Source: an uncultured Fusobacteriaceae bacterium (GTDB lineage: Bacteria; Fusobacteriota; Fusobacteriia; Fusobacteriales; Fusobacteriaceae). From it: a stretch of 49,133 bases of DNA. Shown here piece after piece: positions 1 through 49,133 of this stretch. The stretch is from positions 1-49,133 of the forward strand of contig CAMQWJ010000013.1 in the NCBI GenBank assembly GCA_947038515.1. The letters are read 5' to 3'. Every line of letters begins with the position of its first letter. Positions within the stretch are counted from its first letter, which is position 1. Both the position numbers and the translations under genes were made by a program. The notes under the pieces are model-generated. The model was not told the origin of the DNA and searched no databases. It worked only from the letters and a program-made list of their open reading frames with translations.

Positions 1-165
1 AAGGAAGCAATAAGTGAAGCCGAGAAATTAAAGTTACTAAGTGTAATGTATAGGTTTTTTAGCTCTGATGATGAGATTAATATGGTAGTGTTGATGAAAA
101 GAAAAAAACATTTTCCTTTAAAAGTACTTTATAGAAAATATGAGAAAGGAAAAAGAATAAATTAA
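1..165 (+). pseudogene. 3' end of a putative immunity protein gene (cut by window edge)
   Basis: An open frame enters from the left edge and stops with TAA at 163-165, giving 54 residues. Its first 20 or so codons are almost identical to the region starting at 1617 in the complete copy at 876-1796; after that the two tails diverge but keep a shared KRKxHFPL motif. It is therefore the C-terminus of a second copy of the secreted protein encoded at 876-1796. The start lies outside the window, so whether this copy is intact cannot be judged. It is followed after 18 bases by the truncated lipase, the same order as in the complete pair. Confidence 0.7.
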
Positions 166-183
166 AAAAGGGGGGAATTAAAA

Positions 184-819
184 ATGAAAGATGTAGTATA
201 CTTAAACTTTGCACAATTAGCTTATTTTGATTGGCATAAACTAGAACCTGAAGACATAACTAATTTTGAAGGGGATGTAGAGAGTTTAATTAATGATAAT
301 AAAACTTGGACTAAAATTTTACCAACGGGATTAATAGATAGCCATGAGGTAGAAGAAATAAATGGAATAAAAATGTATCAAGCAGCAGATAAGCGACTAT
401 TTATGAAATATTCGGAAGAAAAGCCAGATGAATATGGAAAAAGGAAACCTAAATATGAAAAAGAATTAAGTGGTTGGGAATTTCTATATAGTGCCGACCA
501 TGATAAGATATATAAAAATTATTTAGGAAAAGAAGAGGTAAATACAAGTAGTGGATTTAATGGAAGTGCGTTTAAGAAAGGAAATAATATAATAATAGCC
601 TACAGGGGAACAGAGGGATTAGTCTCACAAGATATGATGAATAATCTAGTAATAGCTTTTTTAAAGATGTCTCATCCCCATTTGACAGCAACGGTCTCAT
701 TTTATGAACATATAAAAAAGGAATATGGAGAAGGTTGTAACATTCACATAACAGGTCATAGTTTGGGTGGAGCTTTGGCACAATATTTTGTTTATGGTTA
801 TACTAAGTTGGAAAATTAA
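184..819 (+). pseudogene. Truncated copy of the GHSLGG lipase (N-terminal third only)
   Basis: This 211-residue frame has a good ribosome binding site (GGGGGAA) and matches residues 1-201 of the 599-residue lipase at 1818-3617. The first 20 codons are nearly identical, codons about 24-42 differ, and from base 311 to 786 I see no difference from 1945-2420. After the nucleophile elbow GHSLGG (Ser193) the frame switches to an unrelated ten-residue tail and stops. The later part of the lipase fold, where the catalytic acid and histidine would lie, is absent, so the product should be inactive. No trace of the missing C-terminus follows, which points to recombination or deletion and not to a point frameshift. 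It may be a remnant that serves as template for recombination. Confidence 0.8.
311..786 (+). repeat. 476-bp direct repeat, copy 1
   Basis: By eye this stretch is identical to 1945-2420 at a constant offset of 1634 bases, with no indel. It covers codons 43-201 of the lipase. The flanking sequence (about 258-310) differs at many positions, so the identity is a sharply bounded patch. Confidence 0.85.
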
Positions 820-875
820 GTTGATATATCTGTAAACAAAATAAAACAAAACAAAATAAGAGGAGAGGGAAGATT

Positions 876-1796
876 ATGAAAAGTGGAGTAAGAAAATTAG
901 TAGAGGTCACGCTATTATTACTACTATTTATACCAGCGAAAGCGGGAATATTTAGTAGTAATAATAGTAAAGTAATAGCTAGATACAACAAAGCGTTAAA
1001 TGATGAATTTTATTTTATAAGGGGATTGGATAGAGAAAGGAGCTTGTCAACGAATATAAAATATAGGGGTTTGTTGTATAGTAAGAAAATGAAAGAAGCA
1101 GGAGTGAGAGGTTTTTTAGAAATAGGTATAGAGAATTTAGATGATATAGTAGTCTATGGTACAACATATAGAAGTGTCTTAGCAGGAGAAGAAGTAAATA
1201 AAATATTTGAAGATGAAGCCAAGAAATTTTTTGGTGATAAGATTTTACTACAAAATACAACAGATGGTTATTTTAGTAAAGGGTCAGCCGAAGCAATAAA
1301 AAAAAAATTTACAAAAGTACCTAAGGATAATAAGGGTAAAACTCTTGAAGAGATACTGGATAGTAAAGGTGGATTTCGTCAAACCTTCGTGACTGTATTT
1401 GTAAAAGACATAAAGAAAATAGATGAGCTAGAATATAGAAAAAAGGCATTAGATTTAGCTAACTATATGTTTGATAATTTAAATGTAACGACCTCGTTAC
1501 AGATATTTATAAGAGACGAAAGCTATTTAGAAGATTATGAGAAAATAGAATCAACGATAGCTCCTGGATTTAGAGAAGATAAAGAAATAAAAGAGATATT
1601 AGAGAAAGTAAAGAAAAAGGAAGCAATAAGTGAAGCCGAGAAATTAAAGTTATTAAGTGTAATGTATAGGTATTTTAGAGATTGGAATAATCTTGTGGAG
1701 ATCACAATTTTTTTTAAGAGAAAAGAACATTTTCCATTAGAAATTATTTATACGAAATTTGAAAATGGAAAAAGTACATGGATAAAGAATAGATAA
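876..1796 (+). CDS. Exported protein, putative immunity partner of the lipase
   Basis: The 306-residue product is not a family I recognise. It starts with a classic signal peptide: basic MKSGVRK, a run of leucines at about 11-17, then PAKAG, with a likely cleavage near residue 22-24 and no lipobox cysteine, so it should be periplasmic. The mature part is lysine- and glutamate-rich and mixed helical, with no catalytic motif I can name. A partial second copy ends at base 165, again directly upstream of a lipase gene. Export plus repeated pairing with a lipase fits the pattern of periplasmic immunity proteins that neutralise phospholipase effectors; that role is inference. The ribosome binding site AGGAGAGGGA lies just upstream of the ATG. 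An accessory or adaptor role for the lipase is the main alternative. Confidence 0.6.
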   Translation: MKSGVRKLVEVTLLLLLFIPAKAGIFSSNNSKVIARYNKALNDEFYFIRGLDRERSLSTNIKYRGLLYSKKMKEAGVRGFLEIGIENLDDIVVYGTTYRSVLAGEEVNKIFEDEAKKFFGDKILLQNTTDGYFSKGSAEAIKKKFTKVPKDNKGKTLEEILDSKGGFRQTFVTVFVKDIKKIDELEYRKKALDLANYMFDNLNVTTSLQIFIRDESYLEDYEKIESTIAPGFREDKEIKEILEKVKKKEAISEAEKLKLLSVMYRYFRDWNNLVEITIFFKRKEHFPLEIIYTKFENGKSTWIKNR

Positions 1797-1817
1797 AAAA
1801 ACAAAGGAGGTTTAAAA

Positions 1818-3617
1818 ATGAAAGATGTAGTATACTTAAATTTTGCACAATTAGCTTATTTTGATTGGCATAAACTAGAATCTAAAGATATAAAGAAAGT
1901 CAAAGGTAGTGTGGATAGTTTAATTGACAGAGATGAAACTTGGGCTAAAATTTTACCAACGGGATTAATAGATAGCCATGAGGTAGAAGAAATAAATGGA
2001 ATAAAAATGTATCAAGCAGCAGATAAGCGACTATTTATGAAATATTCGGAAGAAAAGCCAGATGAATATGGAAAAAGGAAACCTAAATATGAAAAAGAAT
2101 TAAGTGGTTGGGAATTTCTATATAGTGCCGACCATGATAAGATATATAAAAATTATTTAGGAAAAGAAGAGGTAAATACAAGTAGTGGATTTAATGGAAG
2201 TGCGTTTAAGAAAGGAAATAATATAATAATAGCCTACAGGGGAACAGAGGGATTAGTCTCACAAGATATGATGAATAATCTAGTAATAGCTTTTTTAAAG
2301 ATGTCTCATCCCCATTTGACAGCAACGGTCTCATTTTATGAACATATAAAAAAGGAATATGGAGAAGGTTGTAACATTCACATAACAGGTCATAGTTTGG
2401 GTGGAGCTTTGGCACAATATGCCTGTGTGTATAGCGGGGGAATACATAAGACAAGAACATTTAATGCTTTGGGGATAGGAATACATCAAAGACATCTTGG
2501 TTTACTTGATATGTCTAGGCACTTTAGTAATTTGAGCATAGCTAATTTTAATCAACTATACTCAGAGGAAAAAACTTCACAGAATATAGAAAACCAAGCT
2601 AGAACCGGATTTTATCCAGTAGTCAGACGGGAATATGGTTCTTGGGTAATAAGTTTTGGATTTATGGATATTAATAAAACGAACATATATAAAGCTTCAC
2701 AAAACAATCATTTTATACAATATCCTACAGTTAAATTACCTGATGAACAGATAAAAGTAATTAGGGAACAAGCAAAAAAATATGTGGAAAATTATAGATT
2801 ACTTAGAGAGCAAGTTGATGGATTTAAAAAGGGATTAGAAACTAAATTTATGAATGAAAAAAAAGAATTAATTCCAAATGAAATTTTAATAAATTACTAT
2901 AATAAGCTTGATTTAATATCTTTAGTTCAAACAAGAATAGGAACGATAGTGAATGTCTATGAAAAAGAGGGGAAGAAAAGTAAGACAGATGGGCTATATT
3001 TGATTCGGCATAAATTAAAAACAGTACTAGAAGAAGCAAAATCAAGATTAATAAAACCAGAAGAAAAAGAGAAAATAGAGGAAATGGAAGTGAGATTAAA
3101 AGAATTGGAAGAAAAACAGAAAAACAAAACAGATGTAATAGATGATAGTTTATTTAGATTAATTACATCAATAAATCTTATTACAGGTAGTGGTTATCAC
3201 TCAGTAAATGATTATATCTTGTTTTTGGATGAAAAGAACAATATAAAGCAAGGTGAAATTGGAATATCTTTTTTAAAAAATATGGTGAAAACAGCAGTGT
3301 TACCTTGGGCACGTGGTAATATAACGAAATGGCAAAAAATTTCAGATGATTCCCCTGATAGCCTTCCATCGAAGATAGAGATCACGATTAAGGCAGAGAT
3401 ACTGGAACATTTAAAGAAATTAGAAGGTAATGGTAGCTCAAACAAATTTAATAAACTCAAAAAAACACAGTGGGAAAAAATGAAAAAGCTAGATGTAGTA
3501 GAAGTTAAAGAAATAGAAGAAAATGGAGAAGAAAAATATGTGATAAGTTTAGGTCAATTTAATAATTTAAAAGAAATAAGAGGAATAAAAGGAGGATATA
3601 ATGGAATTATTGAATAA
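1818..3617 (+). CDS. Lipase-fold (GHSLGG) protein, putative phospholipase effector
   Basis: The 599-residue protein has an alpha/beta-hydrolase lipase core. It shows a YRGTE segment near residue 140, typical of class-3-like lipases, and the nucleophile elbow GHSLGG at 191-196 with Ser193. A candidate catalytic histidine is His298 in NNHF. Residues from about 310 onward form a long helical region rich in Lys and Glu with no recognised domain. There is no signal peptide, so export would need a dedicated system. The gene begins after a strong AAAGGAGG site, follows the exported protein by 21 bases, and its last 17 bases overlap the start of the DUF4280 gene. This order resembles effector cassettes in which a phospholipase is linked to a PAAR-like protein. 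Substrate and target are unknown. Confidence 0.75.
   Translation: MKDVVYLNFAQLAYFDWHKLESKDIKKVKGSVDSLIDRDETWAKILPTGLIDSHEVEEINGIKMYQAADKRLFMKYSEEKPDEYGKRKPKYEKELSGWEFLYSADHDKIYKNYLGKEEVNTSSGFNGSAFKKGNNIIIAYRGTEGLVSQDMMNNLVIAFLKMSHPHLTATVSFYEHIKKEYGEGCNIHITGHSLGGALAQYACVYSGGIHKTRTFNALGIGIHQRHLGLLDMSRHFSNLSIANFNQLYSEEKTSQNIENQARTGFYPVVRREYGSWVISFGFMDINKTNIYKASQNNHFIQYPTVKLPDEQIKVIREQAKKYVENYRLLREQVDGFKKGLETKFMNEKKELIPNEILINYYNKLDLISLVQTRIGTIVNVYEKEGKKSKTDGLYLIRHKLKTVLEEAKSRLIKPEEKEKIEEMEVRLKELEEKQKNKTDVIDDSLFRLITSINLITGSGYHSVNDYILFLDEKNNIKQGEIGISFLKNMVKTAVLPWARGNITKWQKISDDSPDSLPSKIEITIKAEILEHLKKLEGNGSSNKFNKLKKTQWEKMKKLDVVEVKEIEENGEEKYVISLGQFNNLKEIRGIKGGYNGIIE
1945..2420 (+). repeat. 476-bp direct repeat, copy 2
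   Basis: This is the partner of 311-786, inside the intact lipase gene. It ends exactly where the truncated copy diverges, one codon after the ALAQ that follows the nucleophile elbow. Confidence 0.85.
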
Positions 3618-4023
3618 TAAAGGTTTAATTTTAAAATTGAGTAAAAATAAAAATAAAAAAAAATTAGCAAGTAATAAACCAGTTTTGGACGGAGCCAAAC
3701 TTTCGTGTAATCAAGGTACACAGCATAGTTCTTTAACAGTAACGAGTCATAGTAATATATTTATTGAAGATAAATTGCAAGGAACGATACAAGACTCAAT
3801 ACCAGGAAGAAATATATCACCTTTTGGTGATTGTAAGTTAAGACCTACAAAAGATGGTTTTGAGCCTTGTTCCGGATATATTGGAACGGCAGATTGGGAG
3901 GGGGAAATAAAAAATTCAGTAGGACCAGCTCCACCACTACTAGAAAGTTTTGTATGTAAGTGCACAATAGGTGGAATAATAAAAATTGAAGATGGATTAT
4001 CAAGAAAGACAAAGCATGATTAA
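3601..4023 (+). CDS. DUF4280 (PAAR-like) protein
   Basis: The 140-residue protein has the DUF4280 pattern: an early GAKLSC, a DSIPGRNISPFGDC block near residues 61-75, PCSGY, a SVGPAPPLLESFVCKC stretch and a final GGIIKIEDG. DUF4280 proteins are described as PAAR-like and are thought to cap the tip of contractile or related injection devices or to carry effectors to them. Its ATG lies inside the last codons of the lipase gene, with the AGGAGG site also in lipase coding sequence, so the two are probably translationally coupled. The first 25 residues are lysine-rich and precede the domain. No Hcp, VgrG, sheath or baseplate gene is visible in the window, so the delivery system is not known. Confidence 0.8.
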   Translation: MELLNNKGLILKLSKNKNKKKLASNKPVLDGAKLSCNQGTQHSSLTVTSHSNIFIEDKLQGTIQDSIPGRNISPFGDCKLRPTKDGFEPCSGYIGTADWEGEIKNSVGPAPPLLESFVCKCTIGGIIKIEDGLSRKTKHD

Positions 4024-4035
4024 GAAGGAGGGAAG

Positions 4036-4857
4036 ATGAAACTTATACAAAATATAGAAGAGAGTATATCAAAAAAACATATAGTAACAATGAGTTTTGA
4101 ATTGATAAATTATAGAAAAGAAGAAAAAAGTGAAATAAAATTGATACATGAAACTTTAAGAGAATATAACATAAAACAAATAGTAAATTATGAAATTTTA
4201 AATGTTGAAGAAATTGGAATAGAAGAGAATGAAAGTATAAAAAAATTGAAAAAAGCAGTTAATCATTGCTTTTCAGACCTATATTTCACCCAAAAAAATA
4301 CAGGTGAAATAGATAATATAATTAATTTTTTACAAATTCAAGATAAGTGGAAAAAAGAAAAAATGAAATTGATAATGTCAGATGATTCAGATAGCGAAAA
4401 GATAATAGATGGGATTTTTGAATTAGATGCTATAATGAAAAATGATGATTTATTAAATAAAAAAATTCCAAAAACAGGTTCTACACCGTTCCAATTTCCA
4501 CCAATATATGATGAAGAATATGGCTCTAAAGCGACCTCAGTAAAATTAGAGTTAAGTAATCTCTATTTGATGGATGAATTACCTTTAAATTTGAATGTAG
4601 TATTAGAGGATGAAAATAGATTGGTATTTGAAGGAAAAGAAGATAGAACATTTAAAGTTGTGGAATATCAAATATTATTAGCCAAAATTTTAAAAATACC
4701 ACAAGAGAGTAGAATGACGTTAAAAATTGAAGTAAATGGACATTATGAATTAGAAGAAGGGACTAATTTAATAAAAAATGGTATTTTAAACTTAATGGTA
4801 GATGTAGAAGAGTGTATTAATATGAAGTATAGATTTGAATTAAAGGAAATTGTATGA
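4036..4857 (+). CDS. Unknown protein downstream of the PAAR-like gene
   Basis: I do not recognise this 273-residue family. The sequence is acidic and lysine-rich, without signal peptide or membrane segment, so it is probably cytoplasmic. The first 150 residues look mainly helical. After a proline-containing linker (PKTGSTPFQFPP, about 149-160) the C-terminal 110 residues look beta-rich and may form a separate domain. It starts 12 bases after the DUF4280 stop with an AAGGAGGG site, and its stop overlaps the next start by four bases (ATGA). The position next to a PAAR-like protein suggests an adaptor, chaperone or structural partner, but nothing in the sequence proves this. Confidence 0.7.
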   Translation: MKLIQNIEESISKKHIVTMSFELINYRKEEKSEIKLIHETLREYNIKQIVNYEILNVEEIGIEENESIKKLKKAVNHCFSDLYFTQKNTGEIDNIINFLQIQDKWKKEKMKLIMSDDSDSEKIIDGIFELDAIMKNDDLLNKKIPKTGSTPFQFPPIYDEEYGSKATSVKLELSNLYLMDELPLNLNVVLEDENRLVFEGKEDRTFKVVEYQILLAKILKIPQESRMTLKIEVNGHYELEEGTNLIKNGILNLMVDVEECINMKYRFELKEIV

Positions 4858-5237
4858 ATAGAGTAGAAAAGTTTTTAGAGATTAATAAGTTGATATATAA
4901 ATTAAAAGGGAAAAATGATTTTAATGAGTGTATAATTTCACAATTAATAAAATTATCAAAATTAAAAAAAATAGAACCTATTCCAAAAGCAGAACCTAAA
5001 ATAGAAGAAATAATGGTTGAAAAAGAAAGGATGTATAGAAACTATCAAGGTGTTTTTTTGGCTTTGATGTGTGAAGTTAAGAAGAAACCAAAACCAATGA
5101 AGAAAATAGAAAAGAAAAATGATGGATTGATTTGTAAATATATAGAAAATAAAGAAAAAGACAACAGTACATTACATTATTTTTCAAACCTTATGCTTGA
5201 AATAGATAAAAAACAGCGATTAATAAATGATATTTAG
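4854..5237 (+). CDS. Unknown small basic protein, last gene of the lipase/PAAR-like cassette
   Basis: The 127-residue product is strongly lysine-rich and predicted helical, with a proline/lysine stretch in the middle (KKKPKPMKK). No export signal, membrane segment or family signature is visible. The start overlaps the preceding gene by four bases, which implies coupled translation. It closes the operon, since about 180 bases of non-coding DNA and a new promoter follow. Function is unknown; a partner of the 273-residue protein is the simplest guess. Confidence 0.65.
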   Translation: MNRVEKFLEINKLIYKLKGKNDFNECIISQLIKLSKLKKIEPIPKAEPKIEEIMVEKERMYRNYQGVFLALMCEVKKKPKPMKKIEKKNDGLICKYIENKEKDNSTLHYFSNLMLEIDKKQRLINDI

Positions 5238-5280
5238 TATAAATTATAAAATTTAACTTATAGAAATAAAAAATACTTTC

Positions 5281-5309
5281 TTTACAAAAATTTAAAATTG
5301 TGTTATTAT
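5281..5309 (+). promoter_or_regulatory. Promoter of the pyr operon
   Basis: TTTACA at 5281-5286 and TATTAT at 5304-5309 are separated by 17 bases, with a TG one base before the -10 (extended -10). Transcription would start near 5316, leaving a leader of about 255 bases before pyrB. Confidence 0.65.
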
Positions 5310-5419
5310 TTTAAAGATAAAAAAATAACAACAATAAATAAATTTAGAGAAATGGAAAAAAACTGAATTTTTTGTATAAAATAATATATTGAATTTTGAT
5401 AGTGGATAAGGAGGGAAAG

Positions 5420-5524
5420 ATGAAATTACGTAGACCTAGATCATGTTATTCTAGTTGTATTTTTATTTTTTTCTCCTTTATTCATTTTCATTTATTATTT
5501 GAAGAAGTAACAGCTATTTATTAA
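5420..5524 (+). CDS. 34-residue U-rich leader peptide of the pyr operon (pyrL-like)
   Basis: An ATG at 5420 follows an excellent AAGGAGGG site (5408-5415) and opens a 34-codon frame. The peptide begins MKLRRPRS and continues with a run rich in Phe, Ile, His and Leu. Between 5461 and 5500, 29 of 40 bases are T. The frame runs into a terminator hairpin: its stop codon (5522-5524) sits in the loop and first bases of the 3' arm. This is the architecture of the E. coli pyrBI leader, where low UTP slows RNA polymerase in the U-rich segment, lets the translating ribosome catch up and prevents terminator folding. That mechanism is known there and inferred here. The early arginine codons leave amino-acid sensing as a weaker alternative. 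Confidence 0.75.
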   Translation: MKLRRPRSCYSSCIFIFFSFIHFHLLFEEVTAIY

Positions 5525-5546
5525 TAGCTTTTACTTCTTTTTTTTT
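5504..5546 (+). terminator. Attenuator terminator before pyrB
   Basis: The arms 5504-5518 and 5523-5537 pair at 14 of 15 positions around a four-base loop and are followed by nine Ts (5538-5546). The hairpin overlaps the end of the leader peptide and lies 25 bases before pyrB, so it must be conditional for the operon to be expressed. Confidence 0.85.
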
Positions 5547-5571
5547 AGTTTTTTATATCAAAGGAGGGGTT

Positions 5572-6642
5572 ATGAATAATTTTATTTCTATGAAAGATTT
5601 TGAGAAGGAGCAAATAATAGAAATCCTTAATTATGCTTCTATTTTAAAAGAAAAAAAAGATAACACTAATATTTGTGATAAGAAAATAATTGCTTCTTTA
5701 TTTTTTGAACCTTCAACAAGAACAAGATTATCTTTTACTTCAGCAGCTTTTAGAGTTGGGGCAAAAGTATTGGGATTTGATTCTCCTGATGCAACCTCTA
5801 TTCAAAAAGGTGAAACCCTTAGAGATACCTTAAAAGTCATAAATGGTTATAGTGATTTAATAATTATGAGACATCCAAGAGATGGAGCTGCAAAATTGGC
5901 TACTGATATAGTGGATATACCAGTTATAAATGCAGGAGATGGTTCTAATGAACACCCTTCTCAGACTATGCTAGATCTTTTTACAATAAAAGAGGAGTTT
6001 AGTACTTTAGAAAATTTAAAAGTGGCATTTTTGGGTGATTTAAAATATGGTCGTACAGTGCATTCATTGACAGAAGCCCTCTCTCTATTTAAAACAGAGT
6101 TTTATTTTGTAGCAAATGAGATTTTACAAATACCTAAATATATTTTAGAAGACTTGGATAAAAAAAATATTAAATATCATATTCTAGATAAATATGATGA
6201 GATTCTTTCTGAAATAGATGTTTTGTATGTTACCAGAGTTCAAAAAGAAAGACTTCCTTCACTGGAACTTTACGAAAAGATAAAAGATGATTTTATTGTT
6301 AATAAAGAAAGTATTTTAAATTGTAAAGAATCAATGATAATACTTCATCCATTACCTAGAATAAACGAGATTAATATTGATGTAGATTCAACAAAACATG
6401 CAAAATATTTTACACAAGCAAAGAATGGATTAATAATGAGACAGGCAATGATTGCAATTGCTTTAGGGGATAAAGAAATAAAAAAAAATCAAAGAGAAAA
6501 AAAAATAATAATAAAAAAATCAGAAAAAATAGTTTGTGAAAATCCAAATTGTATTACACATGTGGAGAATACCGAGAATAAAGTGATTGAAGAAAAAAAT
6601 AAAAATTTTTGTTATTATTGTAGTCGAGAAATAACTTTATAA
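5572..6642 (+). CDS. pyrB: Aspartate carbamoyltransferase with fused PyrI-type zinc domain
   Basis: Catalyses carbamoyl phosphate plus aspartate to carbamoyl aspartate, the committed step of pyrimidine synthesis. Residues 1 to about 305 are a complete catalytic chain with FEPSTRTR for carbamoyl phosphate, NEHPSQ, and HPLPR. A lysine-rich linker follows, then a zinc knuckle with Cys322, Cys327, Cys347 and Cys350 (C-x4-C, C-x2-C). This matches the C-terminal zinc domain of the separate regulatory chain PyrI, including CENPNCITH. The nucleotide-binding allosteric domain of PyrI, about 100 residues, is absent. CTP/ATP feedback of the E. coli type is therefore unlikely, and control may rest on the upstream attenuator. 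First structural gene of the operon, with ATG after AAAGGAGGGG. Confidence 0.95.
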   Translation: MNNFISMKDFEKEQIIEILNYASILKEKKDNTNICDKKIIASLFFEPSTRTRLSFTSAAFRVGAKVLGFDSPDATSIQKGETLRDTLKVINGYSDLIIMRHPRDGAAKLATDIVDIPVINAGDGSNEHPSQTMLDLFTIKEEFSTLENLKVAFLGDLKYGRTVHSLTEALSLFKTEFYFVANEILQIPKYILEDLDKKNIKYHILDKYDEILSEIDVLYVTRVQKERLPSLELYEKIKDDFIVNKESILNCKESMIILHPLPRINEINIDVDSTKHAKYFTQAKNGLIMRQAMIAIALGDKEIKKNQREKKIIIKKSEKIVCENPNCITHVENTENKVIEEKNKNFCYYCSREITL

Positions 6643-6672
6643 TATAGAGCTTTTAGAAAAGGGAGGATATAT

Positions 6673-7482
6673 ATGTTTTTAAAAGATTGTAAAATTATTA
6701 GTAATGTTAATGTAGCTTTAAATTATTTCATCTTAACTGTTGAAAATAGGGAAGCAGTGGAAAAAGTGAGAGCAGGACAATTTTTTATGTTAAAGTGCAA
6801 GAATGAAGCTACTTTTTTAAGGCGACCAATTAGCTTACATAATTGTGATCCTCTTAATGGAACTTTAGAATTTTTGTATGAAGTAAAAGGAAAAGGAACA
6901 TTGGAATTTTCTAAATTATCATCAGATGAAACAATTAATATCCAAGGTCCCTTAGGGAATGGGTTTAATGTAGAAGAAAAAAATAAAAACATTGCTATTG
7001 TCGGTGGTGGAATGGGTATGGCTCCTTTAAAATTATTAATTAAAAATTTAAACCTAAATAATAATGTTAAATTATTTTTAGGAGTACATTCCAAAGAATA
7101 TATTAATGTTTTAAAAAGTTTTGAAACTGTAATAGAAAAAGAAAATATACATATTGCTTCAGATGATGGTTCAATAGGGGTAAAAGGCAATGTAGTAGCA
7201 ATTTTTAAAGAGGAATTGGAGAGGAGTAAATTTGATAAAATATACTCTTGTGGACCTGAAAAAATGTTGGAAGCTCTCCATGAAGTAGCAGTAAATAACA
7301 ATATATTACTTGATATATCTCTTGAAGAGAGAATGGCTTGTGGAGTCAAAGCTTGTGTGGGGTGTTCAATAAAAACAAAAGAGGGAATGAAAAAAATATG
7401 TTACGATGGTCCAGTTTTTTCAAGTAGCAAAATAATAGAATTACATCCAAAAGAAAAAGTTGAGAATAGTTGCTGTAACTAG
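6673..7482 (+). CDS. pyrK: Dihydroorotate dehydrogenase B electron transfer subunit
   Basis: The 269-residue PyrK passes electrons from PyrD to NAD+ through FAD and a [2Fe-2S] cluster. It contains the FAD-binding RRPISLHN motif near residues 54-61, the NAD-binding stretch VGGGMGMAPL near 114-123, CGPEKML near 195, and a C-terminal cysteine cluster (MACGVKACVGCSI) with a further cysteine in KKICYDGPVF. Length is normal for the family. It lies 30 bases after pyrB, with GGGAGG before the ATG, and next to pyrD, as expected for a heterotetrameric class 1B enzyme. Confidence 0.95.
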   Translation: MFLKDCKIISNVNVALNYFILTVENREAVEKVRAGQFFMLKCKNEATFLRRPISLHNCDPLNGTLEFLYEVKGKGTLEFSKLSSDETINIQGPLGNGFNVEEKNKNIAIVGGGMGMAPLKLLIKNLNLNNNVKLFLGVHSKEYINVLKSFETVIEKENIHIASDDGSIGVKGNVVAIFKEELERSKFDKIYSCGPEKMLEALHEVAVNNNILLDISLEERMACGVKACVGCSIKTKEGMKKICYDGPVFSSSKIIELHPKEKVENSCCN

Positions 7483-7500
7483 AGCCTTATATTAAATTAA

Positions 7501-7543
7501 AAAGGAGGGAATGATAGGTAATTATTAATAAATTACTTATTAT
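7501..7543 (+). promoter_or_regulatory. Unusual pyrD translation start region: strong SD, five-codon minicistron, hairpin
   Basis: A strong AAAGGAGGG at 7501-7509 is followed by ATG at 7511, which opens a five-codon frame (MIGNY, stop 7526-7528) in the same frame as pyrD. The arms GTAATT (7518-7523) and AATTAC (7531-7536) can form a hairpin. The pyrD ATG at 7544 has no closer ribosome binding site, so it probably relies on reinitiation or on the hairpin bringing the distant SD nearer. Confidence 0.5.
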
Positions 7544-8515
7544 ATGAAAATTATGAATGAAGTTCTAAAGAAAGAATTAAAAAAAGGTGAAAATAGTTGT
7601 GAAGATTTATTGAAAACTATTTTTTTAGGAAAAGAATTCAAAAATCCAATAATAACCTCTTCAGGATGTTTTGGTTTTGGATTGGAGTATAAAGATTATT
7701 TTTCTCCAAATGAATTAGGTGGAATATCAATGAAAGGTCTAACTCTTGAGGAAAAAGATGGTAATTATGGAACAAGAATATCAGAAACCCCATCAGGTCT
7801 CTTAAATTGTGTTGGTCTTGAAAATCCAGGGATAAAATATTTTAGAGATGTAATTTTGAAAGAGTTAAAAAAAGAGAAATTAAATACTGTAATTATCGCT
7901 AATATTAATGGAAAAAATATGGAGGAATATATTGAGATAGCAAAAATTGCTAATACCATTTCAGAGATAGATATGGTAGAATTAAATATATCTTGTCCCA
8001 ATGTTAAAGATGGAGGAATGGCGTTTGGTTCCAATCCAGAAGTAGCAGGGGCAGTGACAAGAGAAGTAAGAAAAGTTCTTTCAAAACCACTTATAGTAAA
8101 ACTTTCTCCCAATGTAACAAATATTGTTGAAATAGCAAAAATTGTTGAAGAAAATGGAGCAGATGCAGTATCTCTAATAAATACTCTTCTTGGAATGGCA
8201 ATAGATATAGATAAGAAGAAACCTATTTTAGGAAATATAATGGGAGGACTTTCTGGTCCTGCTGTGAAGCCTGTAGCTCTTAGAATGGTTTATCAAGTAT
8301 CAAAGGCAATAAAAATACCTGTGATTGGTATGGGTGGAATTAACTCCCCAGAAGATGCACTGGAGTTTTTAATGGCGGGAGCATCGATTGTATCTGTAGG
8401 AAGTGGTATTTTTCCAAATCCAATGCTACCAATAGAAATAAAAAAAGGATTAGAAGATTATTGTATTAAAAATAAATTAAAAAATATATCAGAAATAGTT
8501 GGAGTAGCTCACTAA
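7544..8515 (+). CDS. pyrD: Dihydroorotate dehydrogenase, class 1B catalytic subunit
   Basis: Oxidises dihydroorotate to orotate using FMN and passes electrons to PyrK. The 323-residue chain is a TIM barrel with ITSSGCFGFG near residue 38, the class 1B active-site segment NISCPNVK whose cysteine acts as catalytic base, and the C-terminal FMN phosphate sites (GMGGINSPEDA and SVGSGIF). The N-terminus carries about 20 extra residues before the usual start, so the ATG at 7553 is possible too. The long gap between the ribosome binding site and this start is described under 7501-7543. Confidence 0.95.
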   Translation: MKIMNEVLKKELKKGENSCEDLLKTIFLGKEFKNPIITSSGCFGFGLEYKDYFSPNELGGISMKGLTLEEKDGNYGTRISETPSGLLNCVGLENPGIKYFRDVILKELKKEKLNTVIIANINGKNMEEYIEIAKIANTISEIDMVELNISCPNVKDGGMAFGSNPEVAGAVTREVRKVLSKPLIVKLSPNVTNIVEIAKIVEENGADAVSLINTLLGMAIDIDKKKPILGNIMGGLSGPAVKPVALRMVYQVSKAIKIPVIGMGGINSPEDALEFLMAGASIVSVGSGIFPNPMLPIEIKKGLEDYCIKNKLKNISEIVGVAH

Positions 8516-8531
8516 TAAGGAGGAGAAAAAG

Positions 8532-9275
8532 ATGAATAAAATAAAAAACAATACTATAGAGACAAGAGATAGAATTATTGTAGCTCTTGATTATTCAAAT
8601 ATGGAAGATGCTAAAAAAATGATAAATAATTTAGGTGAAAATGCCTCTGTTTATAAGGTGGGATTAGAATTATTTCTAAATTCTGAAGGAAAAATGGTAG
8701 ATTATTTAGTAGAACAAAAGAAGAAAGTATTTTTAGACCTTAAATTTCATGATATCCCAAATACAGCAGCAATGGCATCAATTTTTGCTTCTAAAGAAAA
8801 ATGTTTTATGTTTAATGTTCATGCTAGTGGTGGAAAAAAAATGATGCAAACTGTAGCAGAAAAAGTTAAAGAAATTAATAAAGAAGTTTTGATAATAGCT
8901 GTAACAGTATTAACAAGTTTAAGTGAAGAAGAGGTAAAAGAAACATTTAACTCTAATTTTACTCTTACAGAGTTAGCAGAGAATTGGGCAAAACTTACAA
9001 AGGAAGCAGGACTTGATGGTATCGTTTCATCACCATGGGAGGCAAAATCTATAAAAGAAATTTGTGGAAAAGATTTTAAAACAATTTGTCCAGGAGTTAG
9101 ACCAGAGTGGTCTGTAGCAAATGACCAAAAAAGAATAATGACACCTAAAAAAGCAATATTAAATGGCTGTGACTATCTTGTTATTGGAAGACCGATTACA
9201 GGTCATGCTGAACCTAAAGTAGCTTTTAATCTCATTCTTGAGGAGATAGAAGAAGCTTTATTAGAACTTAATTAG
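8532..9275 (+). CDS. pyrF: Orotidine 5'-phosphate decarboxylase
   Basis: Converts OMP to UMP, the last step of the pathway. The 247-residue protein shows IVALDYSN near residue 16, the catalytic lysine/aspartate array in FLDLKFHDIPNT near 67-78, and the phosphate-binding end VIGRPIT near 220. Length is typical of the short bacterial form. It starts 16 bases after pyrD with AAGGAGGAG before the ATG and belongs to the same operon. Confidence 0.95.
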   Translation: MNKIKNNTIETRDRIIVALDYSNMEDAKKMINNLGENASVYKVGLELFLNSEGKMVDYLVEQKKKVFLDLKFHDIPNTAAMASIFASKEKCFMFNVHASGGKKMMQTVAEKVKEINKEVLIIAVTVLTSLSEEEVKETFNSNFTLTELAENWAKLTKEAGLDGIVSSPWEAKSIKEICGKDFKTICPGVRPEWSVANDQKRIMTPKKAILNGCDYLVIGRPITGHAEPKVAFNLILEEIEEALLELN

Positions 9276-9313
9276 AAACAATTAATTTAAATATAATATT
9301 AGGAGGAATTAGA

Positions 9314-9946
9314 ATGAATTGTAAAGAAAAAGTGGCACAGGCATTATTAACAACTGAGGCAGTTAGATTAAATGTAGGAACACCTTTCACCTTTGTTTCA
9401 GGAATTAAAAGTCCTATATATTGTGATAATAGAAAAGTAATTGGGTTTGTTCATGAGAGAGAAATTATTATAAATGAATTTATAAAGAAAATAGAAAAAA
9501 TGGAAGACTCAGGAAGAGGATTTGATGTAATAGCAGGAACTTCAACAGCAGGGATTCCTTGGGCAGCATATATTAGTGATAAGTTAAAAAAACCTATGGC
9601 CTACATTAGAGGTGAAAAGAAAGCTCATGGTACTGGAAAACAAATAGAGGGTGCAGATTTTAATGGAAAAAATATTTTGATTATAGAAGATTTAATATCA
9701 ACAGGGGGAAGTTCAATAAAAGCTGTTGATGTAGCAAAAGAAAATGGAGCTAAAGATATTTTTGTTTTAGCTATTTTCTCATATGAGTTTGAAAAAGCAT
9801 ATACAAGTTTTAAAAATGCAGAAACAGAATGGACTTCACTTTCAAACTTTCCATCATTACTTGAAGTTGCTAAGGAGAATAGCTATATAACAGAGGAAGA
9901 ATTAAATATTGCTAAAAAGTGGAATTTAGACCCTAGTAAATATTAA
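9314..9946 (+). CDS. pyrE: Orotate phosphoribosyltransferase
   Basis: Joins orotate and PRPP to give OMP, the substrate of PyrF. The 210-residue protein has the substrate-site SPIYCDNR near residue 34, GTSTAGIPWAA near 76, the mobile loop YIRGEKKAHGTG near 97-108, and the PRPP motif ILIIEDLISTGGS near 121-133. It is preceded by AGGAGG, lies 38 bases after pyrF and is followed by pyrC. Confidence 0.95.
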   Translation: MNCKEKVAQALLTTEAVRLNVGTPFTFVSGIKSPIYCDNRKVIGFVHEREIIINEFIKKIEKMEDSGRGFDVIAGTSTAGIPWAAYISDKLKKPMAYIRGEKKAHGTGKQIEGADFNGKNILIIEDLISTGGSSIKAVDVAKENGAKDIFVLAIFSYEFEKAYTSFKNAETEWTSLSNFPSLLEVAKENSYITEEELNIAKKWNLDPSKY

Positions 9947-9978
9947 GATTAGATTATAACTTCTAACAGGAGGGAAAT

Positions 9979-11247
9979 ATGCTTTTAATAAAAAATGCTA
10001 CAATTGTTCTGGGAGAATATGTGAATACTATTGAAAAAGAAAAACAAGATTATTTATTCATGACAGATATTTTAGTAAAAGATGAAAAAATTATAAAGAT
10101 TCAAAAAAATATCTTTATAAGTAAAAGCGTTAGAAGGAATTTAATAACAATAGATGCAGAATATAAATATGTAATCCCTGGTATAGTAGATCCACATTGT
10201 CATATGAGAGACCCAGGTTTTACAAATAAAGAAGATTTTATTACAGGAAGTAAAAGTTGTATACGAGGTGGTATTACAACATTTTTAGATATGCCAAATA
10301 CTTCACCTTTAACAATAACTAAAGAAAATTTAGAATTAAAAAGAAAAAACTCTTTAAATAGGAGTTATTCTGATTACGGTTTTCATTTTGGTGGAAGTAA
10401 AGAGGATAATTCATCAGAAATATCACAAGTTTCTCATGAAGTTGCATCGACAAAAATATTTTTGAATGCTTCTACTGGTGATATGCTTATAGAGGATAAT
10501 AAAGTTTTAGAGAATATATTTTTTGAATCAAGTATAGTTTCTTTTCATGCAGAAGATGAAAAGGTTAAAACAGCGATAGACTTAAGTGAAAAATTTAATG
10601 CTCCAATTTATTTATGTCATATTTCGACTGAAAAAGAATTAGAGTTTATAAAAAAAGCTAAAATGAAAGGTCTTTCTATTTTTTCAGAAGTTACACCACA
10701 TCATTTATTTTTAAATGCAAAATCAAGAGAGATATCAGACCTTAATAATAAATTATTGAGAATGAAACCAGAATTGAAAACTAGTGAAGATAATGAGAGT
10801 TTATGGCAAGGGTTAGACAGTGGATTAATAGATGTTGTTGGAACAGATCATGCTCCTCACACTCTTGAAGAAAAATTAGAAAGTACGGTATTTGGAATAC
10901 CAGGTGTAGAACATTCTTTGGAAATGATGCTTAATGGTGTTAATGATAAGAAGATAACAATGTATACTCTTATAAGGGCAATGTCTATAAATCCAGCTAA
11001 AATTTTTAAAATTAAAAATAAAGGTAAAATAGAATATGGATATGATGGTGATTTTATTATTCTGGATATGGATGAACAGACAACTATTACCAATGATGAG
11101 GTTATTTCCAAGTGCGGTTGGACACCATATAATGGAATGAAGCGTGGTGGGAAAATATTAACAACTATATTACGTGGAAATATTGTTTATGATAAGGGGA
11201 TTTTTTTTGATTTATTAGGTAAAGAGGTTGAATATAAAAAAAATTGA
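9979..11247 (+). CDS. pyrC: Dihydroorotase
   Basis: Cyclises carbamoyl aspartate to dihydroorotate. The 422-residue amidohydrolase shows the metal-binding PHCHMRDPG motif near residue 73, later histidines in SFHAEDE, LCHIST and TPHHLF, and the catalytic aspartate in GTDHAPH near 290. Size fits the longer class I dihydroorotases of Firmicutes. It ends the pyr operon; carAB, pyrR and a uracil permease are not in the window. Its stop codon lies inside the -35 box of the tRNA-Gln promoter. Confidence 0.93.
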   Translation: MLLIKNATIVLGEYVNTIEKEKQDYLFMTDILVKDEKIIKIQKNIFISKSVRRNLITIDAEYKYVIPGIVDPHCHMRDPGFTNKEDFITGSKSCIRGGITTFLDMPNTSPLTITKENLELKRKNSLNRSYSDYGFHFGGSKEDNSSEISQVSHEVASTKIFLNASTGDMLIEDNKVLENIFFESSIVSFHAEDEKVKTAIDLSEKFNAPIYLCHISTEKELEFIKKAKMKGLSIFSEVTPHHLFLNAKSREISDLNNKLLRMKPELKTSEDNESLWQGLDSGLIDVVGTDHAPHTLEEKLESTVFGIPGVEHSLEMMLNGVNDKKITMYTLIRAMSINPAKIFKIKNKGKIEYGYDGDFIILDMDEQTTITNDEVISKCGWTPYNGMKRGGKILTTILRGNIVYDKGIFFDLLGKEVEYKKN

Positions 11248-11272
11248 CATAAATTAAAAGTTATGATAGAAT
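11244..11272 (+). promoter_or_regulatory. Promoter of tRNA-Gln
   Basis: TTGACA (11244-11249) and TAGAAT (11267-11272) are 17 bases apart with a TG extension before the -10. The TGA stop of pyrC (11245-11247) is embedded in the -35 hexamer. Confidence 0.75.
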
Positions 11273-11283
11273 ATTTGAGTTGT

Positions 11284-11358
11284 TGGGCTGTCGCCAAGCG
11301 GTAAGGCATCAGACTTTGACTCTGACATGCGTTGGTTCGAATCCAGCCAGCCCAACCA
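11284..11358 (+). tRNA. tRNA-Gln (TTG)
   Basis: Acceptor arms TGGGCTG and CAGCCCA pair fully. The anticodon loop CTTTGAC gives TTG, the T arm GGTTCGAATCC is normal and CCA is encoded. Confidence 0.95.
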
Positions 11359-11376
11359 TTTATATTTATATTTTAG

Positions 11377-11405
11377 AGAGAGTTTGAAAAAACTTTCTTT
11401 TTTTT
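11377..11405 (+). terminator. Terminator after tRNA-Gln
   Basis: GAGAGTTT (11378-11385) and AAACTTTC (11390-11397) enclose a GAAA tetraloop, and eight Ts follow. Confidence 0.8.
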
Positions 11406-11409
11406 ATAC

Positions 11410-11448
11410 AAAATAAAAAAATCCTCCTCTGTTTTTAAACAGAGGAGG
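11410..11448 (-). terminator. Terminator of the pcp operon
   Basis: Twelve-base arms 11423-11434 and 11437-11448 are perfect inverted repeats. On the minus strand, after the pcp stop, the hairpin is followed by a T-rich run complementary to 11410-11421. Confidence 0.85.
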
Positions 11449-11460
11449 TAATTATTTAAA

Positions 11461-12102
11461 TTAAAATTCTGAACCACCATTTTTGATTATATCAATTTTA
11501 TTTTCTTCGATAGCCTTGATAGCAGCTACAATAGAATTAGTAATTCTTTCTGTATCCATATAAGGTGTATTTTTTTTCCCTATAACTTGTTCAGGTATAT
11601 ATGGTACGTGAATAAATCCACCTTTTTCAGCAATTTTATACTTGCAAATATTATATAGTACTCCATACAATACATGATTGCAAACAAAAGTTCCAGCAGT
11701 ATTAGATATTATACTAGGTGTACCTATTTTTTTCATTTCTTCAACCATGGCTTTTATGGGAAGATTAGAAAAATATGAATTTTCACCATCAGAATAGATT
11801 GAAGTATCAATAGGTTGATTCCCTTCATTATCTGCAATTCTAGCATCATCAATATTGATACCTACTCTTTCAACTGAAACTTCAAATCTTCCACCAGCTT
11901 GACCTATGCAGAGAATTACATCAGGTGAGATTACTTTAGAAGTTTCTACTATTAAATCTATTGATTTTTTAAAAACAGTTGGAATTTGTAAAATATGAAC
12001 TTCTATTTTTCCAATTTTTTTAGGGAGTTTTTTTACAGCTTCCCATGCTGGATTTATACTTTCACCACCAAAGGGATCAAAACCTGTAACTAATATTTTC
12101 AT
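11461..12102 (-). CDS. pcp: Pyrrolidone-carboxylate peptidase (pyroglutamyl peptidase I)
   Basis: Removes N-terminal pyroglutamate from peptides in the cytoplasm. It begins [13 protein letters not shown], and shows the catalytic glutamate region [12 protein letters not shown], the cysteine in TFVCNHVLY and the histidine in FIHVPY. I place the start at 12102 and not at the upstream ATG at 12117, because that ATG is part of the GGAGG ribosome binding site. It is the last gene after DUF969 and DUF979 membrane proteins, a grouping seen in several Firmicutes, which suggests uptake or export of pyroglutamate or pyroglutamyl peptides. Confidence 0.93.
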
Positions 12103-12129
12103 TTTAATAACCTCCATTTTATTTTATAA

Positions 12130-13041
12130 TTAAAATGCTAAAAAGTACATTAAAATCATTTGAATAAGAATCAAAGAAAGTGCAATTGGAAATTGGGTAA
12201 GTATAATACCGTTTCGATTTTTCATTTCTAAAATAGTAGTAGGAACTATATTAAAATTTGCAGCCATTGGAGTAAGTAAAGTTCCACAATAGCCAGTGGT
12301 TAGTCCTAAAGCACCAACATAAGCAGGATTTGCTCCTATATTTACTAAGAAAGGAACTCCTATTCCTACAGTAATAACGGCAAAAGCAGCAAAAGCATTC
12401 CCCATAATCATGGTGAAAACAACCATTGCAGTACAATAAATAATTATACCACCAATTTTACTCCCTTCTGGAACAATTCCAATCATTGCAGTGGAAATAA
12501 CTGTTCCGATACCGGCTTTTGTGAATAATGCTCCAAGTGCACCTAATAATTGCGGAAGAATAACAGCTGCTCCCATTTGTTGTAATAATCTTGAGCTATC
12601 ATATCCAACATATTTGACCTCTTCTTTTGTATAGAAAAAAGTTAAAAATAAAGCGGTTACACTTCCTATACCAAGTCCTACAAGTCCACCAAGTTTAGTA
12701 AATTGTGCAACTGAAAATGCTACTAAACCAATACTTAAAGCAGGTATAAAAATTTTATTTCCAATTTTTTTACTTTGTTCCTTTCTATACTCATCACTGG
12801 AATTGATTTGAGAACCAAAAGAAACATTTTTAGTAACTGTTAAGATACCTAGAAATAATAAAGACATTCCAACATAGGTAGGGTTAATGTAAGGACCAAA
12901 AATGAACAATAGACCAAAAATTACCCAAAAAAGTCCTGTACCTATCCGTTTTGAATGTTTTTTATCTAAAAAAGCATATATTCCAGTAGTAAAACTTACT
13001 AAACCAGACAAGACATACATTATATTTAATAATATATCCAT
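12130..13041 (-). CDS. DUF979 family membrane protein, putative permease half
   Basis: The 303-residue protein is almost wholly hydrophobic with about nine to ten membrane segments and matches the DUF979 pattern (early segments around YAFLDKKHSKRIGTG and a glycine-rich late region, GLTTGYCGTLLTPMAANFN). It pairs with DUF969 just upstream, three bases apart, and precedes pcp by about 27 bases. The pair probably forms one transporter; the substrate is unproven, with pyroglutamate the contextual guess. Confidence 0.85.
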   Translation of the reverse strand: MDILLNIMYVLSGLVSFTTGIYAFLDKKHSKRIGTGLFWVIFGLLFIFGPYINPTYVGMSLLFLGILTVTKNVSFGSQINSSDEYRKEQSKKIGNKIFIPALSIGLVAFSVAQFTKLGGLVGLGIGSVTALFLTFFYTKEEVKYVGYDSSRLLQQMGAAVILPQLLGALGALFTKAGIGTVISTAMIGIVPEGSKIGGIIIYCTAMVVFTMIMGNAFAAFAVITVGIGVPFLVNIGANPAYVGALGLTTGYCGTLLTPMAANFNIVPTTILEMKNRNGIILTQFPIALSLILIQMILMYFLAF

Positions 13042-13044
13042 ATC

Positions 13045-13719
13045 TTAAATGCCTCCTTTTTCTTTAAAATTTCTTTTTATTTTTTTATCAAGAAAATAAT
13101 TTTGAATACAAGAAAGAATAATAGCAATGATAGCAACTGGGATAGAAGCTTTTGAAACAGAATAAGGTAATACTTTTATTCCCACTTCTCCAAAGGTTCC
13201 CACGATTAGAAGGACTCCAGAGGAAGCGACAAATACATTTTGTCCAAAAAAATTACCATAGTTTTCAACTGAATTTGAAACTGCTTTTATTTTTTCATCA
13301 ATTTCAGGAGATATTTTTTCTGTTTTTTCTCCTGCACCTTTAACCATAGGATAAATTAAGGGTCGTATAAATTGTACATGTCCTCCTAATCTTATGGAAA
13401 GGGCAGACATTAGAGTTCTAATAATAACATAAATACTTAAAACTCTTCCAGGTGTTGCTTCTTTCAATTGTACGATACATTGAGAAGCTCTTTCACGTAG
13501 ACCATTTCTTTCTAAAATACCAATTACAGCAAGTGTTAGAAGGAAAAGAGACATATATCTCGTTTGAATAAAAGCAGTTCCCAAAGTAGATAAAATTTCG
13601 GTAAAATCCATACCGGCAGCAGCACCTGTGGCTAATCCTGCTATTAAAACAATAGCAATGGTATCTAGTTTAAGAGAAAAACCTACAATAATAATTAAAA
13701 TACCAACAAGTTTAATCAT
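13045..13719 (-). CDS. DUF969 family membrane protein, putative permease half
   Basis: The 224-residue product has about five to six membrane segments and the DUF969 features RYMSLFLLTLAVIGILE and RLGGHVQFIRPLI. It is the first gene of the pcp operon, with an AGAGGAG site before its ATG, and its 3' end carries the ribosome binding site for DUF979. It probably acts together with DUF979 as a small-solute transporter. Confidence 0.85.
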   Translation of the reverse strand: MIKLVGILIIIVGFSLKLDTIAIVLIAGLATGAAAGMDFTEILSTLGTAFIQTRYMSLFLLTLAVIGILERNGLRERASQCIVQLKEATPGRVLSIYVIIRTLMSALSIRLGGHVQFIRPLIYPMVKGAGEKTEKISPEIDEKIKAVSNSVENYGNFFGQNVFVASSGVLLIVGTFGEVGIKVLPYSVSKASIPVAIIAIILSCIQNYFLDKKIKRNFKEKGGI

Positions 13720-13746
13720 AATACTCCTCTTATAACTTTATATTTT

Positions 13747-14922
13747 TTAATCTTGAGTTTTATGCCTATTTTTAAATAGACCATTAAGAATTAATGCTAG
13801 AGCACCATCACCAACAACATTACATGCTGTTCCAAAACTATCTTGAAGAGCAAAAACTGTTAGCATTAAAGCGACTCCTGTATCACTAAACCCTAATACA
13901 GAAACTATAATTCCTAAAGAAGCCATAACTGTTCCTCCAGGAACTCCAGGAGCACCAATTGCAAAGATTCCTAAAAGAATTATAAATAAAACCATTGTTC
14001 CCATTGCAGGTAATGTACCGTAAAGAACTTGTGAAACAGTCATAACAAAAAATATTTCTGTTAATACTGAACCACATAAATGAACAGTTGCACCTAAAGG
14101 TATTGCAAAATTTACTATATCTTCATCTAATGTTTCAGATTTTCTAGCGCATTCTAAAGCTACAGGAAGAGTAGCAGCTGAGGACATTGTTCCTACTGCT
14201 GTTAAATATGCAGGTCCGTAAGATTTTAAAAGTTTAAATGGATTCTTTTTAGAGATTGCCCCTCCTATTGAATAAAGGACAGTTAACCATATAAAATGAC
14301 CTACTAAAACAATTATAATAACTTTTAAAAATACAGGTAACTGCTTTGTTATACTACCTTCGTATGCTAATGTAGCAAATGTAGTAGCTATAAATACAGG
14401 AAGGATAGGTATTATTATTTTTTGAACAATAGCTAATACAACATTATTTAATTCATCTAATGCTGCTTCCAATTTTTTTGAGTTAGTCCATATAATTGCA
14501 AGACCTAAGAAAAGTGCTAAAACAAGAGCAGACATTACAGAAAATACAGGTGGAATATCTAACTTAAATAGCATTGGTGGAAGTGATTTTAGACCTTCTA
14601 CTGCAGTACTAATATTTAGCATAGGGATAATCGCATATCCAGCAAACATAGAAAATAATGCTGCTCCAACGGAAGAAAGATAAGCTAAAATTAACATTGA
14701 TCCTAACATTTTACTTGCATTGGCTTTCATTTTTGTAATTGCAGGTGCTATAAATCCTAAAATAATTAGAGGAACTGTAAATGAAATTACTTGACCTAAA
14801 ACATGTTTTAGTGTTTGGATTATATTAATAGTAGAACTATTAGCATAAAGACCTCCTAGAAGACCTAGAACAACTCCAAGTACTAACTTAATAATTAGAG
14901 TATCTTTTTTTTCTTTTGACAT
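13747..14922 (-). CDS. Dicarboxylate/amino acid:cation symporter (DAACS family)
   Basis: The 391-residue membrane protein belongs to the GltP/SstT-like family. Seen in the sequence are the serine-rich re-entrant loop SSAATLPVA, the APGVPGG turn, and the late motif QDSFGTACNVVGDG used for substrate and cation binding. Members import glutamate, aspartate, serine or related acids with Na+ or H+. Its own strong promoter (14968-14996) lies in front and the pcp operon starts 28 bases downstream, so it could be co-transcribed with it. A related gene lies at 20125-21297 on the other strand. Confidence 0.9.
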   Translation of the reverse strand: MSKEKKDTLIIKLVLGVVLGLLGGLYANSSTINIIQTLKHVLGQVISFTVPLIILGFIAPAITKMKANASKMLGSMLILAYLSSVGAALFSMFAGYAIIPMLNISTAVEGLKSLPPMLFKLDIPPVFSVMSALVLALFLGLAIIWTNSKKLEAALDELNNVVLAIVQKIIIPILPVFIATTFATLAYEGSITKQLPVFLKVIIIVLVGHFIWLTVLYSIGGAISKKNPFKLLKSYGPAYLTAVGTMSSAATLPVALECARKSETLDEDIVNFAIPLGATVHLCGSVLTEIFFVMTVSQVLYGTLPAMGTMVLFIILLGIFAIGAPGVPGGTVMASLGIIVSVLGFSDTGVALMLTVFALQDSFGTACNVVGDGALALILNGLFKNRHKTQD

Positions 14923-14967
14923 TTTGGAATCTCCTTTTAAATTTTTTATTATAACAAACTATTCTAA

Positions 14968-14996
14968 AGTATACGATAATAGGAAGAAATTGTCAA
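14968..14996 (-). promoter_or_regulatory. Promoter of the symporter/pcp region
   Basis: On the minus strand TTGACA (14996-14991) and TATACT (14973-14968) are 17 bases apart, ending 46 bases before the ATG. Confidence 0.75.
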
Positions 14997-15044
14997 TAGG
15001 ACCCTCTAGTAATTGATTTTATTATTAAATTATAAAAGAAAATA

Positions 15045-15073
15045 TTGATAATGTTATAAATATAGAATATAAT
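15045..15073 (+). promoter_or_regulatory. Promoter of the pseudouridine synthase gene
   Basis: TTGATA (15045-15050) and TATAAT (15068-15073) are 17 bases apart, about 50 bases before the gene. Confidence 0.7.
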
Positions 15074-15121
15074 CTAAGTATAAGAAGAAAAATATGATTC
15101 TATGATTAATTGAGGTGGAGT

Positions 15122-16006
15122 GTGCAAAGATTTACGGTAGAAGAGGAATATAGTGGATATATAGTTGGAAATTATCTAGTAGAAATAAAAAAATATTCAA
15201 GAAGAGGACTTAGAAATGCTGAAATATATTTAAATGGAAAAAAAGTTCGTTTGGATAAAAAAATGAAGGTATTAAAGAAACTAAATCGACTTATTGTAGT
15301 AGAAAAAAAGAAAGAAACAGGAATAGAGCCTATGGAGATGGATTTAAAGATTGTTTATGAAGATAAAAATCTTTTATTTTTAAATAAGCCACCATATATA
15401 ATTGTTCATCCGACTCAAAAAAAAGTTGATATGACCCTTGCTAATGGAGTAGTTCATTATTTTCAAAGGATAGGTATGAAATGCGAAGTACCAAGATTTT
15501 ATAATCGCTTAGATATGAATACGTCTGGGATTATAGTTGTTGCAAAAAATGCATATTCACAATCTTTTCTTCAAGAAAAAGGAGAAGTAAAAAAATATTA
15601 TCAAGCAATAGTTTTGGGTATTATGCCTAAAAATGAATATTTGTTAGAAAAATCAATTGGGAAAGTTGGAGATGAATTAAGAAGAGTAGAATTAGATCTT
15701 GAAAAAGGCGGACAAAGTGCTAAAACAATAGTTAGAGTTCTTCAAAGATTTGAAGATAAAAATTTAACACTTGTAGAAGCAGAGTTATTTACTGGTAGAA
15801 CACATCAAATTAGAGTTCATTTATCTTTAGAAGGTTTTCCAATATTAGGGGATGAATTATATGGTGGTTTAAACAGTAAAGAGTATAAAGATGTTAAGAG
15901 ACAAATGCTACATTCTTATAAAATAAATTATAAAGATCCAGAAAAAGAAACTGTAAAAATGTTAGAAGTTGAATTACCTGAAGATATGGCTAAAATTTTA
16001 TTATAG
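15122..16006 (+). CDS. RluA-family pseudouridine synthase
   Basis: Isomerises uridines in rRNA or tRNA. An S4-like N-terminal part (residues 1-60) is followed by the catalytic domain with IVYEDKNLLFLNKPP, the active-site block RLDMNTSGIIVVAKN (Asp), and TGRTHQIRVHL near residue 220. About 294 residues, normal for RluA/RluD-type enzymes; which one cannot be told. The start is uncertain: GTG at 15122 follows GAGGTGGAG closely, while TTG at 15110 would add four residues but lies next to the ribosome binding site. Confidence 0.9.
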   Translation: MQRFTVEEEYSGYIVGNYLVEIKKYSRRGLRNAEIYLNGKKVRLDKKMKVLKKLNRLIVVEKKKETGIEPMEMDLKIVYEDKNLLFLNKPPYIIVHPTQKKVDMTLANGVVHYFQRIGMKCEVPRFYNRLDMNTSGIIVVAKNAYSQSFLQEKGEVKKYYQAIVLGIMPKNEYLLEKSIGKVGDELRRVELDLEKGGQSAKTIVRVLQRFEDKNLTLVEAELFTGRTHQIRVHLSLEGFPILGDELYGGLNSKEYKDVKRQMLHSYKINYKDPEKETVKMLEVELPEDMAKILL

Positions 16007-16056
16007 TTATGTTGAAAATTGTATCAGAAAAGATTAAAAAAAGGACTCTTAGTTTA

Positions 16057-16085
16057 TTGACAAAAACTAAGCTTTGAAGTAAAAT
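16057..16085 (+). promoter_or_regulatory. Promoter of gap
   Basis: TTGACA (16057-16062) and TAAAAT (16080-16085) are 17 bases apart, leaving a leader of about 65 bases before gap. Confidence 0.75.
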
Positions 16086-16158
16086 AAATTATAGTAGTAA
16101 ATGAAAACTAGTGAATCGATAATTAAGAAGACAAATAAAATTTTAGGAGGAATAAAGA

Positions 16159-17166
16159 ATGGCAGTTAAAGTAGCAATAAATGGGTTTGGAAGAATAGGT
16201 AGATTAGCACTTAGATTAATGGTAACTAATCCAGAATTTGAAGTTGTTGCAATAAATGATTTAACAGATGCAAAGACTTTATCACATCTTTTTAAATATG
16301 ATTCAGCACAAGGAAGATTTAATGGAACAATAGAATTAATAGAAGGTGGATTTATAGTTAATGGTAAAAAAATAAAAGTTACAGCAGAAAGAGAACCAAA
16401 AAATTTACCTTGGAAGGCACTTAATGTAGATGTAGTATTGGAGTGTACAGGAATTTTTACTTCTCAAGAAAAAGCATCACTACATATTGAAGCAGGAGCT
16501 AAAAAAGTAGTAATTTCTGCACCAGCAACAGGAGATATTAAAACTGTAGTTTACAATGTTAATGATTGCATACTAGATGGAACTGAAACAGTTATATCAG
16601 GAGCTTCTTGTACTACGAACTGTTTAGCACCAATGGCAAAAGTATTACAAGATAAATTTGGAATAGTAGAGGGATTAATGACTACAATTCATGCATATAC
16701 AAATGATCAAAATACTCTTGATGGACCACATGGAAAGGGTGATTTAAGAAGAGGAAGAGCAGCAGCAGCTAATATAGTTCCTAATACAACAGGAGCGGCA
16801 AAGGCAATTGGACTAGTAATACCAGAATTAAAAGGAAAACTAGATGGAGCAGCACAAAGAGTACCAGTAATAACAGGTTCATTAACTGAACTTGTAACTG
16901 TTCTTGAAAAAACTACTTCAATAGAAGAGATCAATGCTGCAATGAAAGCGGCTTCAAATGAGTCTTTTGGATATACTGAGGAGCAATTAGTATCTTCAGA
17001 TATAATAGGAATAGAGTTTGGATCATTATTTGATGCAACACAAACTAGAGTTATAACTGTTGGAGATAAGCAACTAGTAAAAACTGTAGCATGGTATGAC
17101 AATGAGATGTCTTATACAGCTCAATTAATGAGAACACTTAAAAAATTTGTTGAATTATCAAAGTAA
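16159..17166 (+). CDS. gap: Glyceraldehyde-3-phosphate dehydrogenase
   Basis: Glycolytic NAD-dependent enzyme, 335 residues. It shows the NAD-binding start [13 protein letters not shown], the catalytic cysteine in [12 protein letters not shown] near residue 153, the histidine in TIHAYTNDQ, and the C-terminal WYDNEMSYT. The ribosome binding site TTAGGAGG precedes the ATG. pgk follows after a hairpin, the common bacterial gap-pgk order. Codon use looks more biased (many GCA, GGA, AGA) than in neighbours, as for a highly expressed gene. Confidence 0.97.
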
Positions 17167-17192
17167 GAATATAAAATAAAAAAATTAATATT

Positions 17193-17224
17193 AAAATAGT
17201 GGAACTTTAGGGTTCCACTATTTT
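17193..17224 (+). terminator. Hairpin between gap and pgk (partial terminator or processing site)
   Basis: Arms 17193-17205 and 17212-17224 are a perfect 13-base inverted repeat around TTTAGG. Only a short T run (the last bases of the 3' arm) ends it, so read-through into pgk is likely. Confidence 0.7.
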
Positions 17225-17244
17225 ATAAAATGGAGGTTTTTGAA

Positions 17245-18441
17245 ATGAAAAAAGTAATAACAGATTTAGATGTAATGGGTAAAAAAATATTAATGAGAGT
17301 AGATTTTAATGTTCCAATGAAAGATGGAAAAATAACAGATGAAAATAGGATAGTACAGGCATTACCAAGTATAAAATATGTTCTTGAAAATGGTGGAAAA
17401 GCAATAGTATTTTCCCATCTTGGAAAAGTAAAGACAGAGGAAGATTTAGAAAAAAGAAATATTGAGCCAGTAGCATTAAGATTAAGTGAGTTATTAGAAA
17501 AACCAGTTAAATTTATAAATGCAACAAGGGGTAAAGAATTAGAAAAAGCTATTTTAGAAATGAAAGATGGAGAAATTGTAATGTTTCAAAATACAAGATA
17601 TGAAGATTTGGATGGAAAAAAAGAATCGAAAAATGATGCAGAATTAGGGAAATATTGGGCTTCTTTAGGTGACTTGTTTGTTAATGATGCCTTTGGAACT
17701 GCACATAGAGCTCATGCATCAAATGTAGGAATTGCAGAGAATATTGGTGTTGGAAAAACTGCAGCAGGTTTCTTAATGGAAAAAGAGATAAAATTTATTG
17801 GAGGAGTTGTTTCAAACCCAACAAGACCTCTTATAGCTATTTTAGGTGGAGCAAAAGTTTCAGATAAAATAGGAGTTATAGAAAATTTATTAGAAAAAGC
17901 TGATAAAGTATTAGTGGGTGGAGCTATGATGTTTACATTTTTAAAGGCACAGGGCAAAAAGACAGGACTTTCACTAGTTGAAGAGGACAAGATTGAACTT
18001 GCTAAAATGCTACTGGAAAAAGGAAAAGGAAAATTAATCCTTCCAATTGATACAGTAATAGCTAAAGAATTTAAAAATGATGCAGAATTTAGAACAGTTT
18101 CAGTTGATGAGATTCCAGAAGATAGTATGGGACTTGATATTGGAAAAGCTACTATAGAGCTCTTTGAAAAAGAGATAGCAGGTGCAAAAACTGTAATCTG
18201 GAATGGACCAATGGGTGTATTTGAGATGTCCAATTTTGCAAAAGGTACAATAGGAGTATGTGAATCAATTGCTCATTTAAAAGAAGCAACAACAATAATT
18301 GGTGGTGGAGATTCAGCAGCAGCAGCAATTCAATTAGGCTTCTCAGAAAAATTTACTCATATTTCAACAGGTGGAGGAGCTTCACTTGAATATTTAGAGG
18401 GAAAAATTTTACCAGGTATAGATTTTATTTCAAGTAAATAA
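17245..18441 (+). CDS. pgk: Phosphoglycerate kinase
   Basis: Transfers phosphate from 1,3-bisphosphoglycerate to ADP. It contains [14 protein letters not shown] near the N-terminus, the substrate-binding SHLGK and [15 protein letters not shown] segments, [13 protein letters not shown] for the nucleotide side and GGGDSAAA near the C-terminus. I start it at 17245 (MKKVITDL), giving 398 residues, since the upstream ATG at 17230 is part of the TGGAGG ribosome binding site. I see no separate promoter, so it is probably transcribed from the gap promoter through the hairpin. Confidence 0.97.
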
Positions 18442-18465
18442 ATTTATTTAAAAGAGGGAGAGATT

Positions 18466-20040
18466 ATGAAAAATAAAAATAGAGTTATATGTATGATAAT
18501 AATTTTTATATTAGTAATAGGTACGACTTTTTCAGCTAAAAAACCAAAAGATTATGAACTTGTAATAACTCACGTTAATGATGTACATGGAAGAGTTGTT
18601 GAAGGAAAATATGATGGAGTTGGATATGCAAGAATTGATCAAATAAATAAAAATTTAAAAGATGATAAATTAAATAAAAATGTTATTATGGTCGATGCTG
18701 GAGATTCTTTTCATGGGACTACATTTGCAACTCTTGAAAAAGGTGAATCAATAGTAAAAATTCTTAATAAATTGGGCTTAAAGGCAGCTACTTTAGGAAA
18801 TCATGATTTTAATTATGGAAGTGAAAGAACAAAAGAACTAAAAGCTTTAAGTAATTATAAAATATTAGCTACTAATGTAAAATATAAGAAAACAGGTGAA
18901 AATTTTACAACAAAATATATTATTGAGGAAATCGAAGGAATAAAAGTAGGAATATTTGGATTATCTACTCCAGAAACATTATATAAGACGAATCCTAAAA
19001 ATGTAGAGGATTTAGAATTTTTAGAGCCAATAACAGTTGCCAGAGAAACTGTTAAAGAGTTACAAGAGAATGGTGTAAAATTTATAATAGTATTAACTCA
19101 TTTAGGAGATGATCTAAGTACAAAAGAGGAGTGGAGATCAACAACTTTAGCAGAAAAAGTTGAAGGAATAAATTTAATAATTGATGGACATAGCCATACA
19201 CAGAGAGAAAAAAAAGAAGTTATTAATGGAACTGTTCTTGTTCAAACTGGAGAGTATGGAAAAAATATAGGGGTTCTCAAAATAGATTTTGATTCTTTAA
19301 AAGATGGATCAGATGCTATTGAGTATAAACTTCTAAAGAAAGATGAGATTATGGGTAAGAAAAATAAAAAAGGAGAGTTTGTTGGTGGTATAATCCAGTC
19401 AAAAAGAATTTCTTCTTTAATAGATGAAATAAAATTAAAACAAAACAAAATAACAGAGGTAATAATTGGAAATACTGATGTGCTCCTTGTAGGAGAGCGA
19501 GAATTTGTAAGGAGTTCTGAAACAAATTTATCAAACTTAATAAATGACAGTATGATTTGGAAGAGCAAAGCAGATTTATCGATTACAAATGGTGGTGGAA
19601 TTCGAGCTTCTATTAAAGAAGGTGATATAACTGTAGGAGATATAATTACAACTCTTCCTTTTGGAAATTATGTAGTTACTAAAGAGCTTACTGGAAAAGA
19701 TATAAAAGTAGCTTTAGAACATGGATTTAAAGATTTACCAAATAGTGCAGGTTCTTTAGCACAAATAGGGGGAATAACTCTTGAACTAGACTTAACAAAA
19801 TCTCAAGGAAATAGAGTTTCAAACATCAAATTTAAAAATGGCAAAAAATTTGATTTAAATGCTACCTATATAGTGGCAACTAATGATTTTATGGCTGTAG
19901 GTGGAGATGGGTACTCTAGCTTTAAAGGGAGAAAAGAAGTTGCTAATTTCTTAGGTTTAGATGAAATTTTAATAGAATATATAAAAACAGGAAAAAAAAT
20001 TCCTAAAAAAGAGGAAGGAAGGGTTAAAATAAAAAAATAA
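18466..20040 (+). CDS. Exported 5'-nucleotidase / UshA-like metallophosphoesterase
   Basis: The 524-residue protein hydrolyses nucleotides (possibly also UDP-sugars or cyclic nucleotides) outside the cytoplasm. A signal peptide (residues 1-24, MKNKNR then a hydrophobic run ending TTFSA) has no lipobox. The metallophosphoesterase domain shows HVNDVHGR, VDAGDSFHGT, LGNHDFNYG, LTHLGDD and DGHSHT; the C-terminal 5'-nucleotidase domain shows NGGGIRAS and VGGDGYSSF for base and ribose binding. It follows pgk by 24 bases. It may feed salvage of nucleosides in an anaerobe feeding on host material. Confidence 0.92.
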   Translation: MKNKNRVICMIIIFILVIGTTFSAKKPKDYELVITHVNDVHGRVVEGKYDGVGYARIDQINKNLKDDKLNKNVIMVDAGDSFHGTTFATLEKGESIVKILNKLGLKAATLGNHDFNYGSERTKELKALSNYKILATNVKYKKTGENFTTKYIIEEIEGIKVGIFGLSTPETLYKTNPKNVEDLEFLEPITVARETVKELQENGVKFIIVLTHLGDDLSTKEEWRSTTLAEKVEGINLIIDGHSHTQREKKEVINGTVLVQTGEYGKNIGVLKIDFDSLKDGSDAIEYKLLKKDEIMGKKNKKGEFVGGIIQSKRISSLIDEIKLKQNKITEVIIGNTDVLLVGEREFVRSSETNLSNLINDSMIWKSKADLSITNGGGIRASIKEGDITVGDIITTLPFGNYVVTKELTGKDIKVALEHGFKDLPNSAGSLAQIGGITLELDLTKSQGNRVSNIKFKNGKKFDLNATYIVATNDFMAVGGDGYSSFKGRKEVANFLGLDEILIEYIKTGKKIPKKEEGRVKIKK

Positions 20041-20050
20041 TCTATTGCTA

Positions 20051-20082
20051 TTGACATTAAGTAATAAAAAAAGTAATATTAC
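20051..20082 (+). promoter_or_regulatory. Possible promoter with palindrome before the second symporter
   Basis: TTGACA (20051-20056) is followed 17 bases later by TAATAT (20074-20079), a weak -10 that lies inside the palindrome GTAATATTAC (20073-20082). A nearly identical palindrome precedes the rnf promoter. Confidence 0.5.
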
Positions 20083-20124
20083 AATAAGTGTATTATATAA
20101 AAATAAAAGAGGAAGGTGGGGGAG

Positions 20125-21297
20125 ATGAAGTTAGGTTTATTACCAAAATTAATTATAGGTCTTATAGTTGGTATTGCAGTAGGAAAGTTAGGAATGATTA
20201 TTCCTATTCGGATTTTAGTAACATTTGGAGATATATTTGGAAACTTTTTAAAATTTGTAATTCCACTTATAATTATAGGGTTTGTAGCACCTGGAATAGG
20301 AGATTTAGGAAAAGGTGCAGGAAAACTTTTGGGTATAACTACTGGAATTGCATATTTATCTACAATTTTAGCAGGAACTTTTGCTTATTTTGTAAATAGA
20401 ACTCTTTCTGGAAACTTTTTAAAAATAGGTGAATTAGCAGGAAAGATAGCAAATCCAGAACATGGCCTATTAAAAGGATTTTTTACTATTGATATGCCAC
20501 CAATTATGGGTGTTATGACAGCATTATTGATAGCGTTTGTTTTAGGAATAGGAATTTCTATTGTGAAAGGAACAGCTATTAAGGAAGTTATGGGAGAATT
20601 TCAAGTAATAGTTGAAAAACTTATAGGTAATATAGTAATACCTTTATTGCCACTATATATCGCTGCAGTATTTTCCAATATGACATATGCTGGACAGGTA
20701 GAATCTACAATGGGAATATTTGCAAAAGTGTTTTTAGTAATAATTTGTTTACATTTAATTATGCTTTTGGGACAATATACAATAGCTGGAGTAATATCAA
20801 ATGCTAATCCAATATCACTACTTAAGAATATGATGCCTGCTTATTTTACAGCAATAGGAACACAATCTTCAGCAGCTACAATACCAGTAACTCTAGCTCA
20901 AACAAAAGTAAATGGAGTTAATGATGGAATTGCAGATTTTGCGGTACCTCTTTGTGCGACAATTCACCTTTCAGGAAGTACAATAACTTTAGTAAGTTGT
21001 GCTATGGCTGTAATGGGACTTAACGGAATAGAAGTCTCTTTTACACAAATGTTTGGCTTCATATTAATGTTGGGAATAACAATGGTTGCAGCTCCTGGAG
21101 TCCCAGGTGGAGCAGTTATGGCAGCATTAGGGCTATTAGAAGTTATGCTTGGATTCACACCTGTTATGACCTCTCTGATGATTGCGTTGTATTTAACTCA
21201 AGATAGTTTTGGTACTGCTTGTAATGTAACAGGGGATGGTGCAATTAGTATTATAGTTAATAAATTTGCAGGATATAGTTTGAAAAAAAAGATATAA
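20125..21297 (+). CDS. Dicarboxylate/amino acid:cation symporter (DAACS family)
   Basis: A 390-residue membrane protein of the same family as 13747-14922, with SSAATIPVT, the APGVPGGAVM turn and QDSFGTACNVTGDG. The two are clearly diverged paralogs and not a recent duplication. I start at the ATG 20125 after AGGTGGGGG; a GTG at 20116 would add three residues. It probably imports an acidic or small neutral amino acid with Na+ or H+. A strong bidirectional terminator separates it from convergent rny. Confidence 0.9.
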   Translation: MKLGLLPKLIIGLIVGIAVGKLGMIIPIRILVTFGDIFGNFLKFVIPLIIIGFVAPGIGDLGKGAGKLLGITTGIAYLSTILAGTFAYFVNRTLSGNFLKIGELAGKIANPEHGLLKGFFTIDMPPIMGVMTALLIAFVLGIGISIVKGTAIKEVMGEFQVIVEKLIGNIVIPLLPLYIAAVFSNMTYAGQVESTMGIFAKVFLVIICLHLIMLLGQYTIAGVISNANPISLLKNMMPAYFTAIGTQSSAATIPVTLAQTKVNGVNDGIADFAVPLCATIHLSGSTITLVSCAMAVMGLNGIEVSFTQMFGFILMLGITMVAAPGVPGGAVMAALGLLEVMLGFTPVMTSLMIALYLTQDSFGTACNVTGDGAISIIVNKFAGYSLKKKI

Positions 21298-21356
21298 ATT
21301 GAAAAAGATATAAAGTAAAAATTTAAAAAATAGAATATTTATATTTGATAATAAAA

Positions 21357-21405
21357 AAATAAACTGTTTTCATTCTGTATTATACAGATAGAAAACAGTT
21401 TATTT
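21357..21405. terminator. Bidirectional terminator between symporter and rny
   Basis: Outer arms 21357-21371 and 21391-21405 are perfect complements and an inner pair TCTGTAT/ATACAGA extends the stem. Runs of A on the left and T on the right serve both converging genes. Confidence 0.9.
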
Positions 21406-21428
21406 TTTATTTATGAATCTATTAGTTA

Positions 21429-22994
21429 TTATTTAGCATAATCAATAGCTCTAGTTTCTCTTAAAATAGTAACTTTTATTTGTCCTGGATATTGCATTGT
21501 ATCTTCAATCTTTTTAGCCATGTCTCTAGCCATAATAGTTGCTTCAGAATCAGTTACAACCTCAGGATTAATTATAATTCTAATTTCTCTACCAGCTTGA
21601 ATTGCAAATGAAGATTCAACACCTTTAAATGATTTAGCAATCTCTTCCAGTGCTTCTAGTCTCTTTATATAGGTAGATAAAGTTTCACGACGGGCACCTG
21701 GTCGAGAAGCTGAAACAGCATCGGCTGCTTGAACTAAAACAGCTTCAACACTTTCAAATTCCACTTCTGTATGATGTGCCATAACTGCATTAATTACAAT
21801 TTGCTTCTCACCATATTTTTTTAAGAATTCTCCACCAATAATGGCATGTGATGTTTCAATATCATGTTGTAAAACTTTTCCAATATCATGTAGAAGACCA
21901 GCTCTTTTGGCAATAACAGGGTCAGCTCCAATTTCAGCAGCAATATTAGCTGCAAGTTTTGCTACCTCGATAGAATGGATAAGAATATTTTGTCCATAAC
22001 TAGTTCGGAATTTTAATCTACCAATAGTTTGTATTAGTTCAGGATGCATATTTGGGATACCAAGCTCCATTAAAGCTGCTTCCCCTGAAATCATAATATC
22101 TTTTTCCACTTCTTTTTTTGCTTTATTAATAACTTCTTCAATTTTACCAGGATGGATTCTTCCATCAGTAATTAATTTTTCAATGGCTATTCTTGCAATT
22201 TCACGTCTAACACCGTCAAAACTTGAAAGAACAATAGTTTCAGGAGTATCATCAATAATAATATCAACACCAGTTAATGCCTCTATTGATCTAATATTAC
22301 GTCCTTCTCTACCGATGATTCTACCTTTCATCTCATCACTTGGAAGAGTCACAACGGAAATAGTAGCATCTACTACATATTCTGAAGCAGCTTTTCCAAT
22401 ACTAGAGGATAAAATTCTTTTTGATATACTGTCTTTTTCTTCTTCCATTCGATGTTCAAATTCTTTTATTGCTACAGCAGATTCATGAGTTAATTCATCT
22501 TTTAATTTAGTTAAAAGAATTTCTTTAGCTTCATTTTTAGAAAGGCAAGCAATCTTTTGAAGTTCCTCTTCCTGTTGTAGTTTGATCTCTTTAATCTCAT
22601 TTTTTTTAGCTTCAAGATTTGTGGAAATAGTTTCTAGTTCTTGAGATTTCATTTCTAGTTTTTCAATTTTTAAATCAAGAGTTTCTTCTTTTTTCATTAA
22701 ATGCTGTTCTTTTTGTACCATTTCATGCTTAGAAGCTTTTATTTCTTTTTCAGATTCTTCTTTTAAAGTAAAGATAGCTTCCTTGGCTTCTAATTCTAAT
22801 TCTTTAACTCTTCCAGCAGCAGTTTTATCTGCATTTTCAATTATGATATCTGCCTTTAATTTAGATTTTAAAATTTCATCTTCTAAATTAGTTAATGTTT
22901 CAATTTTTTTATCGATAATTCTATTTTTGTATATCATTGCAAAAATTAATGCAATCACAATAAAAATAAATCCGATTATTAGTATAATTTTCAT
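21429..22994 (-). CDS. rny: Ribonuclease Y
   Basis: Membrane-anchored endoribonuclease that starts mRNA decay. Of 521 residues the first 20 or so form one membrane segment, followed by a long coiled coil (about 30-200), a KH domain with GRIIGREGRNIRSIE, and an HD domain with LLHDIGK and the later MAHHTE. It lacks a promoter of its own; upstream on the same strand, in order of transcription, are the lipoprotein, anti-sigma kinase and STAS genes, with 18 bases between STAS and rny. Start at ATG after AAAGGATG. Confidence 0.96.
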   Translation of the reverse strand: MKIILIIGFIFIVIALIFAMIYKNRIIDKKIETLTNLEDEILKSKLKADIIIENADKTAAGRVKELELEAKEAIFTLKEESEKEIKASKHEMVQKEQHLMKKEETLDLKIEKLEMKSQELETISTNLEAKKNEIKEIKLQQEEELQKIACLSKNEAKEILLTKLKDELTHESAVAIKEFEHRMEEEKDSISKRILSSSIGKAASEYVVDATISVVTLPSDEMKGRIIGREGRNIRSIEALTGVDIIIDDTPETIVLSSFDGVRREIARIAIEKLITDGRIHPGKIEEVINKAKKEVEKDIMISGEAALMELGIPNMHPELIQTIGRLKFRTSYGQNILIHSIEVAKLAANIAAEIGADPVIAKRAGLLHDIGKVLQHDIETSHAIIGGEFLKKYGEKQIVINAVMAHHTEVEFESVEAVLVQAADAVSASRPGARRETLSTYIKRLEALEEIAKSFKGVESSFAIQAGREIRIIINPEVVTDSEATIMARDMAKKIEDTMQYPGQIKVTILRETRAIDYAK

Positions 22995-23012
22995 AGTTCA
23001 TCCTTTTTATTA

Positions 23013-23366
23013 TTATTTTTTTTTGAAGCTATTTAAAGCTTCTGTTTCTGAAGTAAAAATTTCAAAAAGTTCACTTAAGCCAATCATTTCAAAGATAGTA
23101 TTAATATGTTTACTTAAATTTATTAATTTAATATCTCCGTTTATTAATTTTACTTCTCGTAATTTACTTACTAATATTCCCATACCTAGACTATTAATAT
23201 GTGTTAATTCTTTAAAATCAATTATAATATTTACAAATTTAGATTTAAACGCATTGTCAATTTCTTCTTTGAAGTCAGGAGCTACTAATGCATCAAGCTC
23301 ACCAATAATACTAAAGATTTGAATATTATCAACAACTTTTTTATTTATTTCAAAATGTGTAGACAT
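23013..23366 (-). CDS. Anti-sigma factor antagonist (STAS domain)
   Basis: A single 117-residue STAS domain of the SpoIIAA/RsbV kind. The usual phosphorylation site is the serine in HINSLGMGIL near residue 59. Such proteins bind their RsbW-type kinase when unphosphorylated and so free a sigma factor. Its ATG shares one base with the stop of the kinase gene (TAATG), so the two are translationally coupled, and AAAGGAG lies upstream. The sigma factor or other target is not encoded in the same operon. Confidence 0.9.
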   Translation of the reverse strand: MSTHFEINKKVVDNIQIFSIIGELDALVAPDFKEEIDNAFKSKFVNIIIDFKELTHINSLGMGILVSKLREVKLINGDIKLINLSKHINTIFEMIGLSELFEIFTSETEALNSFKKK

Positions 23367-23758
23367 TAGTTTTCTCCTTTTAATAATTTTTTTATTTTAA
23401 TAATTGTACCGTTAACTTTTTTTTCTATTTTAAAGTCATCAGCTAAGGATTGGGCTAAAATTAATCCAATTCCTCCTACTTTTTTTAGAGTGGTGTGAGA
23501 ATTAAATCCTTTTCCACTATCTTCTACACTAAGAAAAAGTGTATTGTTTTCTCTAGAGATTTCAATAATGATATCTCCTGGTTGGTACTGGTAAGCATGC
23601 TCAACAGCATTAGTAGTAAGCTCATCAAGAATTGTAATTATTTCTAATATTGTCTCTTTATCTGTAGTAATATGAGTCAAATATGTTTTCAAGAAAGAAC
23701 GAATTAAAGAAAGGTTACCTAATGAGGAGTCAATGATTAGCTTTGCTTCATTTGCCAT
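23366..23758 (-). CDS. Anti-sigma regulatory factor, RsbW-like serine kinase
   Basis: A 130-residue GHKL ATP-binding protein with the N box ILDELTTNAVEHAY near residue 47, G1 box VEDSGKGF and G2 box GGIGLILAQ. It is expected to phosphorylate the neighbouring STAS protein and to sequester a partner. I start at MANEAKL (23758), which has AAAGGGG upstream, instead of the ATG seven codons earlier. Candidate partners include the SigH-like factor at 31123, but nothing in the sequence links them directly. Confidence 0.88.
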   Translation of the reverse strand: MANEAKLIIDSSLGNLSLIRSFLKTYLTHITTDKETILEIITILDELTTNAVEHAYQYQPGDIIIEISRENNTLFLSVEDSGKGFNSHTTLKKVGGIGLILAQSLADDFKIEKKVNGTIIKIKKLLKGEN

Positions 23759-23785
23759 TGTTATCCCCTTTAATTTCAAGTAGTA

Positions 23786-24172
23786 TCACGAGTTAGTATC
23801 AAATTTGGAAATTTTCCATTTATTATTTTTATAAGTATATTGAAAATAATAATAAAATGTTTCACCAGAATAGGAAAAACCGAAGGTATTAGTAGGATTT
23901 TTTTTAGAAAAATCTACTTTTGAAGAAAAAATAGTTATATTTGAAAAATCAATTTTTTCTAAAACTACTAAAGCTTTTCTATTTCGATAGTTATTTTCGA
24001 AAAAATTGGTTATTTCGAAAACATTATTGTTTTTTAATGAAGCTTTAAAATTTGTAATGCTATTTTCTAAGTTTATTTTATCAAGAGGAGAAAAAACTAT
24101 AGGTTTCATAGGTAAGTGTGAACAGCTTATGAAAAAAAAAAGTAAAAATAGATATAAAAAATTTTTTTTCAT
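23786..24172 (-). CDS. Small lipoprotein of unknown function
   Basis: The 128-residue product starts MKKNFLYLF, has a hydrophobic core and the lipobox-like FISC, so it should be lipid-anchored after cleavage before Cys. The rest, about 110 residues, ends in a beta-rich segment with several aromatic residues (YYYFQYTYKNNKWKI) resembling a small nutrient-type or NTF2-like fold, a weak guess. AGGAGG lies eight bases before the chosen ATG. It is the first gene after a good promoter and 28 bases before the kinase gene, possibly the surface end of the same regulatory unit. Confidence 0.75.
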   Translation of the reverse strand: MKKNFLYLFLLFFFISCSHLPMKPIVFSPLDKINLENSITNFKASLKNNNVFEITNFFENNYRNRKALVVLEKIDFSNITIFSSKVDFSKKNPTNTFGFSYSGETFYYYFQYTYKNNKWKISKFDTNS

Positions 24173-24207
24173 ATTCAAATCCTCCTAATTAAATTACACT
24201 TGTATAA

Positions 24208-24236
24208 ATAATACCACATTGAACCTGTTTTATCAA
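24208..24236 (-). promoter_or_regulatory. Promoter of the lipoprotein-kinase-STAS-rny operon
   Basis: On the minus strand TTGATA (24236-24231) and TATTAT (24213-24208) are 17 bases apart with TGG before the -10 (extended -10). It lies just after miaA. Confidence 0.75.
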
Positions 24237-24241
24237 GGGGG

Positions 24242-25147
24242 TTATAATAAAAAATTAAATTTATTTAAAATGTCTTTTAAAATATCTTCTTCACTCATTT
24301 CATCCAAATTATACCACAAATATTCTTCTGAAGTTTTAAACCAAGTGATTTGACGCTTACAATAATGCCTAGAATTTTGTTTAACTTTATCAATAGCTTC
24401 TTCAAAAGTACAAACTCCATTAATAAAATCAATGATTTCAGAATATCCTATGATATTAAGTTGTTTTAAATTTTCACCATAAATATTGTAGAGTGATTGA
24501 ACTTCTTGTAAAAGTCCGTCAGCGACCATAGTATCCACTCTACGCTCTATTCGTTGATAAAGAGTTGTTCGATCACGGATTAAGACTATTTTTAAAAATG
24601 TAAAATTATGATTTTTAATGTTTTGAGTACTTAAAGTTGAAAACTTATTTTTTGTTAGTAAGCAAACTTCTAAAGCTCGTTCTAGTTTAACACGATTATT
24701 TTTATGGATAGATTTACTGGCATTTAAATCAAGTAATTCTAGTTTTGAAAAAATGTCTTCAGTAGAAAGAGATTCAAAACTATTTCTTAAATTTAAATCT
24801 GCTGGTGGTAGAGAGGCAAGTCCATCAGCTATGGCTTTAAGATATAATCCTGTTCCCCCAACAATGATGGGTGGAATAGAATTATTTTCAAAGTTTTTTA
24901 GAATTTTATCACTATCTTTTTGAAAATCTCCTACACTATATTTTTTGTTAGGAGGTAAAATATCAATAAGATGATGGGGAATATTTTGCTTTTCTTTAAG
25001 AGTAATTTTACCAGTTCCAATGTCGAGTCCAGAAAAAACTTGAGCCGAATCACTAGAAATGATTGCAGTTTTCAAAATTTGAGCTAATTTAATGGATAAA
25101 TCAGTTTTTCCTACTCCTGTTGGTCCACCAATAATAATACCTTTCAC
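24242..25147 (-). CDS. miaA: tRNA dimethylallyltransferase
   Basis: Adds a dimethylallyl group to A37 of tRNAs reading codons that begin with U. The 301-residue protein has the P-loop GGPTGVGKT at the start, SSDSAQVFSGLDIGTGK, the substrate segment PHHLIDI, and VGGTGLYLKA near residue 97. GTG start after AGAGGTG. It follows obg by 21 bases and shares its promoter. Confidence 0.95.
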   Translation of the reverse strand: MKGIIIGGPTGVGKTDLSIKLAQILKTAIISSDSAQVFSGLDIGTGKITLKEKQNIPHHLIDILPPNKKYSVGDFQKDSDKILKNFENNSIPPIIVGGTGLYLKAIADGLASLPPADLNLRNSFESLSTEDIFSKLELLDLNASKSIHKNNRVKLERALEVCLLTKNKFSTLSTQNIKNHNFTFLKIVLIRDRTTLYQRIERRVDTMVADGLLQEVQSLYNIYGENLKQLNIIGYSEIIDFINGVCTFEEAIDKVKQNSRHYCKRQITWFKTSEEYLWYNLDEMSEEDILKDILNKFNFLL

Positions 25148-25168
25148 TATTTACACCTCTTATAAAAA

Positions 25169-26455
25169 TTAATCAACAAATTCAAATTCGACTTCTGCAA
25201 TTCTTACAGTGTCTCCATCTTGAATTCCAGCATCTAAAAGAGCATTTTCAAGTCCTAAAGATTTTAACATATGAATAAATTCAAGAATGGAATCTTCTTC
25301 CATTGTAATTACATATTTGTTTAAAACGTTGTCAACAAGTCTTCCTTTAACTTCAAAGATTCCTTCTTCAACTTCAAGAATAGCAAAATCTTCATCAACA
25401 CCTTGAATTTCACGTAAAACTTGTTTAATATTAGATTCTTCTTCAAGAGGTTCAGGAGGTATAGATTGAATTGCATCCCAAGTATTGAAAAGGAGCTCTT
25501 TAATTCCATCATTTAAAATAACCGATAGAGGGTATACAGTGTGTCCCTGCTTTTCAACATAAGCTTTAAACTCTTGAAAGGATTCTGTATCCCACAATAA
25601 ATCCATCTTGTTAGCTAAAATAATTTGTTTTTTAGTAGATAATTTTTGACTAAATTTAGATAGTTCTTCATTAATTTTATTGAAGTCTTCTATAGGATTA
25701 CGTCCCTCAATAGCAGCAATATCAACAATATGAAAAATCATCTTACAACGCTCAATATGTCGTAAAAATTTATGTCCTAAACCGATTCCTTCATGTGCTC
25801 CCTCAATTAATCCAGGGATATCAGCAATAACAAAAGATTTTCCTTCTTCTAATCTAACAACACCAAGTTTAGGCTCAAGAGTTGTAAAATGATAAGTTCC
25901 TACCTTTGAGTTAGCTGCTGAGACCTTATTGATAAAGCTAGATTTTCCAACTGAAGGATAACCAACTAGAGCTATATCTGCAATTAACTTAAGTTCAAGT
26001 TTTACTCGAATTTCAGGTCCTTCTTTTCCTTTACCAGCTATTTTTGGAGCTTTACGAACGGAATTTTTAAAACGAACATTTCCAGCTCCTCCTCTTCCAC
26101 CTTTTAGTAAAGTTCTCACCTCATGTGGAGTTTTCATATCTAAAAGAAGTTTTCCTGTTTCTGTATCCCGAATTTGAGTACCAATAGGAACCAAAATTAT
26201 AATATCTTTTCCTGTTTTGCCATGCATTTGTTTTTTTTGTCCATTAACACCATTTTCTGCTTTAAAAATTTTTTTGTATCGAAAATCCACCAAAGTATTA
26301 ATGTTGGGATCTGCTTGAAATATTAAATCTCCACCATTACCACCATCACCACCGTCGGGACCTCCAAACTGGATAAATTTTTCTCTTCTAAATGAAGAAG
26401 AACCATCTCCACCATTACCTGCTTTTAATGTTACAATAACCTCATCTATAAACAT
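25169..26455 (-). CDS. obg: Obg/CgtA GTPase
   Basis: Essential ribosome-associated GTPase. The 428 residues comprise the glycine-rich Obg fold (about 1-158, for example FGGPDGGDGGNGG), the G domain (G1 GYPSVGKS, G3 DIPGLIEGA, G4 NKMD) and a C-terminal OCT domain (about 350-428), as in Firmicutes. AAGGAG precedes the ATG. First gene of obg-miaA. Confidence 0.96.
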   Translation of the reverse strand: MFIDEVIVTLKAGNGGDGSSSFRREKFIQFGGPDGGDGGNGGDLIFQADPNINTLVDFRYKKIFKAENGVNGQKKQMHGKTGKDIIILVPIGTQIRDTETGKLLLDMKTPHEVRTLLKGGRGGAGNVRFKNSVRKAPKIAGKGKEGPEIRVKLELKLIADIALVGYPSVGKSSFINKVSAANSKVGTYHFTTLEPKLGVVRLEEGKSFVIADIPGLIEGAHEGIGLGHKFLRHIERCKMIFHIVDIAAIEGRNPIEDFNKINEELSKFSQKLSTKKQIILANKMDLLWDTESFQEFKAYVEKQGHTVYPLSVILNDGIKELLFNTWDAIQSIPPEPLEEESNIKQVLREIQGVDEDFAILEVEEGIFEVKGRLVDNVLNKYVITMEEDSILEFIHMLKSLGLENALLDAGIQDGDTVRIAEVEFEFVD

Positions 26456-26506
26456 ATATTAGATACTCCTTAAAATCAATTTTTATTACTATATTATTAT
26501 CTTATT

Positions 26507-26535
26507 ATTATACTATTTATAAAAAGAATTATCAA
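26507..26535 (-). promoter_or_regulatory. Promoter of obg-miaA
   Basis: On the minus strand TTGATA (26535-26530) and TATAAT (26512-26507) are 17 bases apart, about 50 bases before obg. Confidence 0.75.
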
Positions 26536-26582
26536 GGGTTTAATTTTTAAGTTAAAATATAGTTTTAATTTAAAATTATATT

Positions 26583-26612
26583 TTGCAATTTTAAAGAATA
26601 GTATGGTAAAAT
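26583..26612 (+). promoter_or_regulatory. Promoter before the YhcH-family gene
   Basis: TTGCAA (26583-26588) and TAAAAT (26607-26612) are 18 bases apart, with a TGG extension. About 90 bases of untranslated leader follow. Confidence 0.55.
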
Positions 26613-26709
26613 AAGAACAGTGGTCTATAAAGAAAGCCACTTCTTAATAAGGAGTTAGTACAAATTAAAAATTTTATATTTTAAAAAGATAATAAATAAG
26701 GAGTGTAAA

Positions 26710-27165
26710 ATGATATTTGATAAAATTTGTAATATTAAGAATTATAAGGGAATTAATAAGAATTTGGATATAGCAATTGATAGTATAGCTAGAAGAGAAT
26801 ATATAAAGGGAATTAGTGGAAAAAATCTTGTTCAAGAAGAGGAAGTTTTTTTCAATGTTCAGAATTATATTACTAAAAATCAAGAAGAATGTTTTTTTGA
26901 AACACATAAAGAGTATTTAGACATACAACTAGTTATGTTTGGAGAAGAGAAAATTGGAGTTACAGAGATTGAAAAATTAAAGTTAGATAAAGAGTATGAT
27001 AAAGAAAGAGATTTAGAAACACAAAAAGGGGAGCCTGAAATAGTTTTTGAAATGAATGAAAATAATTTTTTGATTTTATTTCCAGGAGAGCCTCATATGC
27101 CTGGGATAAAAAATAATGAAAAAATAGAAATAAAAAAAATTGTATATAAAATTAAAATGGACTAA
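26710..27165 (+). CDS. YhcH/YjgK/YiaL family protein
   Basis: The 151-residue protein matches the single-domain cupin-like YhcH/YjgK/YiaL family (DUF386). Features are ETHKEYLDIQLVMFGEEKIG near residues 62-81 and FLILFPGEPHMPG near 118-130, which contribute the metal-binding glutamate and histidine residues. Family members sit in sialic-acid or sugar-acid catabolic operons and have been proposed to act on sugar anomers or hydrolyse modified sugars. Here no sugar genes are adjacent, so the substrate is open. Confidence 0.88.
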   Translation: MIFDKICNIKNYKGINKNLDIAIDSIARREYIKGISGKNLVQEEEVFFNVQNYITKNQEECFFETHKEYLDIQLVMFGEEKIGVTEIEKLKLDKEYDKERDLETQKGEPEIVFEMNENNFLILFPGEPHMPGIKNNEKIEIKKIVYKIKMD

Positions 27166-27194
27166 ACATATTATAGTTTTGGTTAGGAGAAAAT

Positions 27195-27620
27195 ATGAAA
27201 AAAATAATGGCGATATTTTTTATTTGTACCGTAGGAAGTTTTGCTCAAATGAAGTATGAAGATGTTCCCAAAAACCATTGGGGATACAAGGCTGTTTCTA
27301 ATTTGGTTAAAAAAGGTATTTTGAAAGATGATAGTTATAAATTTAGAGGGGAAGAAAATCTAAAAAGATTTGATTTTGCACAGAATATGTCTAACTTATT
27401 AAATAAAGTAGAATCTGAAAAAGCGAATAAAAAAGATTTTATAAAGTTAGAGAGATTAGTTTCAGATTTTGGAAAAGAATTGACTCAATCTGCCTTAGAT
27501 AAAAACAGTAATAATATTAAATTGGAAGCTCTAATTTCTGAAATTGAAGAACTGAAAATAAAACAGGAAAATGACAGAAAACTCATTTATGAATTGAAGA
27601 AAAAATTAGGAGAAGACTAA
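27195..27620 (+). CDS. Exported SLH-domain and coiled-coil protein
   Basis: The 141-residue product has a signal peptide (about 1-17, MKKIMAIFFICTVGSFA). A single S-layer-homology domain follows (about 20-70: YEDVPKNHWGYKAV through FRGEENLKRFDFAQ), then a coiled coil to the C-terminus. There is no beta-barrel. In diderm Veillonella-type bacteria, SLH plus coiled coil plus barrel (OmpM) ties the outer membrane to peptidoglycan; this looks like the tether half alone. It lies 29 bases after the YhcH gene and 22 before the peptidase, with TAGGAG before the ATG. Confidence 0.85.
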   Translation: MKKIMAIFFICTVGSFAQMKYEDVPKNHWGYKAVSNLVKKGILKDDSYKFRGEENLKRFDFAQNMSNLLNKVESEKANKKDFIKLERLVSDFGKELTQSALDKNSNNIKLEALISEIEELKIKQENDRKLIYELKKKLGED

Positions 27621-27642
27621 ATAAAAACCTAGGAGGCTAGAG

Positions 27643-29031
27643 ATGTTGATAAAAAAAGAAAATGGATGGCATGGGGTAACTGAGTTATTAAAAAAAGATA
27701 TTTTTGAATTTTCAGAAGGGTACAAAGACTTTTTAAATATTGGAAAAACTGAACGAACTTTTGTAAGTGAAGCTATAAAATTAGCTGAAAAAGAAGGGTT
27801 TGTAGATGCAAATACTCTGGTAAAACTAAAAGCAGGGGATAAAATATATTATGAAAATAGAGGTAAAAATTTAATTTTAGCAATTATAGGAACAGAATCA
27901 ATAGTAAGTGGTATTAATTATGTTGTTTCTCACATTGATTCTCCAAGACTTGATTTAAAGCAAAATCCATTATATGAAGAGATGGAATTAGCATATATGA
28001 GAACCCATTATTATGGTGGAATAAAAAAATATCACTGGGTAACATTACCCTTAGCAATGCATGGAGTAGTAGTTTTAGAAAATGGAGAAAAAGTTAGTAT
28101 TGAGATCGGAGAAAAAGAAGATGACCCTGTGTTTACAATACCAGATTTGTTACCACATTTATGGGGAAAATCACAAGCAGAGAGAAAAGCCTCTGAGGTA
28201 ATAAAAGGGGAAGAACTTCAAATATTGGTTGGAACAATTCCAACAGCAATAAAAGATAAAGAAATAAAGAGCTTGGTAAAATATGCTATTATGAAAGAAT
28301 TAAATCAAAAATATGGAATAGTTGAAGAAGATTTTGTGTCAGCTGAATTACAATTAGTTCCAGCAGGGAAAGCAAAAGATGTTGGATTGGATAGATCTAT
28401 TGTGGGTGCATATGGTCAAGATGATAGAATTTGTGGTTATACATCAATGAAAGCAATTTTTGATTTAGAAAACACTCCTAAAAAGACAATTGTATGCTAT
28501 TTAGCAGATAAAGAGGAAACTGGTTCAAATGGAAGTACAGGTTTACAGTCTGATTATATTGAATTTTTTACAAGTGATATAATTAGTAAAATGAAAGATA
28601 ACTATAGTGATCTTGATTTAAGAAAAACTTTATGGAATTCAAAAGCTTTATCATCAGATGTTAATGCTGCTGCTGATCCAATTTTTAAAAGTGTGCATGA
28701 AATGCAAAATTCTGCTCAGTTAAATTATGGGATAGTGGTAACTAAATATACAGGTTCAAGAGGAAAAAGTGGAACAAATGATGCAGACGCAGAATTTGTT
28801 GCTGAAATAAGAAACTTACTTAATCATAAAAATATAAAATGGCAAACTGGAATGCTTGGAAAAGTTGATGAAGGTGGCGGAGGAACTGTTGCAATGTTTT
28901 TAGCCCAAAAGGGTATAAAAACAATTGATGCAGGTCCAGCTTTACTGTCTATGCATGCACCTTTTGAACTGGCTTCAAAATTTGATATCTATGAGACATA
29001 TAGAACTTATTTAGCTTTTTATAATTTATAG
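27643..29031 (+). CDS. M18 family aminopeptidase
   Basis: A 462-residue zinc aminopeptidase of the M18 family (aspartyl/leucyl aminopeptidase I type). Metal and active-site segments visible are VSHIDSPRLDLK near residue 96, DKEETGSNGSTG near 288, DVNAAADP near 340 and a late MHAPFELAS containing the final histidine. It is cytoplasmic and releases N-terminal residues from peptides, useful for an amino-acid-fermenting organism. TAGGAGG precedes the ATG. Confidence 0.92.
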   Translation: MLIKKENGWHGVTELLKKDIFEFSEGYKDFLNIGKTERTFVSEAIKLAEKEGFVDANTLVKLKAGDKIYYENRGKNLILAIIGTESIVSGINYVVSHIDSPRLDLKQNPLYEEMELAYMRTHYYGGIKKYHWVTLPLAMHGVVVLENGEKVSIEIGEKEDDPVFTIPDLLPHLWGKSQAERKASEVIKGEELQILVGTIPTAIKDKEIKSLVKYAIMKELNQKYGIVEEDFVSAELQLVPAGKAKDVGLDRSIVGAYGQDDRICGYTSMKAIFDLENTPKKTIVCYLADKEETGSNGSTGLQSDYIEFFTSDIISKMKDNYSDLDLRKTLWNSKALSSDVNAAADPIFKSVHEMQNSAQLNYGIVVTKYTGSRGKSGTNDADAEFVAEIRNLLNHKNIKWQTGMLGKVDEGGGGTVAMFLAQKGIKTIDAGPALLSMHAPFELASKFDIYETYRTYLAFYNL

Positions 29032-29103
29032 AAAAAAAGCACAGAACGAAAGAAATATAAGGAAACTCAAAATAAAAAAATAAAAATCGTAGAGGTGAAA
29101 ATA

Positions 29104-30366
29104 ATGGCTGATGCATTTGAAATAAGGGGCGGTAGAGCTTTAAAAGGAATATTAGAGGTAGGTGGAGCTAAAAATGCTGCACTACCAATTTTTGTAGCTA
29201 CATTAATTGAAAAAGGAACATATCATTTGAATAATGTACCAGATCTTATGGATATAGCTACTCTTACAGAACTTTTGAAAAGTTTAGGTCTTGAAGTAGA
29301 AAAAACAGATAAAAATAGTTATAAAATTATAAATAATGGTTTAACTAATTTAACTGCTAGTTATGACTTGGTAAAAAAAATGAGAGCTTCTTTTTTAGTA
29401 ATGGGAGCAATGCTTGCACATTCAAACAATGCTATAGTGTCTTTGCCGGGTGGTTGTGCTATTGGAGCAAGACCTGTTGATCTTCATTTAAAAGGTTTTG
29501 AGAAGTTAGGGGTTGAAATTGAGATTGAGCATGGCTATGTAAAAGGAACTGCTACTGAATTAAAAGGTGGAGAAGTGATTCTTGATTTCCCAAGTGTAGG
29601 AGCAACTCAAAATATAATAATGGCTGCTGTAAAGGCTAAAGGAGTCTCTGTATTAGAAAATGTTGCTAGGGAACCAGAAGTTGTAGATTTATGCAATTTT
29701 TTAATTTCCATGGGAGCAAAAATAGAGGGGGTAGGGACTGGAAAACTAACGATTACAGGAGTAGAAAAGTTGGTACCAGGAACCTATTCAATTATGCCCG
29801 ATAGAATAGTGGCTGGAACATTTATAATTGCAGCTATTATGTTTGAAGGAACAATAGAAGTTGAGGGAGTTGTTGCAGAAGATTCAAGTAGTTTTCTTGC
29901 AAAGTTAAAGGAAATGGGAGTACAATATGATATTACAGGACAAAGACTAAAAATATTATCGAAATTATCGGAATTAAAACCTGTAAAAGTGACAACAATG
30001 CCTCATCCAGGATTCCCTACAGATTTGCAGTCACCAATGATGACTCTCATGTGCCTAGTTACTGGAAATAGTGAGATAAAAGAAACTATATTTGAAAATA
30101 GATTTATGCATGTTTCAGAATTGAATAGAATGGGGGCTAAGATTGATATTGATGGAAGTAATGCCCATATAAAAGGAATTAAAGAGTTTTCTTCAGCAGA
30201 GGTAATGGCAAGTGATTTAAGAGCGGGAGCTTCTCTGGTTCTTGCAGGGTTGAAAGCAAAAGAAACAACAACTGTCAATAGAATTTATCATGTAGATAGA
30301 GGATATGAAAATCTTGTAGAAAAATTAGTGGGAATAGGTGCAGACATTAAGAGAATAAAAATCTAA
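29104..30366 (+). CDS. murA: UDP-N-acetylglucosamine 1-carboxyvinyltransferase
   Basis: First committed step of peptidoglycan precursor synthesis. The protein shows [20 protein letters not shown] at the start, the catalytic cysteine in [15 protein letters not shown] near residue 116 (so fosfomycin-sensitive in principle), and late [17 protein letters not shown] start at the ATG 29104 after AGAGGTG; an upstream in-frame GTG at 29095 is part of that site. Length 420, typical. Confidence 0.96.
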
Positions 30367-30381
30367 CTTTGTGGAGGAAAA

Positions 30382-31104
30382 ATGGAGAGTATAATTGGAA
30401 TAAATCCTGTAATAGAAGTGCTACAAAATAAAGAACGGGAAATAGAAAAAATAGAGCTTTTTAAAGGATTGAAAGATGAAAAACTTCAACTTTTAAAAAA
30501 ATTAGCATCTGAAAGAAATATAAAAATATACTTTACAGATAAGAAACGTGAAAATTCTCAAGGTGTGGAAGCCATAGTTATTAACCATAATTACTATATT
30601 GAAATCTCTGAATTTTTAGAAAAACTTGTAAAAAAAGAAAATGGGATAGTCTTAGTTTTAGATGGGATACAAGATCCTAGAAATTTTGGAGCTTTAATAA
30701 GAAGTGCGGAAATTTTTGGAGTGAGCGGTATTATTATTCCAGAAAGAAATGCAGTTAAAATAAATGAGACTGTTGTAAAAACCTCAACAGGAGCCATTGA
30801 ATATGTTGATATTGTCAAGGTGACAAATATTGCTGAAGCATTAGAGAAATTAAAAAAAATAGGTTTTTGGATATATGGAGCAGAAGGTGATGGAACAAAA
30901 TATTATTTTGAAGAGGAATATCCTAAATATACTGCTTTAGTTTTAGGTAGTGAAGGGTTTGGAATCAGAAAAAAAGTGAAAGATACTTGTGATGTATTGG
31001 TAAAAATACCAATGCACGGGAAAATAAATTCATTAAATGTTTCAGTGGCAGGTGGAATTATTCTTTCTGAAATTTCTAAATCAGTTAATTTAAAACTAAA
31101 ATAA
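30382..31104 (+). CDS. rlmB: 23S rRNA (guanosine 2'-O)-methyltransferase, RlmB/SpoU family
   Basis: The 240-residue protein has an N-terminal substrate domain beginning GINPVIEVL and a SPOUT methyltransferase domain with LDGIQDPRNFGALIRSAE, LVLGSEGFGIR and IPMHGKINSLNVSVAGG (the knot that binds SAM). It is 15 bases after murA and directly before a SigH-like sigma factor, matching the rlmB-sigH neighbourhood of Bacillus. Confidence 0.92.
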   Translation: MESIIGINPVIEVLQNKEREIEKIELFKGLKDEKLQLLKKLASERNIKIYFTDKKRENSQGVEAIVINHNYYIEISEFLEKLVKKENGIVLVLDGIQDPRNFGALIRSAEIFGVSGIIIPERNAVKINETVVKTSTGAIEYVDIVKVTNIAEALEKLKKIGFWIYGAEGDGTKYYFEEEYPKYTALVLGSEGFGIRKKVKDTCDVLVKIPMHGKINSLNVSVAGGIILSEISKSVNLKLK

Positions 31105-31122
31105 TCTAGTGTGGAGGACGAA

Positions 31123-31725
31123 ATGCCTATCGAATTAGTAAATGATGAAGATATCTTAAGAGCACAAGAGGGAGATGAAGAATCAATAACTTTAATTCTT
31201 GAAAATTATAAAAATTTCATTTTTATGAACACAAGAAACTATTTTTTAATAGGTGCAGATCAAGATGATATATTACAAGAAGGTATGTTAGGTTTAGTTA
31301 AAGCAATTTATGCATATGATACTACAAGAGAAGCAACATTTAAGACTTTTGCCACAATTTGTATAAAAAGACATTTGATTACAGCAATAAAAGCAACGAA
31401 TACTCAAAAAAATAGAGTTTTGAATTCAGCTTCCAGTAATTCATTTGAAACAGAGGAAGGAAAAGAAATTCCTTATGCTAAAAGTCTTGCAACTCAAGAG
31501 TTTTTAAATCCAGAAGACTTATATTTAGCAAAAGAAAAATTGGAAAAATTAACTGAATATGGTGAAAAACATTTTAGTAAATTTGAAAAAGAAATTTTTG
31601 AGCTTATTGTTAAGGGATATAAATATAGAGAGATTTCAGAAATGTTAAATAGAGATTTAAAAACAATAGATAACACTATTCAGAGAATTAAAAGAAAAAG
31701 TGAGCAATGGATGATGAATTATTAG
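31123..31725 (+). CDS. SigH-like RNA polymerase sigma factor
   Basis: A 200-residue sigma-70-family protein with region 2 (NYFLIGADQDDILQEG, then GLVKAIYAYD and FKTFATICIKRHLITAIKA) and region 4 (YREISEMLNRDLKTIDNTI). The wording of region 2 is close to SigH (Spo0H) of Bacillus and Clostridium. The GTG at 31111 belongs to the GTGGAGG site, so I start at ATG 31123. In Bacillus SigH controls the transition phase and early sporulation; nothing here suggests sporulation, so its regulon is open (competence, surface or stress genes are guesses). Confidence 0.9.
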   Translation: MPIELVNDEDILRAQEGDEESITLILENYKNFIFMNTRNYFLIGADQDDILQEGMLGLVKAIYAYDTTREATFKTFATICIKRHLITAIKATNTQKNRVLNSASSNSFETEEGKEIPYAKSLATQEFLNPEDLYLAKEKLEKLTEYGEKHFSKFEKEIFELIVKGYKYREISEMLNRDLKTIDNTIQRIKRKSEQWMMNY

Positions 31726-31776
31726 GTAAAATTCATATTTAAAATGAAATTAAAGTAAAGAAAGGGTGGAAAGGAA

Positions 31777-34377
31777 ATGACAGAATATCATTTTTGTGAG
31801 ATTGAAACAAAATGGCAAAAACAATGGGAAGAAAATAGAGTTTTTAAAACAGAGAATAAAGTAGAAAATAAAGAGAATTATTATGTCTTAGAAATGCTGC
31901 CTTATCCTTCAGGGAATCTACATGTTGGACATGCTAGAAATTATACAATAGGGGATGTTATTGCTAGATATAAAAGAATGAAAGGATATAATGTACTTCA
32001 TCCTATGGGGTGGGATTCTTTCGGTCTTCCAGCAGAAAATGCAGCAATTCAACATGGGATACACCCCTCAATATGGACAAAATCAAATATTGATAATATG
32101 AGAAGACAATTGAAATTAATTGGATTATCATATGACTGGGATAGAGAGATTGCATCATATACTCCAGAATATTATAAGTGGAATCAGTGGTTGTTTAAAA
32201 GAATGTATGAAAAAGGATTGGTTTATAAGAAAACATCTTTAGTTAATTGGTGCCCTGATTGTGATACCGTTTTAGCTAATGAGCAAGTAGAAGATGGAAA
32301 ATGTTGGCGTCATGGAAAGACATCAGTTGTCCAAAAAGAATTAGAGCAATGGTTTTTGAAAATAACAGATTATGCTGAAGAACTATTAAGTGGTCATGAA
32401 GAGCTTAGAAAAGGCTGGCCAGAAAGAGTTTTGACTATGCAAAAAAATTGGATAGGAAAATCTACAGGAACAGAAATTGAATTTTTGGTGGAAGAAACAG
32501 GTGAAAAATTACCAGTATTTACAACAAGAATAGATACTATATATGGAGTAACATATTGTGTTTTGGCTCCAGAGCATCCTATGGTCCAAAAATTTAGTAA
32601 AAGAGAACCAGGCATTTCTTCTTTTGTTGAAGAGATGAAGAAAACAGATATAATTGAAAGAGGCGCTGAAGGAAGAGAAAAAAATGGAATTTTTACAGGA
32701 TGTCATGTAATTAATCCAGTAAATGGAGAAAGGTTAGAGTTGTGGATAGCAGATTATGTTTTAATGAATTATGGAACAGGTGCTGTGATGGCTGTTCCAG
32801 CTCATGATGAAAGAGATTTTGCATTTGCTAAAAAATATAATTTACCTATAAAAGTAGTTATAAATCCTATTGATAAAGAGACTAAAAAAGAAATTTTTAT
32901 AAAACCTGAAGAAATGAAAGAAGCTTTTATAGGTAGTGGAATATTAACAAATTCTGATGAATATAATGGACTTTTTTCAAAGGAAGGATTGGGAAAAATT
33001 TCTATTGGTATAGAAGAGAAAGGCTATGGGAAAAAAACCACAAAATATAGATTAAAAGATTGGGGAATATCACGGCAGCGTTATTGGGGAACACCAATAC
33101 CAGCAATCTACTGTGAAGATTGTGGTGTTGTTATGGAAAAAGATGAAAATTTACCAGTGGTACTACCACATGATATTTCTTTTACAGGTTCAGGAAATCC
33201 TTTAGAAACATCAGAAGAGTTTAAAAATATCCCTTGTCCAAAATGTGGAAAACCAAGTAAACGTGACACTGATACTATGGACACTTTTGTTGATTCATCA
33301 TGGTATTTTTTAAGATATTGTGACCCTCATAATGAAAATATGCCATTTGATAAGAACATTACAGATGGATGGATGGGTGTAGATCAATATATTGGAGGAA
33401 TAGAACATGCAGTTATGCATCTTTTATACTCAAGATTTTTTCATAAAGTATTAAGAGATTTAGGTTATCAAACTACTAATGAACCTTTTAAAAGACTTTT
33501 AACACAAGGTATGGTGTTAGGTCCATCTTATTATTCAGAAAAAACTAATAAGTATCTTTTACCAAGTGATGTAGAACTAAAAGGTGAAAAAGCAGTTTCC
33601 AGAGAAACTGGTGAAACATTAGATGTTAAGATTGAAAAAATGTCAAAATCTAAAAATAATGGTGTTGACCCTGAAGAGATGATAAAAAAATATGGTGCAG
33701 ATACAACTAGATTATTTATTATGTTTGCAGCTCCACCAGAAAAAGAGCTTGAATGGAATGAAAATGGATTAGCAGGTGCAGCAAGGTTTTTGAATAAAAT
33801 TTGGCGACTTGTTGAAAATAATAAAAATAGAATAGAAATGGGTGATATAGACTATAATTGTCTTTCTAAAGCAGATAAAAGTATAATAAAAAAAATGCAT
33901 CAAACAATTAAAAAAGTAACAGAATCTATTGAGAATGATTATCATTTTAATACTGCAATAGCAAGTAATATGGAGTTGTTAAATGAAACACAAGAATACT
34001 TGAATAATTTTGATGAAAATAACCAAGAATCAAAGAAAGTTTTGGGTGATGTTTTGAACAAATTTGTATTAATGCTATCTCCTTTTGTTCCACATTTTTG
34101 TGCTGAATTATGGGAAAAACTTGGAAATAAAACAACTTTGAATGATGAAAATTGGGTAGAGTATAAAGAGGAATTAACAGTTTCAGAAGAAGTAGTTATT
34201 GCGATTCAAGTTAATGGAAAAGTACGTGGAACTTTGGAAGTAGATAGAAATATAGAAAAATTAGAATTGGAAAAACTAGCACTGAGTCATGAAAATGTTA
34301 TAAAAAATATAGAAAACATGAACATAGTTAAGGTAATCGTTGTTCCTAATAAAATAGTTAATATTGTTGTTAAATAA
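31777..34377 (+). CDS. leuS: Leucyl-tRNA synthetase
   Basis: Class I aminoacyl-tRNA synthetase, 866 residues. The HIGH motif appears as HVGHARNY near residue 47, a zinc-binding region as CPDCD and CPKCGKP, the editing domain in the middle (TTRIDTIYG), the KMSKS motif as EKMSKSKNNGV near 624, and the C-terminal VNGKVRG element. Start is ATG after AAGGGTGGAAAGG. It follows the sigma factor gene on the same strand. Confidence 0.97.
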   Translation: MTEYHFCEIETKWQKQWEENRVFKTENKVENKENYYVLEMLPYPSGNLHVGHARNYTIGDVIARYKRMKGYNVLHPMGWDSFGLPAENAAIQHGIHPSIWTKSNIDNMRRQLKLIGLSYDWDREIASYTPEYYKWNQWLFKRMYEKGLVYKKTSLVNWCPDCDTVLANEQVEDGKCWRHGKTSVVQKELEQWFLKITDYAEELLSGHEELRKGWPERVLTMQKNWIGKSTGTEIEFLVEETGEKLPVFTTRIDTIYGVTYCVLAPEHPMVQKFSKREPGISSFVEEMKKTDIIERGAEGREKNGIFTGCHVINPVNGERLELWIADYVLMNYGTGAVMAVPAHDERDFAFAKKYNLPIKVVINPIDKETKKEIFIKPEEMKEAFIGSGILTNSDEYNGLFSKEGLGKISIGIEEKGYGKKTTKYRLKDWGISRQRYWGTPIPAIYCEDCGVVMEKDENLPVVLPHDISFTGSGNPLETSEEFKNIPCPKCGKPSKRDTDTMDTFVDSSWYFLRYCDPHNENMPFDKNITDGWMGVDQYIGGIEHAVMHLLYSRFFHKVLRDLGYQTTNEPFKRLLTQGMVLGPSYYSEKTNKYLLPSDVELKGEKAVSRETGETLDVKIEKMSKSKNNGVDPEEMIKKYGADTTRLFIMFAAPPEKELEWNENGLAGAARFLNKIWRLVENNKNRIEMGDIDYNCLSKADKSIIKKMHQTIKKVTESIENDYHFNTAIASNMELLNETQEYLNNFDENNQESKKVLGDVLNKFVLMLSPFVPHFCAELWEKLGNKTTLNDENWVEYKEELTVSEEVVIAIQVNGKVRGTLEVDRNIEKLELEKLALSHENVIKNIENMNIVKVIVVPNKIVNIVVK

Positions 34378-34460
34378 TTTAATTAGAGTAAATATTAAGT
34401 ATAAAAACATAAATTTATTTGAAAAATAAAGGAATATTTTTTAGAAAAAAGGAGTGTAAA

Positions 34461-35267
34461 ATGAAAACTTATGGTATTCTAGGGAAAAATATTGAGTATA
34501 CTTTATCGCCTCACCTCCATAAAATTATTTTTAAAAAAATAGGAATAGATGCCAATTATGAAATTTATGATGGGAAATTTTCAAAAAATGAAGATATGTT
34601 TTTAAAAAATATTTTAGAAAAAATAAAGTTAAAAGAAATAAGTGGAATCAGTGTAACAATTCCATTTAAAGAAAAAATAATGAAATATTTAGAAGAAATA
34701 GATGAAATAGCTCTATCTATAGGTGCTGTTAATACTATTGTTTTAGAAAAGGGAAAATTAAAAGGTTACAATACAGATTATTATGGAATAATAGAAAGTC
34801 TTAAAAAATTAGGTGTGACTATTACAAATGAAAAGGTGTATATTTTAGGAACAGGTGGAGCAGCAAAAGCTGTTATTAAAGTAATTGAAGAACTGAAAGG
34901 TGTTCCTATTTTAGTTTCTAGGAACAAGGAAAAACTTAAAATAGGAATTAAAAACTATGATGTAATTAATTATGAAATGTTAGGTAATATCGAAATAGGA
35001 AAATTATTGATAGATACAACCCCTGTCCCTTTAGTAAAGGAAATGTTAAAAAAGTTCGAATATATATTTCAGTTGAAATATCAGAATAAAGGAAATGACA
35101 TACTTTGTATAGATAATGATTATAAAAGTGAAAAATATATTGATGGTCATTATATGCTAGGGATTCAGGGTTTAGTAGCAGAAGAGATATGGCAAGGTGT
35201 AGAAATTAATGGTTTTGAAGAGATCTATATGGAGTTCTTAGAGAATAAAATAAGTGAAAAGGAATAA
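34461..35267 (+). CDS. aroE: Shikimate dehydrogenase
   Basis: Reduces 3-dehydroshikimate with NADPH in aromatic amino acid synthesis. It shows the substrate motif TLSPHLHK near residue 15, the catalytic lysine in SVTIPFKEKI, GYNTDYYGI, the nucleotide-binding LGTGGAAKAV and the late GIQGLVAEEIWQG. I start at 34461 (MKTYGILG) after AAGGAGTG; an upstream in-frame ATG at 34419 has no ribosome binding site. About 268 residues, normal length. Confidence 0.92.
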   Translation: MKTYGILGKNIEYTLSPHLHKIIFKKIGIDANYEIYDGKFSKNEDMFLKNILEKIKLKEISGISVTIPFKEKIMKYLEEIDEIALSIGAVNTIVLEKGKLKGYNTDYYGIIESLKKLGVTITNEKVYILGTGGAAKAVIKVIEELKGVPILVSRNKEKLKIGIKNYDVINYEMLGNIEIGKLLIDTTPVPLVKEMLKKFEYIFQLKYQNKGNDILCIDNDYKSEKYIDGHYMLGIQGLVAEEIWQGVEINGFEEIYMEFLENKISEKE

Positions 35268-35268
35268 T

Positions 35269-35628
35269 ATGGAAAAAACTATTATTGAATGTAGAGGCTG
35301 TAAAAAGCGAATGAAAATAAGTTACAAACTCAATAAGTACAAGTGTCCACACTGTGGTGAAGTATATAAGCTAACAAGAATAAAATTTATTTTATTGAAA
35401 TTAAAAGGTGTATTTCTAGGAATAAAAGAAACTGTTATAGATATAAAAAATAATGTTGTATATAAAGTTAAATCGATTAAATCAACTTATAAATACGTTT
35501 CAAGTATGAAGAAAAATATGAAAGGAAATCCTGAGTGGTCAAATTATTATAAAGAAAAAAAAGAGAGCGATAATTTAAAAAAAGCAAATAGAAACTGGAA
35601 AATCAAAGACTGGTTTAAAAAGAGGTGA
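35269..35628 (+). CDS. Small zinc-ribbon protein of unknown function
   Basis: The protein (119 residues from ATG 35269) opens with a zinc ribbon: Cys-x2-Cys in ECRGCKK and Cys-x2-Cys in YKCPHCGE, about 17 residues apart. The rest is strongly basic with no membrane segment, so nucleic-acid or ribosome contact is possible. It starts one base after the aroE stop and its ribosome binding site is inside aroE. No family recognised. Confidence 0.7.
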   Translation: MEKTIIECRGCKKRMKISYKLNKYKCPHCGEVYKLTRIKFILLKLKGVFLGIKETVIDIKNNVVYKVKSIKSTYKYVSSMKKNMKGNPEWSNYYKEKKESDNLKKANRNWKIKDWFKKR

Positions 35629-35631
35629 GAA

Positions 35632-36198
35632 ATGAAATTTATATTGTTCTTATGTATAACATTACTTAGCTTTGGAAATGAAAATATGCAATTAGAAAAA
35701 ACTTTGAATGCAGAAAAAAATAATAAAATAATAGAAAAAGTAGTAGAAGTAAAAAAAGTAGAGTTAATAGAGGTTGAACAACCAGTATTGGAAACTATTG
35801 GAATTAGAGCATTGGAAGAAAAGCTTACATATCAAGATTTAGAGAAAGAAATCCTAAGTTTGAAATCAAAAATTGAAATTTATGAATCAAAATTTTTAAT
35901 GAATGAAACTCGATTTGGAATTTTAGATAAGGTAATTCAAGATAATAATCAATTAGTTGATGAAATGGAAGCTAAATTAGATGTAATTATTAAAAAAATA
36001 AATAGTGAGAATTCAGAAGAAATAATAAGAATGAAATCTGTAGAAAAGACAGTATATAGAATCGTAGCGATTATGATTATTATTTTCTTTATTTTATTAG
36101 TGTTAATTATAGGTGTAGGGTTCACTGTTGAAAGAAAGAATCGAAAAAAAATAGAAGAATGGCGAGAAATAGTTGAGCTGGAAGGTAATAAAAAGTAA
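35632..36198 (+). CDS. Membrane-anchored coiled-coil protein of unknown function
   Basis: The 188-residue protein has a short signal-like N-terminus (MKFILFLCITLLSFG), an acidic region rich in Glu, Lys and Val, a coiled coil (about 60-135) and one clear membrane segment near residues 142-164 (IVAIMIIIFFILLVLI), ending in a basic cytoplasmic tail. It follows the zinc-ribbon gene by three bases, so they are co-translated neighbours. A cell-envelope scaffold is plausible but unproven. Confidence 0.65.
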   Translation: MKFILFLCITLLSFGNENMQLEKTLNAEKNNKIIEKVVEVKKVELIEVEQPVLETIGIRALEEKLTYQDLEKEILSLKSKIEIYESKFLMNETRFGILDKVIQDNNQLVDEMEAKLDVIIKKINSENSEEIIRMKSVEKTVYRIVAIMIIIFFILLVLIIGVGFTVERKNRKKIEEWREIVELEGNKK

Positions 36199-36308
36199 AG
36201 TATTTAAATTTTATTTGATTTTTTAATAGAAATAAAAATAAATGGTCACTAATTTCAGAAAATATGATATCATAATTATAATGTTAAATATATTTTAAGG
36301 AGGAAGTA

Positions 36309-36572
36309 ATGAAAATAATGTTATTTACAACACCAACATGTCAATATTGTCCACCGGCTAAGGAATTGTTAGCTGAAGTTAAGGAAGTTTTATACTTGAA
36401 TGCACAGGATAACATAGAGTTAGCAAAAGAGTATGGGGTAAGAAGTGTTCCAACTCTTGTAATAGAAAAATGTAGTGGAAATAAAATTTATGTAGGAATT
36501 GATGAAATAAAAGAATTTGTAGATGGATTAGGAGAAGCAGAAGAACATCAGTGTGGTTGTGGACATAAGTAA
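36309..36572 (+). CDS. Small thioredoxin/glutaredoxin-like protein
   Basis: An 87-residue thioredoxin-fold protein with the active site TCQYCPPAKE near residue 11 and the cis-proline loop RSVPTLVI near 46. It ends with a cysteine/histidine tail (HQCGCGHK) not usual in the family, which could bind a metal or act as extra thiols. AAGGAGG precedes the ATG, and a TATAAT at 36277-36282 with TTCAGA 17 bases upstream may be its promoter. It probably donates electrons to a reductase; the partner is not adjacent. Confidence 0.85.
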   Translation: MKIMLFTTPTCQYCPPAKELLAEVKEVLYLNAQDNIELAKEYGVRSVPTLVIEKCSGNKIYVGIDEIKEFVDGLGEAEEHQCGCGHK

Positions 36573-36697
36573 ATCTTTAAATTTTTGTAAGAACTATTGA
36601 ACAAAATGGTGAAAATTAGGAAATCAAATTTTTTTATTTGAGTTTTTAAAAGTATTTGAGATGAAACAAATATTCAGATTGATGAGGGGTAAAAAAA

Positions 36698-36829
36698 ATG
36701 GCAAAAAGAACAATTGTAAGAAGAAAATACTCGACTGGTTGGCTAATATTTTGGATATTATTTTTCTTTCCAGGGGCAATTCTTCAAATATTAATGGCAG
36801 AAAAAGAAATTATAGAGATTGACGAATAA
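36698..36829 (+). CDS. 43-residue single-pass membrane peptide
   Basis: ATG at 36698 follows GAGGGGT. The peptide starts MAKRTIVRRKYS (strongly basic), has one hydrophobic segment (GWLIFWILFFFPGAILQIL) and an acidic end (EKEIIEIDE). Charge distribution fits a membrane peptide with its N-terminus in the cytoplasm. A hairpin terminator follows 18 bases later. No family recognised. Confidence 0.6.
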   Translation: MAKRTIVRRKYSTGWLIFWILFFFPGAILQILMAEKEIIEIDE

Positions 36830-36846
36830 AAAAATATTGAGATAGC

Positions 36847-36878
36847 AAAAAAGAAGTTTAAGTACTTCTTTTTTGTTC
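36847..36878 (+). terminator. Terminator after the small membrane peptide
   Basis: AAAAAAGAAGT (36847-36857) and ACTTCTTTTTT (36864-36874) form an 11-base stem whose 3' arm supplies the T run. Confidence 0.75.
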
Positions 36879-36998
36879 TTCTGTTACTTCAATAATTTGA
36901 TTTTTTATTTGTACCTTTTTTAACATAGTTAATTATTTTTTTAATCTGTTGTATATAAAGTAAAGAAAAAATAAGTATAAATATATGAAATAAAATGA

Positions 36999-37027
36999 TT
37001 GACAAAAATTATAATACGTGTTACCAT
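36999..37027 (+). promoter_or_regulatory. Promoter of the tRNA cluster
   Basis: TTGACA (36999-37004) and TACCAT (37022-37027) are 17 bases apart, with TGT before the -10, 20 bases ahead of tRNA-Pro. Confidence 0.7.
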
Positions 37028-37047
37028 GTTTCATATGCTTATTGAAT

Positions 37048-37124
37048 CGGAATATAGCGCAGTCCGGTAGCGCACCTGCCTTGGGAGCAGGGGGCCGCAA
37101 GTTCGAATCTTGCTATTCCGACCA
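37048..37124 (+). tRNA. tRNA-Pro (TGG)
   Basis: Acceptor arms CGGAATA/TATTCCG pair. The anticodon loop CTTGGGA gives TGG and CCA is encoded. Confidence 0.95.
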
Positions 37125-37157
37125 TTTATAAAGTATAAAAACATAATAAAAATTTGT

Positions 37158-37233
<76 letters not shown>

Positions 37234-37238
37234 ATTAT

Positions 37239-37315
<77 letters not shown>

Positions 37316-37326
37316 TTAAGACATAT

Positions 37327-37403
37327 GGTGATCGTAGTTCAGTTGGTAGAGCGCCAGTTTGTGGTACTGGTTGTCGCGGGTTCGAATCCCGTCGGTCACC
37401 CCA
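37327..37403 (+). tRNA. tRNA-His (GTG)
   Basis: The anticodon loop TTGTGGT gives GTG. An encoded extra G at position -1 (37327) pairs with discriminator C (37400), the hallmark of tRNA-His; CCA is encoded. Confidence 0.95.
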
Positions 37404-37408
37404 TATAT

Positions 37409-37484
37409 GCGTCATTAGCTCAGCTGGTAGAGCACACGACTTTTAATCGTGTTGCCACAGGTTCAAGTCCTGTATGACGCACCA
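37409..37484 (+). tRNA. tRNA-Lys (TTT)
   Basis: Acceptor arms GCGTCAT/ATGACGC pair. The anticodon loop CTTTTAA gives TTT and CCA is encoded. Confidence 0.95.
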
Positions 37485-37491
37485 TTTATTT

Positions 37492-37574
37492 GCGAGGGTG
37501 GCGGAATTGGCAGACGCACCAGACTTAGGATCTGGCGTTTCGACGTAAGGGTTCAAGTCCCTTCTCTCGCACCA
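37492..37574 (+). tRNA. tRNA-Leu (TAG)
   Basis: Acceptor arms GCGAGGG/CTCTCGC pair with one wobble. The anticodon loop CTTAGGA gives TAG. A long variable arm, as in class II tRNAs, and encoded CCA complete it. Confidence 0.95.
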
Positions 37575-37587
37575 TAGAAAGAATTAG

Positions 37588-37621
37588 AAGATAACTAAGT
37601 ATTTTGAGTTATCTTTTTTTT
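37588..37621 (+). terminator. Terminator of the tRNA cluster
   Basis: AAGATAACT (37588-37596) and AGTTATCTT (37607-37615) form the stem, followed by Ts to 37620. Confidence 0.8.
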
Positions 37622-37685
37622 ATGCAAATCAAAAAATAAATATAAAATTATAGATAAAAATTTAAATAGAGTAGTGGAGGAAAAG

Positions 37686-38921
37686 ATGAGTAGTTTTAAA
37701 GAACTGGGAGTAAAGAGCAAGTATATAGAGTTATTAAAGAGAAAAGGAATAAGTGTTCCAACAGCAATCCAAAATGAAACAATCTCTTTAATCAATGAAG
37801 GGAAGGATATAATAGGAGAGTCTGCTACAGGAACAGGAAAAACATTAGCTTTTTTATTGCCTACTTTAGAAAAATTGGAAAAAGAAAGTAAAGATTCATG
37901 GATAAAAGTATTGATATTGGCTCCCACAAGAGAATTAACAATTCAAATAGGAGAAGTAATAGAGGGGTTGGATGTAGAGGGAAATTTTAAATTAGGACTT
38001 ATTTATGGTGGGAAAACTGGTGGAAGAACTAAAAAAGAGTTAGATATTGTAGTTGCAACCCCAGGAAGACTATTGGAGCTTATAGAGAAAAAAATTATAG
38101 ATATTTCTAAAATTTCAATTTTAATAATAGACGAAGCTGATCAGATGATCTTGTTAGGGTTTAAGAATGAGGTTGAAAAAATAATTAAAAATATTAATAA
38201 AAAACACCAAACACTATGTTTTTCTGCGACTTTAAATAGTGAAGTTAAAAAATTTGCATATAGATATACGAAAGAACCAAAAGTGATTAATGTAAAAGAA
38301 GAAATTGAATCAGTGGATAATATAAGTCAATTTATTATAGAAACTAGTGATAGAAGAAAGATAGATAGTTTGTGCACTGTTTTAAATGAAGATAATCCTT
38401 TTATAGGCATTATTTTTTGTAGGACTAAAGTCAGAGTAGATAAATTGGATGAACAGCTACATACACGAGGATATTCTTGTCAAAAATTGCACAGTGATAT
38501 CCCGCAGTCCAAGAGAGAAAAAATATTAAAAAGTTTTAAGAACTTAGAAGTTCAATACTTGATTGCTACAGATGTTGTTGCAAGAGGAATAGATATTCAA
38601 GGGGTGACACATATCTATAATTATGATATTCCTGAGGGAGCAGAAGGATATATTCATAGAATTGGTAGAACAGGAAGGGCGAAAGAAAAAGGAACAGCAT
38701 GTCTTTTTATTGATGATAAAGATCGAGAAAAACTGAAGGTTATAGAGTCAGAATTAGGTTATGAACTAAAAAAAAGAGAGGTTTTTGAAAAACCAAATAC
38801 TGAAAATACAAATATTCTTCCTAAAACAAAATATGATAAAAGAATAAATGTTAGTTCTAAAAAAATAGAAAATATAAAAATAGTGAAGAAGAGAGAAGCT
38901 TTAAAAAGATTTGATGTTTAA
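37686..38921 (+). CDS. DEAD-box ATP-dependent RNA helicase
   Basis: About 411 residues with all helicase motifs: Q motif region PTAIQ, motif I SATGTGKT, Ia PTRELT, DEAD box (IIDEADQM), SAT (CFSATL), motif V RGIDIQG and motif VI HRIGRTGRA. A short basic C-terminus follows the core, without an RNA-binding extension, so it is a minimal helicase of the CshB/RhlE-like kind; the exact ortholog is unclear. I start at 37686, because the in-frame GTG at 37674 is part of GTGGAGG. Likely roles are RNA decay or ribosome assembly. Confidence 0.92.
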   Translation: MSSFKELGVKSKYIELLKRKGISVPTAIQNETISLINEGKDIIGESATGTGKTLAFLLPTLEKLEKESKDSWIKVLILAPTRELTIQIGEVIEGLDVEGNFKLGLIYGGKTGGRTKKELDIVVATPGRLLELIEKKIIDISKISILIIDEADQMILLGFKNEVEKIIKNINKKHQTLCFSATLNSEVKKFAYRYTKEPKVINVKEEIESVDNISQFIIETSDRRKIDSLCTVLNEDNPFIGIIFCRTKVRVDKLDEQLHTRGYSCQKLHSDIPQSKREKILKSFKNLEVQYLIATDVVARGIDIQGVTHIYNYDIPEGAEGYIHRIGRTGRAKEKGTACLFIDDKDREKLKVIESELGYELKKREVFEKPNTENTNILPKTKYDKRINVSSKKIENIKIVKKREALKRFDV

Positions 38922-38945
38922 AAATAAAGTAGTGAACAAAAAATA

Positions 38946-38974
38946 TTGACAAAAAAATAGAACTATGGTATTAT
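38946..38974 (+). promoter_or_regulatory. Promoter of infC-rpmI-rplT
   Basis: TTGACA (38946-38951) and TATTAT (38969-38974) are 17 bases apart, with TGG before the -10. Transcription should start near 38981. Confidence 0.85.
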
Positions 38975-38980
38975 TAATCA

Positions 38981-39124
38981 TAATAAAAATACAAGAAGAA
39001 ACCCCTGTTTCTCACCTTATGAACAATGTATTCTTAAGGTAACTGACATAAGAGTGTAATGAATTTTTAGTTCATTAGATTTTAAGTGTAATTTTAATAG
39101 GGCGTTTAAGACGCTCTTTTTTTA
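38981..39124 (+). ncRNA. L20-type leader (attenuator) of infC-rpmI-rplT
   Basis: A leader of about 145 bases between promoter and infC can form ACCTTA/TAAGGT (39014-39019, 39035-39040), TAATGAA/TTCATTA (39057-39063, 39071-39077), and a terminator AGGGCGT/ACGCTCT (39099-39105, 39111-39117) followed by Ts to 39123. The opening AAGAAACCCCTGTTTCTC is the style of known infC leaders. In Bacillus, L20 binding to this leader promotes termination; here the same role is inferred from position and structure. Confidence 0.65.
39099..39123 (+). terminator. Regulated terminator before infC
   Basis: A seven-base stem with one wobble (39099-39105, 39111-39117), loop TTAAG and a T run, 24 bases before the infC start. 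It must be conditional because the operon lies downstream. Confidence 0.75.
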
Positions 39125-39146
39125 TGAGTATTTGGAGGTGTTTATT

Positions 39147-39653
39147 ATTTCTGACAAAGTTAGAATTAATGAAAAAATAAGATGTAAAGAGTGTAGAGTA
39201 ATCTCTGAGGAAGGAGAGCAATTAGGAATTCTAACAACAATTGAAGCGCTAAAATTAGCAGAAGAACAAGAGTTGGATTTAGTAGAAATTTCACCTAATG
39301 CAGCACCACCAGTTTGTAAAATTATGAATTATGGAAAATTCAAATATGAGCAAACACGAAAGATGAAGGAAGCTAAAAAAAATCAGAAGCAAGTCGTTTT
39401 AAAAGAAGTTAAAGTTAGTGCTAGAATCGATAGTCATGATTTAGAAACTAAAATGGGACATGTGGAGAAATTTTTAGAAAAAGAAAATAAAGTTAAAGTA
39501 ACCTTAACTTTGTTTGGTAGGGAAAGAATGCACGCTGAATTAGGGATAGGTACCCTTGAGATGATAGCAGAGAAGTTTATAGAAATTGCAGATGTGGAAA
39601 AAAAATATAGAGAAAAACAAAAACATCTAATACTTACACCAAAGAAAAAGTAG
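39147..39653 (+). CDS. infC: Translation initiation factor IF-3, AUU start
   Basis: IF-3 of about 168 residues. It has the N-domain start VRINEKIRCKECRVIS, the linker FKYEQTRKMKEAKKNQ and the C-domain KVTLTLFGRERMHAE. No ATG lies in frame near the expected start. The GGAGG at 39134-39138 is eight bases before ATT at 39147 (five before ATT 39144), while TTG 39132 overlaps the site itself. An AUU start is what E. coli infC uses for autoregulation, since IF-3 rejects non-canonical starts. The first gene of the L20-regulated operon. Confidence 0.9.
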   Translation: MSDKVRINEKIRCKECRVISEEGEQLGILTTIEALKLAEEQELDLVEISPNAAPPVCKIMNYGKFKYEQTRKMKEAKKNQKQVVLKEVKVSARIDSHDLETKMGHVEKFLEKENKVKVTLTLFGRERMHAELGIGTLEMIAEKFIEIADVEKKYREKQKHLILTPKKK

Positions 39654-39682
39654 TTTATTAGTTAAAAGAGGAGGATATACAA

Positions 39683-39889
39683 ATGGCAAAGATGAAGACT
39701 CATAGAGGGGCTAAAAAAAGAATAAAGGTAACTGGAACTGGAAAGTTTATAGTTAAGCATTCTGGAAAGAGCCACATATTAACAAAAAAATCTAAAAAAA
39801 GAAAAGCTAATCTTAAAAAAGATATGGTTGTAACAGGAACTTTAGTTAAGCATATGAAAGCTCTATTACCTTATGGAGTAGGAAGATAA
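39683..39889 (+). CDS. rpmI: Ribosomal protein L35
   Basis: The 68-residue basic protein has the typical [21 protein letters not shown] start and a lysine-rich core ([13 protein letters not shown]). AGGAGG precedes the ATG. It lies between infC and rplT as in most bacteria. Confidence 0.97.
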
Positions 39890-39912
39890 TAAAAAGATAG
39901 GAGGAAGTAATA

Positions 39913-40263
39913 ATGAGAGTTAAGACAGGAGTAGTAAGAAGAAAAAGACATAAACGAGTATTAAAAGCAGCAAAAGGCTTCAGAGGAGCATCTGGTGACG
40001 CTTTTAAGCAAGCTAAACAAGCAGTTAACAAAGCTGCAGTATATTCAACTAGAGATAGATTAGTTAGAAAAAGAAAAATGAGACAGCTTTGGATCATCAG
40101 AATCAATGCTGCTGCAAGAATAAATGGAATAACTTATTCAGTTCTTATGAACGGGCTTAAAAAAGCTGGAATAGAGTTAGATAGAAAAGTATTGGCTGAT
40201 ATCGCTTTAAATAATTCAGGTGAATTTGTAAAGTTAGTAGAAGCTGCAAAAAAAGCTAAGTAA
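39913..40263 (+). CDS. rplT: Ribosomal protein L20
   Basis: The 116-residue protein starts [18 protein letters not shown] and includes [10 protein letters not shown] and [15 protein letters not shown], all typical. L20 binds 23S rRNA early in assembly and is the probable repressor of this operon through the leader. AGGAGG precedes the ATG; a strong terminator follows. Confidence 0.97.
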
Positions 40264-40269
40264 ACAAGA

Positions 40270-40311
40270 AAAAAAGGTATTAATACTGTTAAAAGTATTG
40301 ATACCTTTTTT
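40270..40311. terminator. Terminator after rplT
   Basis: Eighteen-base arms 40270-40287 and 40294-40311 pair with a single wobble. The A and T runs at the two ends let it serve rplT and convergent megL. Confidence 0.9.
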
Positions 40312-40357
40312 ATTGTTTGTATTATTATTTATAAGTTCAGTAGAGAGATAGAAAAAA

Positions 40358-41548
40358 TTATTTTATTTTTTCTAAGCCTTGTTTTAAATCTTCAATAATA
40401 TCTTCAACATTTTCTAGTCCAACAGAAAGTCTAACAAGTCCATCTGTGATACCAGCTGCTAATCTTTCCTCAGGAGTATAAGGAGAGTGTGTCATAGAGG
40501 CTGGGTGTTGTATTAAAGTTTCGGTGTCTCCTAGAGAAACAGCTAATGAGCATAGTTCTAAACTGTTTAAAAGTGTTTTTCCTGCTTGGAATCCACCTTT
40601 TAATTCAAAAGACAAGATTCCACCGAAGTCATCCATTTGTTTTTTTGCAATTTCATATCCTGGATGTGAAGGGAGCCCTGGGTAAAAAACTTTTTCAATT
40701 TTATTGTGAGTAGATAAAAATTCTACAACTTTTTTAGTGTTCAAACAATGTTGTTTCATTCTGATTTCTAGTGTTTTCATACCTCTTATAATTAAAAAGG
40801 CATCATTAGGACTTAAGACAGAACCTGTCATATCTTTCACTCCGATAAGTCGGATTTGTGTAGCTAATTCTTTATTAGAAACAGCAAAACCAGCTATTAC
40901 ATCCCCATGTCCATTTAAGTATTTTGTAGCAGAGTGAACAACTATATCAGCTCCTAAAGAGAGCGGTCTTTGAAGAAAAGGAGTTGAGAAAGTGTTGTCT
41001 ACAACTACTAAAGTGTTTTTATTTTCATGAGCTATTTTTGAAACTTCCTTTATATCTACTATTTTTAAGTTAGGATTAGCTGGTGTTTCAAGAAATACAA
41101 TTCGAGTATTTGATTTCATAGATTTTTTTACCAAATCTAAATCAGAAGTATCAATAAAAGAGACTTCAATTCCAAATCTTGTAAGTCCATGGCTAAGCAG
41201 GGCAAAAGTACAACCATAAAGAGTGGTATCTGCTAAAACATGGTCACCAGATTTAAGAAATGTCCATAATGTTGATGAAATTGCTCCCATACCAGAAGAA
41301 GTTGCAACAGCAGCTTCTCCACCTTCGAGAATAGCCAATTTTTGCTCTGCAACAGCAGTAGTAGGATTTCCAAGTCTTGAATAGATATAACCCTCTTCCT
41401 CAAGTGCAAATCTTTTTCCACCTTGTTCGGCAGAATCAAAAATAAATGTTGAAGTCTGATAAATAGGTGTTGCAAGAGTTCCAAATTCATTTTTTGAATG
41501 GCCAGCATGTATTGCATTTGTTCCAAAATTATTTGTTGTCTTATTCAT
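40358..41548 (-). CDS. megL: L-methionine gamma-lyase
   Basis: A 396-residue PLP enzyme of the Cys/Met metabolism family. It splits methionine to methanethiol, 2-oxobutyrate and ammonia. The PLP lysine is in HSATKYLNGHGD near residue 209. The cysteine in TTLYGCTF near 114, the counterpart of Cys116 of Pseudomonas MGL, separates it from cystathionine synthases and lyases, which usually lack it. AGAGGAGG precedes the ATG. Own promoter at 41593-41621, divergent from rnf. In fusobacteria this enzyme gives volatile sulfur compounds. Confidence 0.88.
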   Translation of the reverse strand: MNKTTNNFGTNAIHAGHSKNEFGTLATPIYQTSTFIFDSAEQGGKRFALEEEGYIYSRLGNPTTAVAEQKLAILEGGEAAVATSSGMGAISSTLWTFLKSGDHVLADTTLYGCTFALLSHGLTRFGIEVSFIDTSDLDLVKKSMKSNTRIVFLETPANPNLKIVDIKEVSKIAHENKNTLVVVDNTFSTPFLQRPLSLGADIVVHSATKYLNGHGDVIAGFAVSNKELATQIRLIGVKDMTGSVLSPNDAFLIIRGMKTLEIRMKQHCLNTKKVVEFLSTHNKIEKVFYPGLPSHPGYEIAKKQMDDFGGILSFELKGGFQAGKTLLNSLELCSLAVSLGDTETLIQHPASMTHSPYTPEERLAAGITDGLVRLSVGLENVEDIIEDLKQGLEKIK

Positions 41549-41569
41549 TTTTGTCCTCCTCTGGATATA

Positions 41570-41583
41570 AATTAATTGTTTGA
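41570..41583. repeat. 14-base direct repeat, copy 1 (megL/rnf intergenic)
   Basis: AATTAATTGTTTGA recurs exactly at 41634-41647. This copy falls just downstream of the expected megL transcription start. Confidence 0.7.
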
Positions 41584-41592
41584 TATACTGTA

Positions 41593-41621
41593 ATTATAAG
41601 ACACAATTATAGAAAAGTAAA
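41593..41621 (-). promoter_or_regulatory. Promoter of megL
   Basis: On the minus strand TTTACT (41621-41616) and TATAAT (41598-41593) are 17 bases apart. The two 14-base repeats flank it on either side. Confidence 0.65.
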
Positions 41622-41633
41622 TAGGGATAGAAG

Positions 41634-41647
41634 AATTAATTGTTTGA
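41634..41647. repeat. 14-base direct repeat, copy 2 (megL/rnf intergenic)
   Basis: Second exact copy of AATTAATTGTTTGA, 64 bases from the first, between the megL and rnf promoters. Confidence 0.7.
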
Positions 41648-41682
41648 GATTATCTTAAGTGAAAGTTTTAATGATAAAAAGT

Positions 41683-41722
41683 AGTAATATTACTTGAGAA
41701 TATAAAATAAATGTGGTAAAAT
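41683..41722 (+). promoter_or_regulatory. Promoter of rnfCDGEAB with upstream palindrome
   Basis: TTGAGA (41694-41699) and TAAAAT (41717-41722) are 17 bases apart, with TGG before the -10. The 12-base perfect palindrome AGTAATATTACT (41683-41694) touches the -35 and may bind a regulator. Confidence 0.7.
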
Positions 41723-41768
41723 TATCACTGTTAAAATAAAATAATTAAAAAATAGGAGTGAAAGTAAA

Positions 41769-43082
41769 ATGAGTATTTTTCGTTTTAGAGGTGGGGTTCA
41801 TCCCAATGACAAAAAGCAGCAAACTGAGCACCAAGCGATAGAAAAATTAGCAATGCCTAAAATGTTGTACATACCAGTATTACAACATATTGGTTCCCCT
41901 TTAGAGTCTTTAGTAAATGTAGGAGACAAGGTCTTAAAAGGAGAAAAAATAGCAGAATCAAGTGCATTTTTAGTTTCTCCGATTCATGCACCTACAAGTG
42001 GGACTATAAAAAAGATAGAAAATCACTACTTTACACTTATGGGAGAGATGAATACTATTTTTTTAGAGCCTGATGGTGAAGATAAATGGTGTGAATTATT
42101 CCCCATAGCTGATTGGAAAAAAGCAACTAAAGATGAATTATTAAAACAAATTAAAAATTGTGGAGTAGTTGGACTAGGAGGGGCAAGTTTTCCTACACAA
42201 ATAAAATTAGATCCACCTTTGGATGTAAAGATAGATACTTTACTATTAAATGGTGCTGAATGTGAACCTTACTTAACTTCTGATAATAGAGTGATGTTAG
42301 AAAAAACATCTCAAATGATAGAAGGCATACAAATATTAAAAAAAATACTTAATGTAGAAAATGTAATTATTGGAATAGAAGATAATAAAAAGGAAGCTAT
42401 TGCTAAGTTGAAAGAAGCAGTTCTTGAAACCGGAATAGATATCAAAGTTTTAAAGACTTTATATCCACAAGGTGGAGAAAAACAACTTATTAAAGCAACT
42501 TTGAATCGAGAGGTTCCTTCAGGAAAATTACCTATGAGTGTAGGGGTTGTAGTTCAAAATACAACAACAGCAGTAGCAATTTATGAAGCTGTTGTGAATG
42601 GAACGCCAATAATTGATAAGGTAGTGACAGTTGCAGGAAATGCAGTAAAAGCGCCTAAGAATATTCAAGCTCTTATAGGGACACCAATAAGTGAACTTTT
42701 AGATGCAGGAAATACAAATAGAGAAGAGATAGATAAGCTTATAGTTGGAGGTCCCATGATGGGAATGGCTCAACATACTGAATTGGTTCCTGTGGTTAAA
42801 GGTACTTCAGGAGTTTTAGGACTGACTTTGTCAGAAACAAACCACTGTAAATCCAGAGCTTGTATAGGGTGTGGAAAATGTATAGAGGTATGTCCAATGG
42901 GATTGACTCCTATTATGTATCCTAGAATAGCAGAGAATGAAAGTTGGGAAGAGATGAAAACTTATAACTTAATGGATTGTATTGAATGTGGTTGCTGTTC
43001 ATATATTTGTCCTTCAAACAGACCTTTAACAGAGAGCATAAAGCTTGGGAAAACAAAACTTAGAGAAATGATGTGTAAGTAA
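41769..43082 (+). CDS. rnfC: Rnf complex subunit C
   Basis: Peripheral, NADH-reacting subunit of the Rnf ferredoxin:NAD+ oxidoreductase, which pumps Na+ or H+. The 437 residues include FRGGVHPNDKK at the N-terminus, the NADH/FMN-type segment GVVGLGGASFPT near residue 136, LLNGAECEPYL, and two [4Fe-4S] sites (CIGCGKCIEVCP and CIECGCCSYICP) near 370-415. First gene of an operon in the clostridial order C-D-G-E-A-B. Confidence 0.97.
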   Translation: MSIFRFRGGVHPNDKKQQTEHQAIEKLAMPKMLYIPVLQHIGSPLESLVNVGDKVLKGEKIAESSAFLVSPIHAPTSGTIKKIENHYFTLMGEMNTIFLEPDGEDKWCELFPIADWKKATKDELLKQIKNCGVVGLGGASFPTQIKLDPPLDVKIDTLLLNGAECEPYLTSDNRVMLEKTSQMIEGIQILKKILNVENVIIGIEDNKKEAIAKLKEAVLETGIDIKVLKTLYPQGGEKQLIKATLNREVPSGKLPMSVGVVVQNTTTAVAIYEAVVNGTPIIDKVVTVAGNAVKAPKNIQALIGTPISELLDAGNTNREEIDKLIVGGPMMGMAQHTELVPVVKGTSGVLGLTLSETNHCKSRACIGCGKCIEVCPMGLTPIMYPRIAENESWEEMKTYNLMDCIECGCCSYICPSNRPLTESIKLGKTKLREMMCK

Positions 43083-43184
43083 ATCGAGAGTAGTGAGATT
43101 AGAAAGTTTGTATAAAATAATTTAAATCACTAGATATTTGTTTTTGAAGTGTAAAGTAAATAAAATTAATGGAGGAAAATAAAA

Positions 43185-44117
43185 GTGGGAAAAATATTTG
43201 GAATGGGACCTTCGCCTCATATAAGAACGTCATCAACAGTAACAAAGGTGATGTTTGATGTTATATTATCATTAGTACCAGCTTTAGGAGTAGCTTTTTA
43301 TGTTTTTGGAGTAAAGGCTTTAATAGTAACAGGATTTTCTGTAATAGTTTGTATGGCAACTGAGTTTGTCTGTCAAAAAATAATGAAGCAAGAGGTAACT
43401 ATTTGTGATGGAAGTGCAATATTAACAGGAATTTTATTTGCATTTGTTATACCGCCTAATATGTCACTTATCTATGTAGGAATAGGTTGTTTTGTTTCAA
43501 TATTACTTGGAAAAATGGTTTTTGGAGGATTGGGGCATAATATCTTTAATCCTGCACTTGTAGGACGTGCTTTTGTTCAGGCTTCTTGGCCAGTGGCAAT
43601 GACGACTTTTGTATATGATGGAAAAGCTGGAGCAACAGTTTTAGGAACATTAAAAGTTGGACAACCCATAGGAGAAGCCTTGATTAGAAGTGGAGATTCA
43701 TATTTACAAGCATTTCTAGGAAACATGGGTGGATCATTAGGAGAAACTTCAGCATTGGCAATTTTGTTTGGAGGAATATATCTTATTTATAAAAAACATA
43801 TTGATTGGAAAGTGCCGTTTATAATGATAGGTACTGTATTCGTACTGACAAAATTAATGGGGTATGATCCTATTCAACAAATACTATCAGGTGGATTGTT
43901 TTTAGGTGCCTTTTATATGGCAACTGATATGGTAACTAGTCCATTTACAGCAAAAGGAAGAATTATATTTGCTTTTGCATTAGGAGTATTAATAGCAGTA
44001 ATTAGAGTAAAAGGTGGATATCCAGAAGGAACAGCTTATGCAATTCTTATAATGAACGGATTTGTTCCACTTATAAATAAATATCTTATACCTAAAAAAT
44101 TTGGGGCGGTGAAATAA
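43185..44117 (+). CDS. rnfD: Rnf complex subunit D
   Basis: The 310-residue integral membrane subunit carries covalent FMN. The N-terminus has GPSPHIRTSSTV, the middle GHNIFNPALVGRAF and GGSLGETSALAI (probable flavinylation region), and a late MATDMVTSPFTAKG. GTG start after GGAGG. The 102-base gap after rnfC is unusually wide for this operon, and I see no confident promoter in it. Confidence 0.96.
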   Translation: MGKIFGMGPSPHIRTSSTVTKVMFDVILSLVPALGVAFYVFGVKALIVTGFSVIVCMATEFVCQKIMKQEVTICDGSAILTGILFAFVIPPNMSLIYVGIGCFVSILLGKMVFGGLGHNIFNPALVGRAFVQASWPVAMTTFVYDGKAGATVLGTLKVGQPIGEALIRSGDSYLQAFLGNMGGSLGETSALAILFGGIYLIYKKHIDWKVPFIMIGTVFVLTKLMGYDPIQQILSGGLFLGAFYMATDMVTSPFTAKGRIIFAFALGVLIAVIRVKGGYPEGTAYAILIMNGFVPLINKYLIPKKFGAVK

Positions 44118-44119
44118 TA

Positions 44120-44653
44120 ATGGAGAAAAATAGATATCTACATTATGGATTAGTATTGACGGGGATAGCATTTTTATCTGCGTTGATACTGGCAGTTGTA
44201 AATGATAAAACTGCACCAATAATAGCTGAAAATGATATAATTACAATAAATAATGCAAGAAAAAAAGTTTTACCATTAGCTCAAACTTTTGTTGCGGCTG
44301 AAGCAATTAAAAAAGAGGAATTAGAATTTATTCCAGGTAAAAATGAAGCAGGAGAACTTATGGGGTATGTTGTTTCAGGTTCTGAAAATGGTTATGCAGG
44401 TGCAATAAAATTTGTAATAGGTATTGGTAAAGATGGTAAAATGACTGGTGTGGATATCGTGGGACATCAAGAGACACCGGGATTAGGGTCAAAAATAATA
44501 GGTGAAGAATGGAAGAAACATTGGATTGGAAAAGACTCTGCTTATAAATTTAATAAAACTGTGGATGGATTTGCAGGTGCAACAATATCTCCAGAAGCTG
44601 TTCATAAAGGGCTTGTAAAAGTACTAAATGTTTTTGATAAAGAGGTGAAATAA
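44120..44653 (+). CDS. rnfG: Rnf complex subunit G
   Basis: A 177-residue protein with one N-terminal membrane segment (about 8-28) and a periplasmic FMN-binding domain. The flavinylation motif is seen as FAGATISPEAV near residue 155, the S/T-G-A-T type with the threonine as attachment site. It starts two bases after the rnfD stop and overlaps rnfE by one base. Confidence 0.95.
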   Translation: MEKNRYLHYGLVLTGIAFLSALILAVVNDKTAPIIAENDIITINNARKKVLPLAQTFVAAEAIKKEELEFIPGKNEAGELMGYVVSGSENGYAGAIKFVIGIGKDGKMTGVDIVGHQETPGLGSKIIGEEWKKHWIGKDSAYKFNKTVDGFAGATISPEAVHKGLVKVLNVFDKEVK

Positions 44654-45261
44654 TGGCTAAAAATTATATAAAAACTTTGACTCAAGGGATAATAAAAGAA
44701 AATCCAGTGTTTGTACTTTTGTTAGGTTTATGTCCGACTCTTGGAACTTCAACATCAGCAGAAAATGGTATGGCAATGGGACTTGCAACAACAGCAGTTC
44801 TTGCATCTTCAAATGTTTTAATATCAGCAGTAAAAAAAATAATTCCTGATAAAGTAAGAATACCTGCGTTTATAATGATAATTGCAACACTTGTTACAAT
44901 TGTTGAGATGGTAATGAAAGCTTATTTGCCAGATTTATTTAAAGTTCTAGGTATTTTTATACCTCTAATAGTTGTTAATTGTATAGTGCTTGGAAGAGCA
45001 GAAAGTTTTGCCTCAAAAAATGATGTGTTTTCATCTTTATTAGATGGAATAGGATCAGGAATTGGATTTACACTTGCTCTTACAGTTCTTGGTGCAATAA
45101 GAGAATTATTAGGAAATGGTACAATATTTAATGTTGTTCTGACTCCTGAAACGTTCTCTCCAGCTTTAATTTTTATTTTAGCACCAGGGGCATTTATAAC
45201 GATAGGTTTTATAATTGCAGCTCAAAATTATTTTAAACAAAAAAAAGGGGGGAATAGATAA
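44653..45261 (+). CDS. rnfE: Rnf complex subunit E
   Basis: A 202-residue protein with six membrane segments. It begins with the family phrase [23 protein letters not shown] and has [15 protein letters not shown] in the middle. Together with RnfA it holds the membrane [2Fe-2S] cluster through paired cysteines (LCPTL and NCIVLG). Its end shares a base with the rnfA start. Confidence 0.96.
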
Positions 45262-45845
45262 TGGATTTTGCAAAATTATTTTCAATTATAATCGGGTCTA
45301 TTTTCATAAATAACTTTATTTTTGCTAAATTTTTAGGAATATGTCCATTCATGGGAGTATCAAAAAAAGTTGAGTCTTCTGTTGGAATGGGAATGGCTGT
45401 AACATTTGTTATAACTTTAGCTTCAGGAGTAACTTGGGTAGTTTTTCATTATATCTTGACTCCTCTAAATCTAGAATATCTTCAAACAATAGCTTTTATA
45501 TTAATAATTGCTTCCCTTGTACAGTTTGTTGAAATGGCTATACAAAAAACATCACCAGGATTATATAAAGCTTTAGGAGTATTTTTACCGTTGATAACAA
45601 CAAATTGTGCGGTACTAGGAGTAGCAATTTTAAATATTCAAGAAAAATTAAACTTTATTGAAACTATAGTGACAGGATTTTTTGTATCCATTGGATTTAC
45701 TTTAGCGCTAGTTTTACTTGCTGGAGTTCGGGAAAGATTAGAATATTCAAAAATACCTAAACCATTTCAAGGAGTACCAATAGCATTTATATCTGCTGGA
45801 CTTCTTGCTATGGCATTTATGGGATTTAGTGGAATGAAAATATAG
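45261..45845 (+). CDS. rnfA: Rnf complex subunit A
   Basis: A 194-residue protein homologous to RnfE with inverted topology. It includes [21 protein letters not shown] and [15 protein letters not shown], which supply the other two cysteines of the shared cluster. Ends 12 bases before rnfB. Confidence 0.96.
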
Positions 45846-45857
45846 GGGGGATTTATA

Positions 45858-46853
45858 ATGGAACCAATATTAATAGCTGGAGGCATGCTAGGAGGAATAG
45901 GACTAGTTATGGGATTGTTTTTGGCTTTTGCTTCTAAAAAATTTGAAGTAGAAATAGATCCAAAAGTGGAAGCAGTTATTGCTGTGCTTCCTGGTATGAA
46001 TTGTGGTGCTTGTGGGTTTCCAGGATGTTCAGGTTATGGAGAAGCGATTGCACTTAATGGTGCAGAGATAACAGCATGTTCACCTGGAGGAGCAGCTGTT
46101 GCAGAAAAGATTGGAAAAATAATGGGAATGGTTGTGGATACCAGTGGAGACAAAATGGTTGCAAAACTTTTGTGTCAGGGGAGTGTATCAAAGACAACAA
46201 AAAAATATAATTATGAGGGATCTCTGAAGAGTTGTGCATCTGTAGCACTTTATTCAGGAGGAGAGAAGTCTTGTCAGTATTCATGTATAGGAAATGGGGA
46301 CTGTGTGGCTGTTTGTCCAGTGGAAGCAATTTCTTTAACAGAAGATGGACTTATTTTTATAGATGAAAATAAATGTGTTTCATGTTCTAAGTGTGTAAAG
46401 ACATGTCCTAAAAAGGTCTTAGAGATGTTACCACAAAAAAAAGAAATTCTAATAAAGTGTTCATCAAAAGATAAGGGAATAACTGCAAAAAAAGCATGTT
46501 CAGTTGCTTGTATAGCTTGTGGACTTTGTGTAAAAGCTTGTCCAGTAGAAGCGATAACAATAGATAAAAATCTAGCTAAAATAAATGCAGAAAAATGTAT
46601 TCAGTGTGGACTTTGTGTCGAAAAGTGTCCAACAAAAGCAATTGAATCAAAAGTAACAGAAATAAAAAAAGCTGAAATAATAGCTGAAAATTGTATAGGT
46701 TGTACTGCTTGTGCAAGAGTTTGTCCAACACAAGCTATAACAGGTGCAGTAAAAGAAAAACATATTGTAGATGAATCGAAGTGTGTAGGTTGTGAATTAT
46801 GCTATGAAAAATGTAAGTTTAAAGCTATAAAAATTAATAAAACACCAAAATAA
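45858..46853 (+). CDS. rnfB: Rnf complex subunit B (polyferredoxin)
   Basis: The 331-residue entry point for ferredoxin electrons. A membrane anchor (about 1-25) is followed by the CGACGFPGC motif with its fourth cysteine in ITACSPGG. Six further four-cysteine ferredoxin-type motifs come after: CQYSCIGNGDCVAVC, CVSCSKCVKTC, CIACGLCVKAC, CIQCGLCVEKC, CIGCTACARVC and CVGCELCYEKC. That would allow seven clusters, long compared with proteobacterial RnfB (about 190 residues) but like the long clostridial form. Last gene of the operon. Confidence 0.96.
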   Translation: MEPILIAGGMLGGIGLVMGLFLAFASKKFEVEIDPKVEAVIAVLPGMNCGACGFPGCSGYGEAIALNGAEITACSPGGAAVAEKIGKIMGMVVDTSGDKMVAKLLCQGSVSKTTKKYNYEGSLKSCASVALYSGGEKSCQYSCIGNGDCVAVCPVEAISLTEDGLIFIDENKCVSCSKCVKTCPKKVLEMLPQKKEILIKCSSKDKGITAKKACSVACIACGLCVKACPVEAITIDKNLAKINAEKCIQCGLCVEKCPTKAIESKVTEIKKAEIIAENCIGCTACARVCPTQAITGAVKEKHIVDESKCVGCELCYEKCKFKAIKINKTPK

Positions 46854-46862
46854 TAGTAATCC

Positions 46863-46896
46863 AGAAGCACCTATAAAATATTTTATAGGTGCTTCT
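46863..46896. terminator. Perfect 16-base inverted repeat after rnfB
   Basis: Arms 46863-46878 and 46881-46896 are exact complements separated by TA. No T run follows the 3' arm, so it may end transcription inefficiently or protect the rnf mRNA 3' end. Confidence 0.7.
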
Positions 46897-46979
46897 GACT
46901 AGGTGCTTATTTAAATTATGTTTGCAAGAGGTGTGAAAATAGATAAATTTATTGATAAGGTGGATATATAGGAGGGAAA

Positions 46980-48035
46980 ATGGAAAATAATAGTTTTAAA
47001 ATAGCGATAAAAAAAGAAAATTATATTTATAATATAAAATATCTTGAAAAAATGAAAAATAAAAAAGTACTTCCTGTATTGAAAGCAAATGCTTATGGAC
47101 ATGGTTTAGAAGTCATTGCTCCACTCTTGTATGAAAATGGATATAAGGACTATGTTGTTGCGAGATTAACAGAAGGTGAAAATCTATATTCTGTTCTTGA
47201 AAAAGAAGATGTGAAAATAATTGTTTTGGAATCAATAAAATCATTACAAAAGGTAAAAGAAAATTCGTGGTTGATAATGGCTATTAATAAATATGAAGAA
47301 TTGATAGAAGCTATTGAATTTGGAATTTCTCCTATGCAAATGAAATTAAAATTTGATTTTGGGTTTGGAAGAAATGGAATAGTTGCTGAAGACTTTTCCA
47401 AGGTGATTTCCTATATAAAAGAAAAGGACTTAAAATTTTTTGGAATATATACACATCTTTTTTCTGTTGATCAAAAATTTGGAATAGAAATAATCAATAG
47501 ATTTACTGAAATAGTTAATGAACTTGGAAAGGAAAGATTTGTTCAGATAGATTTACAAAATAGTATGGGGATATTTAAATTTGATTGCCCTATTGCAACT
47601 CATATTAGACCAGGAATAGCTATGTATGGACTGAGGGAAGAAGGTTATTATGAACCACAATTGCGACAAGTTTTCAAACTAATAGGTGGTATAGCTGAAA
47701 TAAGAAATGTAAAAACACTTTCAAAGTATATTGCTTATGCTCCTATTAATGATTGTGATTTAGGTGGGTATACAAATATTGCAAAAGTAAAAATAGGTTA
47801 TGGAGACGGATTTTTGAAAAAAAATGAAGGTTCAAAATGTATTATAAATAATAAAGAGTTTAAAATAATTCAAATAAGTATGGACAATAGCTTCATTGCA
47901 GTTGATGAAAATGTTGTGATAGGAGATGAGGTAAATCTTTATAGCGATATATGGAAAAGTGGGAATGAACTTGAAATAAAAACAACTGAGCTAGTAATTT
48001 TAGTTGATAGAAGAATAGAGAGAGTTGGAGAATAA
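46980..48035 (+). CDS. alr: Alanine racemase-family PLP enzyme
   Basis: The 351-residue protein has the PLP lysine motif VLKANAYGHG near residue 36, RPGIAMYG with the pyridine-ring arginine, a tyrosine in IAYAP as the likely second base, and IGYGDGF. It would make D-alanine for peptidoglycan. Several positions deviate from textbook Alr: the usual K-x-D-T-G-M reads KFDFGFGRNG, and the segment before the substrate loop reads SMDNS. Another amino-acid specificity is possible. AGGAGGG lies before the ATG. Confidence 0.85.
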   Translation: MENNSFKIAIKKENYIYNIKYLEKMKNKKVLPVLKANAYGHGLEVIAPLLYENGYKDYVVARLTEGENLYSVLEKEDVKIIVLESIKSLQKVKENSWLIMAINKYEELIEAIEFGISPMQMKLKFDFGFGRNGIVAEDFSKVISYIKEKDLKFFGIYTHLFSVDQKFGIEIINRFTEIVNELGKERFVQIDLQNSMGIFKFDCPIATHIRPGIAMYGLREEGYYEPQLRQVFKLIGGIAEIRNVKTLSKYIAYAPINDCDLGGYTNIAKVKIGYGDGFLKKNEGSKCIINNKEFKIIQISMDNSFIAVDENVVIGDEVNLYSDIWKSGNELEIKTTELVILVDRRIERVGE

Positions 48036-48105
48036 TAAAATGAGGAAACTGAAAATTCTACTACAATAATTTAAAAAAATAATTAATAAAGTAGGAGTTG
48101 ATATT

Positions 48106-48948
48106 GTGGATATTAATGTATTTTTCAAGGAAGTAGGCAAAAAATTATTTGATAAAGAATTTTTTATTGGATTTACAGCAGCGATAGTAAGCTTTGTTGT
48201 TCGACTTATAGTGTGTGTATTAATTTATATTGTTGTAATGAAAATATTAAAGAAATTATCGAGTAAGAAAATAGCTCAAAAAGATATAGGAAACAAAACG
48301 TTGAATGTTTTTATAAAATCAGTAATTGGAATAGGGATTCATATAATAATATTGACATTATGTTTGCTGATACTAGGGGTCAAAGAAAGCAGTTTACTTG
48401 CATTTTTTGGAACATTGGGTATAGGGGTAGGACTTGCCTTGAAAGATAACCTTTCAAATTTTGCTGGTGGAATAATTATTTTAATTTTTAAAACTTATAC
48501 CGTTGGAGATGAAGTATCAATCTCTAGTCATGTAGGAACGGTTCATTCAATCGATATATTTTCAACTATAGTTAGAACTGCTGATAATGATTTAGTAATA
48601 GTACCTAATGGAAATATAGTTTCGAACAAAATAATAAACTATACCCAAACACCGTTAAGAAGATTAAAAATTATTGTATCTATTGATTACAATAATGATA
48701 TAGAATTGGCAAGAAAAGTATTGGAAGAGTTAATGAGTTCTAATCCTAAAATTTTAAAAAGACCAGAAATTTTTTCTCATGTTGAAGATTATGGTTCTAA
48801 TTCTATTGATATTGCACTAAAAGGATGGTGCAGTAATGAAGATTATTGGGATGTGAAATATGAAATTTTAAATAGTGTTAAACCGGCTTTAGATAAAGTC
48901 AATATAAGTATTCCCTTTCCACAGATGGATATTCACATAAAAAAATAA
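48106..48948 (+). CDS. Small-conductance mechanosensitive channel (MscS family)
   Basis: A 280-residue membrane protein with three N-terminal membrane segments (about 20-45, 65-90, 95-125). The pore helix region LLAFFGTLGIGVGLALKDNLSNFAGG is typical of MscS, and the beta domain shows GTVHSIDIFSTIVRTADNDLVIVPNG. It opens on osmotic down-shock to release solutes. GTG start after GTAGGAG. Confidence 0.94.
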   Translation: MDINVFFKEVGKKLFDKEFFIGFTAAIVSFVVRLIVCVLIYIVVMKILKKLSSKKIAQKDIGNKTLNVFIKSVIGIGIHIIILTLCLLILGVKESSLLAFFGTLGIGVGLALKDNLSNFAGGIIILIFKTYTVGDEVSISSHVGTVHSIDIFSTIVRTADNDLVIVPNGNIVSNKIINYTQTPLRRLKIIVSIDYNNDIELARKVLEELMSSNPKILKRPEIFSHVEDYGSNSIDIALKGWCSNEDYWDVKYEILNSVKPALDKVNISIPFPQMDIHIKK

Positions 48949-49078
48949 TTTATAATTTTAGTGTGAGAGTGGAAAGTGAAGGTGGTTAAAGTTCAATGTT
49001 TTTAAACTAAAAATGGAGTTGTTGAATTATTTAGACAAAAGAAGTTTAAATAAAAATTAAAATAAACAAAAAAAGAGA

Positions 49079-49107
49079 TTGACGTTTTTTAAAAATTATG
49101 GTATTAT
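49079..49107 (+). promoter_or_regulatory. Promoter for a gene beyond the right edge
   Basis: TTGACG (49079-49084) and TATTAT (49102-49107) are 17 bases apart with TGG before the -10. Transcription should start near 49114; no coding start is visible before the end. Confidence 0.75.
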
Positions 49108-49133
49108 TTTACTTGTCCACAGGAAATATTGAA

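Follow-up and report, generated by a model that had tools for sequence, protein, structure and literature searches.

Several attenuators have been described in which a terminator placed before a biosynthetic operon decides whether transcription continues. In Firmicutes, the attenuation of pyr operons usually depends on PyrR, and the pyrimidine-responsive terminator that precedes the operon requires this protein together with an anti-antiterminator (RNA family RF00515). In amino-acid attenuators, such as those of trp and his, a leader peptide and a terminator are combined with ribosome stalling and alternative hairpins. The pyrE attenuator of E. coli (coupled to rph) relies on translation up to the terminator, coupled to a transcription speed that depends on UTP, although what is translated in this case is an entire gene upstream rather than a short leader. 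The closest described system is pyrL, ahead of pyrBI in E. coli, where a ribosome closely coupled over the leader blocks termination (PMC5021804). In the same species, pyrimidine control of carAB is exerted at promoter P1 (PMC6245113). In the open-access literature that was searched, we found no account of attenuation in the pyrimidine operons of Fusobacteria.

The window analysed here is a stretch of 49,133 nucleotides from an uncultured Fusobacteriaceae bacterium (contig CAMQWJ010000013.1; genome G000 in what follows). It carries the operon pyrBKDFEC, preceded by a leader region with an organization resembling that of pyrL. The features of both are as follows.

5281..5309, + strand, predicted promoter with -35 TTTACA, a 17 nt spacer and extended -10 TGTGTTATTAT (sequence reading)
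5397..5425, + strand, 5′ arm of a long hairpin, holding the leader Shine-Dalgarno (SD) sequence (5409-5414) and start codon (5420-5422) (minimum free energy structure of the leader)
5420..5524, + strand, leader ORF, 34 codons plus TAA (sequence; in-frame openness kept in relatives)
5461..5500, + strand, U-rich tract with 29 T among 40 nt, where transcription is proposed to slow depending on UTP (T count)
5501..5540, + strand, intrinsic terminator hairpin (putative attenuator), 17 pairs, with the leader stop codon inside (folding)
5538..5546, + strand, terminator tail, nine T (sequence reading)
5572..6642, + strand, pyrB, aspartate carbamoyltransferase, with a C-terminal PyrI_C-like metal-binding stretch (TIGR00670, 366.7 bits; PF02748, E 7.6e-4, below gathering)
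6673..7482, + strand, pyrK, dihydroorotate dehydrogenase electron transfer subunit (profile match)
7544..8515, + strand, pyrD (profile match)
8532..9275, + strand, pyrF (profile match)
9314..9946, + strand, pyrE (profile match)
9979..11247, + strand, pyrC (profile match)

An earlier note on this DNA had described a pyrL-like attenuator extending from a promoter to a T run, and the span that it gave is correct. The extended -10 promoter that it reported can be read as TTTACA-17-TATTAT, with TG ahead of the -10, and genome G007 has a similar one (TTTACAAATTTAAAATCGTATGTTATACT); promoter-like sites are not enriched, with 9 observed versus 7.7 in shuffles. The gap between promoter and leader SD (5310-5395) is approximately 80-100 nt longer than in relatives, and a weak second promoter-like site lies within it (5353-5382). 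The leader ORF begins with an ATG at 5420, ends with a TAA at 5522-5524 and encodes the peptide MKLRRPRSCYSSCIFIFFSFIHFHLLFEEVTAIY; its SD, which had been called excellent, is indeed an AGGAGG located 5 nt before the ATG. The count of 29 T in 40 was likewise confirmed, and no other 40-mer in the + strand of the whole window matches it, the highest count inside window genes being 27. Regarding the terminator, the nine Ts and the location of the stop codon in loop and 3′ arm were borne out, the first base of the codon being the last of the loop (5519-5522), but folding gives 17 pairs, with one 1x1 internal mismatch and -17.9 kcal/mol, instead of the 14 of 15 pairs that had been counted. The leader transcript as a whole folds with a z of -5.0. 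A detector of leader ORFs followed by terminators fires at only one of 49 window genes, pyrB itself.

The locus therefore has the components that characterize a pyrL-type device: a leader ORF with an SD before pyrB, a U tract within this ORF and a terminator that a ribosome could block. From this arrangement, we consider it probable that the device attenuates transcription in the manner of pyrL, with UTP being sensed through the coupling of transcription and translation. With ample UTP, the polymerase would cross the U tract fast, with no ribosome close behind it, and the terminator would fold, stopping transcription before pyrB. When UTP is scarce, the polymerase would slow down in the tract, allowing the ribosome on the leader to catch up and cover the 5′ arm of the terminator, so that pyrBKDFEC would be transcribed. 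A second layer, likely but less certain, may be added to this model: the finished U tract would pair with the SD and start codon of the leader, and, consequently, fast transcription would shut the entry of ribosomes, while slow transcription would leave them time to load. By contrast, no antiterminator pairing was found between the U tract and the 5′ arm of the terminator (z 0.14), which argues against a switch of alternative hairpins and sets the device apart from the trp and his attenuators, which it resembles in having a leader peptide and a terminator.

A protein such as PyrR binding the leader RNA to control the terminator, with an incidental ORF, would correspond to the usual pyr regulation of Firmicutes, and it has a precedent within the same family, as the three genomes of genus g4 (G016-G018) are the only ones of the 98 compared with a PyrR protein above cut-off. 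The same three have the PyrR-binding RNA RF00515 at E<=0.001, besides a weak match, below cut-off, in G039. In G016-G018, the leader ORF is absent and pyrB is divergent (36 percent identity); it looks like the regulatory system was replaced along with the operon in this genus. In G000, however, the best match to the PyrR profile reaches 35.8 bits, against a cut-off of 138, and belongs to an ORF that, by its motifs, we take to be a hypoxanthine phosphoribosyltransferase; the earlier note had reported no pyrR in the window. Searches for RF00515 gave no hit, either at gathering score in the window or at E<=0.001 in G000, and the PyrR-binding anti-antiterminator that the earlier note had named as contradicting its reading was not found. 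PyrR control was rejected for this genome, as neither the protein above cut-off nor the RNA was found, and, considering also that the frame of the leader is conserved in an open state (see below), protein binding of any kind seems very improbable as an explanation.

The open frame of the window leader is not significant by itself (P=0.28 in dinucleotide shuffles) and, consequently, the comparison across genomes had to decide. The comparison set comprised 98 genomes of the class Fusobacteriia, of which targeted stretches were used (a scan of genome contigs yielded 5 loci only). pyrB was detected in 92 of the 98, and 76 regions upstream of pyrB and 40 upstream of carA were compared with a detector that demanded an SD, a start codon, an open frame and a terminator. 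Including that of the window, 79 leaders were found ahead of pyrB or carA, distributed over 61 genomes from 17 genera, and 55 of the leaders are non-redundant. Among the 41 non-redundant leaders examined first, 40 have the frame of the start codon open as far as the hairpin, versus 0 and 2 for the other frames, a count that is biased by the detector itself having demanded an open frame. For this reason, the analysis was repeated choosing the start by the SD alone, whatever its frame, and 52 of 54 leaders were open up to the hairpin, as opposed to approximately 4 percent of shuffled leaders. The stop codon lies within the hairpin in 71 of the 79. The layout persists between genera while the leader sequences are largely unrelated, and this recurrence in most of the Fusobacteria examined of a U-rich ORF that enters a terminator, kept despite the differing sequences, supports the pyrL-like reading; it is also what the cross-genome check suggested in the earlier note was to look for. 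In the Leptotrichia-like genus g21 and in genus g12, the leader was absent at the places examined.

The same comparison bears on whether the short ORF might code for a small membrane protein with a role of its own, with the terminator standing before pyrB by chance. The second half of the peptide is hydrophobic and the copy found in Ilyobacter is annotated as a hypothetical protein, as would be expected of such a gene; however, the peptides are unrelated between genera, the stop codon falls in the hairpin, the arrangement is found before both pyrB and carA, and synonymous sites have more T than expected (see below), all of which makes this explanation barely credible.

Codon choice points to the RNA as the object of selection. 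On average, U makes up 0.56 of the 45 nt that directly precede the hairpin, versus 0.40 of the preceding part of the ORF (p 1.4e-9), and 1252 T are observed in the leaders versus 1192 expected from their amino acids and codon usage (z 5.8), an expectation that takes the codon usage of the window, i.e., of one genome, and is approximate for the others. For instance, the shares of ATT, TCT and GTT are 0.66, 0.62 and 0.71 in the leaders and 0.45, 0.29 and 0.44 in the window. As the excess is at synonymous sites, U is favoured at the RNA level, which indicates that it is selected beyond what hydrophobic residues need. The enrichment is variable: leaders of genus g9 are only moderately U-rich (0.38-0.42), and the carA leader of G067 (L138) is not U-rich (0.16), though its ORF enters the terminator, and may sense something other than UTP.

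For the device in general, a ribosome-dependent attenuator with a signal different from UTP could be envisaged, either an amino acid (e.g., Phe or Ile) or another metabolite sensed by arrest of the nascent peptide. This would be in accordance with the abundance of Phe, Ile and Leu codons in the U-rich half and with a weak protein-like bias, since differences between close relatives are more frequent at codon positions 3 (254) and 1 (212) than at position 2 (129). Nevertheless, an arrest peptide would need a shared sequence, and none is seen between genera; no alternative hairpin was found that a stalled ribosome could favour; and the excess of synonymous T, along with the fact that the controlled genes belong to the pyrimidine pathway, makes such a signal unlikely.

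In addition to its composition, the U tract has a partner within the leader. In the window, 28 pairs join 5397-5425, which includes SD and start codon, to 5461-5490, so that part of the tract is the SD-complementary 3′ arm of a long hairpin; the duplex has -28.2 kcal/mol, with a z of -4.2 to -5.5 against dinucleotide shuffles. Over the 55 non-redundant leaders, the duplex of the SD/start region with the tract is stronger than with dinucleotide-shuffled tracts (mean z -1.40, p 8e-9), whereas controls with the region just upstream (z -0.02) and with ordinary window genes (z -0.20) show no such effect. Swapping the tracts between genera confirmed that complementarity is with the own tract (p 4e-7, 41 leaders). 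Pairing of the tract with the SD of the structural gene, pyrB or carA, was considered and rejected (z -0.03). Leaders of carA show less of this complementarity (mean z -0.97), and some pyrB leaders show none (L061, L062). When the growing transcript is folded, the accessibility of the window SD starts at approximately one half and has dropped to 0.01 by the time the tract extends to +63; that of the SD of E. coli pyrL behaves similarly. The mean accessibility of the SD over the leaders is 0.24; it rises to 0.31 when the tracts are shuffled, and ordinary genes have 0.48. Composition thus accounts for most of the occlusion, and specific pairing for only a part of it. The U-rich stretch appears, then, to mask the ribosome-binding site of its own leader.

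These observations could also be read as the U tract being mainly an anti-SD arm, in a hairpin that either sets the translation of the leader whatever the UTP supply or shields the message at its 5′ end, without any use of a race paced by UTP. The length of the hairpin in the window and the specificity of the complementarity for the leader SD would agree with this, but in many leaders the U tract reaches past the paired part, and the conservation of an ORF open up to the terminator is best explained by contact between ribosome and terminator. Pairing as the main function is, consequently, quite unlikely, and UTP sensing through coupling continues to be the reading that we prefer.

The comparison with E. 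coli pyrL reveals both common and distinct traits. The leader ORF with a good SD, the U tract and the intrinsic terminator before pyrB are common to both. In E. coli K-12, there is likewise complementarity between the U tract (UCUUCCCG) and the SD region (CGGGAGGA), with a z of -2.8, and the same is observed in Photobacterium (-2.9) and Aeromonas (-2.7), while it is weaker in Klebsiella (-0.65) and Proteus (-0.71), in a gammaproteobacterial sample of few sequences, some of them from mislabelled plasmid and phage records. By contrast, Fusobacteria have a longer tract; their stop codon is inside the hairpin, while that of E. coli is beyond it; the GC-rich pause hairpin of the latter (GCGTCTGAAAAAAGACGC) has no counterpart in Fusobacteria; and the fusobacterial device serves carA too. 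None of five fusobacterial peptides matched the PyrBI_leader family (PF08052 / NF007587), for which the PyrL of E. coli, used as control, scored 117.1 and 120.1 bits; as the leader peptides have no similarity to PyrL, a common origin is not demonstrable. The window peptide also gave weak hits to toxin models, unrelated and far below cut-off, which were set aside. We tentatively suggest that, in pyrL-type attenuators generally, that of E. coli included, the U tract might be both a pause zone and an anti-SD arm, UTP setting a race between the synthesis of this arm and the loading of the first ribosome and, in this way, gating initiation on the leader as well as the spacing between ribosome and polymerase.

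The complementarity between SD and tract and the use of the device for carA are new, although the complementarity in E. coli pyrL may have been noted already in the original pyrBI papers. If our reading is right, much of a phylum without PyrR would control de novo UMP synthesis, in two operons, by an RNA device that depends on coupling, and ribosomes would be predicted to follow closely behind the polymerase in Fusobacteria. Whether such close following occurs outside the E. coli group is a disputed point. Additionally, the SD complementarity, being common to E. coli pyrL, would add a new testable step to a textbook mechanism.

The second operon is represented in the genome of the window, where carA is on another contig (G000:C4:129187) and has its own leader (MNLISKNHFFECIIRIKDFINYFYFIFNYFLSFYLKQLYKYFKI), with an ORF that ends in the 5′ arm of the terminator and a sequence unrelated to that of the pyrB leader. 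In genera g8, g10 and g14, pyrB is downstream of carB, and the leader precedes carA instead. Two regions upstream of carA that were missed by the detector (L205 and L209) resemble leaders by eye.

Other genes were also inspected. Before uracil/xanthine permeases, no convincing case was found, as four automatic matches look like the ends of ordinary upstream genes (U 0.31-0.33), and an NCS2 permease gene of G000 (L181) has a purine riboswitch upstream (RF00167, 49.1 bits). The C-terminus of the PyrB of the window (6520-6642) resembles PyrI_C at the sub-gathering E value given above, without the allosteric domain of PyrI; in Ilyobacter, pyrI is a gene of its own. As for CTP synthase (PyrG, TIGR00337), no match was obtained in G000, which is rated 100% complete, or in G049 and G003, while 14 of 14 controls matched; CTP may depend on salvage in these three genomes. 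No leader ORF was seen by eye in five regions upstream of pyrG. Just upstream of this gene, L183, L184, L185, L191 and L192 have a terminator-like hairpin with a loop of approximately 8-10 T and a T-rich tail (e.g., GGCGAATTTTTTTTTTCGCCTTTTTTT), which is possibly another nucleotide-sensing attenuator.
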